From contig JANWVF010000049.1 in assembly GCA_025056965.1 (NCBI GenBank), forward strand, positions 1 through 43,880: 43,880 nt of DNA, written 5' to 3'. Made by a program: the position numbers and the translations under genes. The stretch comes from Thermoflexales bacterium. Its GTDB lineage: Bacteria; Chloroflexota; Anaerolineae; J036; Brachytrichaceae. Below, piece by piece: positions 1 to 43,880 of the stretch (its first letter is position 1; the number at the start of each line of letters is the position of its first letter). The notes below the pieces were generated by a model. The model was given only the letters and a program-made list of their open reading frames with translations, did no database searches and was not told the origin of the DNA.

Positions 1-216
1 CGACTGCGGAACGAAGTTCTTCGGGTCTACGATCGCCGAGTTGACGTTGGTGAAGATCTTGAACTCGTCGCTGACGCGGATATCGTAGCCGTAGGATGAC
101 AACCCGTAGCTCACCACGCCTTGGCGAATCGAGTTCTCGACAAACGGCTCGATCATGCGATGCTCGATCGCCATGCGACGAATCCAAGAGTCAGGTTTGA
201 TGCCCATAGTAGTCAT
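1..216 (-). CDS. dcd: dCTP deaminase, N-terminal part (cut by window edge)
   Basis: Read on the minus strand from the ATG at 216-214, the frame stays open to base 1 and gives the first 72 residues of a dCTP deaminase. The segment with [16 protein letters not shown], then [13 protein letters not shown] and [17 protein letters not shown] matches the conserved amino end of the Dcd family. Dcd converts dCTP to dUTP in the cytoplasm and feeds thymidylate synthesis. A second ATG at 207-205 (start of MGIKPD) is equally plausible. A GAGG stretch lies 3 bases from the first ATG and 12 from the second, so the start is not settled. The catalytic C-terminal part lies outside the window. Family assignment is firm because the glycine and tyrosine-rich block is distinctive. 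Confidence 0.88.
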
Positions 217-381
217 TCGCCTCTAAAGGTGCGCCCTTACGTGAAGGTTATGCGCATAGCAGCATCAGCAGGGAACGCGCTCGGACTCGTTCCGCGCACA
301 TCTGCGTGTTCCGGCAAGTGCGGATTGGCGATGCCCAACTGAAACGCCTCCACCTCTAGGGCTTTACAGCTATAATACACA

Positions 382-431
382 CGGGGTGCCCCGGACTGCA
401 CGGGGATTAATAGCTCGCCTGAGATGGCGAG
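382..431. other. Intergenic stem-loops between dcd and the DUF3800 gene
   Basis: CGGGG (382-386) can pair with CCCCG (389-393), and that CCCCG can instead pair with CGGGG (401-405) across a 7-base loop, so the two hairpins exclude each other. A third hairpin, CTCGCC (414-419) with GGCGAG (426-431), follows. A perfect TATAAT lies just before on the plus strand (371-376). No gene starts on the plus strand here. On the minus strand the third hairpin lies just after the DUF3800 stop codon and could act as a 3' end structure, but it has no T-run. The rest of 217-434 shows nothing I can name. Confidence 0.35.
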
Positions 432-434
432 CGC

Positions 435-1157
435 CTAGCTCGCAATTGGAATCATTCGGCAGCTAAGTAATCTCTTAATCTTGAAATAGCACTGGTTGAT
501 TATTGAGTCGTGCCTCGGATGACGACGTCGTTCATTTATGGCAAAGTCGGTGATGTAGCTAATGAAGTCGGCAAGTTGCAACCCGGGATAGAATGCGGAG
601 AATCCGAACAGCGGAACGCTTACGAAGTGACACTGAATCTTTTGCCTAACCTTGTTCGACTTCCAATCGAGAAAGGCATCTATTAATCTTCGGTCTTGCA
701 CACTGGAGTGCAAGTCTGACCGAGCATCCAATATCAGTATCCCAAGTTCGCTGCGAGCAGCAAGTTCGTCTTGAAGCAGGTCGAGCAGTGCTGTGAATGC
801 AAGCCTATACAAGTCGGTGTCGGTTTCTATGAACTCTGGTAGATGCTGTTTGTTGATTTGCACCGTAAACAGTGGGATTTGTAATCGGACAATAAGGTCA
901 GAGATTTGCTGAAAAGCGGATTTGCGTTCTTCCCAGTTCTTTCCTTTGAACAACTTCTCGCCACGCCGAATATCACGAGCTTTGACTTCCCAGTCTTCAG
1001 GCTTCGCATAGGGGAAGATCTCTCGTTTGAGATTCTGCAACTCTTGGTCAAGTGACTCCACATCCCTATCTCTCACGAGAATTGCTCCTAAAGTGAAGAT
1101 GGATGTGCGCTTATCAGCGAGTCCCGTGCCGCTTTCGTCAACGTAAATAAAATACAT
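435..1157 (-). CDS. DUF3800 family protein (putative metal-dependent nuclease fold)
   Basis: The 240-residue product begins MYFIYVDESG, the hallmark of DUF3800 proteins (Asp7-Glu8). It also has the family's internal VKARDIRRGEK motif, an acidic LILDARSD strand (Asp144) and a closing LQLADFISY motif (Asp197). These spaced acidic residues suggest an RNase H-like metal site, but no activity is established for the family. The gene starts one base after the argS stop and is probably co-transcribed with it. Its base composition is clearly poorer in G+C than the flanking genes, with AT-rich codons throughout, which points to recent acquisition. DUF3800 genes are common in mobile and defence-related settings, but no other mobile gene lies beside this one. 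Confidence 0.8.
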   Translation of the reverse strand: MYFIYVDESGTGLADKRTSIFTLGAILVRDRDVESLDQELQNLKREIFPYAKPEDWEVKARDIRRGEKLFKGKNWEERKSAFQQISDLIVRLQIPLFTVQINKQHLPEFIETDTDLYRLAFTALLDLLQDELAARSELGILILDARSDLHSSVQDRRLIDAFLDWKSNKVRQKIQCHFVSVPLFGFSAFYPGLQLADFISYITDFAINERRRHPRHDSIINQCYFKIKRLLSCRMIPIAS

Positions 1158-1158
1158 C

Positions 1159-2925
1159 TCACATCCGTTCCGGCGCGCTCATCCCCATCAGCTTGAGTGC
1201 CTTGGCCAGCGTCAAGCGCGTCGCGCGCGCCAGCCGCATCCGCGCGCGGGCCACGTCCGGCGGGCTGCCCTTGATACGGCACTCTTCGTAAAACTTACTG
1301 AAGGCCTGGGTCACCTCGCGCGCATAGGTGGTGTAGTGGTGCGGCTGAAGGGTCGTCGCTACTAACTCAACCATCTCCGGCAGTTGTAGCAGTCGGCGGA
1401 TGAGCGCCAGCTCGGCCGGATGCTCGTAGACCGCCGATTCCGCGGATTCCCAGTCGCCGATCTCTGCTTGCCAGTTCTCCTCGACCGCCCTGCGTTCGAT
1501 GGAGCAGATGCGCGCGTGGCCGTATTGCACATAGTAGACTGGATTCTTCTCGCTCTGTTCCTTCAGCACATCCAGGTCGAAGGTGAATTTGGTGTCTATG
1601 CTGCGCGAGAGCATGATGTAGCGGAAGGCGTCGGCGCCGATCTCGTCCACGACGTCGTCAATCAGCAGCGCGTTGCCTTTGCGCTTGCCCATGCGCACTT
1701 CTTGGCCACTGCGCAGCAGGGTGATGAAGCGATAGATCAGGATGCGGATGGCCCCCTCGGGCAGGCCAATGGCGCGCGCGGCGGCATGCAGGCGTGGGAC
1801 ATCGGCCTGGTGATCTTCGCCCCACACGTAGATGGCCGGGTTGAAGCCGCGCAGCATGACCTTGTGCCACATGTAGGGGATGTCGCTGGCGAAGTAGGTC
1901 GGTCGCTCTTCGGGATTGCTGATCACTTTGGGCGAGCGGATCAGAACGGCCTGCACGGGCAACGCCCGGCCGCTCTCATCTTTATCCGCCGCGTATTCTT
2001 CGTCGGTGCGGCGCTGGCCCTGGCCGCTGCGGATGGGCGAGCCGTCCTCGCTGAACCATAGCGCGCCGTCGTGCTCGATCACTAGACCCTTAGCGCGCAG
2101 GCGCTCGATCATCTCGTAGCCCAAGCCGCTCGTCCACAGGCTCTTCTCGCTGAAGAAGTTGTCGAAGTGTACGTTGAGCCGGTTCAGCGTGCGCTTAATG
2201 TTGGCCATGACCTCTTCGATGCCCAGCTGCCCTAGCGCCCGCACGGCTTCGTCCTTGGGCATCTGCAGGTACTTGTCGCCCTCGCGCTCGGCGATGATCC
2301 GGGCGACCTCTTGGACGTCCTCACCTTGATAGCCGCGCTCAGGCATCGGCTCGTCCACGCCCAGCACCTGCGCGTAGCGGGCGTAGACGCTCGCGCCGAA
2401 GACGCGCACCTGCGAGCCGGCATCGTTGACGTACCACTCGCGATGCACTTGATAGCCGGCCGCTTCCAGCGTGTTGGCCAGCGTGTCGCCCACCACCACG
2501 TTGCGACCGGTGCCGATCGTGGCGTAGCCGGTCGGGTTGGCGCTGCCGTGCTCCACTTGCACCTTGCGCCCTTGGCCTAGGTCGAGCTCGCCCCAACGCT
2601 CACCGTGCTCGAGGATCGTGTTTACTTGCTGCGAAAGGTAGGCCGGCGTGAGGCGAAAGTTGATGAAGCCGTTAGCGACCTCAACCTCGAACACTCCCGC
2701 CTGGAAGGATGCCAGTTGGTGCTTGATAATCTCGGCGATCTTAGGCGGCGGCAGCTTGGCGACGCGCGCCAGTTGCATCGCGACGTTCGTCGCGTAGTCG
2801 CCCATCTCCGGCTGGCGCGGATGCTCCAAGGTGATCGTCGGCGTCGGGAAATCCGGCAATTCGCCGGACTGCTGCGCCTGAGCGATGGCATCGGCGACGC
2901 ACTTGCTGAGGTAGTCGCGGATCAT
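1159..2925 (-). CDS. argS: Arginyl-tRNA synthetase with non-canonical HIGH motif
   Basis: The 588-residue protein has the ArgRS domain order: N-terminal Add-1 domain (about 1-110), Rossmann catalytic core, and C-terminal DALR-type anticodon-binding helices (about 470-588). The family strings HREWYVNDAGSQ, FASDIPYMWHK and NPVYYVQYGHARICS are all present. ArgRS charges tRNA-Arg with arginine in the cytoplasm. The HIGH signature normally follows ANPTG as HVGH or similar. Here the sequence is ANPTGYATIGTGRN (129-142), so both catalytic histidines are threonine. The KMSKS position reads RMGKRKGN (411-418), within the usual ArgRS variation. The catalytic core also carries an extra stretch around 296-325. 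The stop codon lies one base before the DUF3800 start. Identity as an ArgRS-family protein is firm; normal catalysis is less certain. Confidence 0.93.
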   Translation of the reverse strand: MIRDYLSKCVADAIAQAQQSGELPDFPTPTITLEHPRQPEMGDYATNVAMQLARVAKLPPPKIAEIIKHQLASFQAGVFEVEVANGFINFRLTPAYLSQQVNTILEHGERWGELDLGQGRKVQVEHGSANPTGYATIGTGRNVVVGDTLANTLEAAGYQVHREWYVNDAGSQVRVFGASVYARYAQVLGVDEPMPERGYQGEDVQEVARIIAEREGDKYLQMPKDEAVRALGQLGIEEVMANIKRTLNRLNVHFDNFFSEKSLWTSGLGYEMIERLRAKGLVIEHDGALWFSEDGSPIRSGQGQRRTDEEYAADKDESGRALPVQAVLIRSPKVISNPEERPTYFASDIPYMWHKVMLRGFNPAIYVWGEDHQADVPRLHAAARAIGLPEGAIRILIYRFITLLRSGQEVRMGKRKGNALLIDDVVDEIGADAFRYIMLSRSIDTKFTFDLDVLKEQSEKNPVYYVQYGHARICSIERRAVEENWQAEIGDWESAESAVYEHPAELALIRRLLQLPEMVELVATTLQPHHYTTYAREVTQAFSKFYEECRIKGSPPDVARARMRLARATRLTLAKALKLMGMSAPERM

Positions 2926-2950
2926 GATGACGTCTTGATAAGCGCGACAT

Positions 2951-2978
2951 ATTCTAACCTTCTAGCATCTGCGCTAAA
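2951..2978 (-). promoter_or_regulatory. Possible argS promoter
   Basis: On the minus strand TAGAAT (2956-2951, 5 of 6 matches to TATAAT) follows TTTAGC (2978-2973, weak -35) with a 16-base spacer. Transcription would start about 20 bases before the argS ATG. The remainder of the divergent 2926-3180 gap holds another TAGAAT on the plus strand (3127-3132) that could serve the binding-protein gene. Confidence 0.35.
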
Positions 2979-3180
2979 GGCGGTCATGAGTCGCCGGCGC
3001 GCGACTGCTGGACGCACGCTCTCAACTACCGGCAGGCGATTGACGCGCTCAAGGACCCGTTCTAGGTTGTTCGTCTTGGCGGCCGGCCAATTGCGCGGCT
3101 CGACATGCACCTTAGTCCGCTTGCGCTAGAATCTGCGGCCATAAAATATGCGACACACGAAAGCGAGAGGAGTGCCCGAT

Positions 3181-4059
3181 ATGCAAAGACCACGCACATT
3201 TGGATTGCTCGTTACTGCGGCCATTGCCTTAGCTGCTTGTGCAGCTCCGCCCCCCGCACCCACTCCGACAGCGCAGCCTCAGGCGGCAACGGGGTTGCCC
3301 GACCTAGGCGGCCGCGAGATTACCGTCGCCATCGAGAATGCGTATATTCCCTTCAACTACATTCGGCTGGACACTGGCCAGGCCGAAGGTTGGGACTACG
3401 ATGCCCTCGCTGAAATCTGCCGCCGGCTGAACTGCAAGCCGGTCTTCCGCGAGATCGCCTGGGATGGCATGATCGCTGCGGTCGCTGCCGGCCAGTTCGA
3501 CATGGCCGCCGACGGCATCACCATCACCGAAGAGCGCAAGAAGAGCGTGGACTTCTCCGACGGCTACATCAAAGTAGATCAGCGCTTGGTCGTCCGTGTG
3601 GACGAAGATCGCTTCTCCACGGTCGAGGAGTTCAAGAAGGGCAACTTCAAGCTGGCCACGCAAAAAGGCACGACGAACTACGACGAAGGCGTGAAGCTGG
3701 TCGGCGAAGCGCGGGTCATCGCCTTCGATGATTTCGGTTCGGCCGTCCAAGCGGTGATCTCCAAGGATGCCGACGCTGTGATCATTGATGATGTGGCCGG
3801 TCAGGGTTACGTAGGGGTAAATGCCGACAAGCTCAAACTGCTCGAGGGCATCGTGAGCGAGGGCCAGGAGCTGGGCTTTATCTTCCCTAAGGGCAGCGAC
3901 TTGGTTGGGCCGATCAACGCTGCGCTGCGCTCGATGCGTGAGGACGGCACGCTGCAGCGCCTGCAAGAAAAGTGGTTCCCCAAGGGCCGCCAAGTGATCA
4001 CTTATGACCAGATTGGCCCGGGCGCTTACGGTGAGCCAACGCCGACGCCGCAGCCCTAG
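3181..4059 (+). CDS. Amino-acid ABC transporter substrate-binding lipoprotein (SBP family 3)
   Basis: The product is a periplasmic or surface-anchored binding protein of the polar amino acid family. It starts with a short basic segment, a hydrophobic stretch and a lipobox LAAC with Cys20, followed by a Pro/Thr-rich linker. The mature part has the family-3 pattern: [15 protein letters not shown], then [28 protein letters not shown] and FSDGYI. The ATG at 3181 is preferred over an upstream ATG at 3148 because AGGAG lies 8 bases before it and the lipoprotein signal then begins correctly. Permease and ATPase genes follow, so the three form one importer. Substrate (Glu/Gln, Arg, His or another) cannot be fixed from sequence. 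A strong stem-loop lies just after the stop codon. Confidence 0.92.
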
Positions 4060-4100
4060 CGGTCAAGATTGCTTGCGCAATCGCCGACATTGAGTACAAC

Positions 4101-4140
4101 AAGCGCGCAACCGGCACGATCACGAACCGGTTGCGCGCTT
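4101..4140 (+). terminator. 14-bp perfect stem-loop between binding-protein and permease genes
   Basis: AAGCGCGCAACCGG (4101-4114) is exactly complementary to CCGGTTGCGCGCTT (4127-4140), with a 12-base loop. Only a short pyrimidine stretch (GCCTTTC) follows. It lies 41 bases after the binding-protein stop and ends 10 bases before the permease ATG. The likely role is partial termination or protection of the upstream mRNA, giving more binding protein than membrane components. It would also occupy the space where a permease ribosome-binding site should be. Confidence 0.7.
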
Positions 4141-4150
4141 GCCTTTCACC

Positions 4151-5047
4151 ATGTCGCTGACGACTGGGCCGCGACAGCCTGCGGCCATCCCACTCGATTC
4201 GACGGCCGATCGCTCCGCGCAGGGCCGATTCGTTGACCGCCTATCGCAGTGGCCGTGGTGGTTGCTGATCATCGTGTTCTTCGGCGTGTTGATCGTCTGG
4301 AACGTGATGACCAGCGAGCTGTATTCCGCCATCTTCAGCCGGCTGCTGCTGGGTATCGGCATCACCATCTTTACGACACTAGTCGCCTACGGCTTGGCCA
4401 TCGTCATCGGCCTCGTTGCCGGGCTGGGGCGTGTGTCGCACAACCCGATCATCTTCAACATCGCTACGCTCTATGTGCAGGTCATCCGAGGCGTGCCGAT
4501 CTTGGTGCAACTATTGGTGATCGCCTTCGTGATCGTGCCGATTGTCATAGATGCCGTTAACTGGCTGGGCAACGTCCTAGCGCCGCTCCTGGGAGCAGAG
4601 AACTTCCTAGCCCGCACCCAGCCGCAGGATGTACCCTTTCTTACTCGATGCATCATTGCGCTCGCCATCGCCTATGGTGGCTTCCAGGCCGAGACGTTCC
4701 GCGCCGGCATCCAATCCATCAGCAAGGGGCAGATGGAAGCCGCGCGATCACTGGGCATGAGTTACCTGCAGGCCATGCGCTACGTCATCCTTCCACAGGC
4801 CATTCGACGCGTATTGCCGCCCCTCGGCAACGATTTCATCGCCATGCTGAAGGATTCATCGCTAGTATCGGTGCTCGGCGTGCGCGACATCACCCAGGAG
4901 GCGCGCCTCTATGCCTCGGCTTCGTTCCGCTTCTTGGAGACCTATACTTCATTGGCCTTCTTGTATCTGGCGATGACCATCGTCCTATCGTTGGGCGTCA
5001 AGTGGCTGGAGAATCGGCTGAATAATGAGGGACGTGGGCAAGGGTGA
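4151..5047 (+). CDS. Amino-acid ABC transporter permease (HisM/GlnP type)
   Basis: This is an inner-membrane permease of the polar amino acid family with about five to six hydrophobic segments. The first spans roughly residues 35-55. The EAA loop that contacts the ATPase is visible as [23 protein letters not shown]. The preceding [12 protein letters not shown] and the later [12 protein letters not shown] are typical of the HisM/GlnP group. The ATG at 4151 is chosen over a TTG at 4139, which would lie inside the stem of the upstream hairpin. No Shine-Dalgarno sequence is seen before either, so translation may be weak or controlled by that structure. The stop codon overlaps a GTG that opens the longest frame of the ATPase gene, as usual in a coupled operon. 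Confidence 0.9.
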
Positions 5048-5052
5048 GACCG

Positions 5053-5808
5053 ATGAACACGATGCGTCCGCACGACGAACCGATGATCGTCATCAAGCAT
5101 CTGGTCAAGCAGTTTGGCAACCTGCGCGCCGTGGATGACGTTAGCCTGACGGTGGGACGCGGCAAGGTGACCGTGATCATCGGCCCTAGCGGCAGCGGAA
5201 AGAGCACCGTGTTGCGCTGCATCAATCACCTAGAGACCCCTACCAGCGGAGAGATCTGGGTGGACGGCATTCATCTCACGCACAACGCAAAGAACATCAA
5301 TGCGGTGCGCGCTGAAGTGGGCATGGTGTTTCAGCAATTCAACCTCTTCCCGCACCTCACTGTGCTGGAGAACATCACGCTGGCGCAGCGCGTGGTGCGC
5401 AAGCGCAGCGAGGCCGAGGCGCGCGAGATTGCGATGCAGCAGCTCACCCGCGTTGGCATCCCCGAGAAGGCGCGCGCATACCCTAGCCAGCTCAGCGGCG
5501 GCCAACAGCAGCGCGTAGCCATTGCGCGCGCCCTGGCGATGAACCCAAAGATCATGCTGTTCGATGAGCCGACCAGCGCGCTTGACCCGGAGATGATTAA
5601 AGAGGTGTTGGACGTGATGCTCGAGTTGGCGCGCAGCGGCATGACGATGGTGGTGGTCACGCACGAGATGGGGTTCGCGCGAAACGCCGCCGACGAAATC
5701 GTGTTCATGGATCACGGTCGCATCATCGAGCAGAACACGCCGGAGGAATTCTTCACCAATCCGCGCGAAGAGCGGGCGCGGGCATTCCTCAGTCAAATTT
5801 TGCGTTAG
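5053..5808 (+). CDS. Amino-acid ABC transporter ATP-binding protein (GlnQ/ArtP type)
   Basis: This is the cytoplasmic ATPase that powers the importer. Walker A is GPSGSGKST (about residues 44-52), the Q-loop is [10 protein letters not shown], the ABC signature is LSGGQQQR, and Walker B is [14 protein letters not shown], followed by the switch histidine in VVTHEM. The sequence is typical of polar amino acid transporters ([24 protein letters not shown]). Several starts are possible: GTG 5044, overlapping the permease stop, and ATGs at 5053, 5062 and 5083. ATG 5053 is taken because AAGGGTGAG lies just before it. It is the last gene of the transporter operon; feoA follows after about 180 bases. 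Confidence 0.92.
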
Positions 5809-5986
5809 TCTATCTGCTCGTTACACCTTACTTCCGGCAACGGCGACATGCCCTGGCTTGATGCCGGTTAACCGCGAAATTGAGCACTCTGTAACTCTTC
5901 CCTTGACCCGCAGGTATTGCCGACCCCGTCGGTTGGCTTACACTTTCGCTGCGAAGTGGAAGTGCAGGATCGAGGAGGCTGGCTAT

Positions 5987-6199
5987 ATGACGCTCGATGA
6001 GGTGAGAATCGGGCGCACGGTGCAAATCGTGCATACCGATCCGGATTTTGACCTTCACGCCAAAGCTAGGGCGATTGGCCTGCGCGCAGGGCGCACCGCC
6101 TGCGTCATGTCCCGCAACGGTCGGATGTTGCTCGTGCGAGTCGGCGATGCGCATATTACCATCACTTCAGACGTTGCGAGCCGGATCGAAGTTCGCTGA
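5987..6199 (+). CDS. feoA: FeoA-like ferrous iron transport accessory protein
   Basis: The 70-residue product is a single SH3-like FeoA domain. It begins MTLDEVRIGRTVQIVH, continues with the family pattern ARAIGLRAGRTACVM and ends with GDAHITITSDVASRIEV. FeoA proteins work with the FeoB GTPase permease, probably regulating it from the cytoplasmic side. The ATG at 5987 is preferred to the longer frame from 5858 because AGGAGG lies about 8 bases upstream and the FeoA domain starts exactly there. The gap to feoB is only 13 bases. I see no FeoC and no convincing Fur or IdeR box in 5809-5986. Confidence 0.88.
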   Translation: MTLDEVRIGRTVQIVHTDPDFDLHAKARAIGLRAGRTACVMSRNGRMLLVRVGDAHITITSDVASRIEVR

Positions 6200-6212
6200 A
6201 TCCCTCGATAGG

Positions 6213-8213
6213 ATGCAAGTCCCCTTCCCTCGAGCTGCCGACGCGCCGGCACAAGACGGTCGAGCCATCTTGCGAGTCGCCATCGCAGGCAATCCAAACA
6301 GCGGCAAGACGACGCTGCTCAACCAGATCGTCGGCAGTCGCTTCGCCGTGGGCAATTGGCCGGGTGTGACCGTCGAGCGCAAGGAAGGCACTATCGAGTT
6401 TCAAGGCCGGCGGGTTCAGTTCGTTGACTTGCCGGGCATCTACACCCTCGCGCCGGTCTCAGACGACGAGCGCATCGCCTACGCCTACCTGACGAACGAA
6501 CACCCGGACGTTATCCTGAACGTCATCGAAACCCCTCGCCTGGAGCGCGCGTTGAGCTTAACCGTCGAGCTTGCCGCGCTCGGCATCCCGATGGTCGTCG
6601 CGCTCAACATGACGGACGAGGCGCAGCGCGCCGGCCTATCGGTGGACTGCCGGAAGTTTCAGGAGCTTACCGGCATACGCGCACTACCGACCAACGGGAG
6701 AACCGGACAAGGCGTGCGCGAGCTGCTCCCTGCGATCGTCGAAGCGCATTGGCTACAGCAGCGCCCGCAACTGCGCATCGCACAAGGCGGTTTCGATGAG
6801 GTCATGCCGGCCTCATCCCAAGATGCTCAGACCAGCGTTGCCGAGGGCTTGTACCATGCCGTTGCGCGCAGAGACGCAATCCGTGGGCGTCAGCTCAGCG
6901 CTGCCGTAGACGGCGTCCTGCTTCACCCTGTCATCGGCCTGATCGCCTACTTGGCGATCATGTACTTCTTCTTCAAAATCTCCTTCGACTTCTCTGCGCC
7001 GTACATGGACTGGCTGGACGGTTTCATCGGCGGCTACCTCGGCGGCATTGCGAAGCACGCTCTTGGGCTGATCGGCGCTCCGGATTTGTTGATCGGTTTT
7101 GTCAGTGAGGCAGTGATCGGCGGGGTGGGCTTTGTGCTGACCTTCGTGCCGCTGATCGCGACCATGTTTTTCTTGCTTACCTTGTTGGGGATGAGCGGAT
7201 ACATGGCGCGCTTGCCGTTCCTACTGGATCGGTTCATGAACCGGCTTGGGCTTAACGGCAAGGCGGTCATCCCATTGCTATTGGGCTTGGGCTGTAACGT
7301 GCCGGCGGTGATGGCAACGCGAACGATGGAGCATCGGCGCGACAAAATCGTGCTGACGATGATGATCCCTTTTATGAGCTGTCCGGCGCGGTTAGTGGTG
7401 TTCTCGTTCTTCGCGGGGCTGTTCTTTCCCGACCACGCTGGCTTGGTCATCTTCGCCCTGTATGTCCTCGGCATCGTCGTTGCCGTGCTTACGTCGCTGC
7501 TGCTGAAAGGCACGCTCTTCAAGCGCAGCGCAGCGCCGGTGATCATCGAGTTGCCGCCGTATCGAATGCCTCGCCTGCGGACGGTCGGCGCGATCGTGTG
7601 GAGTCACGTGCGCGAGTTTCTGCACCGGGCCGGCACGCTGATTTTTGCCGTTTCGGTCGTCGTCTGGGCGCTGGTGCGTCTGCCGCTCGGTGCGAAGCCG
7701 CAGGATAGCATCGTCGCCGGCATTGGCCGCGCCATCACACCGGTCTTCGCGCCACTGGGCCTTGACGACTGGCGGGTGAGTTCATCACTGATCCCGGCGT
7801 TCTTGGCGCGCGAGGTCGCGCTAGGATTCATGGCCACGATCTATGCGGCTGAGGATGAGGCAGAAGACGAGCCGGCCTTCGACTTCGTGGCCGAGAGCCG
7901 AGCACAGCTTGAGGCGCTCGGGCAGGCGGTGATCGCAAGCCTGCGCGCGGTTCTGGGTCTAAGCATTCAGACATTCAGCGTAGAGGAAGACGAAGGCACC
8001 AATGCCCTGCGGACGGCGGTGCGCGACAGCTTCACTCCGGGCAGCGCGCTGGCGTTCATGATCTTGCTCTTGCTATACAACTCCTGCCTAGGCGTCTTCG
8101 GCGTCATGCGAAAGGAAGTCGGCCACGCCTACGCTCTAGCCTTCTTAGGCTGGAGCTTCGTTGTTGGATGGGTAGTTGCATTCTTGGTGTATCGGGCCTC
8201 TCTGCTGCTCTAG
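6213..8213 (+). CDS. feoB: Ferrous iron transporter FeoB
   Basis: FeoB is an inner-membrane Fe(II) transporter with an N-terminal G domain. The motifs are GNPNSGKT (G1, residues 26-33), NWPGVTVE (G2, 48-55), DLPG (G3, 72-75) and NMTD (G4, 132-135). A helical spacer follows, and then the membrane part with two Gate regions, including LGCNVPAVMATRTMEHRRDK and MIPFMSCPARLVVF with its conserved cysteine. The protein is about 666 residues, somewhat shorter than the 770-residue enterobacterial form. The start at ATG 6213 is chosen because the longer frame (from 6048) overlaps feoA and encodes no FeoB-like sequence. The GG before the ATG is a weak ribosome-binding site, so coupling to feoA is likely. 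A perfect palindrome covers the stop codon. Confidence 0.95.
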   Translation: MQVPFPRAADAPAQDGRAILRVAIAGNPNSGKTTLLNQIVGSRFAVGNWPGVTVERKEGTIEFQGRRVQFVDLPGIYTLAPVSDDERIAYAYLTNEHPDVILNVIETPRLERALSLTVELAALGIPMVVALNMTDEAQRAGLSVDCRKFQELTGIRALPTNGRTGQGVRELLPAIVEAHWLQQRPQLRIAQGGFDEVMPASSQDAQTSVAEGLYHAVARRDAIRGRQLSAAVDGVLLHPVIGLIAYLAIMYFFFKISFDFSAPYMDWLDGFIGGYLGGIAKHALGLIGAPDLLIGFVSEAVIGGVGFVLTFVPLIATMFFLLTLLGMSGYMARLPFLLDRFMNRLGLNGKAVIPLLLGLGCNVPAVMATRTMEHRRDKIVLTMMIPFMSCPARLVVFSFFAGLFFPDHAGLVIFALYVLGIVVAVLTSLLLKGTLFKRSAAPVIIELPPYRMPRLRTVGAIVWSHVREFLHRAGTLIFAVSVVVWALVRLPLGAKPQDSIVAGIGRAITPVFAPLGLDDWRVSSSLIPAFLAREVALGFMATIYAAEDEAEDEPAFDFVAESRAQLEALGQAVIASLRAVLGLSIQTFSVEEDEGTNALRTAVRDSFTPGSALAFMILLLLYNSCLGVFGVMRKEVGHAYALAFLGWSFVVGWVVAFLVYRASLLL

Positions 8214-8229
8214 CCCGCGCGGGCTAGAG
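8208..8229. terminator. 22-bp perfect palindrome over the feoB stop codon
   Basis: CTCTAGCCCGC (8208-8218) is followed directly by its exact complement GCGGGCTAGAG (8219-8229). The feoB TAG lies inside it. It sits between the convergent feoB and herA-type genes and can fold on both transcripts, with a GC-rich stem. A clear T-run is missing on either side, so a bidirectional terminator is the best reading but not proven. Confidence 0.55.
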
Positions 8230-8252
8230 TTGGTTCGGCCGGCGCACGACAC

Positions 8253-9956
8253 CTATACAAGCCCCTCATCCAGCGGCCGGCGGCCGAGCTTTTTGCGGTT
8301 GATCTCCGCGCGCTCCTCGGGCGATGCCTCGTTGAGCGGCTCCGCGAACTCCTGATAAATCAGCTCGCCGTATTCGGTGGTGCGAACTACGACCGGCATC
8401 GGCACAGCGTGTCCCATGATTAGCGCCTGTTGCTTGCTCTGCAGGGCAGCCAGCACGCTGCGCAGTTGTTGTGCGCCGCTCACGCCGGTGAAGACCGCCG
8501 CAATGTCGCGCTCGTCACTCAGCGCGCAGGTAATGCGCGTGCCGATCTGGCTCATCACTTCGGCATCAATCTGGCTGGGGCGCTGATCCACTATCAGCAG
8601 GGTGACGTTGTATTTGCGCAGCTCGCGTGCGATCGTGCCGAAGATGGTCAGGTCGGCGACACCCGGCTCCAGGAACTTGTGTGCTTCTTCGACTGCGATG
8701 ACGAGTTTCTTCGGCTCTTCGCCTCCGCCGCCCTCGGCGGCCTCCTTCATCTCGACATAGCGGCGATGGATGCGCCGACTGAGGAAGTTCGCAACGAAGA
8801 TGTAGGCCAGCAGGTCGTTGCCGTAGCGCCCGAATTCCACCACTACGCTCTCGCCGCGCGTCAAATGATCCAGCACCCGCTCGGCGAAGTTCTCGGCTGC
8901 TTTTGGTCGCAGAAATTCAAATCTCGACAGCCGGCCGAGCTTGCGCTGCATGGCGAGATACGTCCCTTCGGCGATCTTGTTGCTCTCGAAGAGTTCCTGT
9001 ACTTCATCTGGGACGTTATCGCTAAGCAGATGGCTGACCCATCTATCCGGGGAGTGTCGCCTAAGCGCGTGGAGCGCGTTCACCTGCACATCGCTCAGAC
9101 TGAGCTCGCTGCGCAGCATTTCGATGTCTTCCGGCTCGATCTGGTCGTAGCCAATCTGTAGGGCGAACTCAGGGCGCGAACCACGAGCTTTGGATGACGC
9201 CTCATCCAAGGTCACGATCACCACTTTGTGGCTAATAGCGTTGAGCTGCTTCAGCCCTTTGTATGTGCGATTCCCGTCGCCCTTGAGCGTGTAACCGTAG
9301 TCGTTGTGCATGTCGAAGATCAGCACGCTGGCCAGGTCGCGCCGGATCACTGCGGCGAGCAAGGGCAAGGTGAGAAAAGTTTTGCCAGTGCCACTGCGGC
9401 CGAACACGGCGCTGCTGCGCTCGACGAGCCGCTCTAGGTTGAGCTTGATCTCGATATTCTCGTCCTCAATGGTGGCGCCGATGCGATATGCCGTGCGCTC
9501 ATCGGCAGCAAAAATCTCCTGCACTTCGTCAGGCGTAGCGCGGTAGACAGCAGTGAAATGCGCCGGTACGCTCTTGACCGGCTTGGCCTCGCCTTGCCCT
9601 TCCTTCACCAGCATCGGTTTGACGTGCAGCATGCCATAGGCAACCGTGCCGCGATAAATCTCTGTGCGCAGGTCGCCGTCGGCCGGTGGCGACTGCGCCA
9701 AAGCCGGATCAATCGCAGCAAGCTGGATATCAGTGACCAGGCCGAAGAACTTTCGATCCGTCTGCCCCTTGATCGTGACGTAGGAGCCTACGGCGACGCC
9801 CTCGACGATCATGTTGCTATCTAGCTTGACCAGCACGCCGTCGTTGAGCGATCCGCCGACGACCACGCCTAGGCGCATAGGTAATTCGTCGCGTTGCAAC
9901 TGCGCTAGATCGCGCGGCACAAGAGGGTTGAGGGGCGAGAGTAAGTTGCTGGTCAT
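8253..9956 (-). CDS. herA: HerA-type FtsK/HerA superfamily ATPase
   Basis: The 567-residue protein is a hexameric DNA-translocase candidate. An N-terminal HAS-barrel (about 26-80: RLGVVVGGSLNDGVLVKL to RKFFGLVTDIQL) precedes the RecA-like core. Walker A is GRSGTGKT (186-193), Walker B is VIAVEEAHKF (419-428), with a following VDQRPS segment and GTRI, as in HerA. HerA proteins drive DNA-end resection together with a nuclease, classically NurA. No NurA is present here. A PD-(D/E)XK-like protein is encoded 13 bases upstream instead and may take that role. Known alternatives are HerA ATPases of defence systems, but the HAS-barrel and operon fit a repair module better. It is the last gene of a three-gene operon with an SOS-like operator. 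Confidence 0.85.
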   Translation of the reverse strand: MTSNLLSPLNPLVPRDLAQLQRDELPMRLGVVVGGSLNDGVLVKLDSNMIVEGVAVGSYVTIKGQTDRKFFGLVTDIQLAAIDPALAQSPPADGDLRTEIYRGTVAYGMLHVKPMLVKEGQGEAKPVKSVPAHFTAVYRATPDEVQEIFAADERTAYRIGATIEDENIEIKLNLERLVERSSAVFGRSGTGKTFLTLPLLAAVIRRDLASVLIFDMHNDYGYTLKGDGNRTYKGLKQLNAISHKVVIVTLDEASSKARGSRPEFALQIGYDQIEPEDIEMLRSELSLSDVQVNALHALRRHSPDRWVSHLLSDNVPDEVQELFESNKIAEGTYLAMQRKLGRLSRFEFLRPKAAENFAERVLDHLTRGESVVVEFGRYGNDLLAYIFVANFLSRRIHRRYVEMKEAAEGGGGEEPKKLVIAVEEAHKFLEPGVADLTIFGTIARELRKYNVTLLIVDQRPSQIDAEVMSQIGTRITCALSDERDIAAVFTGVSGAQQLRSVLAALQSKQQALIMGHAVPMPVVVRTTEYGELIYQEFAEPLNEASPEERAEINRKKLGRRPLDEGLV

Positions 9957-9969
9957 CGCGTCATCCTCA

Positions 9970-10767
9970 TCACCACTCGAAGCTCTGGAACACTTTCACG
10001 CCGCGCGCCTCCGCTGCCTGAATAAAAACCGGGCGCGCATAGTGCGTGACCAGGATCGGGATGATCTCTTGATCGGGATACACCGCGCGCACGGCCTCAA
10101 CTTTGCGCGCGAGCTGGTCGAGCACGCTCTGGCGCTCATCCCACCGCACGTCCAGCTGCAGCTTGGCCTCGCCGACGATCAACACACGTTGGCCGTTGCG
10201 CCGTGCCCAACCGAAGAGATTGATCTCTTCCCCGTTGATCTCGGTGCGGATGAAGCGCTGTTCGACCTCTAGGCCGAACCTCTGTTTCATTAACGAAGGA
10301 AGCGCGCGATAGGCCTCGTTCTCTAGGGAATAGCTCACAGAGCGAGACAGTCCCCCTAACTCAGCTGCGAGTCCACGGACGACACTAACAAGATCCCTTA
10401 GCTGACCTTCGGTATGCTTTTGCGCCTCGGCCAGCTCAGCCAAGCGCTGATCGGTCTGCCGCTGTGCCTCGGCCAGCTCGCCAATGCGCTGATTCGTCTG
10501 CTTTTGCGCCTCAGCCAGCTCAGCCAAGCGCTGATCGGTCTGCCGCTGCGCCTCGGCCAGCTCGCCAACGCGCTGATTCGTCTGCTTCTGGGCTTCAACG
10601 AGCTCGCGCTGGCTTCGAGCTATTTCTGCGACGATCGCCTTGAGTTCGTTGAAGTCGCTAGCCTTGACCAGCGAGTCATAAGCGTCCGAGATGACCTCGG
10701 CCAGCAAGCCGGCCTGCTCGGGTGGGAAAGCGCGCTGAAGGCGCTCGGTCATCGCAGCCTTATTCAT
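9970..10767 (-). CDS. Coiled-coil protein with C-terminal PD-(D/E)XK-like nuclease domain
   Basis: The first 45 residues are helical. Residues 45-130 form a heptad-rich coiled coil made of near-identical 14-residue units (ELAEAQRQTDQRLA alternating with ELAEAQKQTNQRIG). The C-terminal half has the layout of a PD-(D/E)XK nuclease: a helix with Glu149/Glu151, then EINLFG (Glu181, Asn183 where Asp is usual), then IVGEAKLQL with Glu200 and Lys202, and a further helix-strand unit. The Asp-to-Asn change leaves activity open. ATG 10767 is used rather than the adjoining GTG 10770. The gene lies 13 bases before the HerA-type gene and 46 bases after the HAS-like gene, so a shared complex is likely. No gene name applies. 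Confidence 0.8.
   Translation of the reverse strand: MNKAAMTERLQRAFPPEQAGLLAEVISDAYDSLVKASDFNELKAIVAEIARSQRELVEAQKQTNQRVGELAEAQRQTDQRLAELAEAQKQTNQRIGELAEAQRQTDQRLAELAEAQKHTEGQLRDLVSVVRGLAAELGGLSRSVSYSLENEAYRALPSLMKQRFGLEVEQRFIRTEINGEEINLFGWARRNGQRVLIVGEAKLQLDVRWDERQSVLDQLARKVEAVRAVYPDQEIIPILVTHYARPVFIQAAEARGVKVFQSFEW
10416..10583. repeat. Two tandem 84-bp repeats inside the coiled-coil region
   Basis: Bases 10416-10499 and 10500-10583 are near-identical 84-bp copies, differing at only a few positions. A partial third copy begins at 10584. Each copy encodes 28 residues, that is four heptads, so gain or loss of a unit keeps the reading frame and the coiled-coil register. Confidence 0.9.
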
Positions 10768-10813
10768 CACTTCACCGCTGACGAGATTGTAAAGCCATCA
10801 GGAGTATGCGCCG

Positions 10814-11404
10814 TCAGATCAGGCGCCGAAGCAGTCCATCCAGCCGGGCTCCTTCGCCGGCCAACAACCGCGCCAACTCGCACCCGCACTGGCGAAGGAA
10901 CGCGCGCGAGTCGTTGTGCGTCTCGGCTGCGAGTCTTAGGCTGGCGGCCAACAGCTCATCGCATGGCGCGTCGCGGGCCTCCAGCACTAAGCGAAGGAAA
11001 TCCAGGCGTTGTGTAAACGCTTTTACCTCTTCTTTGGTGCAACTGACGACTTCATCGAGCGTGATCGGCGGCTGCGGCGGGATAACCTGTTGAATCGGGG
11101 CATCGTCAGAATCACCATCGCGGTAGCCCACACTCAACACGCTCACTTCAATCGGCACGCGCCGGCTACGATGCCAAGCAATATCTTCCGGCCGCACGAT
11201 GCCATCCTCGGCAATGGATAGCATGCGGGTCATGCTATCGTCCTTGACAACGATGTCGTAGATCAGGCCGAAGATCGTGGCGCCTTTGCGTTGGATGCGC
11301 GTCTTAACGAACGCGCCGAAGATCGGCACGTCTTCCTTAGGCACGCGCGTGCCGAAGATAAAAGTGCGCGTGTTGGAGCGCAGAACCCTGCCGTTGACGT
11401 TCAT
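10814..11404 (-). CDS. HAS-barrel-like protein, partner of the HerA-type ATPase
   Basis: The 196-residue product is not a named family to me. Its first 70 residues look like a small beta-barrel, VNGRVLRSNTRTFIFGTRV and then GAFVKTRI and TIFGLIYDIVV. This resembles the HAS-barrel of the HerA-type protein two genes downstream (GSYVTIKG and KFFGLVTDIQL). The C-terminal 90 residues are helical and arginine-rich. I infer a docking or clamp subunit that shares the barrel fold of the ATPase. The ATG at 11404 is chosen. The longer frame from a TTG at 11425 would start inside the promoter, because a perfect -10 box lies at 11431-11426. First gene of the operon. Confidence 0.7.
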   Translation of the reverse strand: MNVNGRVLRSNTRTFIFGTRVPKEDVPIFGAFVKTRIQRKGATIFGLIYDIVVKDDSMTRMLSIAEDGIVRPEDIAWHRSRRVPIEVSVLSVGYRDGDSDDAPIQQVIPPQPPITLDEVVSCTKEEVKAFTQRLDFLRLVLEARDAPCDELLAASLRLAAETHNDSRAFLRQCGCELARLLAGEGARLDGLLRRLI

Positions 11405-11411
11405 GCTCACC

Positions 11412-11431
11412 GAACAATTGTTCAAATTATA
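11412..11431 (-). promoter_or_regulatory. Promoter -10 box with overlapping SOS-box-like operator
   Basis: On the minus strand TATAAT (11431-11426) is followed two bases later by the perfect palindrome GAACAATTGTTC (11423-11412). The palindrome would cover the transcription start, about 15 bases before the ATG. With its flanks the site fits the GAAC-N4-GTTC pattern of LexA boxes in actinobacteria and Bacillus, including the A and T next to the centre. No good -35 hexamer is seen. Confidence 0.6.
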
Positions 11432-11564
11432 GCCTCATGGCGAGGTGAGCAGTGTCTTCCGGGCACTCGCTAGATTTTCTGAACGGCTGAGGCTGCGCAA
11501 GCATGCGCCTCGTTGAGCTGGCTTGGGTGTCAGCTGATTTTCTGTCGTGATCGGTTTGCCTGCG

Positions 11565-12569
11565 TCACACCTCGAACACCACGATCTCCGGCCATGTGTT
11601 CAGGCGAGTCGGTGTGCTGTTCTCCCCACAACCCGACGAGACGTAGAGCATGCCGTTTGGCGTATGGTGCAGGCCACGATAGAACCTAGACTCAATCGGG
11701 ATGGCCAATCCCGGCAGCAGCGGGATGTAGATCTGGCCTTGATGCGTGTGACCGAAGATGAAAAGCGCGTTTTGCAGCCATGGATGAGCGCGACTCTTCT
11801 CATCCAACTTCAGCATTAAGTCTGGGTTGTGACCCAGCACGATCACGCGCGCGTGCGGCGCGCGAGGGCGACAGAGCGTCAGTGCGCTATGCAGGTCATC
11901 GCGGTCGGCCCACAATTCGTCTATGCCGATCAACAGCACGTCGTCGCCGATCATGACGCATTCGTTGCGCAACAGCCGTATGTTTAATTGCGGCAGGAGC
12001 TGGATGAGTTCGTCCGAATGATCAGGGCCGGGAATCCCATAGTCGTGGTTGCCGAGCACAGCGTATACCCCGTGCGTGGCCCGCAGATGGCGCAGCGGCG
12101 ACAGTAGATCGGCGACGTTACAACAGGCTGTCTTGCCGACAAAATCGCCGCCGATCAAAATAAGGTCGGGCGACTGGGCGTTGACTGCCTCGGTGATTCG
12201 CTGCGCCCAATCCTGACGCTTGAATTGGCCGAGGTGCAGGTCGGAGAAGAAAACCACTCTGAGCGGCGGACGACCAGCAACTGCAGATGTCGCTGAAGCT
12301 ACCTGCTCCCGCCGCGGGACGATCTCCAGATGTTTAACCCGCAGCTGCCAAGGCGCGATGAAGCGCGCATAAATGCCCACGGTAGCCAGAGCAGCGATGA
12401 GCGCGCCGGTAAGCGCCAGTGTCGGCGCGCCGGTCACAGCCCAGTAAACCGCAGCGACGGCGGCCAGCGGCGCAACTACGGCGCTGGAGAGGAAGACCCA
12501 ATCCACTAGCCATTCTGCCAGAGGCTGCACCGACTTAATAATCAGATCCGATGGGCGCGAGTATTGCAC
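11565..12569 (-). CDS. Membrane-anchored metallophosphoesterase (YkuE/YaeI type)
   Basis: This is a calcineurin-like phosphoesterase with all metal motifs: FSDLHLG (from residue 108), GGDF (140-143), GNHD (173-176), GHNPD (246-250) and GHTHQGQ (273-279). Two hydrophobic helices lie at about 21-43 and 50-70, so the catalytic domain is tethered to the membrane. Proteins of this layout are often annotated as UDP-2,3-diacylglucosamine hydrolase-like or YaeI; the substrate here is unknown. The start is set at GTG 12569 because GAGGGGAG lies 7 bases upstream. The longest frame begins 40 codons earlier, but that extension is Pro/Ser/Ala-rich and shows no ribosome-binding site. The gene lies 196 bases after the potD-like gene in the same direction. 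Confidence 0.87.
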   Translation of the reverse strand: MQYSRPSDLIIKSVQPLAEWLVDWVFLSSAVVAPLAAVAAVYWAVTGAPTLALTGALIAALATVGIYARFIAPWQLRVKHLEIVPRREQVASATSAVAGRPPLRVVFFSDLHLGQFKRQDWAQRITEAVNAQSPDLILIGGDFVGKTACCNVADLLSPLRHLRATHGVYAVLGNHDYGIPGPDHSDELIQLLPQLNIRLLRNECVMIGDDVLLIGIDELWADRDDLHSALTLCRPRAPHARVIVLGHNPDLMLKLDEKSRAHPWLQNALFIFGHTHQGQIYIPLLPGLAIPIESRFYRGLHHTPNGMLYVSSGCGENSTPTRLNTWPEIVVFEV

Positions 12570-12729
12570 GAAGACACTCCCCTCACACGGAAAGCTGGAC
12601 GGGAGCACCTGCGCACCTGCCCTGTTGCGCGCCATTCGATCCTTAGCCTGTGCCGCTCCGCTCAGAGAGGGCATGGGAGCAGAAGGCATACGCCGCGCTA
12701 CAGGTTTGCCACAGGCGCTCCCCGGTCGA

Positions 12730-12751
12730 GATGTGCGGCGAAACGCACATC
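12730..12751 (-). terminator. Stem-loop after the potD-like gene
   Basis: GATGTGCG (12730-12737) pairs perfectly with CGCACATC (12744-12751) around a 6-base loop, 15 bases after the potD-like stop codon on the minus strand. No T-run follows, so it may stabilise the transcript end or end transcription weakly before the phosphoesterase gene. Confidence 0.45.
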
Positions 12752-12765
12752 GCTACTGAACGGCT

Positions 12766-13911
12766 TCAGGCTGCTTTGATCTCGTCAAACGCGCGCTGGT
12801 AGAGTTCATCTACTTCGGGGTTGCCTTTGCGGAGGAACTCCAGGGCGTTGCCCATGGCGGCTACGTCGGGGTAGACAGCCTTGTCCTCGATCAGTTCCTT
12901 AGCGATCAATCCCTGGCGCAGAGCCTCAGCGCTTGGCGTTGCCAGACCGATCTCGTTGGCATTCTCGGCGGCGATGTCGGTGCGGCACAGGAAGTTGATA
13001 AACACCTCGGCGGTGTATTGGCTGGGCGCGCCCTTAGGCACACACAGGTTATCCTGCCACACCGTGCTGACATCGCCGGGGATGACATAGACCAAGTTCG
13101 GGTTCTCGCCGCGCGCCACGATGGCGTCGTTGGTATAGATATGCGTGCCGAAGACGTCGCCGGCGACGAGATTGGTGGCCGCGTTCGGGCTGTCGGTCAG
13201 CGTGTAGTTGGCGCGGCGCTTTAACTCGATCAACGCATCGCGCGCGGCGTTGATCTCTTGTGGGTCAGAAGCGTTGCCGCTGTAACCGAGCACGCGCAGG
13301 CCGACGGCCATCAGCTCGCGCACGTCATCGAGCATTCCCAGCTTACCCCGCAGCGCATCCGGCCAGTTCATCACCTGCTTCCAATTGGTGATCGGCTCGG
13401 GCACTTTCGTCTTGTCGTAGGCGAAGCCGGTGCAGCCCCAGTTGTAGGCCACGGAGTATTCATTGCTGGGATCGAAATACAGATTCTTGTGACCGGCGCC
13501 AATGAACTGGAAGTTGGGGATATTGTCGAAGTTCAGCTTCTCCAACAGGCCGGCCGCAATCATCTTCGACACCATGTAGTCCGATGGAGTGATCAGGTCG
13601 TAGCCGGGATTGCCACCTGCCTTGAACTTGGCTTCCATCTCCTCATTGGAGCCATAGGTGTCTACCTTCACCGTAACGCCGAACTCCTGTTTGAATTTGT
13701 CAATGACGCTATCGGCAACGTATCCGCCCCATGTGTACCAGGTGATCTCCTTGGCGAGCTGGGCTGTGCTTGCGCTGCCGGGTTGAGGCGCAGGGCCTTC
13801 GGCAGCCGGCGCGGTCGTCGGGGTCGCCGGAGGTGCGCCGCCACAAGCAGCCATGAGCGCCGTCGCGCCGCTCAGCCCCAGGCCGAATCGCAAAAACGCT
13901 CGTCGGTTCAT
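12766..13911 (-). CDS. potD: Spermidine/putrescine-type ABC substrate-binding protein (PotD-like), Tat lipoprotein
   Basis: The 381-residue protein captures a polyamine or similar compound outside the membrane. It begins MNRRAFLRFGLG, a twin-arginine signal, and has a lipobox ending at Cys23 (MAAC), followed by a Pro/Ala/Thr linker. The mature part shows PotD features: ITWYTWGGYVADSVIDKF near the start, YDLITPSDYMVSKM, and AENANEIGLATPSAEA near the end. ATG 13911 is used because GAGGT lies 5 bases before it and the signal peptide then starts correctly; the longest frame adds 19 unneeded residues. It follows the two permease genes in the order A-B-C-D. The substrate is inferred from family and operon only. 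Confidence 0.9.
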   Translation of the reverse strand: MNRRAFLRFGLGLSGATALMAACGGAPPATPTTAPAAEGPAPQPGSASTAQLAKEITWYTWGGYVADSVIDKFKQEFGVTVKVDTYGSNEEMEAKFKAGGNPGYDLITPSDYMVSKMIAAGLLEKLNFDNIPNFQFIGAGHKNLYFDPSNEYSVAYNWGCTGFAYDKTKVPEPITNWKQVMNWPDALRGKLGMLDDVRELMAVGLRVLGYSGNASDPQEINAARDALIELKRRANYTLTDSPNAATNLVAGDVFGTHIYTNDAIVARGENPNLVYVIPGDVSTVWQDNLCVPKGAPSQYTAEVFINFLCRTDIAAENANEIGLATPSAEALRQGLIAKELIEDKAVYPDVAAMGNALEFLRKGNPEVDELYQRAFDEIKAA

Positions 13912-13992
13912 CTTTACCTCGATCTCCTCTCGAATAAATGTCGCCGGCGCAGTGCGCGGCAACTGCAATTATCCACACAACTCCCCAGGGAG

Positions 13993-14847
13993 TCAGGCGC
14001 GCTGGCGTCGCTGGATGAGCTGTGCCACGATCACGAGGACGATGGAAAGCACCAGCATCAGCGCGGAGATGGCGTTGATCTCCGGCGTGATGCCTCGGCG
14101 AATCTGTCCCCAAATGTATACCGGCAACGTCTGCGATCCGACGCCGGTGACGAAGAACGAAATCACGAAGTCGTCCAATGACAGCGTGAACGCCAACAGC
14201 GCGCTGCTGATGATGCCGGGCATGAGCAAGGGCAGGGTGATGCGCCGAAAGGTAACCCACTCATCAGCGCCCAGATCCTGAGCTGCCTCCTCCAGAGAGC
14301 GATCGAAGTCGGCCAGGCGCGCGCGCATGGTGAGGTAGACGAACGGCATGCAGAAGGCGATGTGAGAGATCACCAGCGTCAGCAACCCGCGGCTAATGTT
14401 AGCCGCTGCGAAGAAGATCAGCAATGAGATGCCCATGACGATCTCCGGCACGATCACCGGCATGTAGAGTAAGCCGTCCCATGCGCTCTGACCGCGAAAG
14501 CGGTAACGCTCCATCGCCATTGCCATCAGCGTGCCGATCACCACAGCGCCAAAAGTAGATAGCGTGGCGACGATCAAGCTATTGGCAGCAGCTTCGAGGA
14601 TGCGCGGATTGTTGAACACTCGCTCATACCACTGGAGCGTGAAGCTCTGCCAGGTTGCGCCGGTGCGCGCGCTGTTGAACGAGAAGACGATCAACACGAC
14701 GATCGGCACATACAGGAAGGCAAACGTGAATAGCGTGATCGTCACCAAGGCAAAGCGGCCGGGGCTGAGGCGTTGCGCCTCGCCGCGCGGCCTGGGCTTG
14801 ATCTCGCTGCGCTCACCGAGTAGGACGACGGTTGAATCGGATGCCAT
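13993..14847 (-). CDS. potC: Polyamine ABC transporter permease (PotC-like)
   Basis: This 284-residue inner-membrane protein has six predicted helices, the first at about residues 33-57 (TITLFTFAFLYVPIVVLIVF). The EAA loop reads LEEAAQDLGADEWVTFRRIT, the ATPase contact site, followed by LPLLMPGII. The pattern FSFNSARTGATWQSFTLQWY is typical of PotC and YdcV permeases. The ATG is supported by AGGAGA about 6 bases upstream. It lies 13 bases after the potB-like gene and pairs with it to form the transmembrane channel. Confidence 0.92.
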   Translation of the reverse strand: MASDSTVVLLGERSEIKPRPRGEAQRLSPGRFALVTITLFTFAFLYVPIVVLIVFSFNSARTGATWQSFTLQWYERVFNNPRILEAAANSLIVATLSTFGAVVIGTLMAMAMERYRFRGQSAWDGLLYMPVIVPEIVMGISLLIFFAAANISRGLLTLVISHIAFCMPFVYLTMRARLADFDRSLEEAAQDLGADEWVTFRRITLPLLMPGIISSALLAFTLSLDDFVISFFVTGVGSQTLPVYIWGQIRRGITPEINAISALMLVLSIVLVIVAQLIQRRQRA

Positions 14848-14860
14848 GGTCTCTCCTGGG

Positions 14861-15781
14861 CTACAAGACGGCTCGCTGATCGCCTCGCCCGGTGCGGAAG
14901 TACAGCACGGCTGCGACGGTGACGATGATCATCATGAGCAGCGCCAGCGCTGAGCCAAACGGCCAGTTCACGCTAGCGCTAAACTGTTGTGCGATCGTAT
15001 AGCCGATCATGTTGGTGCGCCCACCCCCCATCAGCTCCACGGTGATGTACGACCCGATGGCCGGGACGAACGTCAGGATCGAGCCGGCCACCAGGCCAGG
15101 CGAGATCAGCGGCAGCATCACGCGCTGGAAGGCGCGCAGCGTGTCTGCGCCCAGGTCATGCGCTGCCTCGATCATCGTCCAGTCAAACTTCTCCAGCGAC
15201 GTGTAAAGCGGCAGAATCATGAATGGTAGATTGCCGTAGACCAGGCCGATCATCACGGCTGTCGGCGTGAAGAGCAAATCAATCGGCTCTAGCCCCAGGG
15301 CACGCAGCGCCGTGTTGATCGGCCCATTTCCACGCAGCATAAACTGCAACGCATAGGTGCGCACCAGGAAGTTCGTCCAAAAGGGGATCATCACGAGAAA
15401 CAGCGCCAGGTTGCGATAGCGCCGTGAGAGCCGCGACATAAACAGCGCCACGGGGAACGCGATCAACAACGTGATCAGCGTGCTGACCAGAGAGAGCCAA
15501 ACCGAGCGCCAGAACAGCTCCAGATATAGACCGTCGAATAAGCGTATGTTTAGCCCACTCTCGAAGGAGATTGAGGGATTGAAGCGGATGTCTTTGATGA
15601 CATCGTGGTAGTTCTCCAGCGTGAGGGGCGGCGCAGGAAAGCCGAATTGATCGCGCGACATGAAGCTGATCACGGCCATGATCAGCAGCGGGATAAGGAA
15701 GAAGACGATGAGCCAGAATGCGCCCGGCCCCATCAGGCCGAAGATGCGCAAGGAACGACGTTCACGAAAAGCCTGGATCAT
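14861..15781 (-). CDS. potB: Polyamine ABC transporter permease (PotB-like)
   Basis: This 306-residue inner-membrane protein has the PotB/YdcU layout. The first membrane helix is near residues 20-40 (GAFWLIVFFLIPLLIMAVIS), and a long external loop follows (FPAPPLTLENYHDVI). Helices with RTYALQFML and the EAA loop MIEAAHDLGADTLRAFQRVM come next. It forms the channel with the PotC-like protein. It lies 37 bases after the ATPase gene. I see no clear ribosome-binding site before its ATG. Confidence 0.92.
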   Translation of the reverse strand: MIQAFRERRSLRIFGLMGPGAFWLIVFFLIPLLIMAVISFMSRDQFGFPAPPLTLENYHDVIKDIRFNPSISFESGLNIRLFDGLYLELFWRSVWLSLVSTLITLLIAFPVALFMSRLSRRYRNLALFLVMIPFWTNFLVRTYALQFMLRGNGPINTALRALGLEPIDLLFTPTAVMIGLVYGNLPFMILPLYTSLEKFDWTMIEAAHDLGADTLRAFQRVMLPLISPGLVAGSILTFVPAIGSYITVELMGGGRTNMIGYTIAQQFSASVNWPFGSALALLMMIIVTVAAVLYFRTGRGDQRAVL

Positions 15782-15818
15782 ACGAGCGTCGGGTCGTTAG
15801 GTCATGCTCAGTCAATCT

Positions 15819-16907
15819 TCACTGAGCCAGGACGAGCGCATTCTCCGGCTTGAAGGTCAACCAGGCCGTCTCGCCGGGTTTGAAGAAGTAATTCGGATCG
15901 AGCGTGCTGATGGTGTTTTGCTCCCAGACGTCCAGTTGGTTATTGCCGAGCATCACGATCACGCGCGTGTCCGAGCCGACGTAGGCAATGGAACGCACTT
16001 GAACCTCGTAGCAGTTCGGGCTGCTATCCGGCTGCTCGACCAGTTGCACCTTCTCCGGCCGCACTGAGATGACGGCGGTCACGCCCGGGCGCACGCCGTC
16101 CATCGCTCGCCCTACGAACCGTCGTCCGCCGTCCACAATGAGGCTGGCAAATTCGCCGTTGACCTCTTGCACCGTGCCCTCTAGGAAGTTCGTCTCGCCG
16201 ATGAAGTCGGCGACAAAACGCGTGGTGGGACGCTCGTAGATCTCAAGCGGCGTGCCGATCTGGAGCACCTTGCCTTTGGAGAACACTGCGATGCGGTCGC
16301 TCATCGTCAGCGCCTCTTCCTGATCGTGAGTGACGAAGATGAAGGTGATGCCAACCTCCCGCTGGAGCGTCTTCAACTCCATCTGCATCTCCTTGCGCAG
16401 TTTGGCATCCAGCGCGCCGAGCGGCTCGTCCAGCAACAGCACCTTGGGGCGGTTCACCAAGGCGCGCGCCAGCGCCACGCGCTGCTGCTGACCGCCGGAC
16501 ATCTGCCGAGGATAGCGCTTCGCCATCTGCGGCAACCGCACAAGCTCCAACGCTTCACCAACCCGCCGTTTGATCTCGCTTCGGCTGAGCCCCTTCATCT
16601 CTAGCCCGAAGCTGATGTTCTGCTCCACGGTCATGTGAGGAAAGAGCGCATACGACTGGAAGACCGTGTTGACATTGCGCTGGAAGGGCGGCGTGCTGCC
16701 CATCGCCTTGCCGTCTATGTAGATCTCCCCGCTGGTTGGCCGCTCGAAGCCGGCGATCATGCGCAGCGACGTGGTCTTGCCGCAGCCCGACGGCCCGAGC
16801 ATAGCGAAGAACTCTTGTTGGCGAATGCCCATCGAGACGTGGTCCACTGCGACGACGTCGCCGAACACCTTGCTCACGTCTCGCATCTCGACTGCGTATT
16901 CGGACAA
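15819..16907 (-). CDS. potA: Polyamine ABC transporter ATP-binding protein (PotA-like)
   Basis: This is the ATPase of the importer, 362 residues from the chosen start. Walker A is GPSGCGKTT (38-46), the Q-loop VFQSYALFPH, the signature MSGGQQQRV (136 on) and Walker B VLLLDEPLGALD. The switch histidine is in FVTHDQEEAL. A C-terminal TOBE domain (about 240-362) follows, with YVGSDTRVIVML. The start is set at TTG 16907: GGAGG lies 8 bases upstream and the protein then begins MSEYAVEMRDVSKVFG, the normal start for PotA. The longest frame extends 46 codons further with no family similarity. First gene of the A-B-C-D operon. Confidence 0.92.
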   Translation of the reverse strand: MSEYAVEMRDVSKVFGDVVAVDHVSMGIRQQEFFAMLGPSGCGKTTSLRMIAGFERPTSGEIYIDGKAMGSTPPFQRNVNTVFQSYALFPHMTVEQNISFGLEMKGLSRSEIKRRVGEALELVRLPQMAKRYPRQMSGGQQQRVALARALVNRPKVLLLDEPLGALDAKLRKEMQMELKTLQREVGITFIFVTHDQEEALTMSDRIAVFSKGKVLQIGTPLEIYERPTTRFVADFIGETNFLEGTVQEVNGEFASLIVDGGRRFVGRAMDGVRPGVTAVISVRPEKVQLVEQPDSSPNCYEVQVRSIAYVGSDTRVIVMLGNNQLDVWEQNTISTLDPNYFFKPGETAWLTFKPENALVLAQ

Positions 16908-16979
16908 CGTACCTGCCTCCGGAATCACCCAGCCTTCGCTCCCGAACCCGCCGATGCGATCAGGAGTTGCAACCACGCG

Positions 16980-16985
16980 ATTATA
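16980..16985 (-). promoter_or_regulatory. Likely -10 box of the pot operon
   Basis: A perfect TATAAT is read on the minus strand, about 70 bases before the potA start, giving a leader of roughly 65 bases. No convincing -35 hexamer is found 16-18 bases upstream. The rest of 16908-17107 shows nothing else I can name. Confidence 0.45.
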
Positions 16986-17107
16986 CGAAGGATTTCGTCT
17001 TTGATTAGCGCAATCGCGAATCGCCGTTCGGCTGCGCAGCAGCACAGCGCGCCGGATGCGTCAGCCGGTTGCGCCTCTCGCCTATGGCTACCGGTCGAAC
17101 CCGCTGT

Positions 17108-17401
17108 TCAGTGCTTCACCCACCACGCATCGGACACCAGACACACGCCGCCGCGCTGCTTGAGGATTGGGCGTATCGCTTCGATGATGGCCGGCAACTG
17201 TGATTCATCGCACGTGCTGAGCAGATAGCTATTCTTAAAAACGCCGCTCAGCTCGTCGCCGCGACGAATGCCGCGCTCGCCCTTGCCGATGACGTCGGGC
17301 ACGATGGTATATCCGGAGACGCCGTGTTGCTCCAACAGGCGCGCGACGCGCTCAATCTCTAGCGCGTCGGTGACAATTTCGATTCGCTTGATGGCTTGCA
17401 T
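17108..17401 (-). CDS. sbtB: SbtB-like PII-family regulatory protein
   Basis: The 97-residue protein has the PII-like fold of SbtB. It shows KRIEIVTDALEIERVARLLE, then HGVSGYTIVPDVIGKGERG (base of the T-loop), YLLSTCDESQ and IRPILKQRGGVCLVSDAWWVKH. SbtB proteins form trimers that bind adenine nucleotides, including cAMP, and plug the bicarbonate transporter SbtA. The C-terminal cysteine-containing extension of many cyanobacterial SbtB proteins is absent. The ATG at 17401 is used; the longer frame runs back into the upstream gene and has no PII sequence there. It lies 29 bases after the second sbtA-like gene. Confidence 0.85.
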   Translation of the reverse strand: MQAIKRIEIVTDALEIERVARLLEQHGVSGYTIVPDVIGKGERGIRRGDELSGVFKNSYLLSTCDESQLPAIIEAIRPILKQRGGVCLVSDAWWVKH

Positions 17402-17430
17402 GCGGGAATTATCGGCGAAGATCGCAGCAT

Positions 17431-18399
17431 TCACTGCCACAAGGCAGAGATGAGACCCATATATAGGGGAATGCCCAGCACTACGTTGAACGGAAAGGTG
17501 AGCGCCAGCGCCATCGTCACGTAGAGCGCCGGGTTGGCCTGCGGCAGCGTCTGGCGCATGGCGGCCGGCACGGCGATGTACGACGCGCTGGCGCATAGCA
17601 CGACGAACAGCAGCGCGTCGCCGGCCGGCAAGCCGATCAGCCGTGCAATGGCAATGCCCAGCCCGGCATTCACCAGCGGCAAGCCGAAGGCGAACGCGAT
17701 CAGGAAAGCGCCGATGTGTCGCAGGTCGCCCAGTCGCCGACCCACCACCAGCCCCATGTCCAACAAAAACAGGCTGAGCAAGCCAGGGAACAACGACTCG
17801 GTGAACGGCTTGAGCGAATCCCTGCTGCCCTGGCTGGCGGCGTAACCGATGAGCAAACTGCCCAGTAGCAGCAATACCGAACCGTTGAACACGACCTCGT
17901 GCAGCAGGGTTGCGAACTGGCCGCGGATAACGTTGCCGTCGTGCTGCCCCAGCCGCGCCAACAGCACGCCGACCAGGATGGCCGGCGACTCCATCAGCGC
18001 CAGTGCTGCGGTCATGTAGCCACTTTGCGGCTCGCCCAGCCGCTGCAAAAACGCCGTGGCTGTGACAAAGGTGACTGCGCTTACTGAGCCATAGGTTGCG
18101 GCAACCGCAGCGGCGTCAGGGCGGCTTAGCCGACGGCAAAGCAGGGGGAAGGCATACATCGGCACGATTAGCGCCATGATCAACGCTGCGCCCAAGGCCG
18201 GCAGCGCCGACTCGCCGTTACTCTCGCGCAGCGCCGCTCCGCCCTTAAAGCCAAGCGCCAGCAGCAAATACAACGACAACACCTTTGAGGTGGGCGCTGG
18301 CAGCTCCAGGTCGGACTTGACCAGGGCAGCGAAGATGCCCAGCAGGAAGAACAGCACCGGCGGGTTGAGTAAGTTAGAGACGACCAGGTCGGTGCCCAT
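17431..18399 (-). CDS. sbtA: SbtA-family sodium-dependent bicarbonate transporter, copy 2
   Basis: The 322-residue integral membrane protein has about ten hydrophobic helices and the two inverted halves typical of SbtA. Family features are FAALVKSDLELP, LYLLLALGFKGGAAL, AATYGSVSAVTF with the Na+/bicarbonate-site serine block, and CASASYIAVPAAMRQTLPQA in the second half. ATG 18399 is chosen because alignment with the upstream paralogue makes the N-termini match and it lies 2 bases after that gene's stop. A GTG at 18426 would create a 25-base overlap. SbtA takes up bicarbonate in symport with Na+. The neighbouring SbtB-like gene strongly supports this role. Confidence 0.88.
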   Translation of the reverse strand: MGTDLVVSNLLNPPVLFFLLGIFAALVKSDLELPAPTSKVLSLYLLLALGFKGGAALRESNGESALPALGAALIMALIVPMYAFPLLCRRLSRPDAAAVAATYGSVSAVTFVTATAFLQRLGEPQSGYMTAALALMESPAILVGVLLARLGQHDGNVIRGQFATLLHEVVFNGSVLLLLGSLLIGYAASQGSRDSLKPFTESLFPGLLSLFLLDMGLVVGRRLGDLRHIGAFLIAFAFGLPLVNAGLGIAIARLIGLPAGDALLFVVLCASASYIAVPAAMRQTLPQANPALYVTMALALTFPFNVVLGIPLYMGLISALWQ

Positions 18400-18401
18400 G
18401 C

Positions 18402-19388
18402 TCAACGCATCAGCCCATGCAGCCACACGGCAAATTGGTAGTACAACGGCAGGCCGATGACAAGGTTGAATGGGAAGGTAATGCCCAGTGACGAGGTGAG
18501 ATAGATGCTGGGATTGGCCTGTGGCAGCGCCGCGCGCACTGCGGCCGGCGCATCAATATATGAGGCACTGGCTGTAATTGCGCCTAGCACGAAGCTGCCG
18601 CTAGGTGAGAGTCCGGCCATCACGCCCAGCGTCGTACCCAGCAGCCCGTTGAACAATGGGAAGATCACACCGAAGGCCAGCAGACGCGGTCCCAAACGGA
18701 AAAATTCCCGCAACTGCCGACCGGCCACCATGCCCATTTCTAGTAGGAAGAGCGTCAGCACACCTCGGAAGGGATCGTCGAAAAACGGCTTGACCGATCG
18801 GAATCCTGCTTCTCCAATCACTGCGCCGATGAATAGCCCACCCAGCAGCAGGATTACGCTGCGACCGCGCAGCGTATCAATCACGATTTCGCTGATCGGC
18901 AGATTGCCATTCAGCTCGGCACGACGTAGGCGCCAGCGCGCGATGAACAGCGCGACTAGAATCGCCCACTCCATCAGGCTGACCAGCACCGGCATGAACG
19001 GTTCCGCAGGGCTGCCCAGCTTTTCGGCCAGCGATAGCGCTGCAAAGAAGGTGACCGACGAGACCGACCCATAGAGCGCCGCGATGCCGGCAGCATTCGG
19101 GATGTCCAGCTGAATGAATCGGCGCGCCAGGAAATAGGCCGCCGATGGTATGAACACGACCAGCAGCGCCGTCGCCAATGCCGGCGCGACGATCCGTTCC
19201 AACCCCGCGGCAGCTAGCTCGGTGCCGCCTTTCAACGCGATCGAGAAAACCAGATAGATCGAGATCGCATTCAAGACGGGTTGTGGGAACTCCAGCTCGC
19301 TCTTGATCAAAGTGGCGATGATGCCGACGACGAAGGCCAGCACCAGGGGCGAGAGAAAGCTCGTTCGGATGATCTCCAGTGTGTCCAA
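18402..19388 (-). CDS. sbtA: SbtA-family sodium-dependent bicarbonate transporter, copy 1
   Basis: This 328-residue paralogue of the next gene has the same ten-helix plan and the same marker blocks: IIATLIKSELEFPQP, YLVFSIALKGGTEL, AALYGSVSSVTFFAALS and ASASYIDAPAAVRAALPQA. The start is a TTG at 19388 preceded by AGGAG at 8 bases, giving MDTLEIIRTSFLSPLV. It is followed by copy 2 with a 2-base gap, so both are translated as a coupled pair. Sequence divergence between the copies is considerable, so this is an old duplication rather than a recent one. A heteromeric transporter or two transporters of different affinity are both possible. Confidence 0.87.
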   Translation of the reverse strand: MDTLEIIRTSFLSPLVLAFVVGIIATLIKSELEFPQPVLNAISIYLVFSIALKGGTELAAAGLERIVAPALATALLVVFIPSAAYFLARRFIQLDIPNAAGIAALYGSVSSVTFFAALSLAEKLGSPAEPFMPVLVSLMEWAILVALFIARWRLRRAELNGNLPISEIVIDTLRGRSVILLLGGLFIGAVIGEAGFRSVKPFFDDPFRGVLTLFLLEMGMVAGRQLREFFRLGPRLLAFGVIFPLFNGLLGTTLGVMAGLSPSGSFVLGAITASASYIDAPAAVRAALPQANPSIYLTSSLGITFPFNLVIGLPLYYQFAVWLHGLMR

Positions 19389-19488
19389 CCTGTCTGCTCC
19401 TATGCTTCAAGATTCGGCCGGACGGCGCAAAGCCCGCACCCAACTTGGCATTCGGTGCCGAGCAACGCCGGGAAGGGGGCGCCGGCTT

Positions 19489-20454
19489 TTACTTCCCAGC
19501 GATTGCCGCTTGTGGCACGCGCTGCTTCGTCCCCCACAGGTCACGCTCGAACCAGGCAACCACCAACGGCACGGCCACAAAGATGGACGAATACGTGCCG
19601 CTGATCATGCCGATGAGCAGCACTGCGACGAACTGTTTGATGCTGGCTCCGCCAAACAATAGCAGCGCCGTCAACACGATGATGTTGATGAGCGAGGTAG
19701 TGAGTGAGCGATTCAGCGTCTCTAGCAGGCTGCGCGTCACGATTGACTCGAACGACTCTCCGCGTCGGCGCGTCAAGTTCTCACGAATTCGATCGTAGAC
19801 CACGATGGTGTCTTGGATAGAGAAGCCGAGCACGGTGAGCATGGCAGTTAGAAAGAGCGCATCAATCTCCCAGTTGAACAACGCAGAGAAGATTGCCGTG
19901 ATGCCGGCCGCGATGAGGATGTCGTGGATAAGCGCAGCGATGGCACAGATGCTGTAGCGGAAGGCATGATCTGCCTTGCGGAAAGACCACCAAATGAACA
20001 GCAAGATCGCAACGGTAGCCACAACGACCGCGATGATTGCCGCCTGGGTCACCTGAGAGGCCACGGCCGGGCTGACCGACTGGATTTGTGTGCTGTTTGC
20101 ATCGAGCGGGGCCACTTTGGCCAGTGCGTCGCGGATTTCCTGAGCGCGCTCGCCCTCGATGAACACGGTGCGCACTTGCCAGATGTTCTCCGCCGGGTCG
20201 CCTAGCCGGGTGATGGCCGGATTGGTGATGCCGAACGACTGGAATACGCTGCGGATTTGATCCTCACTGACCGGCTGCGTGAATTTCACTTCAAAGCGAT
20301 TGCCCGGCAGGAAGTCCACGCTCAATCGCCAGGGAGTATGGGTCGGCAGCGTGATGACGTTGTAGATCATTGCCAGCACGCCCGGCAAGATCACCAGCAA
20401 CGACAAGATGAAGTAGTAGCGGCGATTCTCGACGATGCGGAAGAGGTTGAACAT
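19489..20454 (-). CDS. secF: Protein translocase subunit SecF
   Basis: The 321-residue membrane protein is the SecF partner of SecD. An N-terminal helix (about 13-33) is followed by the external P1-like domain, beginning LSVDFLPGNRFEVKF. Five helices follow, with the RND-type motifs FTAMLTVLGFSIQDTIVVYDRIREN and the repeated TSLINIIVLTALLLFGG. Asp and Arg in the IQDTIVVYDRIREN block belong to the proton pathway. SecDF uses the proton gradient to pull secreted proteins through SecYEG. It begins one base after the secD stop, so translation is coupled. Confidence 0.95.
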   Translation of the reverse strand: MFNLFRIVENRRYYFILSLLVILPGVLAMIYNVITLPTHTPWRLSVDFLPGNRFEVKFTQPVSEDQIRSVFQSFGITNPAITRLGDPAENIWQVRTVFIEGERAQEIRDALAKVAPLDANSTQIQSVSPAVASQVTQAAIIAVVVATVAILLFIWWSFRKADHAFRYSICAIAALIHDILIAAGITAIFSALFNWEIDALFLTAMLTVLGFSIQDTIVVYDRIRENLTRRRGESFESIVTRSLLETLNRSLTTSLINIIVLTALLLFGGASIKQFVAVLLIGMISGTYSSIFVAVPLVVAWFERDLWGTKQRVPQAAIAGK

Positions 20455-20455
20455 C

Positions 20456-21859
20456 CTAGACCCCCAATAGGACGGCGCGGCGCGCCTCGATGGTCTCGGC
20501 TTGCTCGCTGAACGTGATGCGCATCAACGTGCGCGTGACGAACATGGACGAGAACAGGCTGACGATGATGCCGAGCGACAGGGTGATGGCGAAGCCTCGC
20601 ACAGCGCTTGCGCCGAAGGTGTTTCCGAATACGAACAAGATGGCGCAGGTGATCAAGGTGCTGATGTTCGAGTCGCGGATGGAAGGCCAAGCGCGCTGAA
20701 AGGCTGCCTCGACGGCCGCGCGCATGGTGCGTCCGCCGCGCAACTCTTCGCGGAAGCGCTCGAAGATGAGCACGTTGGCGTCTACCGCCGTCGCCACCGA
20801 GAGCAAGAAGCCGGCGATGCCGGGCAGCGTCAGGGTCACCGGAATCAGGACGAAAAGCGCCAGGGAGACCAGCATGAAGAACACCAAGGTGAACGCCGAA
20901 AGCACGCCGGGCAGCCGGTAGCGCGTGATCATGAAGACGATCATCCCGATCAGGGCGATCGCGCCGGCGACCAAGCTGCGGCGGATCGAATCGGCGCCCA
21001 GCGTCGCGCCGATGTCGCGCGTAGTCTCAATCGTGAGCGGCACGGGCAACGAGCCGTAGCTCAGCACTAGGGCGAGGTTGTTGGCGCCGTCGCGCGTGAA
21101 GTTGCCGCTGATGCTGCCGTCGGCGCTGAGCACCGCGCGAATCGTTGGGCAGGAAATCACCCGCTGGTCGAGCACAATGCACATGGCCTGGTTCAGCTTT
21201 TCGCCGGTGTAACGCCGAAAGTCCTCCTGAAACTGGGGCTTGATGGTGAAGTTGACGACGTTGCGACCCAGGCTATCGAGGCCGGGGGTAGCTGATTCCA
21301 GGATGTCGCCGGTGAACGCCGTCTTATAAACCTGATTCCCGGCGTGCAATGACTCATCAATCGGCTTTCCGGTCGGCAGCGTGTTGGGGAACAACAGTCC
21401 ACCGTATAGGCTGTAAGTTGTGGAGATCAGCGTACCCTCGGGCAGCGGGTTGAACCCGGCGTCCACGAACTCGAGCTGACCGGTCTGTTTGATCAGGTCA
21501 ATCGCCAAGTTGCGATCAGTCACGCCCGGCAGCTCGACCAGGATGCGATCTTCGCCCTGCTGCTGGATGATCGGCTCGGCAACGCCTAGGCCGTTCACGC
21601 GGTCTTCGATGATGCGCCGGGCGGATTCCATCTGTTCCGGTGTGGGCTGCGCGCCGCCCGGCAAGTTGCTGGCCAGCAGCACCTGCAGGCCGCCTTTCAA
21701 GTCCAAGCCCTGCTTGATCTGCAAGTCGCGCCCGCGCACCTCTTGCCAGAAGACCAGGTTCTTTACGAAGTCGGGCTTGGGCGTCGGGAGGACGATGTAG
21801 GCTGACACCACGAGCAGCAGAAGGGTGATCAGCAGCCTGATGAACGTGTTCTGACGCAT
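20456..21859 (-). CDS. secD: Protein translocase subunit SecD
   Basis: The 467-residue membrane protein has an N-terminal helix (9-26) and the SecD signature GLDLKGGLQVLLA (about 53-65). The P1 head domain has RVNGLGVAEPIIQQQGEDRI and GVTDRNLAIDLIKQTGQLEF. The C-terminal RND helices include VATAVDANVLIFERFREELR, where the Asp is the proton-relay residue. It is shorter than the 615-residue enterobacterial form, as in many bacteria. A perfect TATAAT lies about 45 bases before the ATG on the same strand. Together with SecF it aids late steps of protein export. Confidence 0.95.
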   Translation of the reverse strand: MRQNTFIRLLITLLLLVVSAYIVLPTPKPDFVKNLVFWQEVRGRDLQIKQGLDLKGGLQVLLASNLPGGAQPTPEQMESARRIIEDRVNGLGVAEPIIQQQGEDRILVELPGVTDRNLAIDLIKQTGQLEFVDAGFNPLPEGTLISTTYSLYGGLLFPNTLPTGKPIDESLHAGNQVYKTAFTGDILESATPGLDSLGRNVVNFTIKPQFQEDFRRYTGEKLNQAMCIVLDQRVISCPTIRAVLSADGSISGNFTRDGANNLALVLSYGSLPVPLTIETTRDIGATLGADSIRRSLVAGAIALIGMIVFMITRYRLPGVLSAFTLVFFMLVSLALFVLIPVTLTLPGIAGFLLSVATAVDANVLIFERFREELRGGRTMRAAVEAAFQRAWPSIRDSNISTLITCAILFVFGNTFGASAVRGFAITLSLGIIVSLFSSMFVTRTLMRITFSEQAETIEARRAVLLGV

Positions 21860-21901
21860 GATCGGAAGGTTTCCATCCTAAAGGCTGAGGATGTAGCGGC
21901 G

Positions 21902-21907
21902 ATTATA
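21902..21907 (-). promoter_or_regulatory. Likely -10 box of secDF
   Basis: On the minus strand a perfect TATAAT is followed by CGCCGC, giving a leader of about 35 bases before the secD ATG. No clear -35 hexamer is seen. Confidence 0.5.
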
Positions 21908-22023
21908 GCGGAATGGTTTTTAGGAAGGCTGCCTTGGCGGGTACTCGACGACGCCACCATCGGCTTCGTCATCCTCCATGCAGCTAAGCCCCCGAAGGCG
22001 AGCGGTGAAGAAGGGCCGGTTAA

Positions 22024-22029
22024 TATAAT
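22024..22029 (+). promoter_or_regulatory. Likely -10 box of the aconitase-family gene
   Basis: A perfect TATAAT lies 17 bases before the ATG at 22047, so the mRNA would have only about 11 bases of leader. No Shine-Dalgarno sequence is seen, so translation may be close to leaderless. Confidence 0.45.
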
Positions 22030-22046
22030 GAGGCGAACATAGACCT

Positions 22047-23378
22047 ATGGGCAAAACGTTCGCAGAGAAGGCGCTGGCCCGTGCTTCGGGCCAGGCCCAG
22101 GTCAGCGCCGGGCAGATCGTTGACGCGCAGCCGGACCGGGTGCTCAGCCACGACAACACCGCCGCCATTTACCGCTTGTTCAAACAGCTCGGCGTCACGA
22201 AAGTCAAGCACCCAGAGCGCCTTTGCATCACGCTCGACCACGCCGTGCCTGCACCCACGACCCAGCACGCGCAAAACCACGCCGAAGTCCGCCGCTTCGT
22301 CCGCGAGCAGGGCGTCCGCTACTTCTTTGAAGTCGGGCGCGGCATCTGCCACCAAGTCTTCAGCGAAGAGGCGCTGGTGCTCCCCGGCATGACCATCCTC
22401 GGCTCCGACTCGCACACGACGCACTTTGGATGGCTCGGCGCATTTGGCGCGGGCATCGGCCGCAGCGAGGTAGCTGCTCTGTGGGCTACCGGCGAACTGT
22501 GGCTGCGCGTGCCGGAAAGCATGAAGGTCGTCGTCACCGGCCGCCTGCCGCCCTGGGTCACCACTAAGGATTTCTGCCTCAAGTTAATCGGCGACCTGGG
22601 CCAGGATGGCGGCCTGTATCGCTCCATCGAATTTCATGGCGATGGCATCGGCCGGCTGAGCCTAGACAGCCGAATGGTCATTCCCAACATGATGGCGGAG
22701 TTCGGCGCGAAGAATGCCTATTTGCCGCCGGACGAAGCTGTGTTCGCCTATCTGGAGGAGCGCCTGCAGCGCCGCCTGCGCGCAGCTCACGCTCAACACG
22801 ACAGCGCAGAGTGCGCCGTCATCGAGGCGCAACTGGCCGGCCTGCGCGACAACGCCCTCTATCCTGACCCTGAAGCGACCTACGTAGCCGAATGTCACTA
22901 CAACCTCGACGCGCTTGAGCCGATGGTAGCCCGACCGCATCGGGTGGATAACGTCGCGCCTATCAGCGAGGTCAAAGGTCAGCCCGTGCAGCAAGCTTGG
23001 CTTGGCACGTGCACGAACGGCCGGTTGGAAGATATTGCCGCTGCGTGCGAGGTGTTGCGCGGCCGACGTGTGGCGCGCGGCACGCGCCTGCTGTGGAATC
23101 CGGCGTCCTCGGAGGTGTTGCAGGCGGCGCTACATCTCGGCTATGTGGCTACCTTCCTGGAAGCCGGCGGCATCATCAACGCCCCCGGATGCGGCCCCTG
23201 CATGGGCAATCACATGGGCGTGCCGGCCGTTGGGGAGGTCACCATCAGCAGCGCCAATCGCAACTTCCGCGGGCGAATGGGCACCCGCGAAGCCGAGATC
23301 TACCTTGCTTCGCCGGCCGTCGTCGCCGCTAGCGCCGTCGCCGGCTGCATCGCCGATCCACGCGAGATCGCGGCTTGA
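22047..23378 (+). CDS. 3-isopropylmalate/homoaconitate-type dehydratase large subunit
   Basis: The 443-residue protein is an aconitase-superfamily large subunit of the LeuC2/HacA type. It holds a [4Fe-4S] cluster that isomerises a hydroxy acid by dehydration and rehydration. Cluster cysteines are Cys322 (LGTCTNGR) and Cys382 and Cys385 ([13 protein letters not shown]). Active-site blocks [10 protein letters not shown] (119 on) and [12 protein letters not shown] (401-412) are intact. A helical insertion of about 30 residues (roughly 235-270) is unusual. No small (LeuD-type) subunit lies next to it, which is odd because the two are usually adjacent. Possible substrates are isopropylmalate, homoaconitate or 2,3-dimethylmalate; sequence alone does not decide. 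It stands alone between secD and the helicase operon. Confidence 0.85.
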
Positions 23379-23592
23379 ACGGCGACGCGAGGACATACCC
23401 GATCGCCGCTTCGGCTCAGATCGGAACCAGCGCGAGGGTGAGATCGTCTCTGTCCCCCGCTCACACACGGGCGTGGGTAAGGCCTGCCCTCTCCGATCTG
23501 CCAAGCTAGGAAGACGCTCGAGCGCGCTAAGGATTTTCTCAAAGAATGGATTTCCGCTTCTGACTGTGTTTTAATCATCTATCCGATATCCG

Positions 23593-25443
23593 ATGCACAG
23601 CTATAGGCCGGAAAACCCGCTCATCGTACAAAGCGACCGCTCGGTGCTGTTGGAAGTGGATAACCCGTCCTACACCGAGGCGCGCGATGCGCTGGCACGC
23701 TTCGCCGAACTAGAGAAAAGCCCGGAATATGTGCATACCTATCGCATCTCGTCGCTGTCGCTTTGGAACGCCGCTGCTGCCGGCTTAACCGCCGATGCAA
23801 TCCTGGCCGACCTGGAGCGTTACTCTAAGTACCCACTGCCGGAGAACATCAAGGTAGACATTCGAGACGCCGTCGGCCGCTACGGGCGGGTCAAACTTGT
23901 GCTGGAAGATGGGCGGATGCTGGTCATCGCCGATGACGGTGCGCTTGCCGAGGAATTAGCCCGCCATCGGTCGTTCGCCCCGCTGGTGAAAGGTCGTCTC
24001 GGGCAGACGACTTTTGAGATAGACCCGTCGCAGCGCGGCCATGTCAAGCGGGTGCTGTTGCAGATCGGCTATCCGGCCGAAGACCTGGCCGGTTATGTGG
24101 ACGGGGCGCCGCTGCATTTCGATCTGCGCCAGGTCACGCTCGGCGGCCAACCGTTCACGTTGCGGCACTACCAAGCTGATGCCGCCGAGGTGTATTGGGC
24201 GCAGGGAAGCGCAGCGGGCGGCAGCGGCGTAGTAGTGCTGCCGTGCGGAGCCGGCAAGACCATCGTCGGCATCGCCGCTATGCACAAGGCGCAATGCGCC
24301 ACCCTCATCCTCACGCCCAACACCGTCGCCGTTCGGCAGTGGATTCGCGAAATTCTCGATAAGACCACGCTCACCGAAGATCAAGTCGGCGAATACAGCG
24401 GGCTGAAGAAGGATGTGCGGCCGGTGACGATTTGCACGTATCAGGTGCTGACGTATCACCCACGCAAGGGGTCGGCGGTGCGAGATCAAGGCTCGGAGCC
24501 GGAAGAGGGTCACACGGCGCCGGCTTCTAACTCGCGTAAGTCGGCCTCGCGCAAGCGCGCGCTGCCGAAGCTCAGCGAGTACCCGCACATGGCTCTGTTC
24601 AACAGCATGGACTGGGGGCTCATCATCTACGACGAGGTCCATCTGCTGCCAGCGCCGGTGTTCCGCATGACCGCAGAGATTCAGGCGCGCCGCCGACTGG
24701 GCTTGACCGCTACGCTGGTGCGCGAGGACGGCTTGGAAGGTGACGTGTTCTCGCTGGTCGGGCCGAAGAAGTACGACGTGCCGTGGAAGGACCTGGAACG
24801 CCAAGGGTGGATCGCCACTGCTGAGTGCCATGAGATTCGCGTCTCGATGGCCGATGAAGATCGTATGGAATATGCCATCAGCGACCATGATCAAAAATAC
24901 CATTTCGCCGCGACCAACCCACGCAAATTGCAGATCGTCTCGATGCTGATGGCCAAGCACAAGGATGACGACGTGCTGATCATCGGTCAATATCTCCCGC
25001 AGTTAGAGCAAATCGCTCGGCGACTCGATGCGCCGCTGATCACCGGTGAGACGCCGGTGCGCCAGCGCGAAAAGCTGTTCCAGCAATTTCGCGAGGGACA
25101 AATTCGCTGCTTGGTGCTGTCGAAGGTGGGCAACTTCTCGATTGACTTGCCCGACGCCAACGTGCTGATCCAGGTGAGCGGGATGTTCGGCAGCCGACAG
25201 GAAGAAGCTCAGCGCCTAGGGCGCGTGCTGCGCCCCAAGCAGAACGGCCTGCTGGCGCACTTCTACACCATCGTCACACGCGATACGCTCGATCAGGAAT
25301 ACGCCGCCAAGCGCCAGCTCTTCCTCACCGAGCAAGGCTACCATTACGATATCCTCTACGAGGAGGAAGTGCCTGGGTTTACCCCAGCGCTGATGGCCGT
25401 GAACGCGACACCCGTGCAGCGCAGCGTCGGTGCGCTCCAATAA
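23593..25443 (+). CDS. XPB/ERCC3-type superfamily 2 DNA helicase
   Basis: The 616-residue helicase has an N-terminal damage-recognition-like region (about 1-180), then the two motor domains. Motif I is LPCGAGKT (216-223), motif II DEVH (347-350), motif III LTATLVRED with the XPB-specific RED (377-379), and motif VI QEEAQRLGRVLRPK (536-549). These match bacterial XPB proteins, which unwind DNA 3' to 5'; their role in repair is not settled. A Ser/Arg/Lys-rich insertion at about 290-327, between motifs Ib and II, is not typical. The gene heads a three-gene operon: its stop overlaps the longest frame of the next gene. TTTAAT about 20 bases upstream could be the -10 box. Confidence 0.93.
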   Translation: MHSYRPENPLIVQSDRSVLLEVDNPSYTEARDALARFAELEKSPEYVHTYRISSLSLWNAAAAGLTADAILADLERYSKYPLPENIKVDIRDAVGRYGRVKLVLEDGRMLVIADDGALAEELARHRSFAPLVKGRLGQTTFEIDPSQRGHVKRVLLQIGYPAEDLAGYVDGAPLHFDLRQVTLGGQPFTLRHYQADAAEVYWAQGSAAGGSGVVVLPCGAGKTIVGIAAMHKAQCATLILTPNTVAVRQWIREILDKTTLTEDQVGEYSGLKKDVRPVTICTYQVLTYHPRKGSAVRDQGSEPEEGHTAPASNSRKSASRKRALPKLSEYPHMALFNSMDWGLIIYDEVHLLPAPVFRMTAEIQARRRLGLTATLVREDGLEGDVFSLVGPKKYDVPWKDLERQGWIATAECHEIRVSMADEDRMEYAISDHDQKYHFAATNPRKLQIVSMLMAKHKDDDVLIIGQYLPQLEQIARRLDAPLITGETPVRQREKLFQQFREGQIRCLVLSKVGNFSIDLPDANVLIQVSGMFGSRQEEAQRLGRVLRPKQNGLLAHFYTIVTRDTLDQEYAAKRQLFLTEQGYHYDILYEEEVPGFTPALMAVNATPVQRSVGALQ

Positions 25444-25456
25444 CTGGTTTGCTGCG

Positions 25457-27439
25457 ATGGGAGAGGCTCAACCCGCAACCGGCGAGGTGAAATCGGCATC
25501 GGCCTGGCCCGTTGCCGCGCCGTTCCGCACCGGCATTCCATCGCTCGCATCGCTGATCGAAGCTGAGTTCAGCGGCGCCCAGTTGCGCGACCTGGCGCGC
25601 TGGCTCGGCGCGACGCCTAAAGGCTATTCGCGCGTGAAGTGGGTGGAGCAGGTCGTCGCAGCGCTCAACGATCGGATCGCGCGCGCTGCCGAATCGCCGG
25701 ATGCGCTGCTGGAAGGACTAAGCGCGGAACAGCAGGAGTTCGTTCGCCGCCTGCTTACCGCGCGAGACCACGAGGTGCCGATCGCGCGCGGCATGGCCGC
25801 CGATTTATGGGCACGAGCTGCCGAGCGCTCGAGCGATTCCCGGCTCGACGCCGATCGCAGGCTGACCGAGTTGATCGAATCCCTGCGCCGCTGCGCCCTG
25901 CTCTTCCCGACCCGCGCGGCGGTCCTCACCGGCTTGCGCGACGTGTATTACCGCTGGCTGCCGCTCAACGGCGCCCGCATCCCGGTGATGCGCTGGCCCA
26001 TCCAAGCCGAGTCAGCGGTGCGCGTAGACGACTCATCTGCGTCGCCGGTTGCCAACATCCTCGAGCACTTCGAGATCTTTCTCAACGCCATCGCGCGCAG
26101 CGGCGCTACCTTGCGCACGCCGCTGCCGGCCCACCGGCAGGCTGCATGGCTGCCTTGGCTGCGAGATTGGGAGCACGACGCCAACGAAGCCGAGCGCGTG
26201 CTGCGCTCGCGACCGAATTGGGCGCCCGATCCTCACACCGGCATCAGCGTCCTGATGTTCAGTCCACTCGCGCCGGAATCGGCAGCAACTTTAGAAGACC
26301 AGACCGGCCTAACGACGCCGCAGATCGAGTTCCTGTTCGCCATCGCGTGCGCCCTACAACTCATCGAACCGCCCGACGGCGCGCTGCGCGTGCGCGCGCG
26401 CAACAGTGCCCTGGAAGAGTGGCTCGTGCTGGCCGATGCGCACAAGCTTCGGCGCGCTTGGACGGCCTGGAGCGAGCAAATCCTAGACGGCTTGGAAGTG
26501 CGCAACGCCATCAGCAACTTGAAGTCGGCGCAGCGCTTCCGCGTGATGCGCGCGATCGGCGCGCGCCACCTGACGCCCGGCGTATTAGCCGCCGAATGGT
26601 GCGCGCTGCGGCGCTACATGGTGCGCGTGCTGCGCGGCCTGCCGGTGAACCAGTGGGTTCGATGGGACGATCTGCAAGCTAGGCTCTTCGATTTTCATCC
26701 TGAATGCGTTTGGACGTTCACTACGAAGGCGGACTGGTGGTTTGTCCTCGCCGCGACGGGCGCGCGGATGAATTTGAAGCAGGCGGAAGAGTGGCGCGCC
26801 AGCGTCGGCGTCATCCTCGAACACATCATCCGCGATTCGCTCGCCTGGTTCGGCGCGGTCGAGGTGCGCCATACGCCGGAAGGCCGGTTGGATGCCTTTA
26901 AGGTCACCCCGCTGGGCGAGTGGCTGATCGAGGGGCGACAGGATGCGCTGCCCGCCGAGGCAGCGCCGAAGCTCCGCTCGGTTGCGCCGATCGAATGGCT
27001 GGATGGGCACACGCTGCGACTGCCGCCGGCGCCGGATCGCGCCGCGCTGGTAAGCCTGGTGCGCCGGTGTGCCGAGGCCACCGACGCGCCGTTTACCTAT
27101 GTGTTTACCCAAGGGAGCATCGAGCGTGCGCTGTCGGAAGGCCTATCCCTTGCCGAGGTCGCGGCGCAGTTCAAATCTGCCGATGCTTCGCTGAGTCCGG
27201 CGGTCGGCGAGCTGTTCGGGCAAATCGCGCAGCGGCACGGCCGCGTGCGCGTGTATGAATCGCTCGCCGTGCTAGAACTGGCCGATGAATTCGCCGTCAA
27301 GGAGTTGGCTGCCAGCACCAGCCTCATGAAACATGTGGTGTATCAGCTCTCCTCGCGCGCTTTCGTCCTGCACGAAGACGATTTGGAGACATTGATCGAG
27401 GAGCTGCGAGAGAAAGGCTATATGCCGAGGGTAAGGTGA
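25457..27439 (+). CDS. Helicase-associated protein A (Helicase_C_3-like C-terminus)
   Basis: The large, Ala/Arg-rich protein of about 660 residues has no ATPase motifs. An N-terminal helical part includes LIEAEFSGAQLRDLARWLGA, a SAP-like or winged-helix-like segment. The middle has repeated winged-helix patterns (YSRVKWVEQVVAAL, VNQWVRWDDLQARLFDF, FKVTPLGEWLIEG). The last 140 residues (from about TQGSIERALSEGLSL to the end) align with the end of the next protein. This belongs to the Helicase_C_3 type of XPB-associated proteins; mycobacterial XPB also has such a neighbour. ATG 25457 is chosen, but GTG 25430, overlapping the helicase stop, is possible; neither has a good ribosome-binding site. 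A DNA-binding partner of the helicase is the likely role. Confidence 0.75.
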   Translation: MGEAQPATGEVKSASAWPVAAPFRTGIPSLASLIEAEFSGAQLRDLARWLGATPKGYSRVKWVEQVVAALNDRIARAAESPDALLEGLSAEQQEFVRRLLTARDHEVPIARGMAADLWARAAERSSDSRLDADRRLTELIESLRRCALLFPTRAAVLTGLRDVYYRWLPLNGARIPVMRWPIQAESAVRVDDSSASPVANILEHFEIFLNAIARSGATLRTPLPAHRQAAWLPWLRDWEHDANEAERVLRSRPNWAPDPHTGISVLMFSPLAPESAATLEDQTGLTTPQIEFLFAIACALQLIEPPDGALRVRARNSALEEWLVLADAHKLRRAWTAWSEQILDGLEVRNAISNLKSAQRFRVMRAIGARHLTPGVLAAEWCALRRYMVRVLRGLPVNQWVRWDDLQARLFDFHPECVWTFTTKADWWFVLAATGARMNLKQAEEWRASVGVILEHIIRDSLAWFGAVEVRHTPEGRLDAFKVTPLGEWLIEGRQDALPAEAAPKLRSVAPIEWLDGHTLRLPPAPDRAALVSLVRRCAEATDAPFTYVFTQGSIERALSEGLSLAEVAAQFKSADASLSPAVGELFGQIAQRHGRVRVYESLAVLELADEFAVKELAASTSLMKHVVYQLSSRAFVLHEDDLETLIEELREKGYMPRVR

Positions 27440-29295
27440 GCACAGAACATCAGCAATCCCGCATCGCGCAGGCCCCCTCGAACGAGGCCACGGCCGAGAC
27501 GACGCTCTCCATCATGCAGTCCAGCGCCACCGACTTCCAGCGTGACCTGGGCCGCTACTGGCGTTACGTGCGGCGAGTCGGCGGCATCGCGTTGACTCAG
27601 GAGGGCCGAATCTACAAGAGTCAATTCAAGATGCTGGCCGCGGCGATGAACGCAGCGGAAGCGCCGGCTGATGAGCGTGACAGCGGGCGGCTGTGGTTCA
27701 TGCGCCGGTTGTTGCAAGCCATGCGCGAGTTGAACGAGGCAGAGCAAGGCCGCTTCATCGTCGCCAATCCAAGTAGCCAGCTGCTCGGCATGCCGATGGC
27801 TCAACGCGTGAAGTGGACGTTCGAGACCTGGCGCGATGATGCTGCTTGGAATGAGCTGTTGCGCTTGCCGCTTCAGGTGAGCGGCGGATATGCGGGCCGA
27901 GAAGGGGCGGCTGCCTTGAGCCGGGCGCGCCTGACACTCCTGCGGGCGATCGGCCGACTGACGCAGATCAACCGACAATCCGGTGGATGGGTCGCGCTGG
28001 CCGATCTCATCGCGCATATCAAGCGCAACGACTACGCCTTCTTGTTCGAGCGCCGGCATCGCGGCAGCGTCATCCCCTACGCTTCGCCCTACCAAGGGAC
28101 GAATAACCCGTATGGGCTTACCTTTGAGGCGGTGAAGCACGAGGCCAACGGCTGGGATTTGGTCGAAGGAGGGTTCATCGTCAACGTGTTGACCGAGCCG
28201 TTATGGTGGATGGGGCTGGTGGAGCTGGGTTATGCGCGCGACGTGCAGGCTGCCGGCGTAGAAAACACGCCCCCGACTGCCTTTCGCCTGACGCCATCAG
28301 GCGCATGGTTGATCGGAGGTGGCGACCCGCCGACCTTCGTCGAAAGCGGCGGCAAGCTCATCGTGCAGCCGAACTTCACCGTGCTGGCGCTCGAACCGAT
28401 CAGCGACGCCGTCTTGAGCGACCTGGACCATTTTGCCGAGCCGCAGGGCGGCGATCGAGTCATCGCCTATCACCTGACGCGCGAGTCGCTCTACCGCGGC
28501 CAGCAGAGCGGCTGGACTGCCGCGCGCGTGATCGCCTTCCTCGAGGTACATCAGGGCGGGCCGGTCCCGGCCAACGTGCGTCGCTCGCTGGAGGAGTGGG
28601 AGGTCGCCCACCGGCGGATCACCTTTTACCGCAACGCCTGCGTCGTGCAGTTCGCCGACGCGGAAGCCGAACAAGCGTTGAGCGACGTGCTTGCGCCGTT
28701 CGCGCCGCGCGCCATTGGTCCGCGTTTCAAACTGGTCGAGGGCCGGAACGCCAAGGAAGTCGCGGCCGCACTGCGCGAAGCCGGCTGGACGCCGGTGCTC
28801 CAGCCGGCCGGCGATCAAGCGACCGAGGGTGTATTGCGCACCGACGACGAGGGCACGGTCACGTTCACCCAGGCCGCGGCCAGCGTGTATGCTTTGGGCA
28901 AGCTGGCGCGCTTTGCCGCGCTACCGGCGGCCGATGAGGCAGGCCGCGCCGCCGCGCATATCACCGACGCTAGCGTGCGCGCTGCCATGAGCGCCGGCAT
29001 GACGCTCGATGAGTTGCTGGCGACTCTGGCCGAACTTCACTCCGGGCCGCTTCCGGTCGCGCTGGAGCAAAAGATTCGCGCATGGGCCAGCTTCTTCGGC
29101 AACGCTGCCTTCCATCAGGTGACGCTGCTCGAGTTGTCCAGCCAGACCGTGTTGGCCAACCTGCTCGACGATCGTGAGGTCGGCCCGTATCTGAAGCCCA
29201 TCGAGGGTAGCGTGAGACCGTTGGCGCTGGTGCTGCCGGCGCACGCCGAGGTCGTGCGCGCCATGCTGCGCGAGCGCGGCATCAACGTCGCCTAG
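27436..29295 (+). CDS. Helicase-associated protein B (Helicase_C_3-like)
   Basis: The 619-residue protein starts at a GTG that overlaps the preceding TGA (GTGA), so translation is coupled. N-terminal winged-helix-like units include WRYVRRVGGIALTQEGRIYK and LGMPMAQRVKWTFETWRDD. Residues about 304-430 carry the Helicase_C_3 domain: KLIVQPNFTVLALEP, ESLYRGQQSGWTAARVIAFL and NVRRSLEEWEVAHRRITFYR. The last 120 residues (TDASVRAAMSAGMTLDELLA onward) resemble the end of protein A. No ATPase motif is present. With protein A it probably forms accessory subunits of the XPB motor. Its stop codon shares CTAG with the stop codon of the opposing gene. Confidence 0.77.
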   Translation: MSTEHQQSRIAQAPSNEATAETTLSIMQSSATDFQRDLGRYWRYVRRVGGIALTQEGRIYKSQFKMLAAAMNAAEAPADERDSGRLWFMRRLLQAMRELNEAEQGRFIVANPSSQLLGMPMAQRVKWTFETWRDDAAWNELLRLPLQVSGGYAGREGAAALSRARLTLLRAIGRLTQINRQSGGWVALADLIAHIKRNDYAFLFERRHRGSVIPYASPYQGTNNPYGLTFEAVKHEANGWDLVEGGFIVNVLTEPLWWMGLVELGYARDVQAAGVENTPPTAFRLTPSGAWLIGGGDPPTFVESGGKLIVQPNFTVLALEPISDAVLSDLDHFAEPQGGDRVIAYHLTRESLYRGQQSGWTAARVIAFLEVHQGGPVPANVRRSLEEWEVAHRRITFYRNACVVQFADAEAEQALSDVLAPFAPRAIGPRFKLVEGRNAKEVAAALREAGWTPVLQPAGDQATEGVLRTDDEGTVTFTQAAASVYALGKLARFAALPAADEAGRAAAHITDASVRAAMSAGMTLDELLATLAELHSGPLPVALEQKIRAWASFFGNAAFHQVTLLELSSQTVLANLLDDREVGPYLKPIEGSVRPLALVLPAHAEVVRAMLRERGINVA

Positions 29296-32200
29296 CCCAG
29301 GCTGGCCGTGAGGTAAGCAATCAGGAATTCGTCGAGCGCACCGGCCAGCACCTTCTTCGGCTGGGTGCTGGTCAGGCCGGTGCGCGAGTCCTTCACGCTC
29401 GCCTGCTTGAAGAGCGTATAGACGCGCACCTGGTCGGCCAGCTTCAGCGGCTCGCTGTCGTTCGGCCGCGCGGCATCAACAAGCTGCTGTTGCGCGAGCA
29501 GCCAACGCGGCACATAGCGCCGCGCATGCCCCTCGATTTCGTCGGCCGATAGGGCGTGACGCCAGACGATCGTGCGGCGGCCACCGGACTCGCCGGGCTT
29601 GGCCAGCGTGATCGTCGTCTGGCGCAACAGTTTGTCGGTCAACATGCCTGCCTCCCGCATCGGGCGATGTTCGATTTTGAGGTCGCTGGTGCCGTTGCCC
29701 GGCATGGGCGCATCGGGAAAGACCTCGACCCGCGCCCACACGCTGATGCGCTCGCCGTCGCGCTTGGGCGACTGGCGCACCAGCCGATGTAATCCGCTTT
29801 CGCCCTTGAGCAGAGCGTATGCGCCGAAGCCCACGATGTTGATCGTTGCTTCCAGCACGCCGCCGTCGGCGGGCGATTCGTTGACCAGCGCGGTGGAGAA
29901 GCCGCGTGATTGGGCCCAAGCGGTATACATCAGCGCTACGTCGCGCGCCCATTCCGCCGGTATCGTCGCGTCCTCATTGGCCGCGACGATGGCGCGCACG
30001 GTGACGAAGGCGCCGGCTTGATCCTCCTCGCTGCGCAGGCACAGCATCGTCTCGGCCAGCGGCAGCTCGCGCACCAGCTCGGCGTATAGCCGATTGGCCT
30101 CGGCCAGATCGTCGGCGGCAGCCTTGCCGCGCGTCGCGCTCGCGCGCTTCAGCGCTTCGGCGCATTGCTCAAACAGGCGGCGGATGTTCTCGGCTTGATC
30201 TACGCGCTGCGAGAGCAAGTTCATCGTCTCGATCTGAGCCGTCGCCTCCTGCGGATGCTGCCAGAAGTCAGGCCGGCCGATTCGCTCGATGAGGTCCGAG
30301 ACGCGCTCCTTCAGCTCGGCGACGCGATGCTGTTCTAACATGCGCTCGATGCGTTCACCCAGCGCTTCGAGCTGAGACCGCAGCTCCTTGGCGGACAGGG
30401 GCTTGAACGACGCGATGTGACGTTGAACCCGCGCATCGTCGGCCTCGTCACCCTCGTCCACTACCCACACGGCGATGTCGCCGCCACGCACGATCAGGCG
30501 CACGGTCGCGCCATCCGGCAGCCGCCGGCGGGCAATGTGACGCGCCAAGGGGTAAGTGATGCTGCGTTCGATCTGCCGTTTCAGATACCGCGCGCCAAAG
30601 CGCAGATCGTAGCCGCGCTCGACCAGCAGATCAATCACCGAGTCGTCCACGCTGACGCGCAGGCCACGCCGAGCGATGCCTTCGCGGGCGATGACATCGG
30701 CCACCTCGCGCTGGGCGATCTGGCGGATGATGTTGCGGGAGAGCGGCTTGAAGAAGCACACGGCATCGAGGCGATTGATGAACTCGGGCCGGAAGTAGGT
30801 CTCACTCTCGCGGATGATGGCGCGCTCGGCTTCCTCGACTGGGTCGCCCACCCGAAAACCGATCTGCGGGCCGAGCAGCTGCGTGCCTAGGTTCGACGTG
30901 AGCACGATGACGGTGTTGCGCAGGTTGAGCTCCTCACCCTGGCCGTTGATCAGGATGCCTTCGTCGAACAGCTGGAGAAAGCGCTGATACATATCCGGGA
31001 TGGCCTTCTCGAATTCATCCAGCAGCAGCACGGCGAACGTCTGCTGCGCCATGCGCGCGCTCAGCATGCCCAGCCGCTCAAGCTCGGACGTGCCGTGCGG
31101 ATCACCGAACATCCGATCCACTGCCGTCCACTGGTCGTTGAAATCGGCCATGTTGAAGCGCACGATGCGCTCCTCGCCGCCGAAGAGGAAGCGGGCCAGC
31201 GCCTTGACCAGCTCGGTTTTGCCCACGCCCGTCGGGCCGAGAAAGAGGAAGACGCCCATCGGGCGCTGCGGGTTGTTCAGGCGCGTGCGGACGAGGGCGA
31301 TCATGCGCAGCACGGCCTCGACTGCTACCTCCTGCCCAAACACGCGCTGGGTGAGCATCTTGCGCGCTGCTTCTTCGTCGTACGGCACGTCGTCGTTGAC
31401 CAGGAACTCCGGCAGCCCGCTGCGCTGGATGAAGCGATTGCGTACGTCGGCGCGGGTGAGCGTCTTGGCCGCGCCGTTTCCCGCGCCGGTCGTCGTCAGC
31501 GTGTCCTTCAGCATGTCCAGCGCCGATCCCGGCAGCGCTTCGTTGAGCATGAAGCGCGCTGCCAGTTCAACGGCTTCATCGCAGGCGTCCTCCCCGATGC
31601 CGATCTCGTGAATGATCTCCAGATCTTCCGCCGCGCGCCGGACGACGGCACAGGCCGCTTCGCGCGTCATCGCGTCTACTTTGATCGGCGCGAAAAGGCT
31701 GCGCAACCCCGGCGCTTCGGTAAATACGCGCTCCAGCCCACGGCTGCGCGCCTCGAACAGCACGCGCGGGTGCATGCTCTGCAGCAGGTCGCCTAATACT
31801 GTAGCCAGGTCAGGCCCCGCTTCGGTCATGGACACGCCTAGGCCGAGCGCGGTGTGAAAGTCGCGCAGGAAGAGGATGACGTTCGACTGGACGAGCGACG
31901 CCAGCAGCCCGTTGATCTCATTCACCCACTGATGCAACCCGCCCAGGCCGTTCATGAGGCGGCTAGGCGTGGTCTCGAACACGCGCAGCCCCTTGAGCGA
32001 CTCGGGGCACTCGGCGCGGGTGATGCGGTTGGCAACGTGGTGGGCGACCGTCGTCTTGCCGCTGCGCGGCCCACCGATGAGCATGGGGAAGAGCGGCCCC
32101 GGCGAGGCCAGTGCGTGCAAGGCCTCCTCCACCTCGGCATCGCGGCCATAAGCGACATTCAGCTTGCCTTCCAGGGCAAGCCGCGTCAGGTCGGTACAAA

Positions 32201-32324
32201 AGGTGCTCAGCCGAGTGATGAGGTCTGGCTTGGGCTGCCCGGCATGATCTGAACCGGCGAACGAAGGGGGCGGCACCGAACGGCCTACATCAGTCGGCGG
32301 AAGAGACGATTCGAGAACGGCCAT
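29292..32324 (-). CDS. Double AAA+ Clp-like ATPase fused to a GGQ-less release-factor-2-like domain
   Basis: One open frame of 1010 residues joins two families. D1 AAA+ (about 50-290) has Walker A GGPRSGKTT (84-92) but a degenerate Walker B (LFLRDFH). D2 AAA+ (about 325-620) is ClpA/ClpB-like and complete: GPTGVGKTE (363-371), VLLLDEFEKA (432-441), sensor-1 TSNLG, arginine finger FRPEFINRLD (511-520) and sensor-2 GAR (577-579). An IGF tripeptide (488-490) sits where ClpP-docking loops lie. Residues 643-1010 match release factor 2: GRPDFWQHPQEA, KGESGLHRLVRQSP, and VKDSRTG with VLAGALDEFLIAYL at the end. SPF is SPK and GGQ is missing. ATG 32324 is preferred to TTG 32336. A role in ribosome-linked protein remodelling is my inference. 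Confidence 0.88.
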   Translation of the reverse strand: MAVLESSLPPTDVGRSVPPPSFAGSDHAGQPKPDLITRLSTFCTDLTRLALEGKLNVAYGRDAEVEEALHALASPGPLFPMLIGGPRSGKTTVAHHVANRITRAECPESLKGLRVFETTPSRLMNGLGGLHQWVNEINGLLASLVQSNVILFLRDFHTALGLGVSMTEAGPDLATVLGDLLQSMHPRVLFEARSRGLERVFTEAPGLRSLFAPIKVDAMTREAACAVVRRAAEDLEIIHEIGIGEDACDEAVELAARFMLNEALPGSALDMLKDTLTTTGAGNGAAKTLTRADVRNRFIQRSGLPEFLVNDDVPYDEEAARKMLTQRVFGQEVAVEAVLRMIALVRTRLNNPQRPMGVFLFLGPTGVGKTELVKALARFLFGGEERIVRFNMADFNDQWTAVDRMFGDPHGTSELERLGMLSARMAQQTFAVLLLDEFEKAIPDMYQRFLQLFDEGILINGQGEELNLRNTVIVLTSNLGTQLLGPQIGFRVGDPVEEAERAIIRESETYFRPEFINRLDAVCFFKPLSRNIIRQIAQREVADVIAREGIARRGLRVSVDDSVIDLLVERGYDLRFGARYLKRQIERSITYPLARHIARRRLPDGATVRLIVRGGDIAVWVVDEGDEADDARVQRHIASFKPLSAKELRSQLEALGERIERMLEQHRVAELKERVSDLIERIGRPDFWQHPQEATAQIETMNLLSQRVDQAENIRRLFEQCAEALKRASATRGKAAADDLAEANRLYAELVRELPLAETMLCLRSEEDQAGAFVTVRAIVAANEDATIPAEWARDVALMYTAWAQSRGFSTALVNESPADGGVLEATINIVGFGAYALLKGESGLHRLVRQSPKRDGERISVWARVEVFPDAPMPGNGTSDLKIEHRPMREAGMLTDKLLRQTTITLAKPGESGGRRTIVWRHALSADEIEGHARRYVPRWLLAQQQLVDAARPNDSEPLKLADQVRVYTLFKQASVKDSRTGLTSTQPKKVLAGALDEFLIAYLTASLG

Positions 32325-32357
32325 ACCGAATTCCAACGACGTCTAGTTCAGACCCCC

Positions 32358-32363
32358 TATAAT
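32358..32363 (+). promoter_or_regulatory. Likely -10 box of the receiver-domain gene
   Basis: A perfect TATAAT is followed by GCCGCGC, about 30 bases before the ATG at 32393 in the short divergent gap after the AAA+ gene. No -35 match is found. Confidence 0.45.
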
Positions 32364-32392
32364 GCCGCGCAGTTCAACGGTTGGCAAACAAC

Positions 32393-33739
32393 ATGTCGCC
32401 GCAAGAGGTCCGCACGCGCAGCGACGCAGCAGTCCGTCGCGCCTTCATCCTGGCGCTGCGCCGCGCGCTGCATCATCTCTACGATGTCGTCGAGCTGCGC
32501 AAGAGCCCGTTGTGTGCGCTCTTCAGCCTCGGCGAGCCAAACGACGCCGCTGCCCTGCGCCACATCCTCGAAGAGGCCATCGGCGCACTCAAACCTGCGC
32601 CGGGGTTGTCGCCCCAGTCGGACGCTTGGCGCACTTACCGTGTGCTCTACCACCGCTACGTCGAGCAGTTCGACCAAACCAGCGTCGCCGTCAACCTAGG
32701 CCTCAGCATCCGACAACTGCGCCGCCAAGAGCAGCTCGCGCTGCAAACCCTGGCCGACTGGCTCGTTCAACGCTACCGCCTCGACTTGGCGCTCTGCTTC
32801 GGCGACGCGCTGTCGCACAAGGATGCTGAGCAGGGCAAAAGCGACGATGGCGACGGAGACGATGCGCTGGCCGAGCATCCCGACGATATCTCTCTAGAGC
32901 TGAAATGGGCGGAACGGTTTCTCCCCAATCAGCCGGTGGATGTTGCGGAGATCGTGCGCTCGGCCGTGCAAACCGCACGGCCGGTCGCCGACGCGCAGGG
33001 CGTCACGGTACATAGCGACCTGCCGGCCACGCTGCCGCACGTGCTTACCCAGCCGGCATCTGCGCGGCAGGTTCTGCTCAATCTGCTGATCACCGCCATC
33101 CGCGCCGATGAACGCGTCGTGCGCATCGCGTGCAGCCAAAGGGGGGCTCACGTCCATGTGGCGATCGGTCCGATTCGGCGTCGCACCGAACAGGACGCGG
33201 AGAGGTTGACAATCGCGGAGCACCTAGCCGTCATCTCCGGCGGCCATCTGGAATACTGCCAAGCCGGCGACTCGGCGCAGACCGCGCTGCTGGCATTGCC
33301 GTTGGCCGGACAAGTCCCCGTGCTGGTCATTGATGACAACGCCGACTCGTTGCAGCTCTTCGAGCGCTGCCTGGCCAACAGCCCCTATCGCTTCGTTGGC
33401 GCGCGCCACCCAGAACAAGCCATCGGCCTGGCCGAGCGGGTTCGCCCCGCCGTCATCGTCTTGGACGTCATGCTGCCGCAAATGGACGGCTGGGAGACGC
33501 TGGGGCGATTGCGCGAGCATCCGGCGACGTGCCATATCCCGGTCGTCATCTGCACCATCCTGCCGCAGGAGGAGTTGGCGGCGACGCTAGGGGCGGCCGG
33601 CTTCATCCGAAAACCCGTGACCCGTGAGCGCCTGCTTCAGGAGCTGGATCGGCAGACGCGCGCAACGGCGACAGGATGCGGCTTAGGCTCTCCACACACG
33701 CCAGCAGTTGATGCAGCGACAGCCCCCCGGGGCGCGTGA
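32393..33739 (+). CDS. Response regulator with N-terminal HTH-like and pseudo-HATPase regions
   Basis: The 448-residue protein has three parts. Residues 1-140 are helical, with an HTH-like segment TSVAVNLGLSIRQLRRQEQ (96-114). Residues 180-305 resemble a histidine-kinase ATPase domain (ARQVLLNLLITAI, ISGGHLEY). However, they lack the second N-box Asn and the DxGxG motif, so ATP binding is doubtful. Residues 308-420 are a complete receiver domain: Asp314/Asp315, phospho-acceptor Asp358 in VIVLDVMLPQMDGWE, Lys407 in FIRKP. ATG 32393 is used; a TTG at 32381 opens the longest frame and no ribosome-binding site favours either. It converges on a hybrid kinase with a 137-base overlap and probably works with it. 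Confidence 0.82.
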   Translation: MSPQEVRTRSDAAVRRAFILALRRALHHLYDVVELRKSPLCALFSLGEPNDAAALRHILEEAIGALKPAPGLSPQSDAWRTYRVLYHRYVEQFDQTSVAVNLGLSIRQLRRQEQLALQTLADWLVQRYRLDLALCFGDALSHKDAEQGKSDDGDGDDALAEHPDDISLELKWAERFLPNQPVDVAEIVRSAVQTARPVADAQGVTVHSDLPATLPHVLTQPASARQVLLNLLITAIRADERVVRIACSQRGAHVHVAIGPIRRRTEQDAERLTIAEHLAVISGGHLEYCQAGDSAQTALLALPLAGQVPVLVIDDNADSLQLFERCLANSPYRFVGARHPEQAIGLAERVRPAVIVLDVMLPQMDGWETLGRLREHPATCHIPVVICTILPQEELAATLGAAGFIRKPVTRERLLQELDRQTRATATGCGLGSPHTPAVDAATAPRGA

Positions 33740-35891
33740 CGCCGATCCCGTTGCTCAGGATCACTTGGCCGGCCGGATCGCGCGCGGAGATGACCAGCAC
33801 CGGGATCGGACGCAGCAGCGGATCGGCGTTCTTAAGCGCCAGCAACTGGAAGCCGCTGACCTCCGGCATCACCAGGTCGAGCAAAACCACGTCCGGCCGC
33901 TGGGCGCGCATGATCTCCAGCGCTTGCTGAGCGTCGGCAGCCGTCAGCACGCGATAGCCGCGGGCGGCGCCCGACAAGATGCGCCAGAACAGGCGCTGCG
34001 CGTCCGGCTCGTCATCCACGACGAGGATGGTCGGCGTCGCGATTGGCTCGCCATCGCGACGGCTTAGCGCGCGCTCAACGGCCTCGAGCAACCTGCGCCG
34101 ATCCACAGGTTTGACCAGATAATCCGACACGCCGAGCGCATGGGCAGAGCTGGCTTGACTGGGAACCGAACAAACGATCGCCGGCACGCCATAGGGCAAG
34201 CGGGCGTCGGCGGCCAGCCGCAGCAACCATTCGTCCATCTGCATGCTGTTGATGACCAGCGCGTGGGCGGGGACGCGCGTCAACTCCTCGACCGCCGCGT
34301 CGAAGTCGCGCACCGGGATCACCTCGGCGTCATCCAAGTAGCGCGTCAGCAGTCGCTGTAACCCGCCCTCCGGATCAACGACGACCAAGCGCAACTTGAC
34401 GACCGGCGAGGGCGCGAGCGACGGACGGGTGCGCTCCAGGTTGGGCCAGTCGGGGTTCAACCAGCGCGCCGCGCCATCCGCTGCCGGCAGCGGGGGATCG
34501 GTCGGCAACGTGAAGAAGAACGTCGTGCCGCGCCCGACTTCGCTCTCGAACCACATGCGCCCACCGTGCAACTCAACGAAGCTTTTGCTGATCGTCAGCC
34601 CCAGACCACTGCCGCCGTGTCGGCGCCGGATCGAACCTTCCAGCTGCTCAAAAGGCTGGAAGACCCTGTGTTTATTGGTCTCGGCGATGCCCGGTCCGGT
34701 GTCTGCGACGCTGATGACGATTTCGCCAGCATTCGGGTTGTGTTCGGCGCGCACCACGACGCCGCCGCGCTCGGTGAAGCGGCCGGCGTTGCTGAGCAGG
34801 TTAAGCAACACCTCGCGAATGCGCGTTCGGTCGCACGAGACGATCGGCAGATGATCGGGGATGTTGATCTCCAAGGATAGCTTCTTCGATTCAAAGAGCG
34901 GTCGCACGGCGGCAGTCGCCGCCTCGATGATCTCCCGCATGTCTACGCGCTCTTTCACCAGCGCCATGCGGCCGGTTTCGATTTGGCTGAGGTCGAGCAC
35001 GTCGTCAATCAGATCGGAAAGGTGGCGGCTGTTGCGCAGGATCACCGACAAGTCCGCCAGGAGCGCGCTGGGAATAGCGCCGCCGTATACGTGGGGGGCG
35101 CCGAGGATCATCTCGCTGAAGCCGATGATCATGTTGAGCGGGGTGCGCAGCTCGTGGCTGACGTTTGCGACGAAGCGCTCCTTGGCGTGCAGCGCGTCCT
35201 CGGCCATGCGCCGCAGGCCGTCGGCGAGCTGGTTCAAGCGCGCCAGCTGAACGTTAGCGCGCTTCAGATCCTCGAGCGTCTGCGCCAGCCGTAGCTGAGC
35301 ATCTTGCATGCGCGCAAGCAACGTTTGTTCACGGGCGTAGCCGTCCCACACCCAGCGCACGGTTGTCAACAAGGGTTGTAGCGCGATCCACAGCATGCCG
35401 GTTGTCGCCCACATGCCGATGATCGAAGCGCTGCGCGTCTCAGTCGTCACCGATAAGATGCTCTCGGGCAGCACAATCAGCAACAGCGTCCACACCCCGC
35501 TGACGAGCGCGCCGGCCGAACCTCCCAACATCAGCGTCGCCAGGCCGGAGGGCAAACCGAGCAGGCTGACCATCCAGGTCATCTGGGCCCAGACGATGGC
35601 GAGCAGCGTGAGCGCCAGCACACCCGCGATCAGCGCAGCCGCGGCCGCGCGATAGTGCCTTCGACGCAACACCGCGACGCCGGCGGTCAGGGCGAACGTC
35701 GCGATAGCCAAGGTCAGCCCCCTCTCGATGTCCTCGAGCCTGACCGAGAGCAAGGCCACGCTGGCGCCGAAGACGAACAGGCCGAACAAGATCCAGCGCA
35801 GCACGTCCTGCTGGAGCTGGGACAAGATGTGGCGCAGCTCGGTTGACCAAGATGGCACTTCGTTATGGAAGGATTGGGCGGGTTCGCTCAT
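33603..35891 (-). CDS. Hybrid sensor histidine kinase with two C-terminal receiver-like domains
   Basis: The 762-residue membrane kinase has six hydrophobic segments within about 30-180. A coiled coil (185-235) is followed by HisKA with the phospho-acceptor His246 (VANVSHELRTPLN). HATPase follows, with N-box VLLNLLSNAGRF, DTGPG (397-401) and GGSGLGL (426-432). The first receiver-like domain (499-607) has Asn548 where Asp is needed, so it is a pseudo-receiver. The second (621-737) keeps Asp672 in VVLLDLVMPEVSG but lacks the usual lysine. ATG 35891 is chosen, since the 64 extra residues of the longest frame overlap the divergent promoter region. The signal is unknown. The two domains may regulate the kinase rather than relay phosphate normally. 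Confidence 0.88.
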   Translation of the reverse strand: MSEPAQSFHNEVPSWSTELRHILSQLQQDVLRWILFGLFVFGASVALLSVRLEDIERGLTLAIATFALTAGVAVLRRRHYRAAAAALIAGVLALTLLAIVWAQMTWMVSLLGLPSGLATLMLGGSAGALVSGVWTLLLIVLPESILSVTTETRSASIIGMWATTGMLWIALQPLLTTVRWVWDGYAREQTLLARMQDAQLRLAQTLEDLKRANVQLARLNQLADGLRRMAEDALHAKERFVANVSHELRTPLNMIIGFSEMILGAPHVYGGAIPSALLADLSVILRNSRHLSDLIDDVLDLSQIETGRMALVKERVDMREIIEAATAAVRPLFESKKLSLEINIPDHLPIVSCDRTRIREVLLNLLSNAGRFTERGGVVVRAEHNPNAGEIVISVADTGPGIAETNKHRVFQPFEQLEGSIRRRHGGSGLGLTISKSFVELHGGRMWFESEVGRGTTFFFTLPTDPPLPAADGAARWLNPDWPNLERTRPSLAPSPVVKLRLVVVDPEGGLQRLLTRYLDDAEVIPVRDFDAAVEELTRVPAHALVINSMQMDEWLLRLAADARLPYGVPAIVCSVPSQASSAHALGVSDYLVKPVDRRRLLEAVERALSRRDGEPIATPTILVVDDEPDAQRLFWRILSGAARGYRVLTAADAQQALEIMRAQRPDVVLLDLVMPEVSGFQLLALKNADPLLRPIPVLVISARDPAGQVILSNGIGVTRPGGLSLHQLLACVESLSRILSPLRASADPAPEAGAHGSRVFG

Positions 35892-35915
35892 AGGCGCAAA
35901 TAAAGCAAGGCGGAT

Positions 35916-35941
35916 GGCCGGTTTTTGGCCGGTTTTTGGCC
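35916..35941. repeat. Tandem 11-bp repeat in divergent promoter region
   Basis: GGCCGGTTTTT occurs twice in a row (35916-35926 and 35927-35937), followed by a further GGCC. It lies between the divergent kinase and permease genes. A TATATA at about 35973-35978 precedes the permease ATG as a possible -10 box. The repeat could be an operator or a slippage product. Confidence 0.7.
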
Positions 35942-35987
35942 GCTTCAGCGACAAAAGCTCCGTGGCATCGAGTATATAAATCCTCAA

Positions 35988-36968
35988 ATGATACATCTGA
36001 CGGACGCGCCTCGCGTTCATCAGCAGGCTGCTCGCTTGTCGCAGACCGGCAGGCAACGCGGATTCCTTTGGTCGCTGCGCCACAACAAGCTATTCCTGCT
36101 CATGGCGTCGCCCGGGGTGTTGTTGCTCCTGGTGTTCAGCTACCTGCCGATGATCGGCATCATCATCGCTTTCAAGGACTTTCGCGCCAACCTGGGCATC
36201 TTCGATAGCCCATGGGTCGGTTTCAAGAACTTCGAGTTCCTGTTCCGATCGCCCGTGCTGGCGCGCATCACGATCAACACGCTGCTGCTGAACGGGCTAT
36301 TCATCGTCACCGGCCTAGTCGCATCCGTCGGCCTGGCGCTGCTGCTCAACGAGGTTCGGCTGAAGATCGCGGCGCGCGCTTACCAGACCGTGGTCTTCTT
36401 CCCTTATTTTGTGTCGTGGGTGATCGTCGGCTACTTCTCGTTCGCCCTCCTGAATTCGGATAACGGCCTCGTCAACCAAGTCCTTCAACGGATCGGCTTA
36501 TCGCCGGTCGCCTGGTATAGCTCCCCGCAATACTGGCCTTGGATACTGACGCTGGCCTACTTATGGAAGAGCACCGGTTACGGCAGCGTCATCTATCTCG
36601 CCGCCATGCTGGGCATCAATCAAGAGTATTACGAAGCAGCCATGCTCGATGGCGCGAACAAGTGGCAGCAGATTCGCTACATCACCCTTCCGCACCTGGT
36701 GCCCGTCATGACCGTCCTGACGCTGTTGGCCGTGGGGCGCATCTTCTTCGCCGACTTCGGCTTGTTCTATTACGTCACACGCGACAACAGCCTGCTCTAC
36801 GCGACTACCGACGTCATTGATACCTACGTCTATCGCGCGCTGCGCGTGAATGCCGACATCGGCATGGCAGCTGCCGCCGGCCTATACCAGTCAGTCGTTG
36901 GGTTCGTGCTCATCCTCGCCTCAAATTGGATGGTCAAGAAGATAGACCCTGACCGAGCCCTCTTCTGA
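35988..36968 (+). CDS. CUT1 sugar ABC transporter permease (LplB type)
   Basis: The 326-residue inner-membrane permease is of the LplB/YteP group. The first helix follows RHNKLFLLMASPGVLLLLVF, then SYLPMIGIIIAFKDFR and SPWVGFKNFEFLF, both group markers. The EAA loop is YYEAAMLDGANKWQQIRYIT with LPHLVPVM. It forms a channel with the next permease for import of a sugar, probably an oligosaccharide or a modified monosaccharide. ATG 35988 is chosen because the longer frame runs back through the tandem repeat. No ATPase gene is encoded nearby, as is common for this group, which shares a general MsmK-like ATPase. Confidence 0.92.
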   Translation: MIHLTDAPRVHQQAARLSQTGRQRGFLWSLRHNKLFLLMASPGVLLLLVFSYLPMIGIIIAFKDFRANLGIFDSPWVGFKNFEFLFRSPVLARITINTLLLNGLFIVTGLVASVGLALLLNEVRLKIAARAYQTVVFFPYFVSWVIVGYFSFALLNSDNGLVNQVLQRIGLSPVAWYSSPQYWPWILTLAYLWKSTGYGSVIYLAAMLGINQEYYEAAMLDGANKWQQIRYITLPHLVPVMTVLTLLAVGRIFFADFGLFYYVTRDNSLLYATTDVIDTYVYRALRVNADIGMAAAAGLYQSVVGFVLILASNWMVKKIDPDRALF

Positions 36969-36998
36969 AGCTCGACTACACGCTTTAGGAGCAACCCT

Positions 36999-37922
36999 AT
37001 GGCCTCAATCCCTTCTCCCGCGCGCACGCGCTACACGCGCAGCTGGCTATCGCGGCATTCGCCTCAGCTCGCGCTGAACGGCGTGATGTTGGTGATCACG
37101 CTGGTCTTTCTCATCCCGCTGCTCGTGGTCATCTCGGCGTCCTTCACCAGCGAACAGGCGCTCACGCGAAACGGCTACAGCCTGTGGCCGACCGAGTTCA
37201 GCCTCGACGCGTACAACTACATCTTTTTGGATCCCACCCAGATCCTGCGCTCTTATGGCGTCACCATCTCCGTCACCGTCATCGGCACAGTGTTTGGGTT
37301 GCTGATCATGTCGCTCCTGGCCTACGTGCTGGCCCGGCATGACTTCACCTGGCGCAGGCCGCTGGCCTTCTTCGTATTCTTCACCATGTTGTTCAACGGC
37401 GGGTTGGTGCCGACCTACATTCTGATCACCCAGTACCTTCGGTTGCGCAACTCGCTGGCAGTGCTGATCCTGCCGTACCTGGTTGTGCCGTGGTTCGTGT
37501 TCCTGCTGCGCACCTACTTTCTCACGCTGCCCAAAGAGTTCATCGAGTCGGCCAAATTGGACGGCGCAAACGACTGGCAAATCTATGCCCACATCGTCAT
37601 GCCGCTTTCCACGCCGGCCTTGGCCACGATCGGCCTGTTCTGCATCTTGATGTTCTGGAACGACTGGTGGTTAGCGCTCTTGTATATAGATGAGCCGAGG
37701 CTCTATCCACTCCAGTATCTGCTGTTCGCCATCCTGCGCAACGCGGAGTTCCTCAGCGCCAACAGTACTGCGTCGTCCGTGTTGACGACGGTGCTGCCGC
37801 CCTTGCAAACCACGCGCATGGCCATGGCGGTCGTCGCGATGGGTCCGATCGCGATCGCCTTCTTGGCGCTGCAGCGTTACTTCATCCGTGGCATTACCCT
37901 GGGCGGCATCAAGGGCGAATAG
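36999..37922 (+). CDS. CUT1 sugar ABC transporter permease (YtcP/AraQ type)
   Basis: The 307-residue inner-membrane permease is the partner of the LplB-type protein. It shows the YtcP-like order: LVFLIPLLVVISASFTSE, FSLDAYNYIFLDP, ARHDFTWRRPLAFFVFFTM with FNGGLVPTYI, and the EAA loop FIESAKLDGANDWQIYAHIV with MPLSTPALATIGLF. The C-terminus has RYFIRGITLGGIKGE, which is typical of this group. The gap to the first permease is 30 bases with AGGAG before the ATG. The substrate-binding protein gene follows after a 208-base leader. Confidence 0.92.
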   Translation: MASIPSPARTRYTRSWLSRHSPQLALNGVMLVITLVFLIPLLVVISASFTSEQALTRNGYSLWPTEFSLDAYNYIFLDPTQILRSYGVTISVTVIGTVFGLLIMSLLAYVLARHDFTWRRPLAFFVFFTMLFNGGLVPTYILITQYLRLRNSLAVLILPYLVVPWFVFLLRTYFLTLPKEFIESAKLDGANDWQIYAHIVMPLSTPALATIGLFCILMFWNDWWLALLYIDEPRLYPLQYLLFAILRNAEFLSANSTASSVLTTVLPPLQTTRMAMAVVAMGPIAIAFLALQRYFIRGITLGGIKGE

Positions 37923-37976
37923 AAGGTGATGGTCACGCGCGGCGCATCTTGGCGCCACAACTCTGAAATTACAACG

Positions 37977-37987
37977 AAAGGAGGTGA
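37977..37987 (+). other. Orphan perfect Shine-Dalgarno sequence
   Basis: AAAGGAGGTGA is a near-perfect complement of the 16S rRNA 3' end but has no standard start codon at the right distance. Only CTG follows in place, and a GTG inside the motif opens a 16-codon frame. It may be a leader peptide, a ribosome standby site or a relic of an earlier gene start. Confidence 0.5.
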
Positions 37988-38029
37988 GACTGGTTATAGG
38001 CCCTACTCCTCGCAGAAGCCCGATATCGC

Positions 38030-38056
38030 GATAGGCAGCGAGTCGCTGTGCCTATC
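38030..38056 (+). promoter_or_regulatory. Leader stem-loop before the sugar-binding lipoprotein gene
   Basis: GATAGGCAGCG pairs with CGCTGTGCCTATC around AGT, with a small bulge on the 3' side. It lies between the permease and binding-protein genes, 75 bases before the ATG. It may mark an mRNA processing or attenuation point that lets the binding protein be made in excess. Confidence 0.5.
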
Positions 38057-38080
38057 TTCACTTTACGCACAAGCAAATCC

Positions 38081-38108
38081 GTTTCAGAAACTCAGACGTT
38101 TCAGAAAC
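38081..38108 (+). promoter_or_regulatory. Two direct GTTTCAGAAAC palindromic repeats
   Basis: GTTTCAGAAAC occurs at 38081-38091 and again at 38098-38108, a 17-base period. Each is an inverted repeat of GTTTC and GAAAC around one base. They lie just upstream of the ribosome-binding site of the binding-protein gene and look like a double operator. The core resembles LacI-family sites but is arranged differently. Confidence 0.5.
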
Positions 38109-38130
38109 CGAGAAGGAGGTTTTGATAGCC

Positions 38131-39642
38131 ATGTCTAGGATGACCCGACTGATTGCTCTTAGTGTCGTCGTTGGACTGCTGGCCGGCTGTGCGGCCCCGG
38201 TAGCCGCACCACCGGCCGCCCAAGCGCCCAAGCCCGCCGAAGCCGACCAGACAGCTGCGGAACTGCCGCCGGTGACCATCACCTACACCTATGGCGGCAC
38301 CGTCTTCAAGGATGTGGACCTGGTCTCGGAGGCGCTGAGCGAGATCGCTAGGAAGAAGATCAACGCCACGATCAAGCTCAAGCCGATTGACTGGGGAGCG
38401 TTCGATGAGAAAATGAAGCTCACCTTCGCTGCCGGCGAAGAGTGCGACATCGTCTTCACCGCGCCGTGGATCAATAACTTCATCCAGAACGTCGCCAACG
38501 GCAACATCATCCCGCTGGACGACCTGCTGCCGAAGTATGCGCCGGGGTTGTGGAAGAGCATGCCCGAATCGAGCTGGGACGCCGCGCGCGTGGGCGGCAA
38601 GATCTACGGCGTCCTCAACCAGCAGATCTGGGTGAAGCCCTTCGGCTTCTACGTGCGCAAAGACCTGGCCGACAAGTACAAGCTCGATGTCAACAGCATC
38701 AACAAATACGAAGACCTAGAGCCATTCCTCAAGGCGGTCAAGGAAGGCGAGCCGGATGTGACCCCGCTCACTTCGGCCTACAACTGGATGTTCGAGACCG
38801 CCGGGTTCGACCCGATCGTCAGCCAGGAGGTGCCGGTCGCCATTCGCTTTGACGACAAAGAGCTGAAGGTCTTCAACGCCGCCGCGACGCCGGAGTTCAA
38901 GGCCTCGGTGGAGCTGGCGCGCAAGTGGTACTTGGCCGGCTATGCGCCCAAGGACAAGATTCCACGGGCCGACGCGGACGCGATGTGGCGCGCCGGCAAG
39001 TTCGCCATGATGTTGGCCAGTGTAGTCAAGCCGGGTGGAGACATAGAACATCGTCAGCGCTTCGGTCAGCCGGTTTATGCTAAGTCGGTTACCCGGCCGT
39101 TCCTGACCACGGCTGCCGCCAGTGCCACGATGAACGCCATCTGCCGCACGTCGAAGAATCCCGAGCGCGCGATGATGGTGCTGGAGCTTTTGAACACCGA
39201 CGTCGAGTTCTACAACCTGATCAGCAAGGGCATCGAAGGTCGCCATTGGGAGTGGGTGGACAAGGAGAAGAAGATCATTAAGCCCGGCCCAAACAACGCC
39301 GATTACAACCCTAACACCGACTGGCAGTTCGGCAACCAGTTCAACGCCTACTACATTGACCCCGAGCAGGCCGAACAAAACGTCTGGGAAGCGACCCGCA
39401 AGCTGAACAACGAGTCGCCACCTTCGGCGGCTTTGGGCTTCAACTTCAATCCCGACCCGGTCAAGACTGAGCTGGCCAATGTCGCGGCCGTGGTCAAGGA
39501 GCTCCAGGAGCCGCTGACCATGGGCATGGTGGATCCGGAGACGGCTCTGCCGGAGTACCTGAAGCGCTTGGATGAGGCAGGCCTGCAGACGATCATCGCA
39601 GAGGCGCAGAAGCAGTTGAACGAGTGGGCGAAGACCAAGTAG
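38131..39642 (+). CDS. CUT1 sugar ABC transporter substrate-binding lipoprotein (LplA type)
   Basis: The 503-residue surface lipoprotein has a signal ending in the lipobox LAGC with Cys20. The mature protein has the LplA-like start VTITYTYGGTVFKDVDLVSE, KMKLTFAAGEECDIVFTAPW and a long C-terminal lobe. DIEHRQRFGQPVYAKSVTRP and SATMNAICRTSKNPERAMMV are typical of this large-binding-protein group. The ATG at 38131 has GGAGG 11 bases upstream; a TTG at 38122 would leave only 2 bases and is unlikely. It captures the sugar for the two preceding permeases. The gene ends before a strong intrinsic terminator. Confidence 0.9.
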   Translation: MSRMTRLIALSVVVGLLAGCAAPVAAPPAAQAPKPAEADQTAAELPPVTITYTYGGTVFKDVDLVSEALSEIARKKINATIKLKPIDWGAFDEKMKLTFAAGEECDIVFTAPWINNFIQNVANGNIIPLDDLLPKYAPGLWKSMPESSWDAARVGGKIYGVLNQQIWVKPFGFYVRKDLADKYKLDVNSINKYEDLEPFLKAVKEGEPDVTPLTSAYNWMFETAGFDPIVSQEVPVAIRFDDKELKVFNAAATPEFKASVELARKWYLAGYAPKDKIPRADADAMWRAGKFAMMLASVVKPGGDIEHRQRFGQPVYAKSVTRPFLTTAAASATMNAICRTSKNPERAMMVLELLNTDVEFYNLISKGIEGRHWEWVDKEKKIIKPGPNNADYNPNTDWQFGNQFNAYYIDPEQAEQNVWEATRKLNNESPPSAALGFNFNPDPVKTELANVAAVVKELQEPLTMGMVDPETALPEYLKRLDEAGLQTIIAEAQKQLNEWAKTK

Positions 39643-39669
39643 GCCCACCTTCACGCCTACTGAACTTCT

Positions 39670-39715
39670 CGCTGGGGCAGCCATTGGGCTGTCCCAGCGC
39701 GTTTTCTTCCCCTTA
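39670..39715 (+). terminator. Intrinsic terminator of the sugar transporter operon
   Basis: CGCTGGGGCAGCC (39670-39682) pairs with GGCTGTCCCAGCG (39687-39699) around the loop ATTG, with one G-U pair. GTTTTCTTCCCCTT follows directly. This is the clearest Rho-independent terminator in the window, 28 bases after the stop codon. Confidence 0.9.
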
Positions 39716-39719
39716 TAAT
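39714..39719 (+). promoter_or_regulatory. Possible -10 box of gatB
   Basis: A perfect TATAAT directly after the terminator is followed by CGCCGC, the same 12 bases as at the secD promoter. It would give gatB a leader of about 130 bases. No -35 hexamer is seen. Confidence 0.4.
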
Positions 39720-39853
39720 CGCCGCGGTGTGCGGCCGGGCTGCCGGAAGATTCACATTTGCCCGGTCGCATAACTAGGGAATAACGAGCGCCCAAAATCA
39801 GCTGCCGCAGTCCTGAAAGCGACTGCGGCGCGCACTGCGCACACTACGGACAA

Positions 39854-41344
39854 ATGGAGTACGAAGTCGTCATCGGCATGGAGACCCATGTCGAGCTGGA
39901 CACCCACAGCAAGATGTTCTGCGCGTGCAGCGCGCGCTTCTTCGGCGCCGAGCCGAACACGAACGTGTGTCCGGTGTGTTTGGGCATGCCTGGCGCGCTG
40001 CCGGTGATCAACAAACGCGCCGTCGAGTTCGCCATGATGGTCGGCCTGGCGCTCAACTGCCGGATCGCCCGCCATACCTTCTGGGAGCGCAAGTCATACT
40101 GGTATCCTGATCTGCCCAAGGGCTACCAGATTTCGCAGTACCAGTATCCGCTGGCCTACGACGGCTGGTTGGATGTGGACGTGCGCGACCTCAGCACGGG
40201 CAACTGGAGCGAGGAGAGCGTGCGCCGGCGCATTCGCATCCGGCGCGCCCACCTCGAAGAGGATACCGGCAAGCTCATCCACGTGGGCGATAAGTCCTAC
40301 GTGGACTACAACCGCAGCGGCGTGCCTTTGCTGGAGATCGTGACCGAGCCGGATATCCGCAGCGCCGATGAAGCCTACGCTTATTTGAGCACGCTGCAAC
40401 AGATCGTGCGTTACTTAGGCGTGAGCACCGGCGATATGGAGAAGGGCGCGATGCGCTGCGAGCCGAATATGAGTTTGCGCCCCAAGGGGAGCGATGCGTT
40501 CGGCGTGAAGGTAGAGATCAAGAATCTCAACTCCCTGCGCGCCGTGCGCGAGGCCATCGCCTATGAGATACGCCGGCAGACTGCGCTGCTCGAGCGCGGC
40601 GAGGCCGTGCAGCAGGTGACCATGGGCTGGGACGAAAACCGCGGCGTGACGGTGGTCCAACGGGAGAAGGAGAGCGCGCACGACTATCGTTACTTCCCCG
40701 AGCCTGACCTGCCGCCGCTGGAAGTGGACGAGGCCTGGCTGGAGCAGGTGCGCCGGCGCGTGCCGGAGCTGGCGCTCGCGCGCCAAGACCGCTATCGTCG
40801 CGACTACGGGTTGAGCGCTTATGACGCCGTGCAGTTGACGGGCGATCGCGCCGTCGCCGAGTGGTTCGAGCAGGTTGTCGCCGCCGAGCCATCCGAAGGA
40901 AGTGACCGGCGCGCCCTGGCTAAGGCGGCTGCGAACTGGATTCAAACCGAGATCTTCCGCCTGATGAAGGCCGGCGGCATCCCGCTCGCGGAGATCGCGA
41001 GCATCAAGCCTACGCCCCGCCAGCTAGCCGAGTTGATCGGCCTGGTGGACCGGCAGGTCATCAACATCAATACGGCGCGACAGGTGTTCGAGGAGATGTT
41101 TGCGACCGGCGCCGATGCTCGCCAGATCGTTGAGGCCAAGGGGCTGGCCCAGGTGAGCGACGTGGACGCGCTTCGGCAGGTTGTCTCCGACGTGATTGCC
41201 GCGCACCCCAACCAGGTGCAGCAGTACTTGAGCGGCCAAGAGAAGGTGTTCGGCTTTCTCGTTGGCCAGGCAATGAAGGCCACCCAGGGCAAGGGCAACG
41301 CACAGCTGATCAACCGGTTGCTGCGAGAGGCGCTGAAGTCCTGA
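39854..41344 (+). CDS. gatB: Aspartyl/glutamyl-tRNA amidotransferase subunit B
   Basis: The 496-residue GatB binds misacylated Glu-tRNA(Gln) or Asp-tRNA(Asn) and phosphorylates the acyl group before amidation. It starts with [20 protein letters not shown], and the zinc ligands Cys23, Cys25, Cys39 and Cys42 are all present. The kinase core includes [47 protein letters not shown] and [15 protein letters not shown]. The C-terminal YqeY-like tail domain (about 400-496) includes [17 protein letters not shown]. The length is normal. gatA and gatC are not in the window. The next gene follows after 5 bases. Confidence 0.96.
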
Positions 41345-41349
41345 CGACG

Positions 41350-42327
41350 ATGCGCCCGATCGAGAAGCTCCAGTCGCTCATCATCCTCGGCGCGATTTTC
41401 ATCGGGCTGGCACTGAGCGGCATCCCCGGTTTAGCCGAGCCGGCCAGCCGCTCCATCCTGCTGCTCCTGATGTTGATGCTGACCGGCGCCTTCCTGCACG
41501 TCCCGCTGCGTCGTTTTGGCGACGTGCTGCATCATCGGCGCGTCGCATTCCTCAGCCTGGCCATCAACTTCATTTGGACGCCGCTGTTGGCCTGGCTGCT
41601 GGGATGGTTGCTTCTGCGCGACGCGCCGGCCTTGTGGATTGGCCTGATCATGCTGCTCGTCACGCCCTGCACCGACTGGTATCTGGTGTTCACGGGCATC
41701 GCGCGCGGCAACGTAGCGCTGAGCACGGCGCTGCTGCCGGTGAACCTCGCCCTTCAGTTGGTCTTGCTGCCGATCTATTTGCTGCTGTTGGCGGGCGCGG
41801 TGATCTCGCTCGATGCCTGGCGCATCGTCGAGAGCGTAGTGCTGGTGTTGCTGCTGCCCCTTTCGGCGGCGATCGTGCTGCGCACGATCGTGGTTCGTCT
41901 GCGCGGCGAGCTCTGGTTGATCGGCCGCGCACTGCCGATGGTCCAAGCAGGACAAATCATCTGCCTGGCGCTGGCCATCGCGGCGATGTTCACTGCCCAG
42001 GGCAGCGTCCTCGTCCAAAATCCACAGGCATTCCTGCGCCTACTTGTGCCTTTGTTGCTTTTCTATGGTGTCAACATGGCGCTGGCGCTGACGATCGGTC
42101 GCGCCATGCGCGCGTCCTATGCCGACACCGCGTCGCTGTGCTGCACGACGTTGGCGCGCAACTCACCGATTGCGCTGGGCATCGCGCTGGCCGCCTTTCC
42201 CGAACAACCGTTGATTGCGTTGACGTTGGCGATCGGCCCGCTGATCGAGTTGCCCATCCTGGGCATCGTGTCCCAGCTCCTGCTGTGGATCAGGCGCACG
42301 CGCCTGTATGCCCTCCCGGCCTCTTAG
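41350..42327 (+). CDS. BASS/ACR3-family membrane transporter
   Basis: The 325-residue membrane protein has about nine to ten helices. It belongs to the bile acid:sodium symporter superfamily, closest in pattern to the ACR3 arsenite-efflux branch: MLLVTPCTDWYLVFTGIARGN matches the PCT block with its conserved cysteine. A second-half motif is CCTTLARNSPIALGIALAAF. Substitutions around the PCT block (DWYLVF in place of the usual MVFVW) leave arsenite transport uncertain. It starts 5 bases after gatB, probably by read-through transcription rather than shared function. No arsR or arsC lies nearby. Confidence 0.75.
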   Translation: MRPIEKLQSLIILGAIFIGLALSGIPGLAEPASRSILLLLMLMLTGAFLHVPLRRFGDVLHHRRVAFLSLAINFIWTPLLAWLLGWLLLRDAPALWIGLIMLLVTPCTDWYLVFTGIARGNVALSTALLPVNLALQLVLLPIYLLLLAGAVISLDAWRIVESVVLVLLLPLSAAIVLRTIVVRLRGELWLIGRALPMVQAGQIICLALAIAAMFTAQGSVLVQNPQAFLRLLVPLLLFYGVNMALALTIGRAMRASYADTASLCCTTLARNSPIALGIALAAFPEQPLIALTLAIGPLIELPILGIVSQLLLWIRRTRLYALPAS

Positions 42328-42345
42328 ACTCTGGCGCTCGAGTCC

Positions 42346-43305
42346 TCAGGCAAGCTGGGCGATGTGGGCGCGGAAGTAGTCAATCGTCTTGCGCAGCCCC
42401 TCTTCCAGCGAGACCTGCGGTTCCCACCCGAGAATCGTGCGCGCGCGGGTGATGTCCGGGCGGCGGCGCTGGGGATCATCGGCAATCCGCTCTTGACTCG
42501 GCTGATAGAATATGATCTCGCTGGTGCACTCGGGGCCGGCGGCCGCTTTCACCGCTTGGGCGAACTCGAGGATGGTCATCTCGTGTGGGCTGCCGATGTT
42601 CACCGGCATCACCTCGTCGCTCCACAGCAAGCGCAACATGCCCTCTACCAAGTCGCTGACGTAACAAAAGGCGCGCGTCGCGCTGCCGTCGCCGTATACG
42701 GTGAGGGGTTGGTTGCGCACGGCCTGGGCGACGAAGTTAGGCACAACCCGCCCGTCGCGGGTATCCATGCGCGGCCCGTATGTGTTAAAGATGCGCACGA
42801 TGCGCGTCGCCAGCCCGAATTTGCGGTGGTAGGCCATCGTCAGCGCCTCGGCGAAGCGCTTAGCCTCGTCGTATACGGCGCGCACACCGATCGGGTTGAC
42901 GTTGCCCCAGTAACTCTCGCGCTGCGGGTGTTCCAGTGGGTCACCGTAGACTTCGCTGGTGCTCGCTTGGAGGAAGCGCGCGCCTTTTCGACGTGCCAGC
43001 TCGAGCGCGTTGTGCGTGCCGTGCGAGCCGACCAGCATCGTCTCGATCGGGTGATCGAGGTAGCCGATGGGGCTGGCCGGCGAGGCCAGGTTCAATACTG
43101 CGTCGAGCGGTCCTTGTACCCAGCACGACTCGATGATGTCGCACTCGATGAACTCGAATTGCGGATGGCCGATCAGATGAGCAATGTTGTTGCGCGAGCC
43201 GGTGATGAAATTGTCCATCGCGATCACAGAGTGGCCCTCGGCGATCAAACGATCGCACACGTGCGAGCCAATGAAACCGGCTCCTCCGGTAACGAGTATC
43301 CTCAT
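42346..43305 (-). CDS. UDP-glucuronate decarboxylase-like SDR (UDP-xylose synthase type)
   Basis: The 319-residue enzyme is an extended short-chain dehydrogenase. The NAD-binding GGAGFIG is at residues 7-13. The UXS block [11 protein letters not shown] (72-82) is present, and the catalytic residues are Ser/Thr in STSEVYG and Tyr145/Lys149 in [24 protein letters not shown] is highly typical of UDP-glucuronate decarboxylases, which make UDP-xylose for glycans. [21 protein letters not shown] and [19 protein letters not shown] complete the family pattern. It converges with the BASS-family gene, with 18 bases between the stops. No other sugar-nucleotide genes are in view. Confidence 0.88.
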
Positions 43306-43401
43306 AACTGCTTTCCCATGAGCCGCGAATCGCGCTCAGGCGGTGCAGCCTGTTCTCCTGCGCCCGCTCTGATCAGTGCTCTCGTCGGCCGATGCCATCG
43401 C

Positions 43402-43632
43402 CTACTTGGGCTTGCTGCCGATGCGCACCAGTTGTACCTGCGCCTGATAGCCTTTCTCGGCTTCGTCGCCTAGCGACACCTTTCCGTTGGCGAAGAAGCC
43501 CGTGCTGCCGGTGCTGAATTGCTTCGGGCTCAGCACCAGCGTCCCAACCTCTTGCCCATCCACCAAGAACTTGACGGTGATTTTGGGCGTGTGTGCGCCC
43601 TGGGATGAGGAGGCGAACTTGACTTCCGACAT
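43402..43632 (-). CDS. Small protein of unknown function
   Basis: I do not recognise this 76-residue protein. It has no signal peptide or membrane segment. Alternating hydrophobic residues ([37 protein letters not shown]) suggest a compact beta-sandwich. Gly and Ser-rich turns fit a small soluble domain. The ATG at 43632 is preferred over one 12 codons upstream, which would overlap the divergent pseudouridine synthase gene. Only 23 bases separate the two starts. No clear ribosome-binding site is seen, so the call rests on open frame, codon use and fit between neighbours. Confidence 0.55.
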
Positions 43633-43655
43633 GCCAAGGCGATGATACCAAACGC

Positions 43656-43880
43656 ATGTCGCGCGCAATCGCGTTCTTCAAACCCTATGGGGTGCTGTCA
43701 TCGTTCACGCACGAGGTGCGATCTGAAGGCGCAGATGGCGCTGCGCCGCCGAAGCGCACGCTGAGCGAGTTCGGCCTGCCGAGCGGCGTCTACGCTGCCG
43801 GCCGGCTCGATTACGATAGCGAAGGGCTGCTCATCCTGACCGACGACGGCATGCTCATCCACCGCCTCACCGACCCGCGC
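43656..43880 (+). CDS. RsuA/RluE-type pseudouridine synthase, N-terminal part (cut by window edge)
   Basis: From the ATG at 43656 the frame stays open to the last base and gives 75 residues. It begins [15 protein letters not shown], then [19 protein letters not shown] and HRLTDPR. These match the RsuA/RluB/E/F family; the Asp in GRLD is the catalytic residue that attacks uridine. No S4 domain precedes it, as in RluE, which modifies 23S rRNA. A short extra segment ([13 protein letters not shown]) lies between the first two motifs. The rest of the gene is outside the window, so RluE versus another member cannot be settled. Confidence 0.85.

What the first reader, a model, noticed from the sequence alone, without database searches (positions are those of the whole stretch)
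29292..32324. Clp-like double AAA+ ATPase fused to a release-factor-2-like domain without GGQ
One uninterrupted frame encodes two AAA+ modules followed by about 365 residues that follow RF2 from its N-terminal helical region to its very C-terminus (GRPDFWQHP, KGESGLHRLVRQSP, VKDSRTG, VLAGALDEFLIAYL). The stop-codon-reading SPF has become SPK. The peptidyl-tRNA-hydrolysing GGQ loop is replaced by an unrelated segment (REAGMLTDKLLRQ). The domain can therefore hardly terminate translation, but it may still dock in a ribosomal A site. I infer a ribosome-targeted unfoldase or remodeller: a factor that recognises stalled or aberrant ribosomes and pulls on the nascent chain, a release factor or a ribosomal protein. 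I know of no described system with this architecture.
Basis: partly seen in the sequence, partly recalled or inferred. Interest (0 to 1): 0.93.

Follow-up and report, generated by a model that had tools for sequence, protein, structure and literature searches.

The report
Clp-type ATPase fused to dead RF2
A family of proteins, found here in many Chloroflexota bacteria, joins an ATP-driven Clp chaperone ring to a translation release factor that can no longer read stop codons or cut the peptide off, which suggests a protein-remodelling machine aimed at the translation apparatus.

Summary
The fusion is real. One uninterrupted minus-strand gene (29292-32324, ATG start; open frame to 32336) encodes two Clp AAA+ modules and a complete RF2-like module (RF2 profile E 6e-40; predicted fold matches RF2, Z 26). 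GGQ, SPF and the alpha5-tip GAGG are lost; the genome keeps normal RF1, RF2 and ArfB. It is no assembly fault: 28 Chloroflexota genomes of roughly 730 searched, in 11 families, hold the family. Each half forms one clade (support 100/100), so one old fusion is likely. Selection is purifying (dN/dS below 0.2). In one subfamily the GGQ domain is deleted outright, so hydrolysis is not the job. The ATPase is of ClpA/ClpC type: D2 intact, D1 without a normal Walker B, a ClpP-docking-like [ILVW]G[FL] kept in 20 of 21, but the D2 GYVG pore loop missing in all. Best reading: an Hsp100 ring with an RF2-derived, non-hydrolysing targeting module, probably aimed at translation complexes (about 0.4). Co-option of the RF2 fold for RNA or protein binding away from the A site, as in chloroplast PrfB3, is almost as likely. 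I found no published description in the open-access library searched.

The parts
29292..32324 (-). whole gene, 1010 aa from the ATG at 32324 (frame open to TTG at 32336, 1014 aa; residue numbers below count from the TTG)
   Evidence: same continuous frame in many genomes
31383..32210 (-). AAA+ module D1 with lid (about residues 43-318); Walker A GGPRSGKT kept, Arg fingers lost
31854..31874 (-). D1 Walker B position LFLRDFH (canonical DE replaced by RD)
30462..31361 (-). AAA+ module D2 with D2-small (about residues 326-625), intact ATPase site
31215..31238 (-). D2 Walker A GPTGVGKT
31062..31112 (-). place of the D2 pore loop; GYVG missing
31014..31031 (-). D2 Walker B VLLLDE
30855..30863 (-). 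IGF tripeptide at the ClpA/ClpC ClpP-docking loop position
29295..30410 (-). RF2-like module, residues 643-1014 (domains 1, 2, degenerate 3, 4)
29745..30314 (-). PCRF domain match, residues 675-864
29952..29984 (-). place of the alpha5-tip GAGG[TV][DE] motif, lost (about residues 785-795)
29763..29771 (-). SPK at the place of the stop-codon-reading SPF
29631..29657 (-). REAGMLTDK at the place of the GGQ loop
32359..32387 (-). promoter-like site TTGCCA-17-CATTAT, 35 bases before the ATG (consensus match only)

Best explanation
It is a ClpA/ClpC-type Hsp100 AAA+ ATPase carrying, at its C-terminus, a release factor 2 turned into a non-hydrolysing targeting module. Shown by sequence: the architecture, RF2 ancestry, loss of codon reading and of GGQ, an intact D2 ATPase site, a degenerate D1, a single old fusion, purifying selection. 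Inferred: subunits form a hexamer in which D1 is a nucleotide-binding scaffold and D2 the motor. The RF2-like modules recruit the ring to translation complexes (ribosomes with an empty or aberrant A site, or partners of RF2) without releasing the peptide; the motor then remodels or removes a component, possibly handing it to ClpP through the kept [ILVW]G[FL] loop. In logic this resembles Pelota (a non-hydrolysing release-factor paralogue) and the Vms1-Cdc48 pairing.
For: RF2 homology over the full module. The GGQ domain decays or is deleted while domains 1, 2 and 4 are kept. D2 motor motifs intact in all but one member, D1 Walker B and Arg fingers lost. ClpP-like loop in 20 of 21, ClpP present in 16 of 16 fusion genomes checked. 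Each half is one clade; dN/dS 0.03-0.19 in both halves. Canonical RF1/RF2 coexist. Precedents: Pelota/Dom34 and Vms1-Cdc48 (PMC6514570), Balon (PMC10901736).
Against: Residues that contact codon and decoding centre are lost (GAGG, SPF, TSF, HPY). No GYVG pore loop in D2 and no D1 pore aromatic in Roseilinea. No translation gene is a constant neighbour. Hexamer formation, ATPase activity and ribosome binding are untested.
Confidence: 0.4

Rival explanations
1. The RF2 fold has been co-opted away from the A site: it binds RNA (for instance mRNA 3' ends) or a client or adaptor protein and brings that to the Clp ring; the ribosome is not the target.
For: Chloroplast PrfB3 is an RF2 paralogue that lost SPF and GGQ and binds the petB 3'-UTR (PMC5897788). 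Ribosome-facing motifs are lost here while what is kept may be fold core.
Against: Domains 1, 2 and 4 stay near RF2 length in groups A and C and keep 37-71% of RF2-invariant residues, more than a free scaffold might need.
Confidence: 0.35
2. A hibernation or occlusion factor: the RF2 module blocks the A site of idle ribosomes and the ATPase loads or removes it.
For: Balon, a release-factor-like protein without GGQ, hibernates bacterial ribosomes (PMC10901736).
Against: An Hsp100 motor is unusual for a plug; group B lacks the domain that would reach the peptidyl-transferase centre; no hibernation gene as constant neighbour.
Confidence: 0.1
3. The ring acts on release factors or their partners themselves (RF1, RF2, ArfB, RF3), the RF2-like module serving as a decoy or recognition copy.
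For: Canonical RF1 and RF2 coexist with the fusion.
Against: No direct evidence; class-1 release factors are not known to form dimers (own knowledge).
Confidence: 0.08
4. Assembly error or chance read-through joining two genes.
For: None found.
Against: The same continuous frame occurs in many genomes, including single-contig (G006, G477) and three-contig (G493) assemblies, and trees of the two halves agree.
Confidence: 0.005

Closest known systems
Peptide chain release factor 2 (PrfB; PCRF PF03462 plus RF-1 PF00472)
   Same: Homologous over the whole C-terminal module; same predicted fold
   Different: No SPF, no alpha5-tip GAGG, no GGQ; fused behind an Hsp100; GGQ domain deleted in group B
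ClpA/ClpC-type Hsp100 unfoldases (ClpP partners)
   Same: D1 plus D2, intact D2 ATPase, ClpP-docking-like loop, no ClpB-length M-domain
   Different: D1 Walker B and Arg fingers lost, D2 GYVG pore loop missing, C-terminal RF2 module
PrfB3 of land-plant chloroplasts (PMC5897788)
   Same: RF2 paralogue without SPF and GGQ that has taken another job
   Different: Stand-alone protein without ATPase; binds the petB 3'-UTR
Dom34/Pelota and Vms1-Cdc48 (PMC6514570)
   Same: Release-factor-like protein without hydrolysis (Dom34), or a release-factor-like protein working with an AAA+ machine (Vms1-Cdc48)
   Different: aeRF1-type fold, unrelated to bacterial RF2; AAA+ partner is a separate protein
Balon (PMC10901736)
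   Same: Bacterial A-site-binding protein resembling a release factor, without GGQ
   Different: aeRF1-type fold; no ATPase fusion; hibernation with EF-Tu
PrfH and ArfB
   Same: Non-standard bacterial class-1 release-factor relatives
   Different: Both keep GGQ; neither is fused to an ATPase

Membership tests
RF2 (class-1 release factor) | Sequence homology and fold of domains 1, 2 and 4 | tested here: met
RF2 (class-1 release factor) | GGQ motif in domain 3 | tested here: not met
   domain deleted in group B
RF2 (class-1 release factor) | SPF tripeptide that reads the stop codon | tested here: not met
   0 of 21
RF2 (class-1 release factor) | alpha5-tip GAGG motif | tested here: not met
RF2 (class-1 release factor) | Peptidyl-tRNA hydrolysis at UGA/UAA | not testable with these tools
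   needs a release assay; not expected without GGQ
Clp/Hsp100 (ClpA/ClpC type) | Two AAA+ modules with D2 Walker A/B, sensors and Arg finger | tested here: met
   (G405 is the exception)
Clp/Hsp100 (ClpA/ClpC type) | D1 Walker B DE and Arg fingers | tested here: not met
   0 of 14 fusions; three other Clp-like proteins compared also lack the DE
Clp/Hsp100 (ClpA/ClpC type) | D2 GYVG pore loop | tested here: not met
   absent in 21 of 21
Clp/Hsp100 (ClpA/ClpC type) | [ILV]G[FL] ClpP-docking loop | tested here: met
   20 of 21 (some with W in first place)
Clp/Hsp100 (ClpA/ClpC type) | Hexamer, ATPase and unfoldase activity | not testable with these tools
   needs purified protein
ClpB | Long M-domain and no ClpP loop | tested here: not met
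   D1-D2 span 574-604 residues against 697-701 in ClpB-like proteins; IGF loop present
Pelota/Balon (aeRF1 superfamily) | aeRF1-type fold | tested here: inconclusive
   Solved relatives found belong to the RF1/RF2 superfamily; absence from that list is not proof

The most novel reading that the evidence does not exclude
Chloroflexota possess an ATP-driven ribosome quality-control machine built as one polypeptide: an Hsp100 ring that finds stalled or A-site-empty ribosomes with a hydrolysis-dead RF2 and extracts a component for ClpP, a bacterial counterpart in one protein of Pelota plus Vms1-Cdc48.
Probability: 0.22. Interest if true: 0.93.

Novelty: new variant of a known kind. Interest (0 to 1): 0.77.

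Why it matters
Bacterial ribosome rescue and quality control are mostly described in terms of tmRNA, ArfA/ArfB, RqcH and SmrB/MutS2 (own knowledge). An Hsp100 motor covalently joined to a dead RF2 would link protein remodelling directly to the termination machinery and make that link testable with one protein. It also shows an RF2 whose catalytic domain was eroded and, in one subfamily, removed, while the rest was kept under selection.

Tried and rejected
Assembly artefact: rejected. RF1 origin: rejected (prfB 137 bits, prfA 57). ClpB identity as given by the top NCBIfam hit: rejected (no ClpB-length M-domain, ClpP-like loop). Replacement of trans-translation: not supported, SmpB is present in 30 of 30 genomes with and without the fusion. 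RqcH co-occurrence: no clear pattern. Loss of canonical RF2 in fusion genomes: the apparent cases (G342, G302, G027) are draft assemblies; in G342 a partial RF2-like frame of 135 aa turned up. Conserved operon partner: none found. CIRCE heat-shock element: none in the window. Rfam: no match in the window. Viral relatives of the module: none. Plasmids: ordinary RF2/RF1 and one Clp-like match. Full-length AlphaFold with five sequences was poor (pLDDT 50, pTM 0.27) and was not used. Occurrence outside Chloroflexota could not be tested properly: the one genome-contig scan used patterns that reach close relatives only.

Full report
OBSERVATION. The minus-strand frame 29292-32336 is uninterrupted. 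Pfam gives AAA_2, ClpB_D2-small and PCRF (E 3.2e-25) but no RF-1 domain. NCBIfam gives ClpB/ClpA for the first 620 residues and prfB for the rest. Profiles find solved RF2 structures over the whole C-terminal module (E 7e-31 with close orthologues, E 5e-60 with the wider family). AlphaFold of the module (11 rows, six of them RF2s from viral contigs) has pLDDT 83 and pTM 0.76. It matches E. coli RF2 1gqe with Z 26.1 (rmsd 8.7 A, 346 residues, domains placed differently), and B. subtilis RF2 9fy1 with rmsd 1.4 A over 152 residues. Because RF2 rows were in that alignment, the model shows compatibility with the fold more than independent proof; the sequence searches carry the homology claim.

NOT AN ARTEFACT. 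Orthologues of 76-85% identity occur in four other genomes of the genus and one of 59% in a sister genus; named records include Candidatus Roseilinea. Searches with a module profile and then a full-length profile found the architecture in 15 of 396 genomes of the class and 15 of 400 drawn from the phylum, 28 genomes in 11 families in all. Two are cut at contig ends (G296, G670), so their RF2 half was not or only partly seen. Some lie in single-contig or three-contig assemblies. Presence is patchy: four of nine genomes of the genus lack it.

THREE SUBFAMILIES. Group A (window type, 974-1048 aa), group C (about 1013-1035 aa) and group B (about 1150-1190 aa, with a roughly 190-residue N-terminal extension without a Pfam match). 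In group B the GGQ domain is deleted outright, so that domain 2 runs into domain 4 across a short linker. In C it is largely replaced by charged, low-complexity sequence (by eye). In A it is kept in length but not in motif. SPF and the GGQ loop are gone in all 21 sequences; the letters GGQ occur elsewhere in three members, outside the loop. Trees of the RF half (21 fusions against nine RF2 and one RF1) and of the AAA half (14 fusions against 15 Clp proteins) each give one fusion clade with support 100/100, and B+C is a clade in both (100/99 and 94/89). One fusion event followed by descent, with losses or transfers, explains this best. Some branches are long, so the inner order of group A is unsure.

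WHAT IS KEPT AND LOST. Of residues invariant in the RF2s used, the fusions keep 50-59% in domain 1, 37-49% in domain 2, 7-27% in domain 3 and 59-71% in domain 4/C-terminus; the genome's own RF1 keeps 93% in domain 3. Lost: GAGG of the alpha5 tip, SPF, TSF, GGQ, HPY. Kept: the W of domain 1, G, E-x-G-x-H in domain 2, R-x-Y, D-x-R-T and the G-x-x-D-x-F helix. Lengths of domains 1, 2 and 4 stay near RF2's in groups A and C; group B has insertions in domain 2. Pairwise dN/dS is 0.03-0.19 in the RF half, similar to the AAA half, and 0.12-0.28 in domain 3 of Roseilinea (simple NG86 estimates). The module is therefore under selection but is not a release factor. The genome has separate canonical RF1, RF2 and ArfB, and class-1 factors are present in all 16 fusion genomes checked.

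THE ATPASE. D1 has Walker A but never the Walker B DE, and has lost the ERRF Arg fingers; D2 keeps Walker A and B, sensor 1, Arg finger and sensor 2 in all but G405. The D1-D2 span lacks a ClpB-length M-domain. A [ILVW]G[FL] tripeptide stands where ClpA/ClpC bind ClpP in 20 of 21, and ClpP is present in all 16 fusion genomes checked. Yet the D2 GYVG pore loop is missing in all; the D1 pore aromatic is kept in most of B/C, is F in part of A, and is absent in Roseilinea. This is a real puzzle for any threading model.

MECHANISM. My best explanation is a D2-powered Hsp100 ring with RF2-derived targeting modules aimed at translation complexes (0.4). The step from 'RF2-like' to 'binds ribosomes' is inference: the codon-facing residues are gone, so any docking cannot be canonical. 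PrfB3 of chloroplasts shows that an RF2 without SPF and GGQ can become an mRNA-binding protein (PMC5897788), which is why I hold that rival at 0.35. Dom34/Pelota, Vms1-Cdc48 (PMC6514570) and Balon (PMC10901736) show that release-factor-like proteins without hydrolysis, or paired with an AAA+ machine, are used at ribosomes elsewhere in life.

CONTEXT. No gene is a constant neighbour. In Roseilinea the gene faces, tail to tail, an XPB-helicase operon; in one group A lineage (G493, G486, G458) it follows a gene that I read as pyrR, with what looks like pyrB next downstream in G493 and G486 (gene names by eye). SmpB is present with and without the fusion.

NOVELTY. Full-text searches for the combination found no description; the library holds open-access papers only, so this is weak evidence of absence. 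Both modules are known families; the joined architecture, its spread over the phylum and its graded loss of the catalytic domain appear new. I rate it a new variant of a known kind; a confirmed ribosome-clearing function would raise that.

Noticed in passing
L113:4026-4559 (IMGVR_UViG_3300025687_004659) and L114 about 5001-5507 (IMGVR_UViG_3300044837_000085): Two viral contigs encode stand-alone RF2-like proteins that keep stop-codon reading (GAGGTE or a close form, SPY/SPH, RHTSF) but lack the GGQ domain; possible decoy release factors, or deletion artefacts. Each was a singleton in a close search.
   Followed up: partly
window 23593-29295 (+): Three adjacent genes: an XPB/Rad25-type repair helicase and two proteins with a Helicase_C_3 domain and, in one, weak similarity to the TFIIH subunit Tfb2 (E 0.004), suggestive of a small bacterial XPB-partner module.
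   Followed up: no
L058:4178-7102 (-), genome G405: A fusion member whose D2 ATPase site and Arg finger have themselves degenerated (GKI, no PEFxNR) while the RF2-like half persists.
   Followed up: no
L097:5942-9400 (-), L098:5128-8610 (+), L099:5986-9555 (+): Group B fusions carry a roughly 190-residue N-terminal extension without a Pfam match, which looks by eye like two similar beta-rich repeats.
   Followed up: no
L017, L020, L028: Other Clp-like proteins of the class have a degenerate D1 Walker B and a shortened D1 pore loop but keep a GYVG/GYIG-type D2 loop.
   Followed up: no
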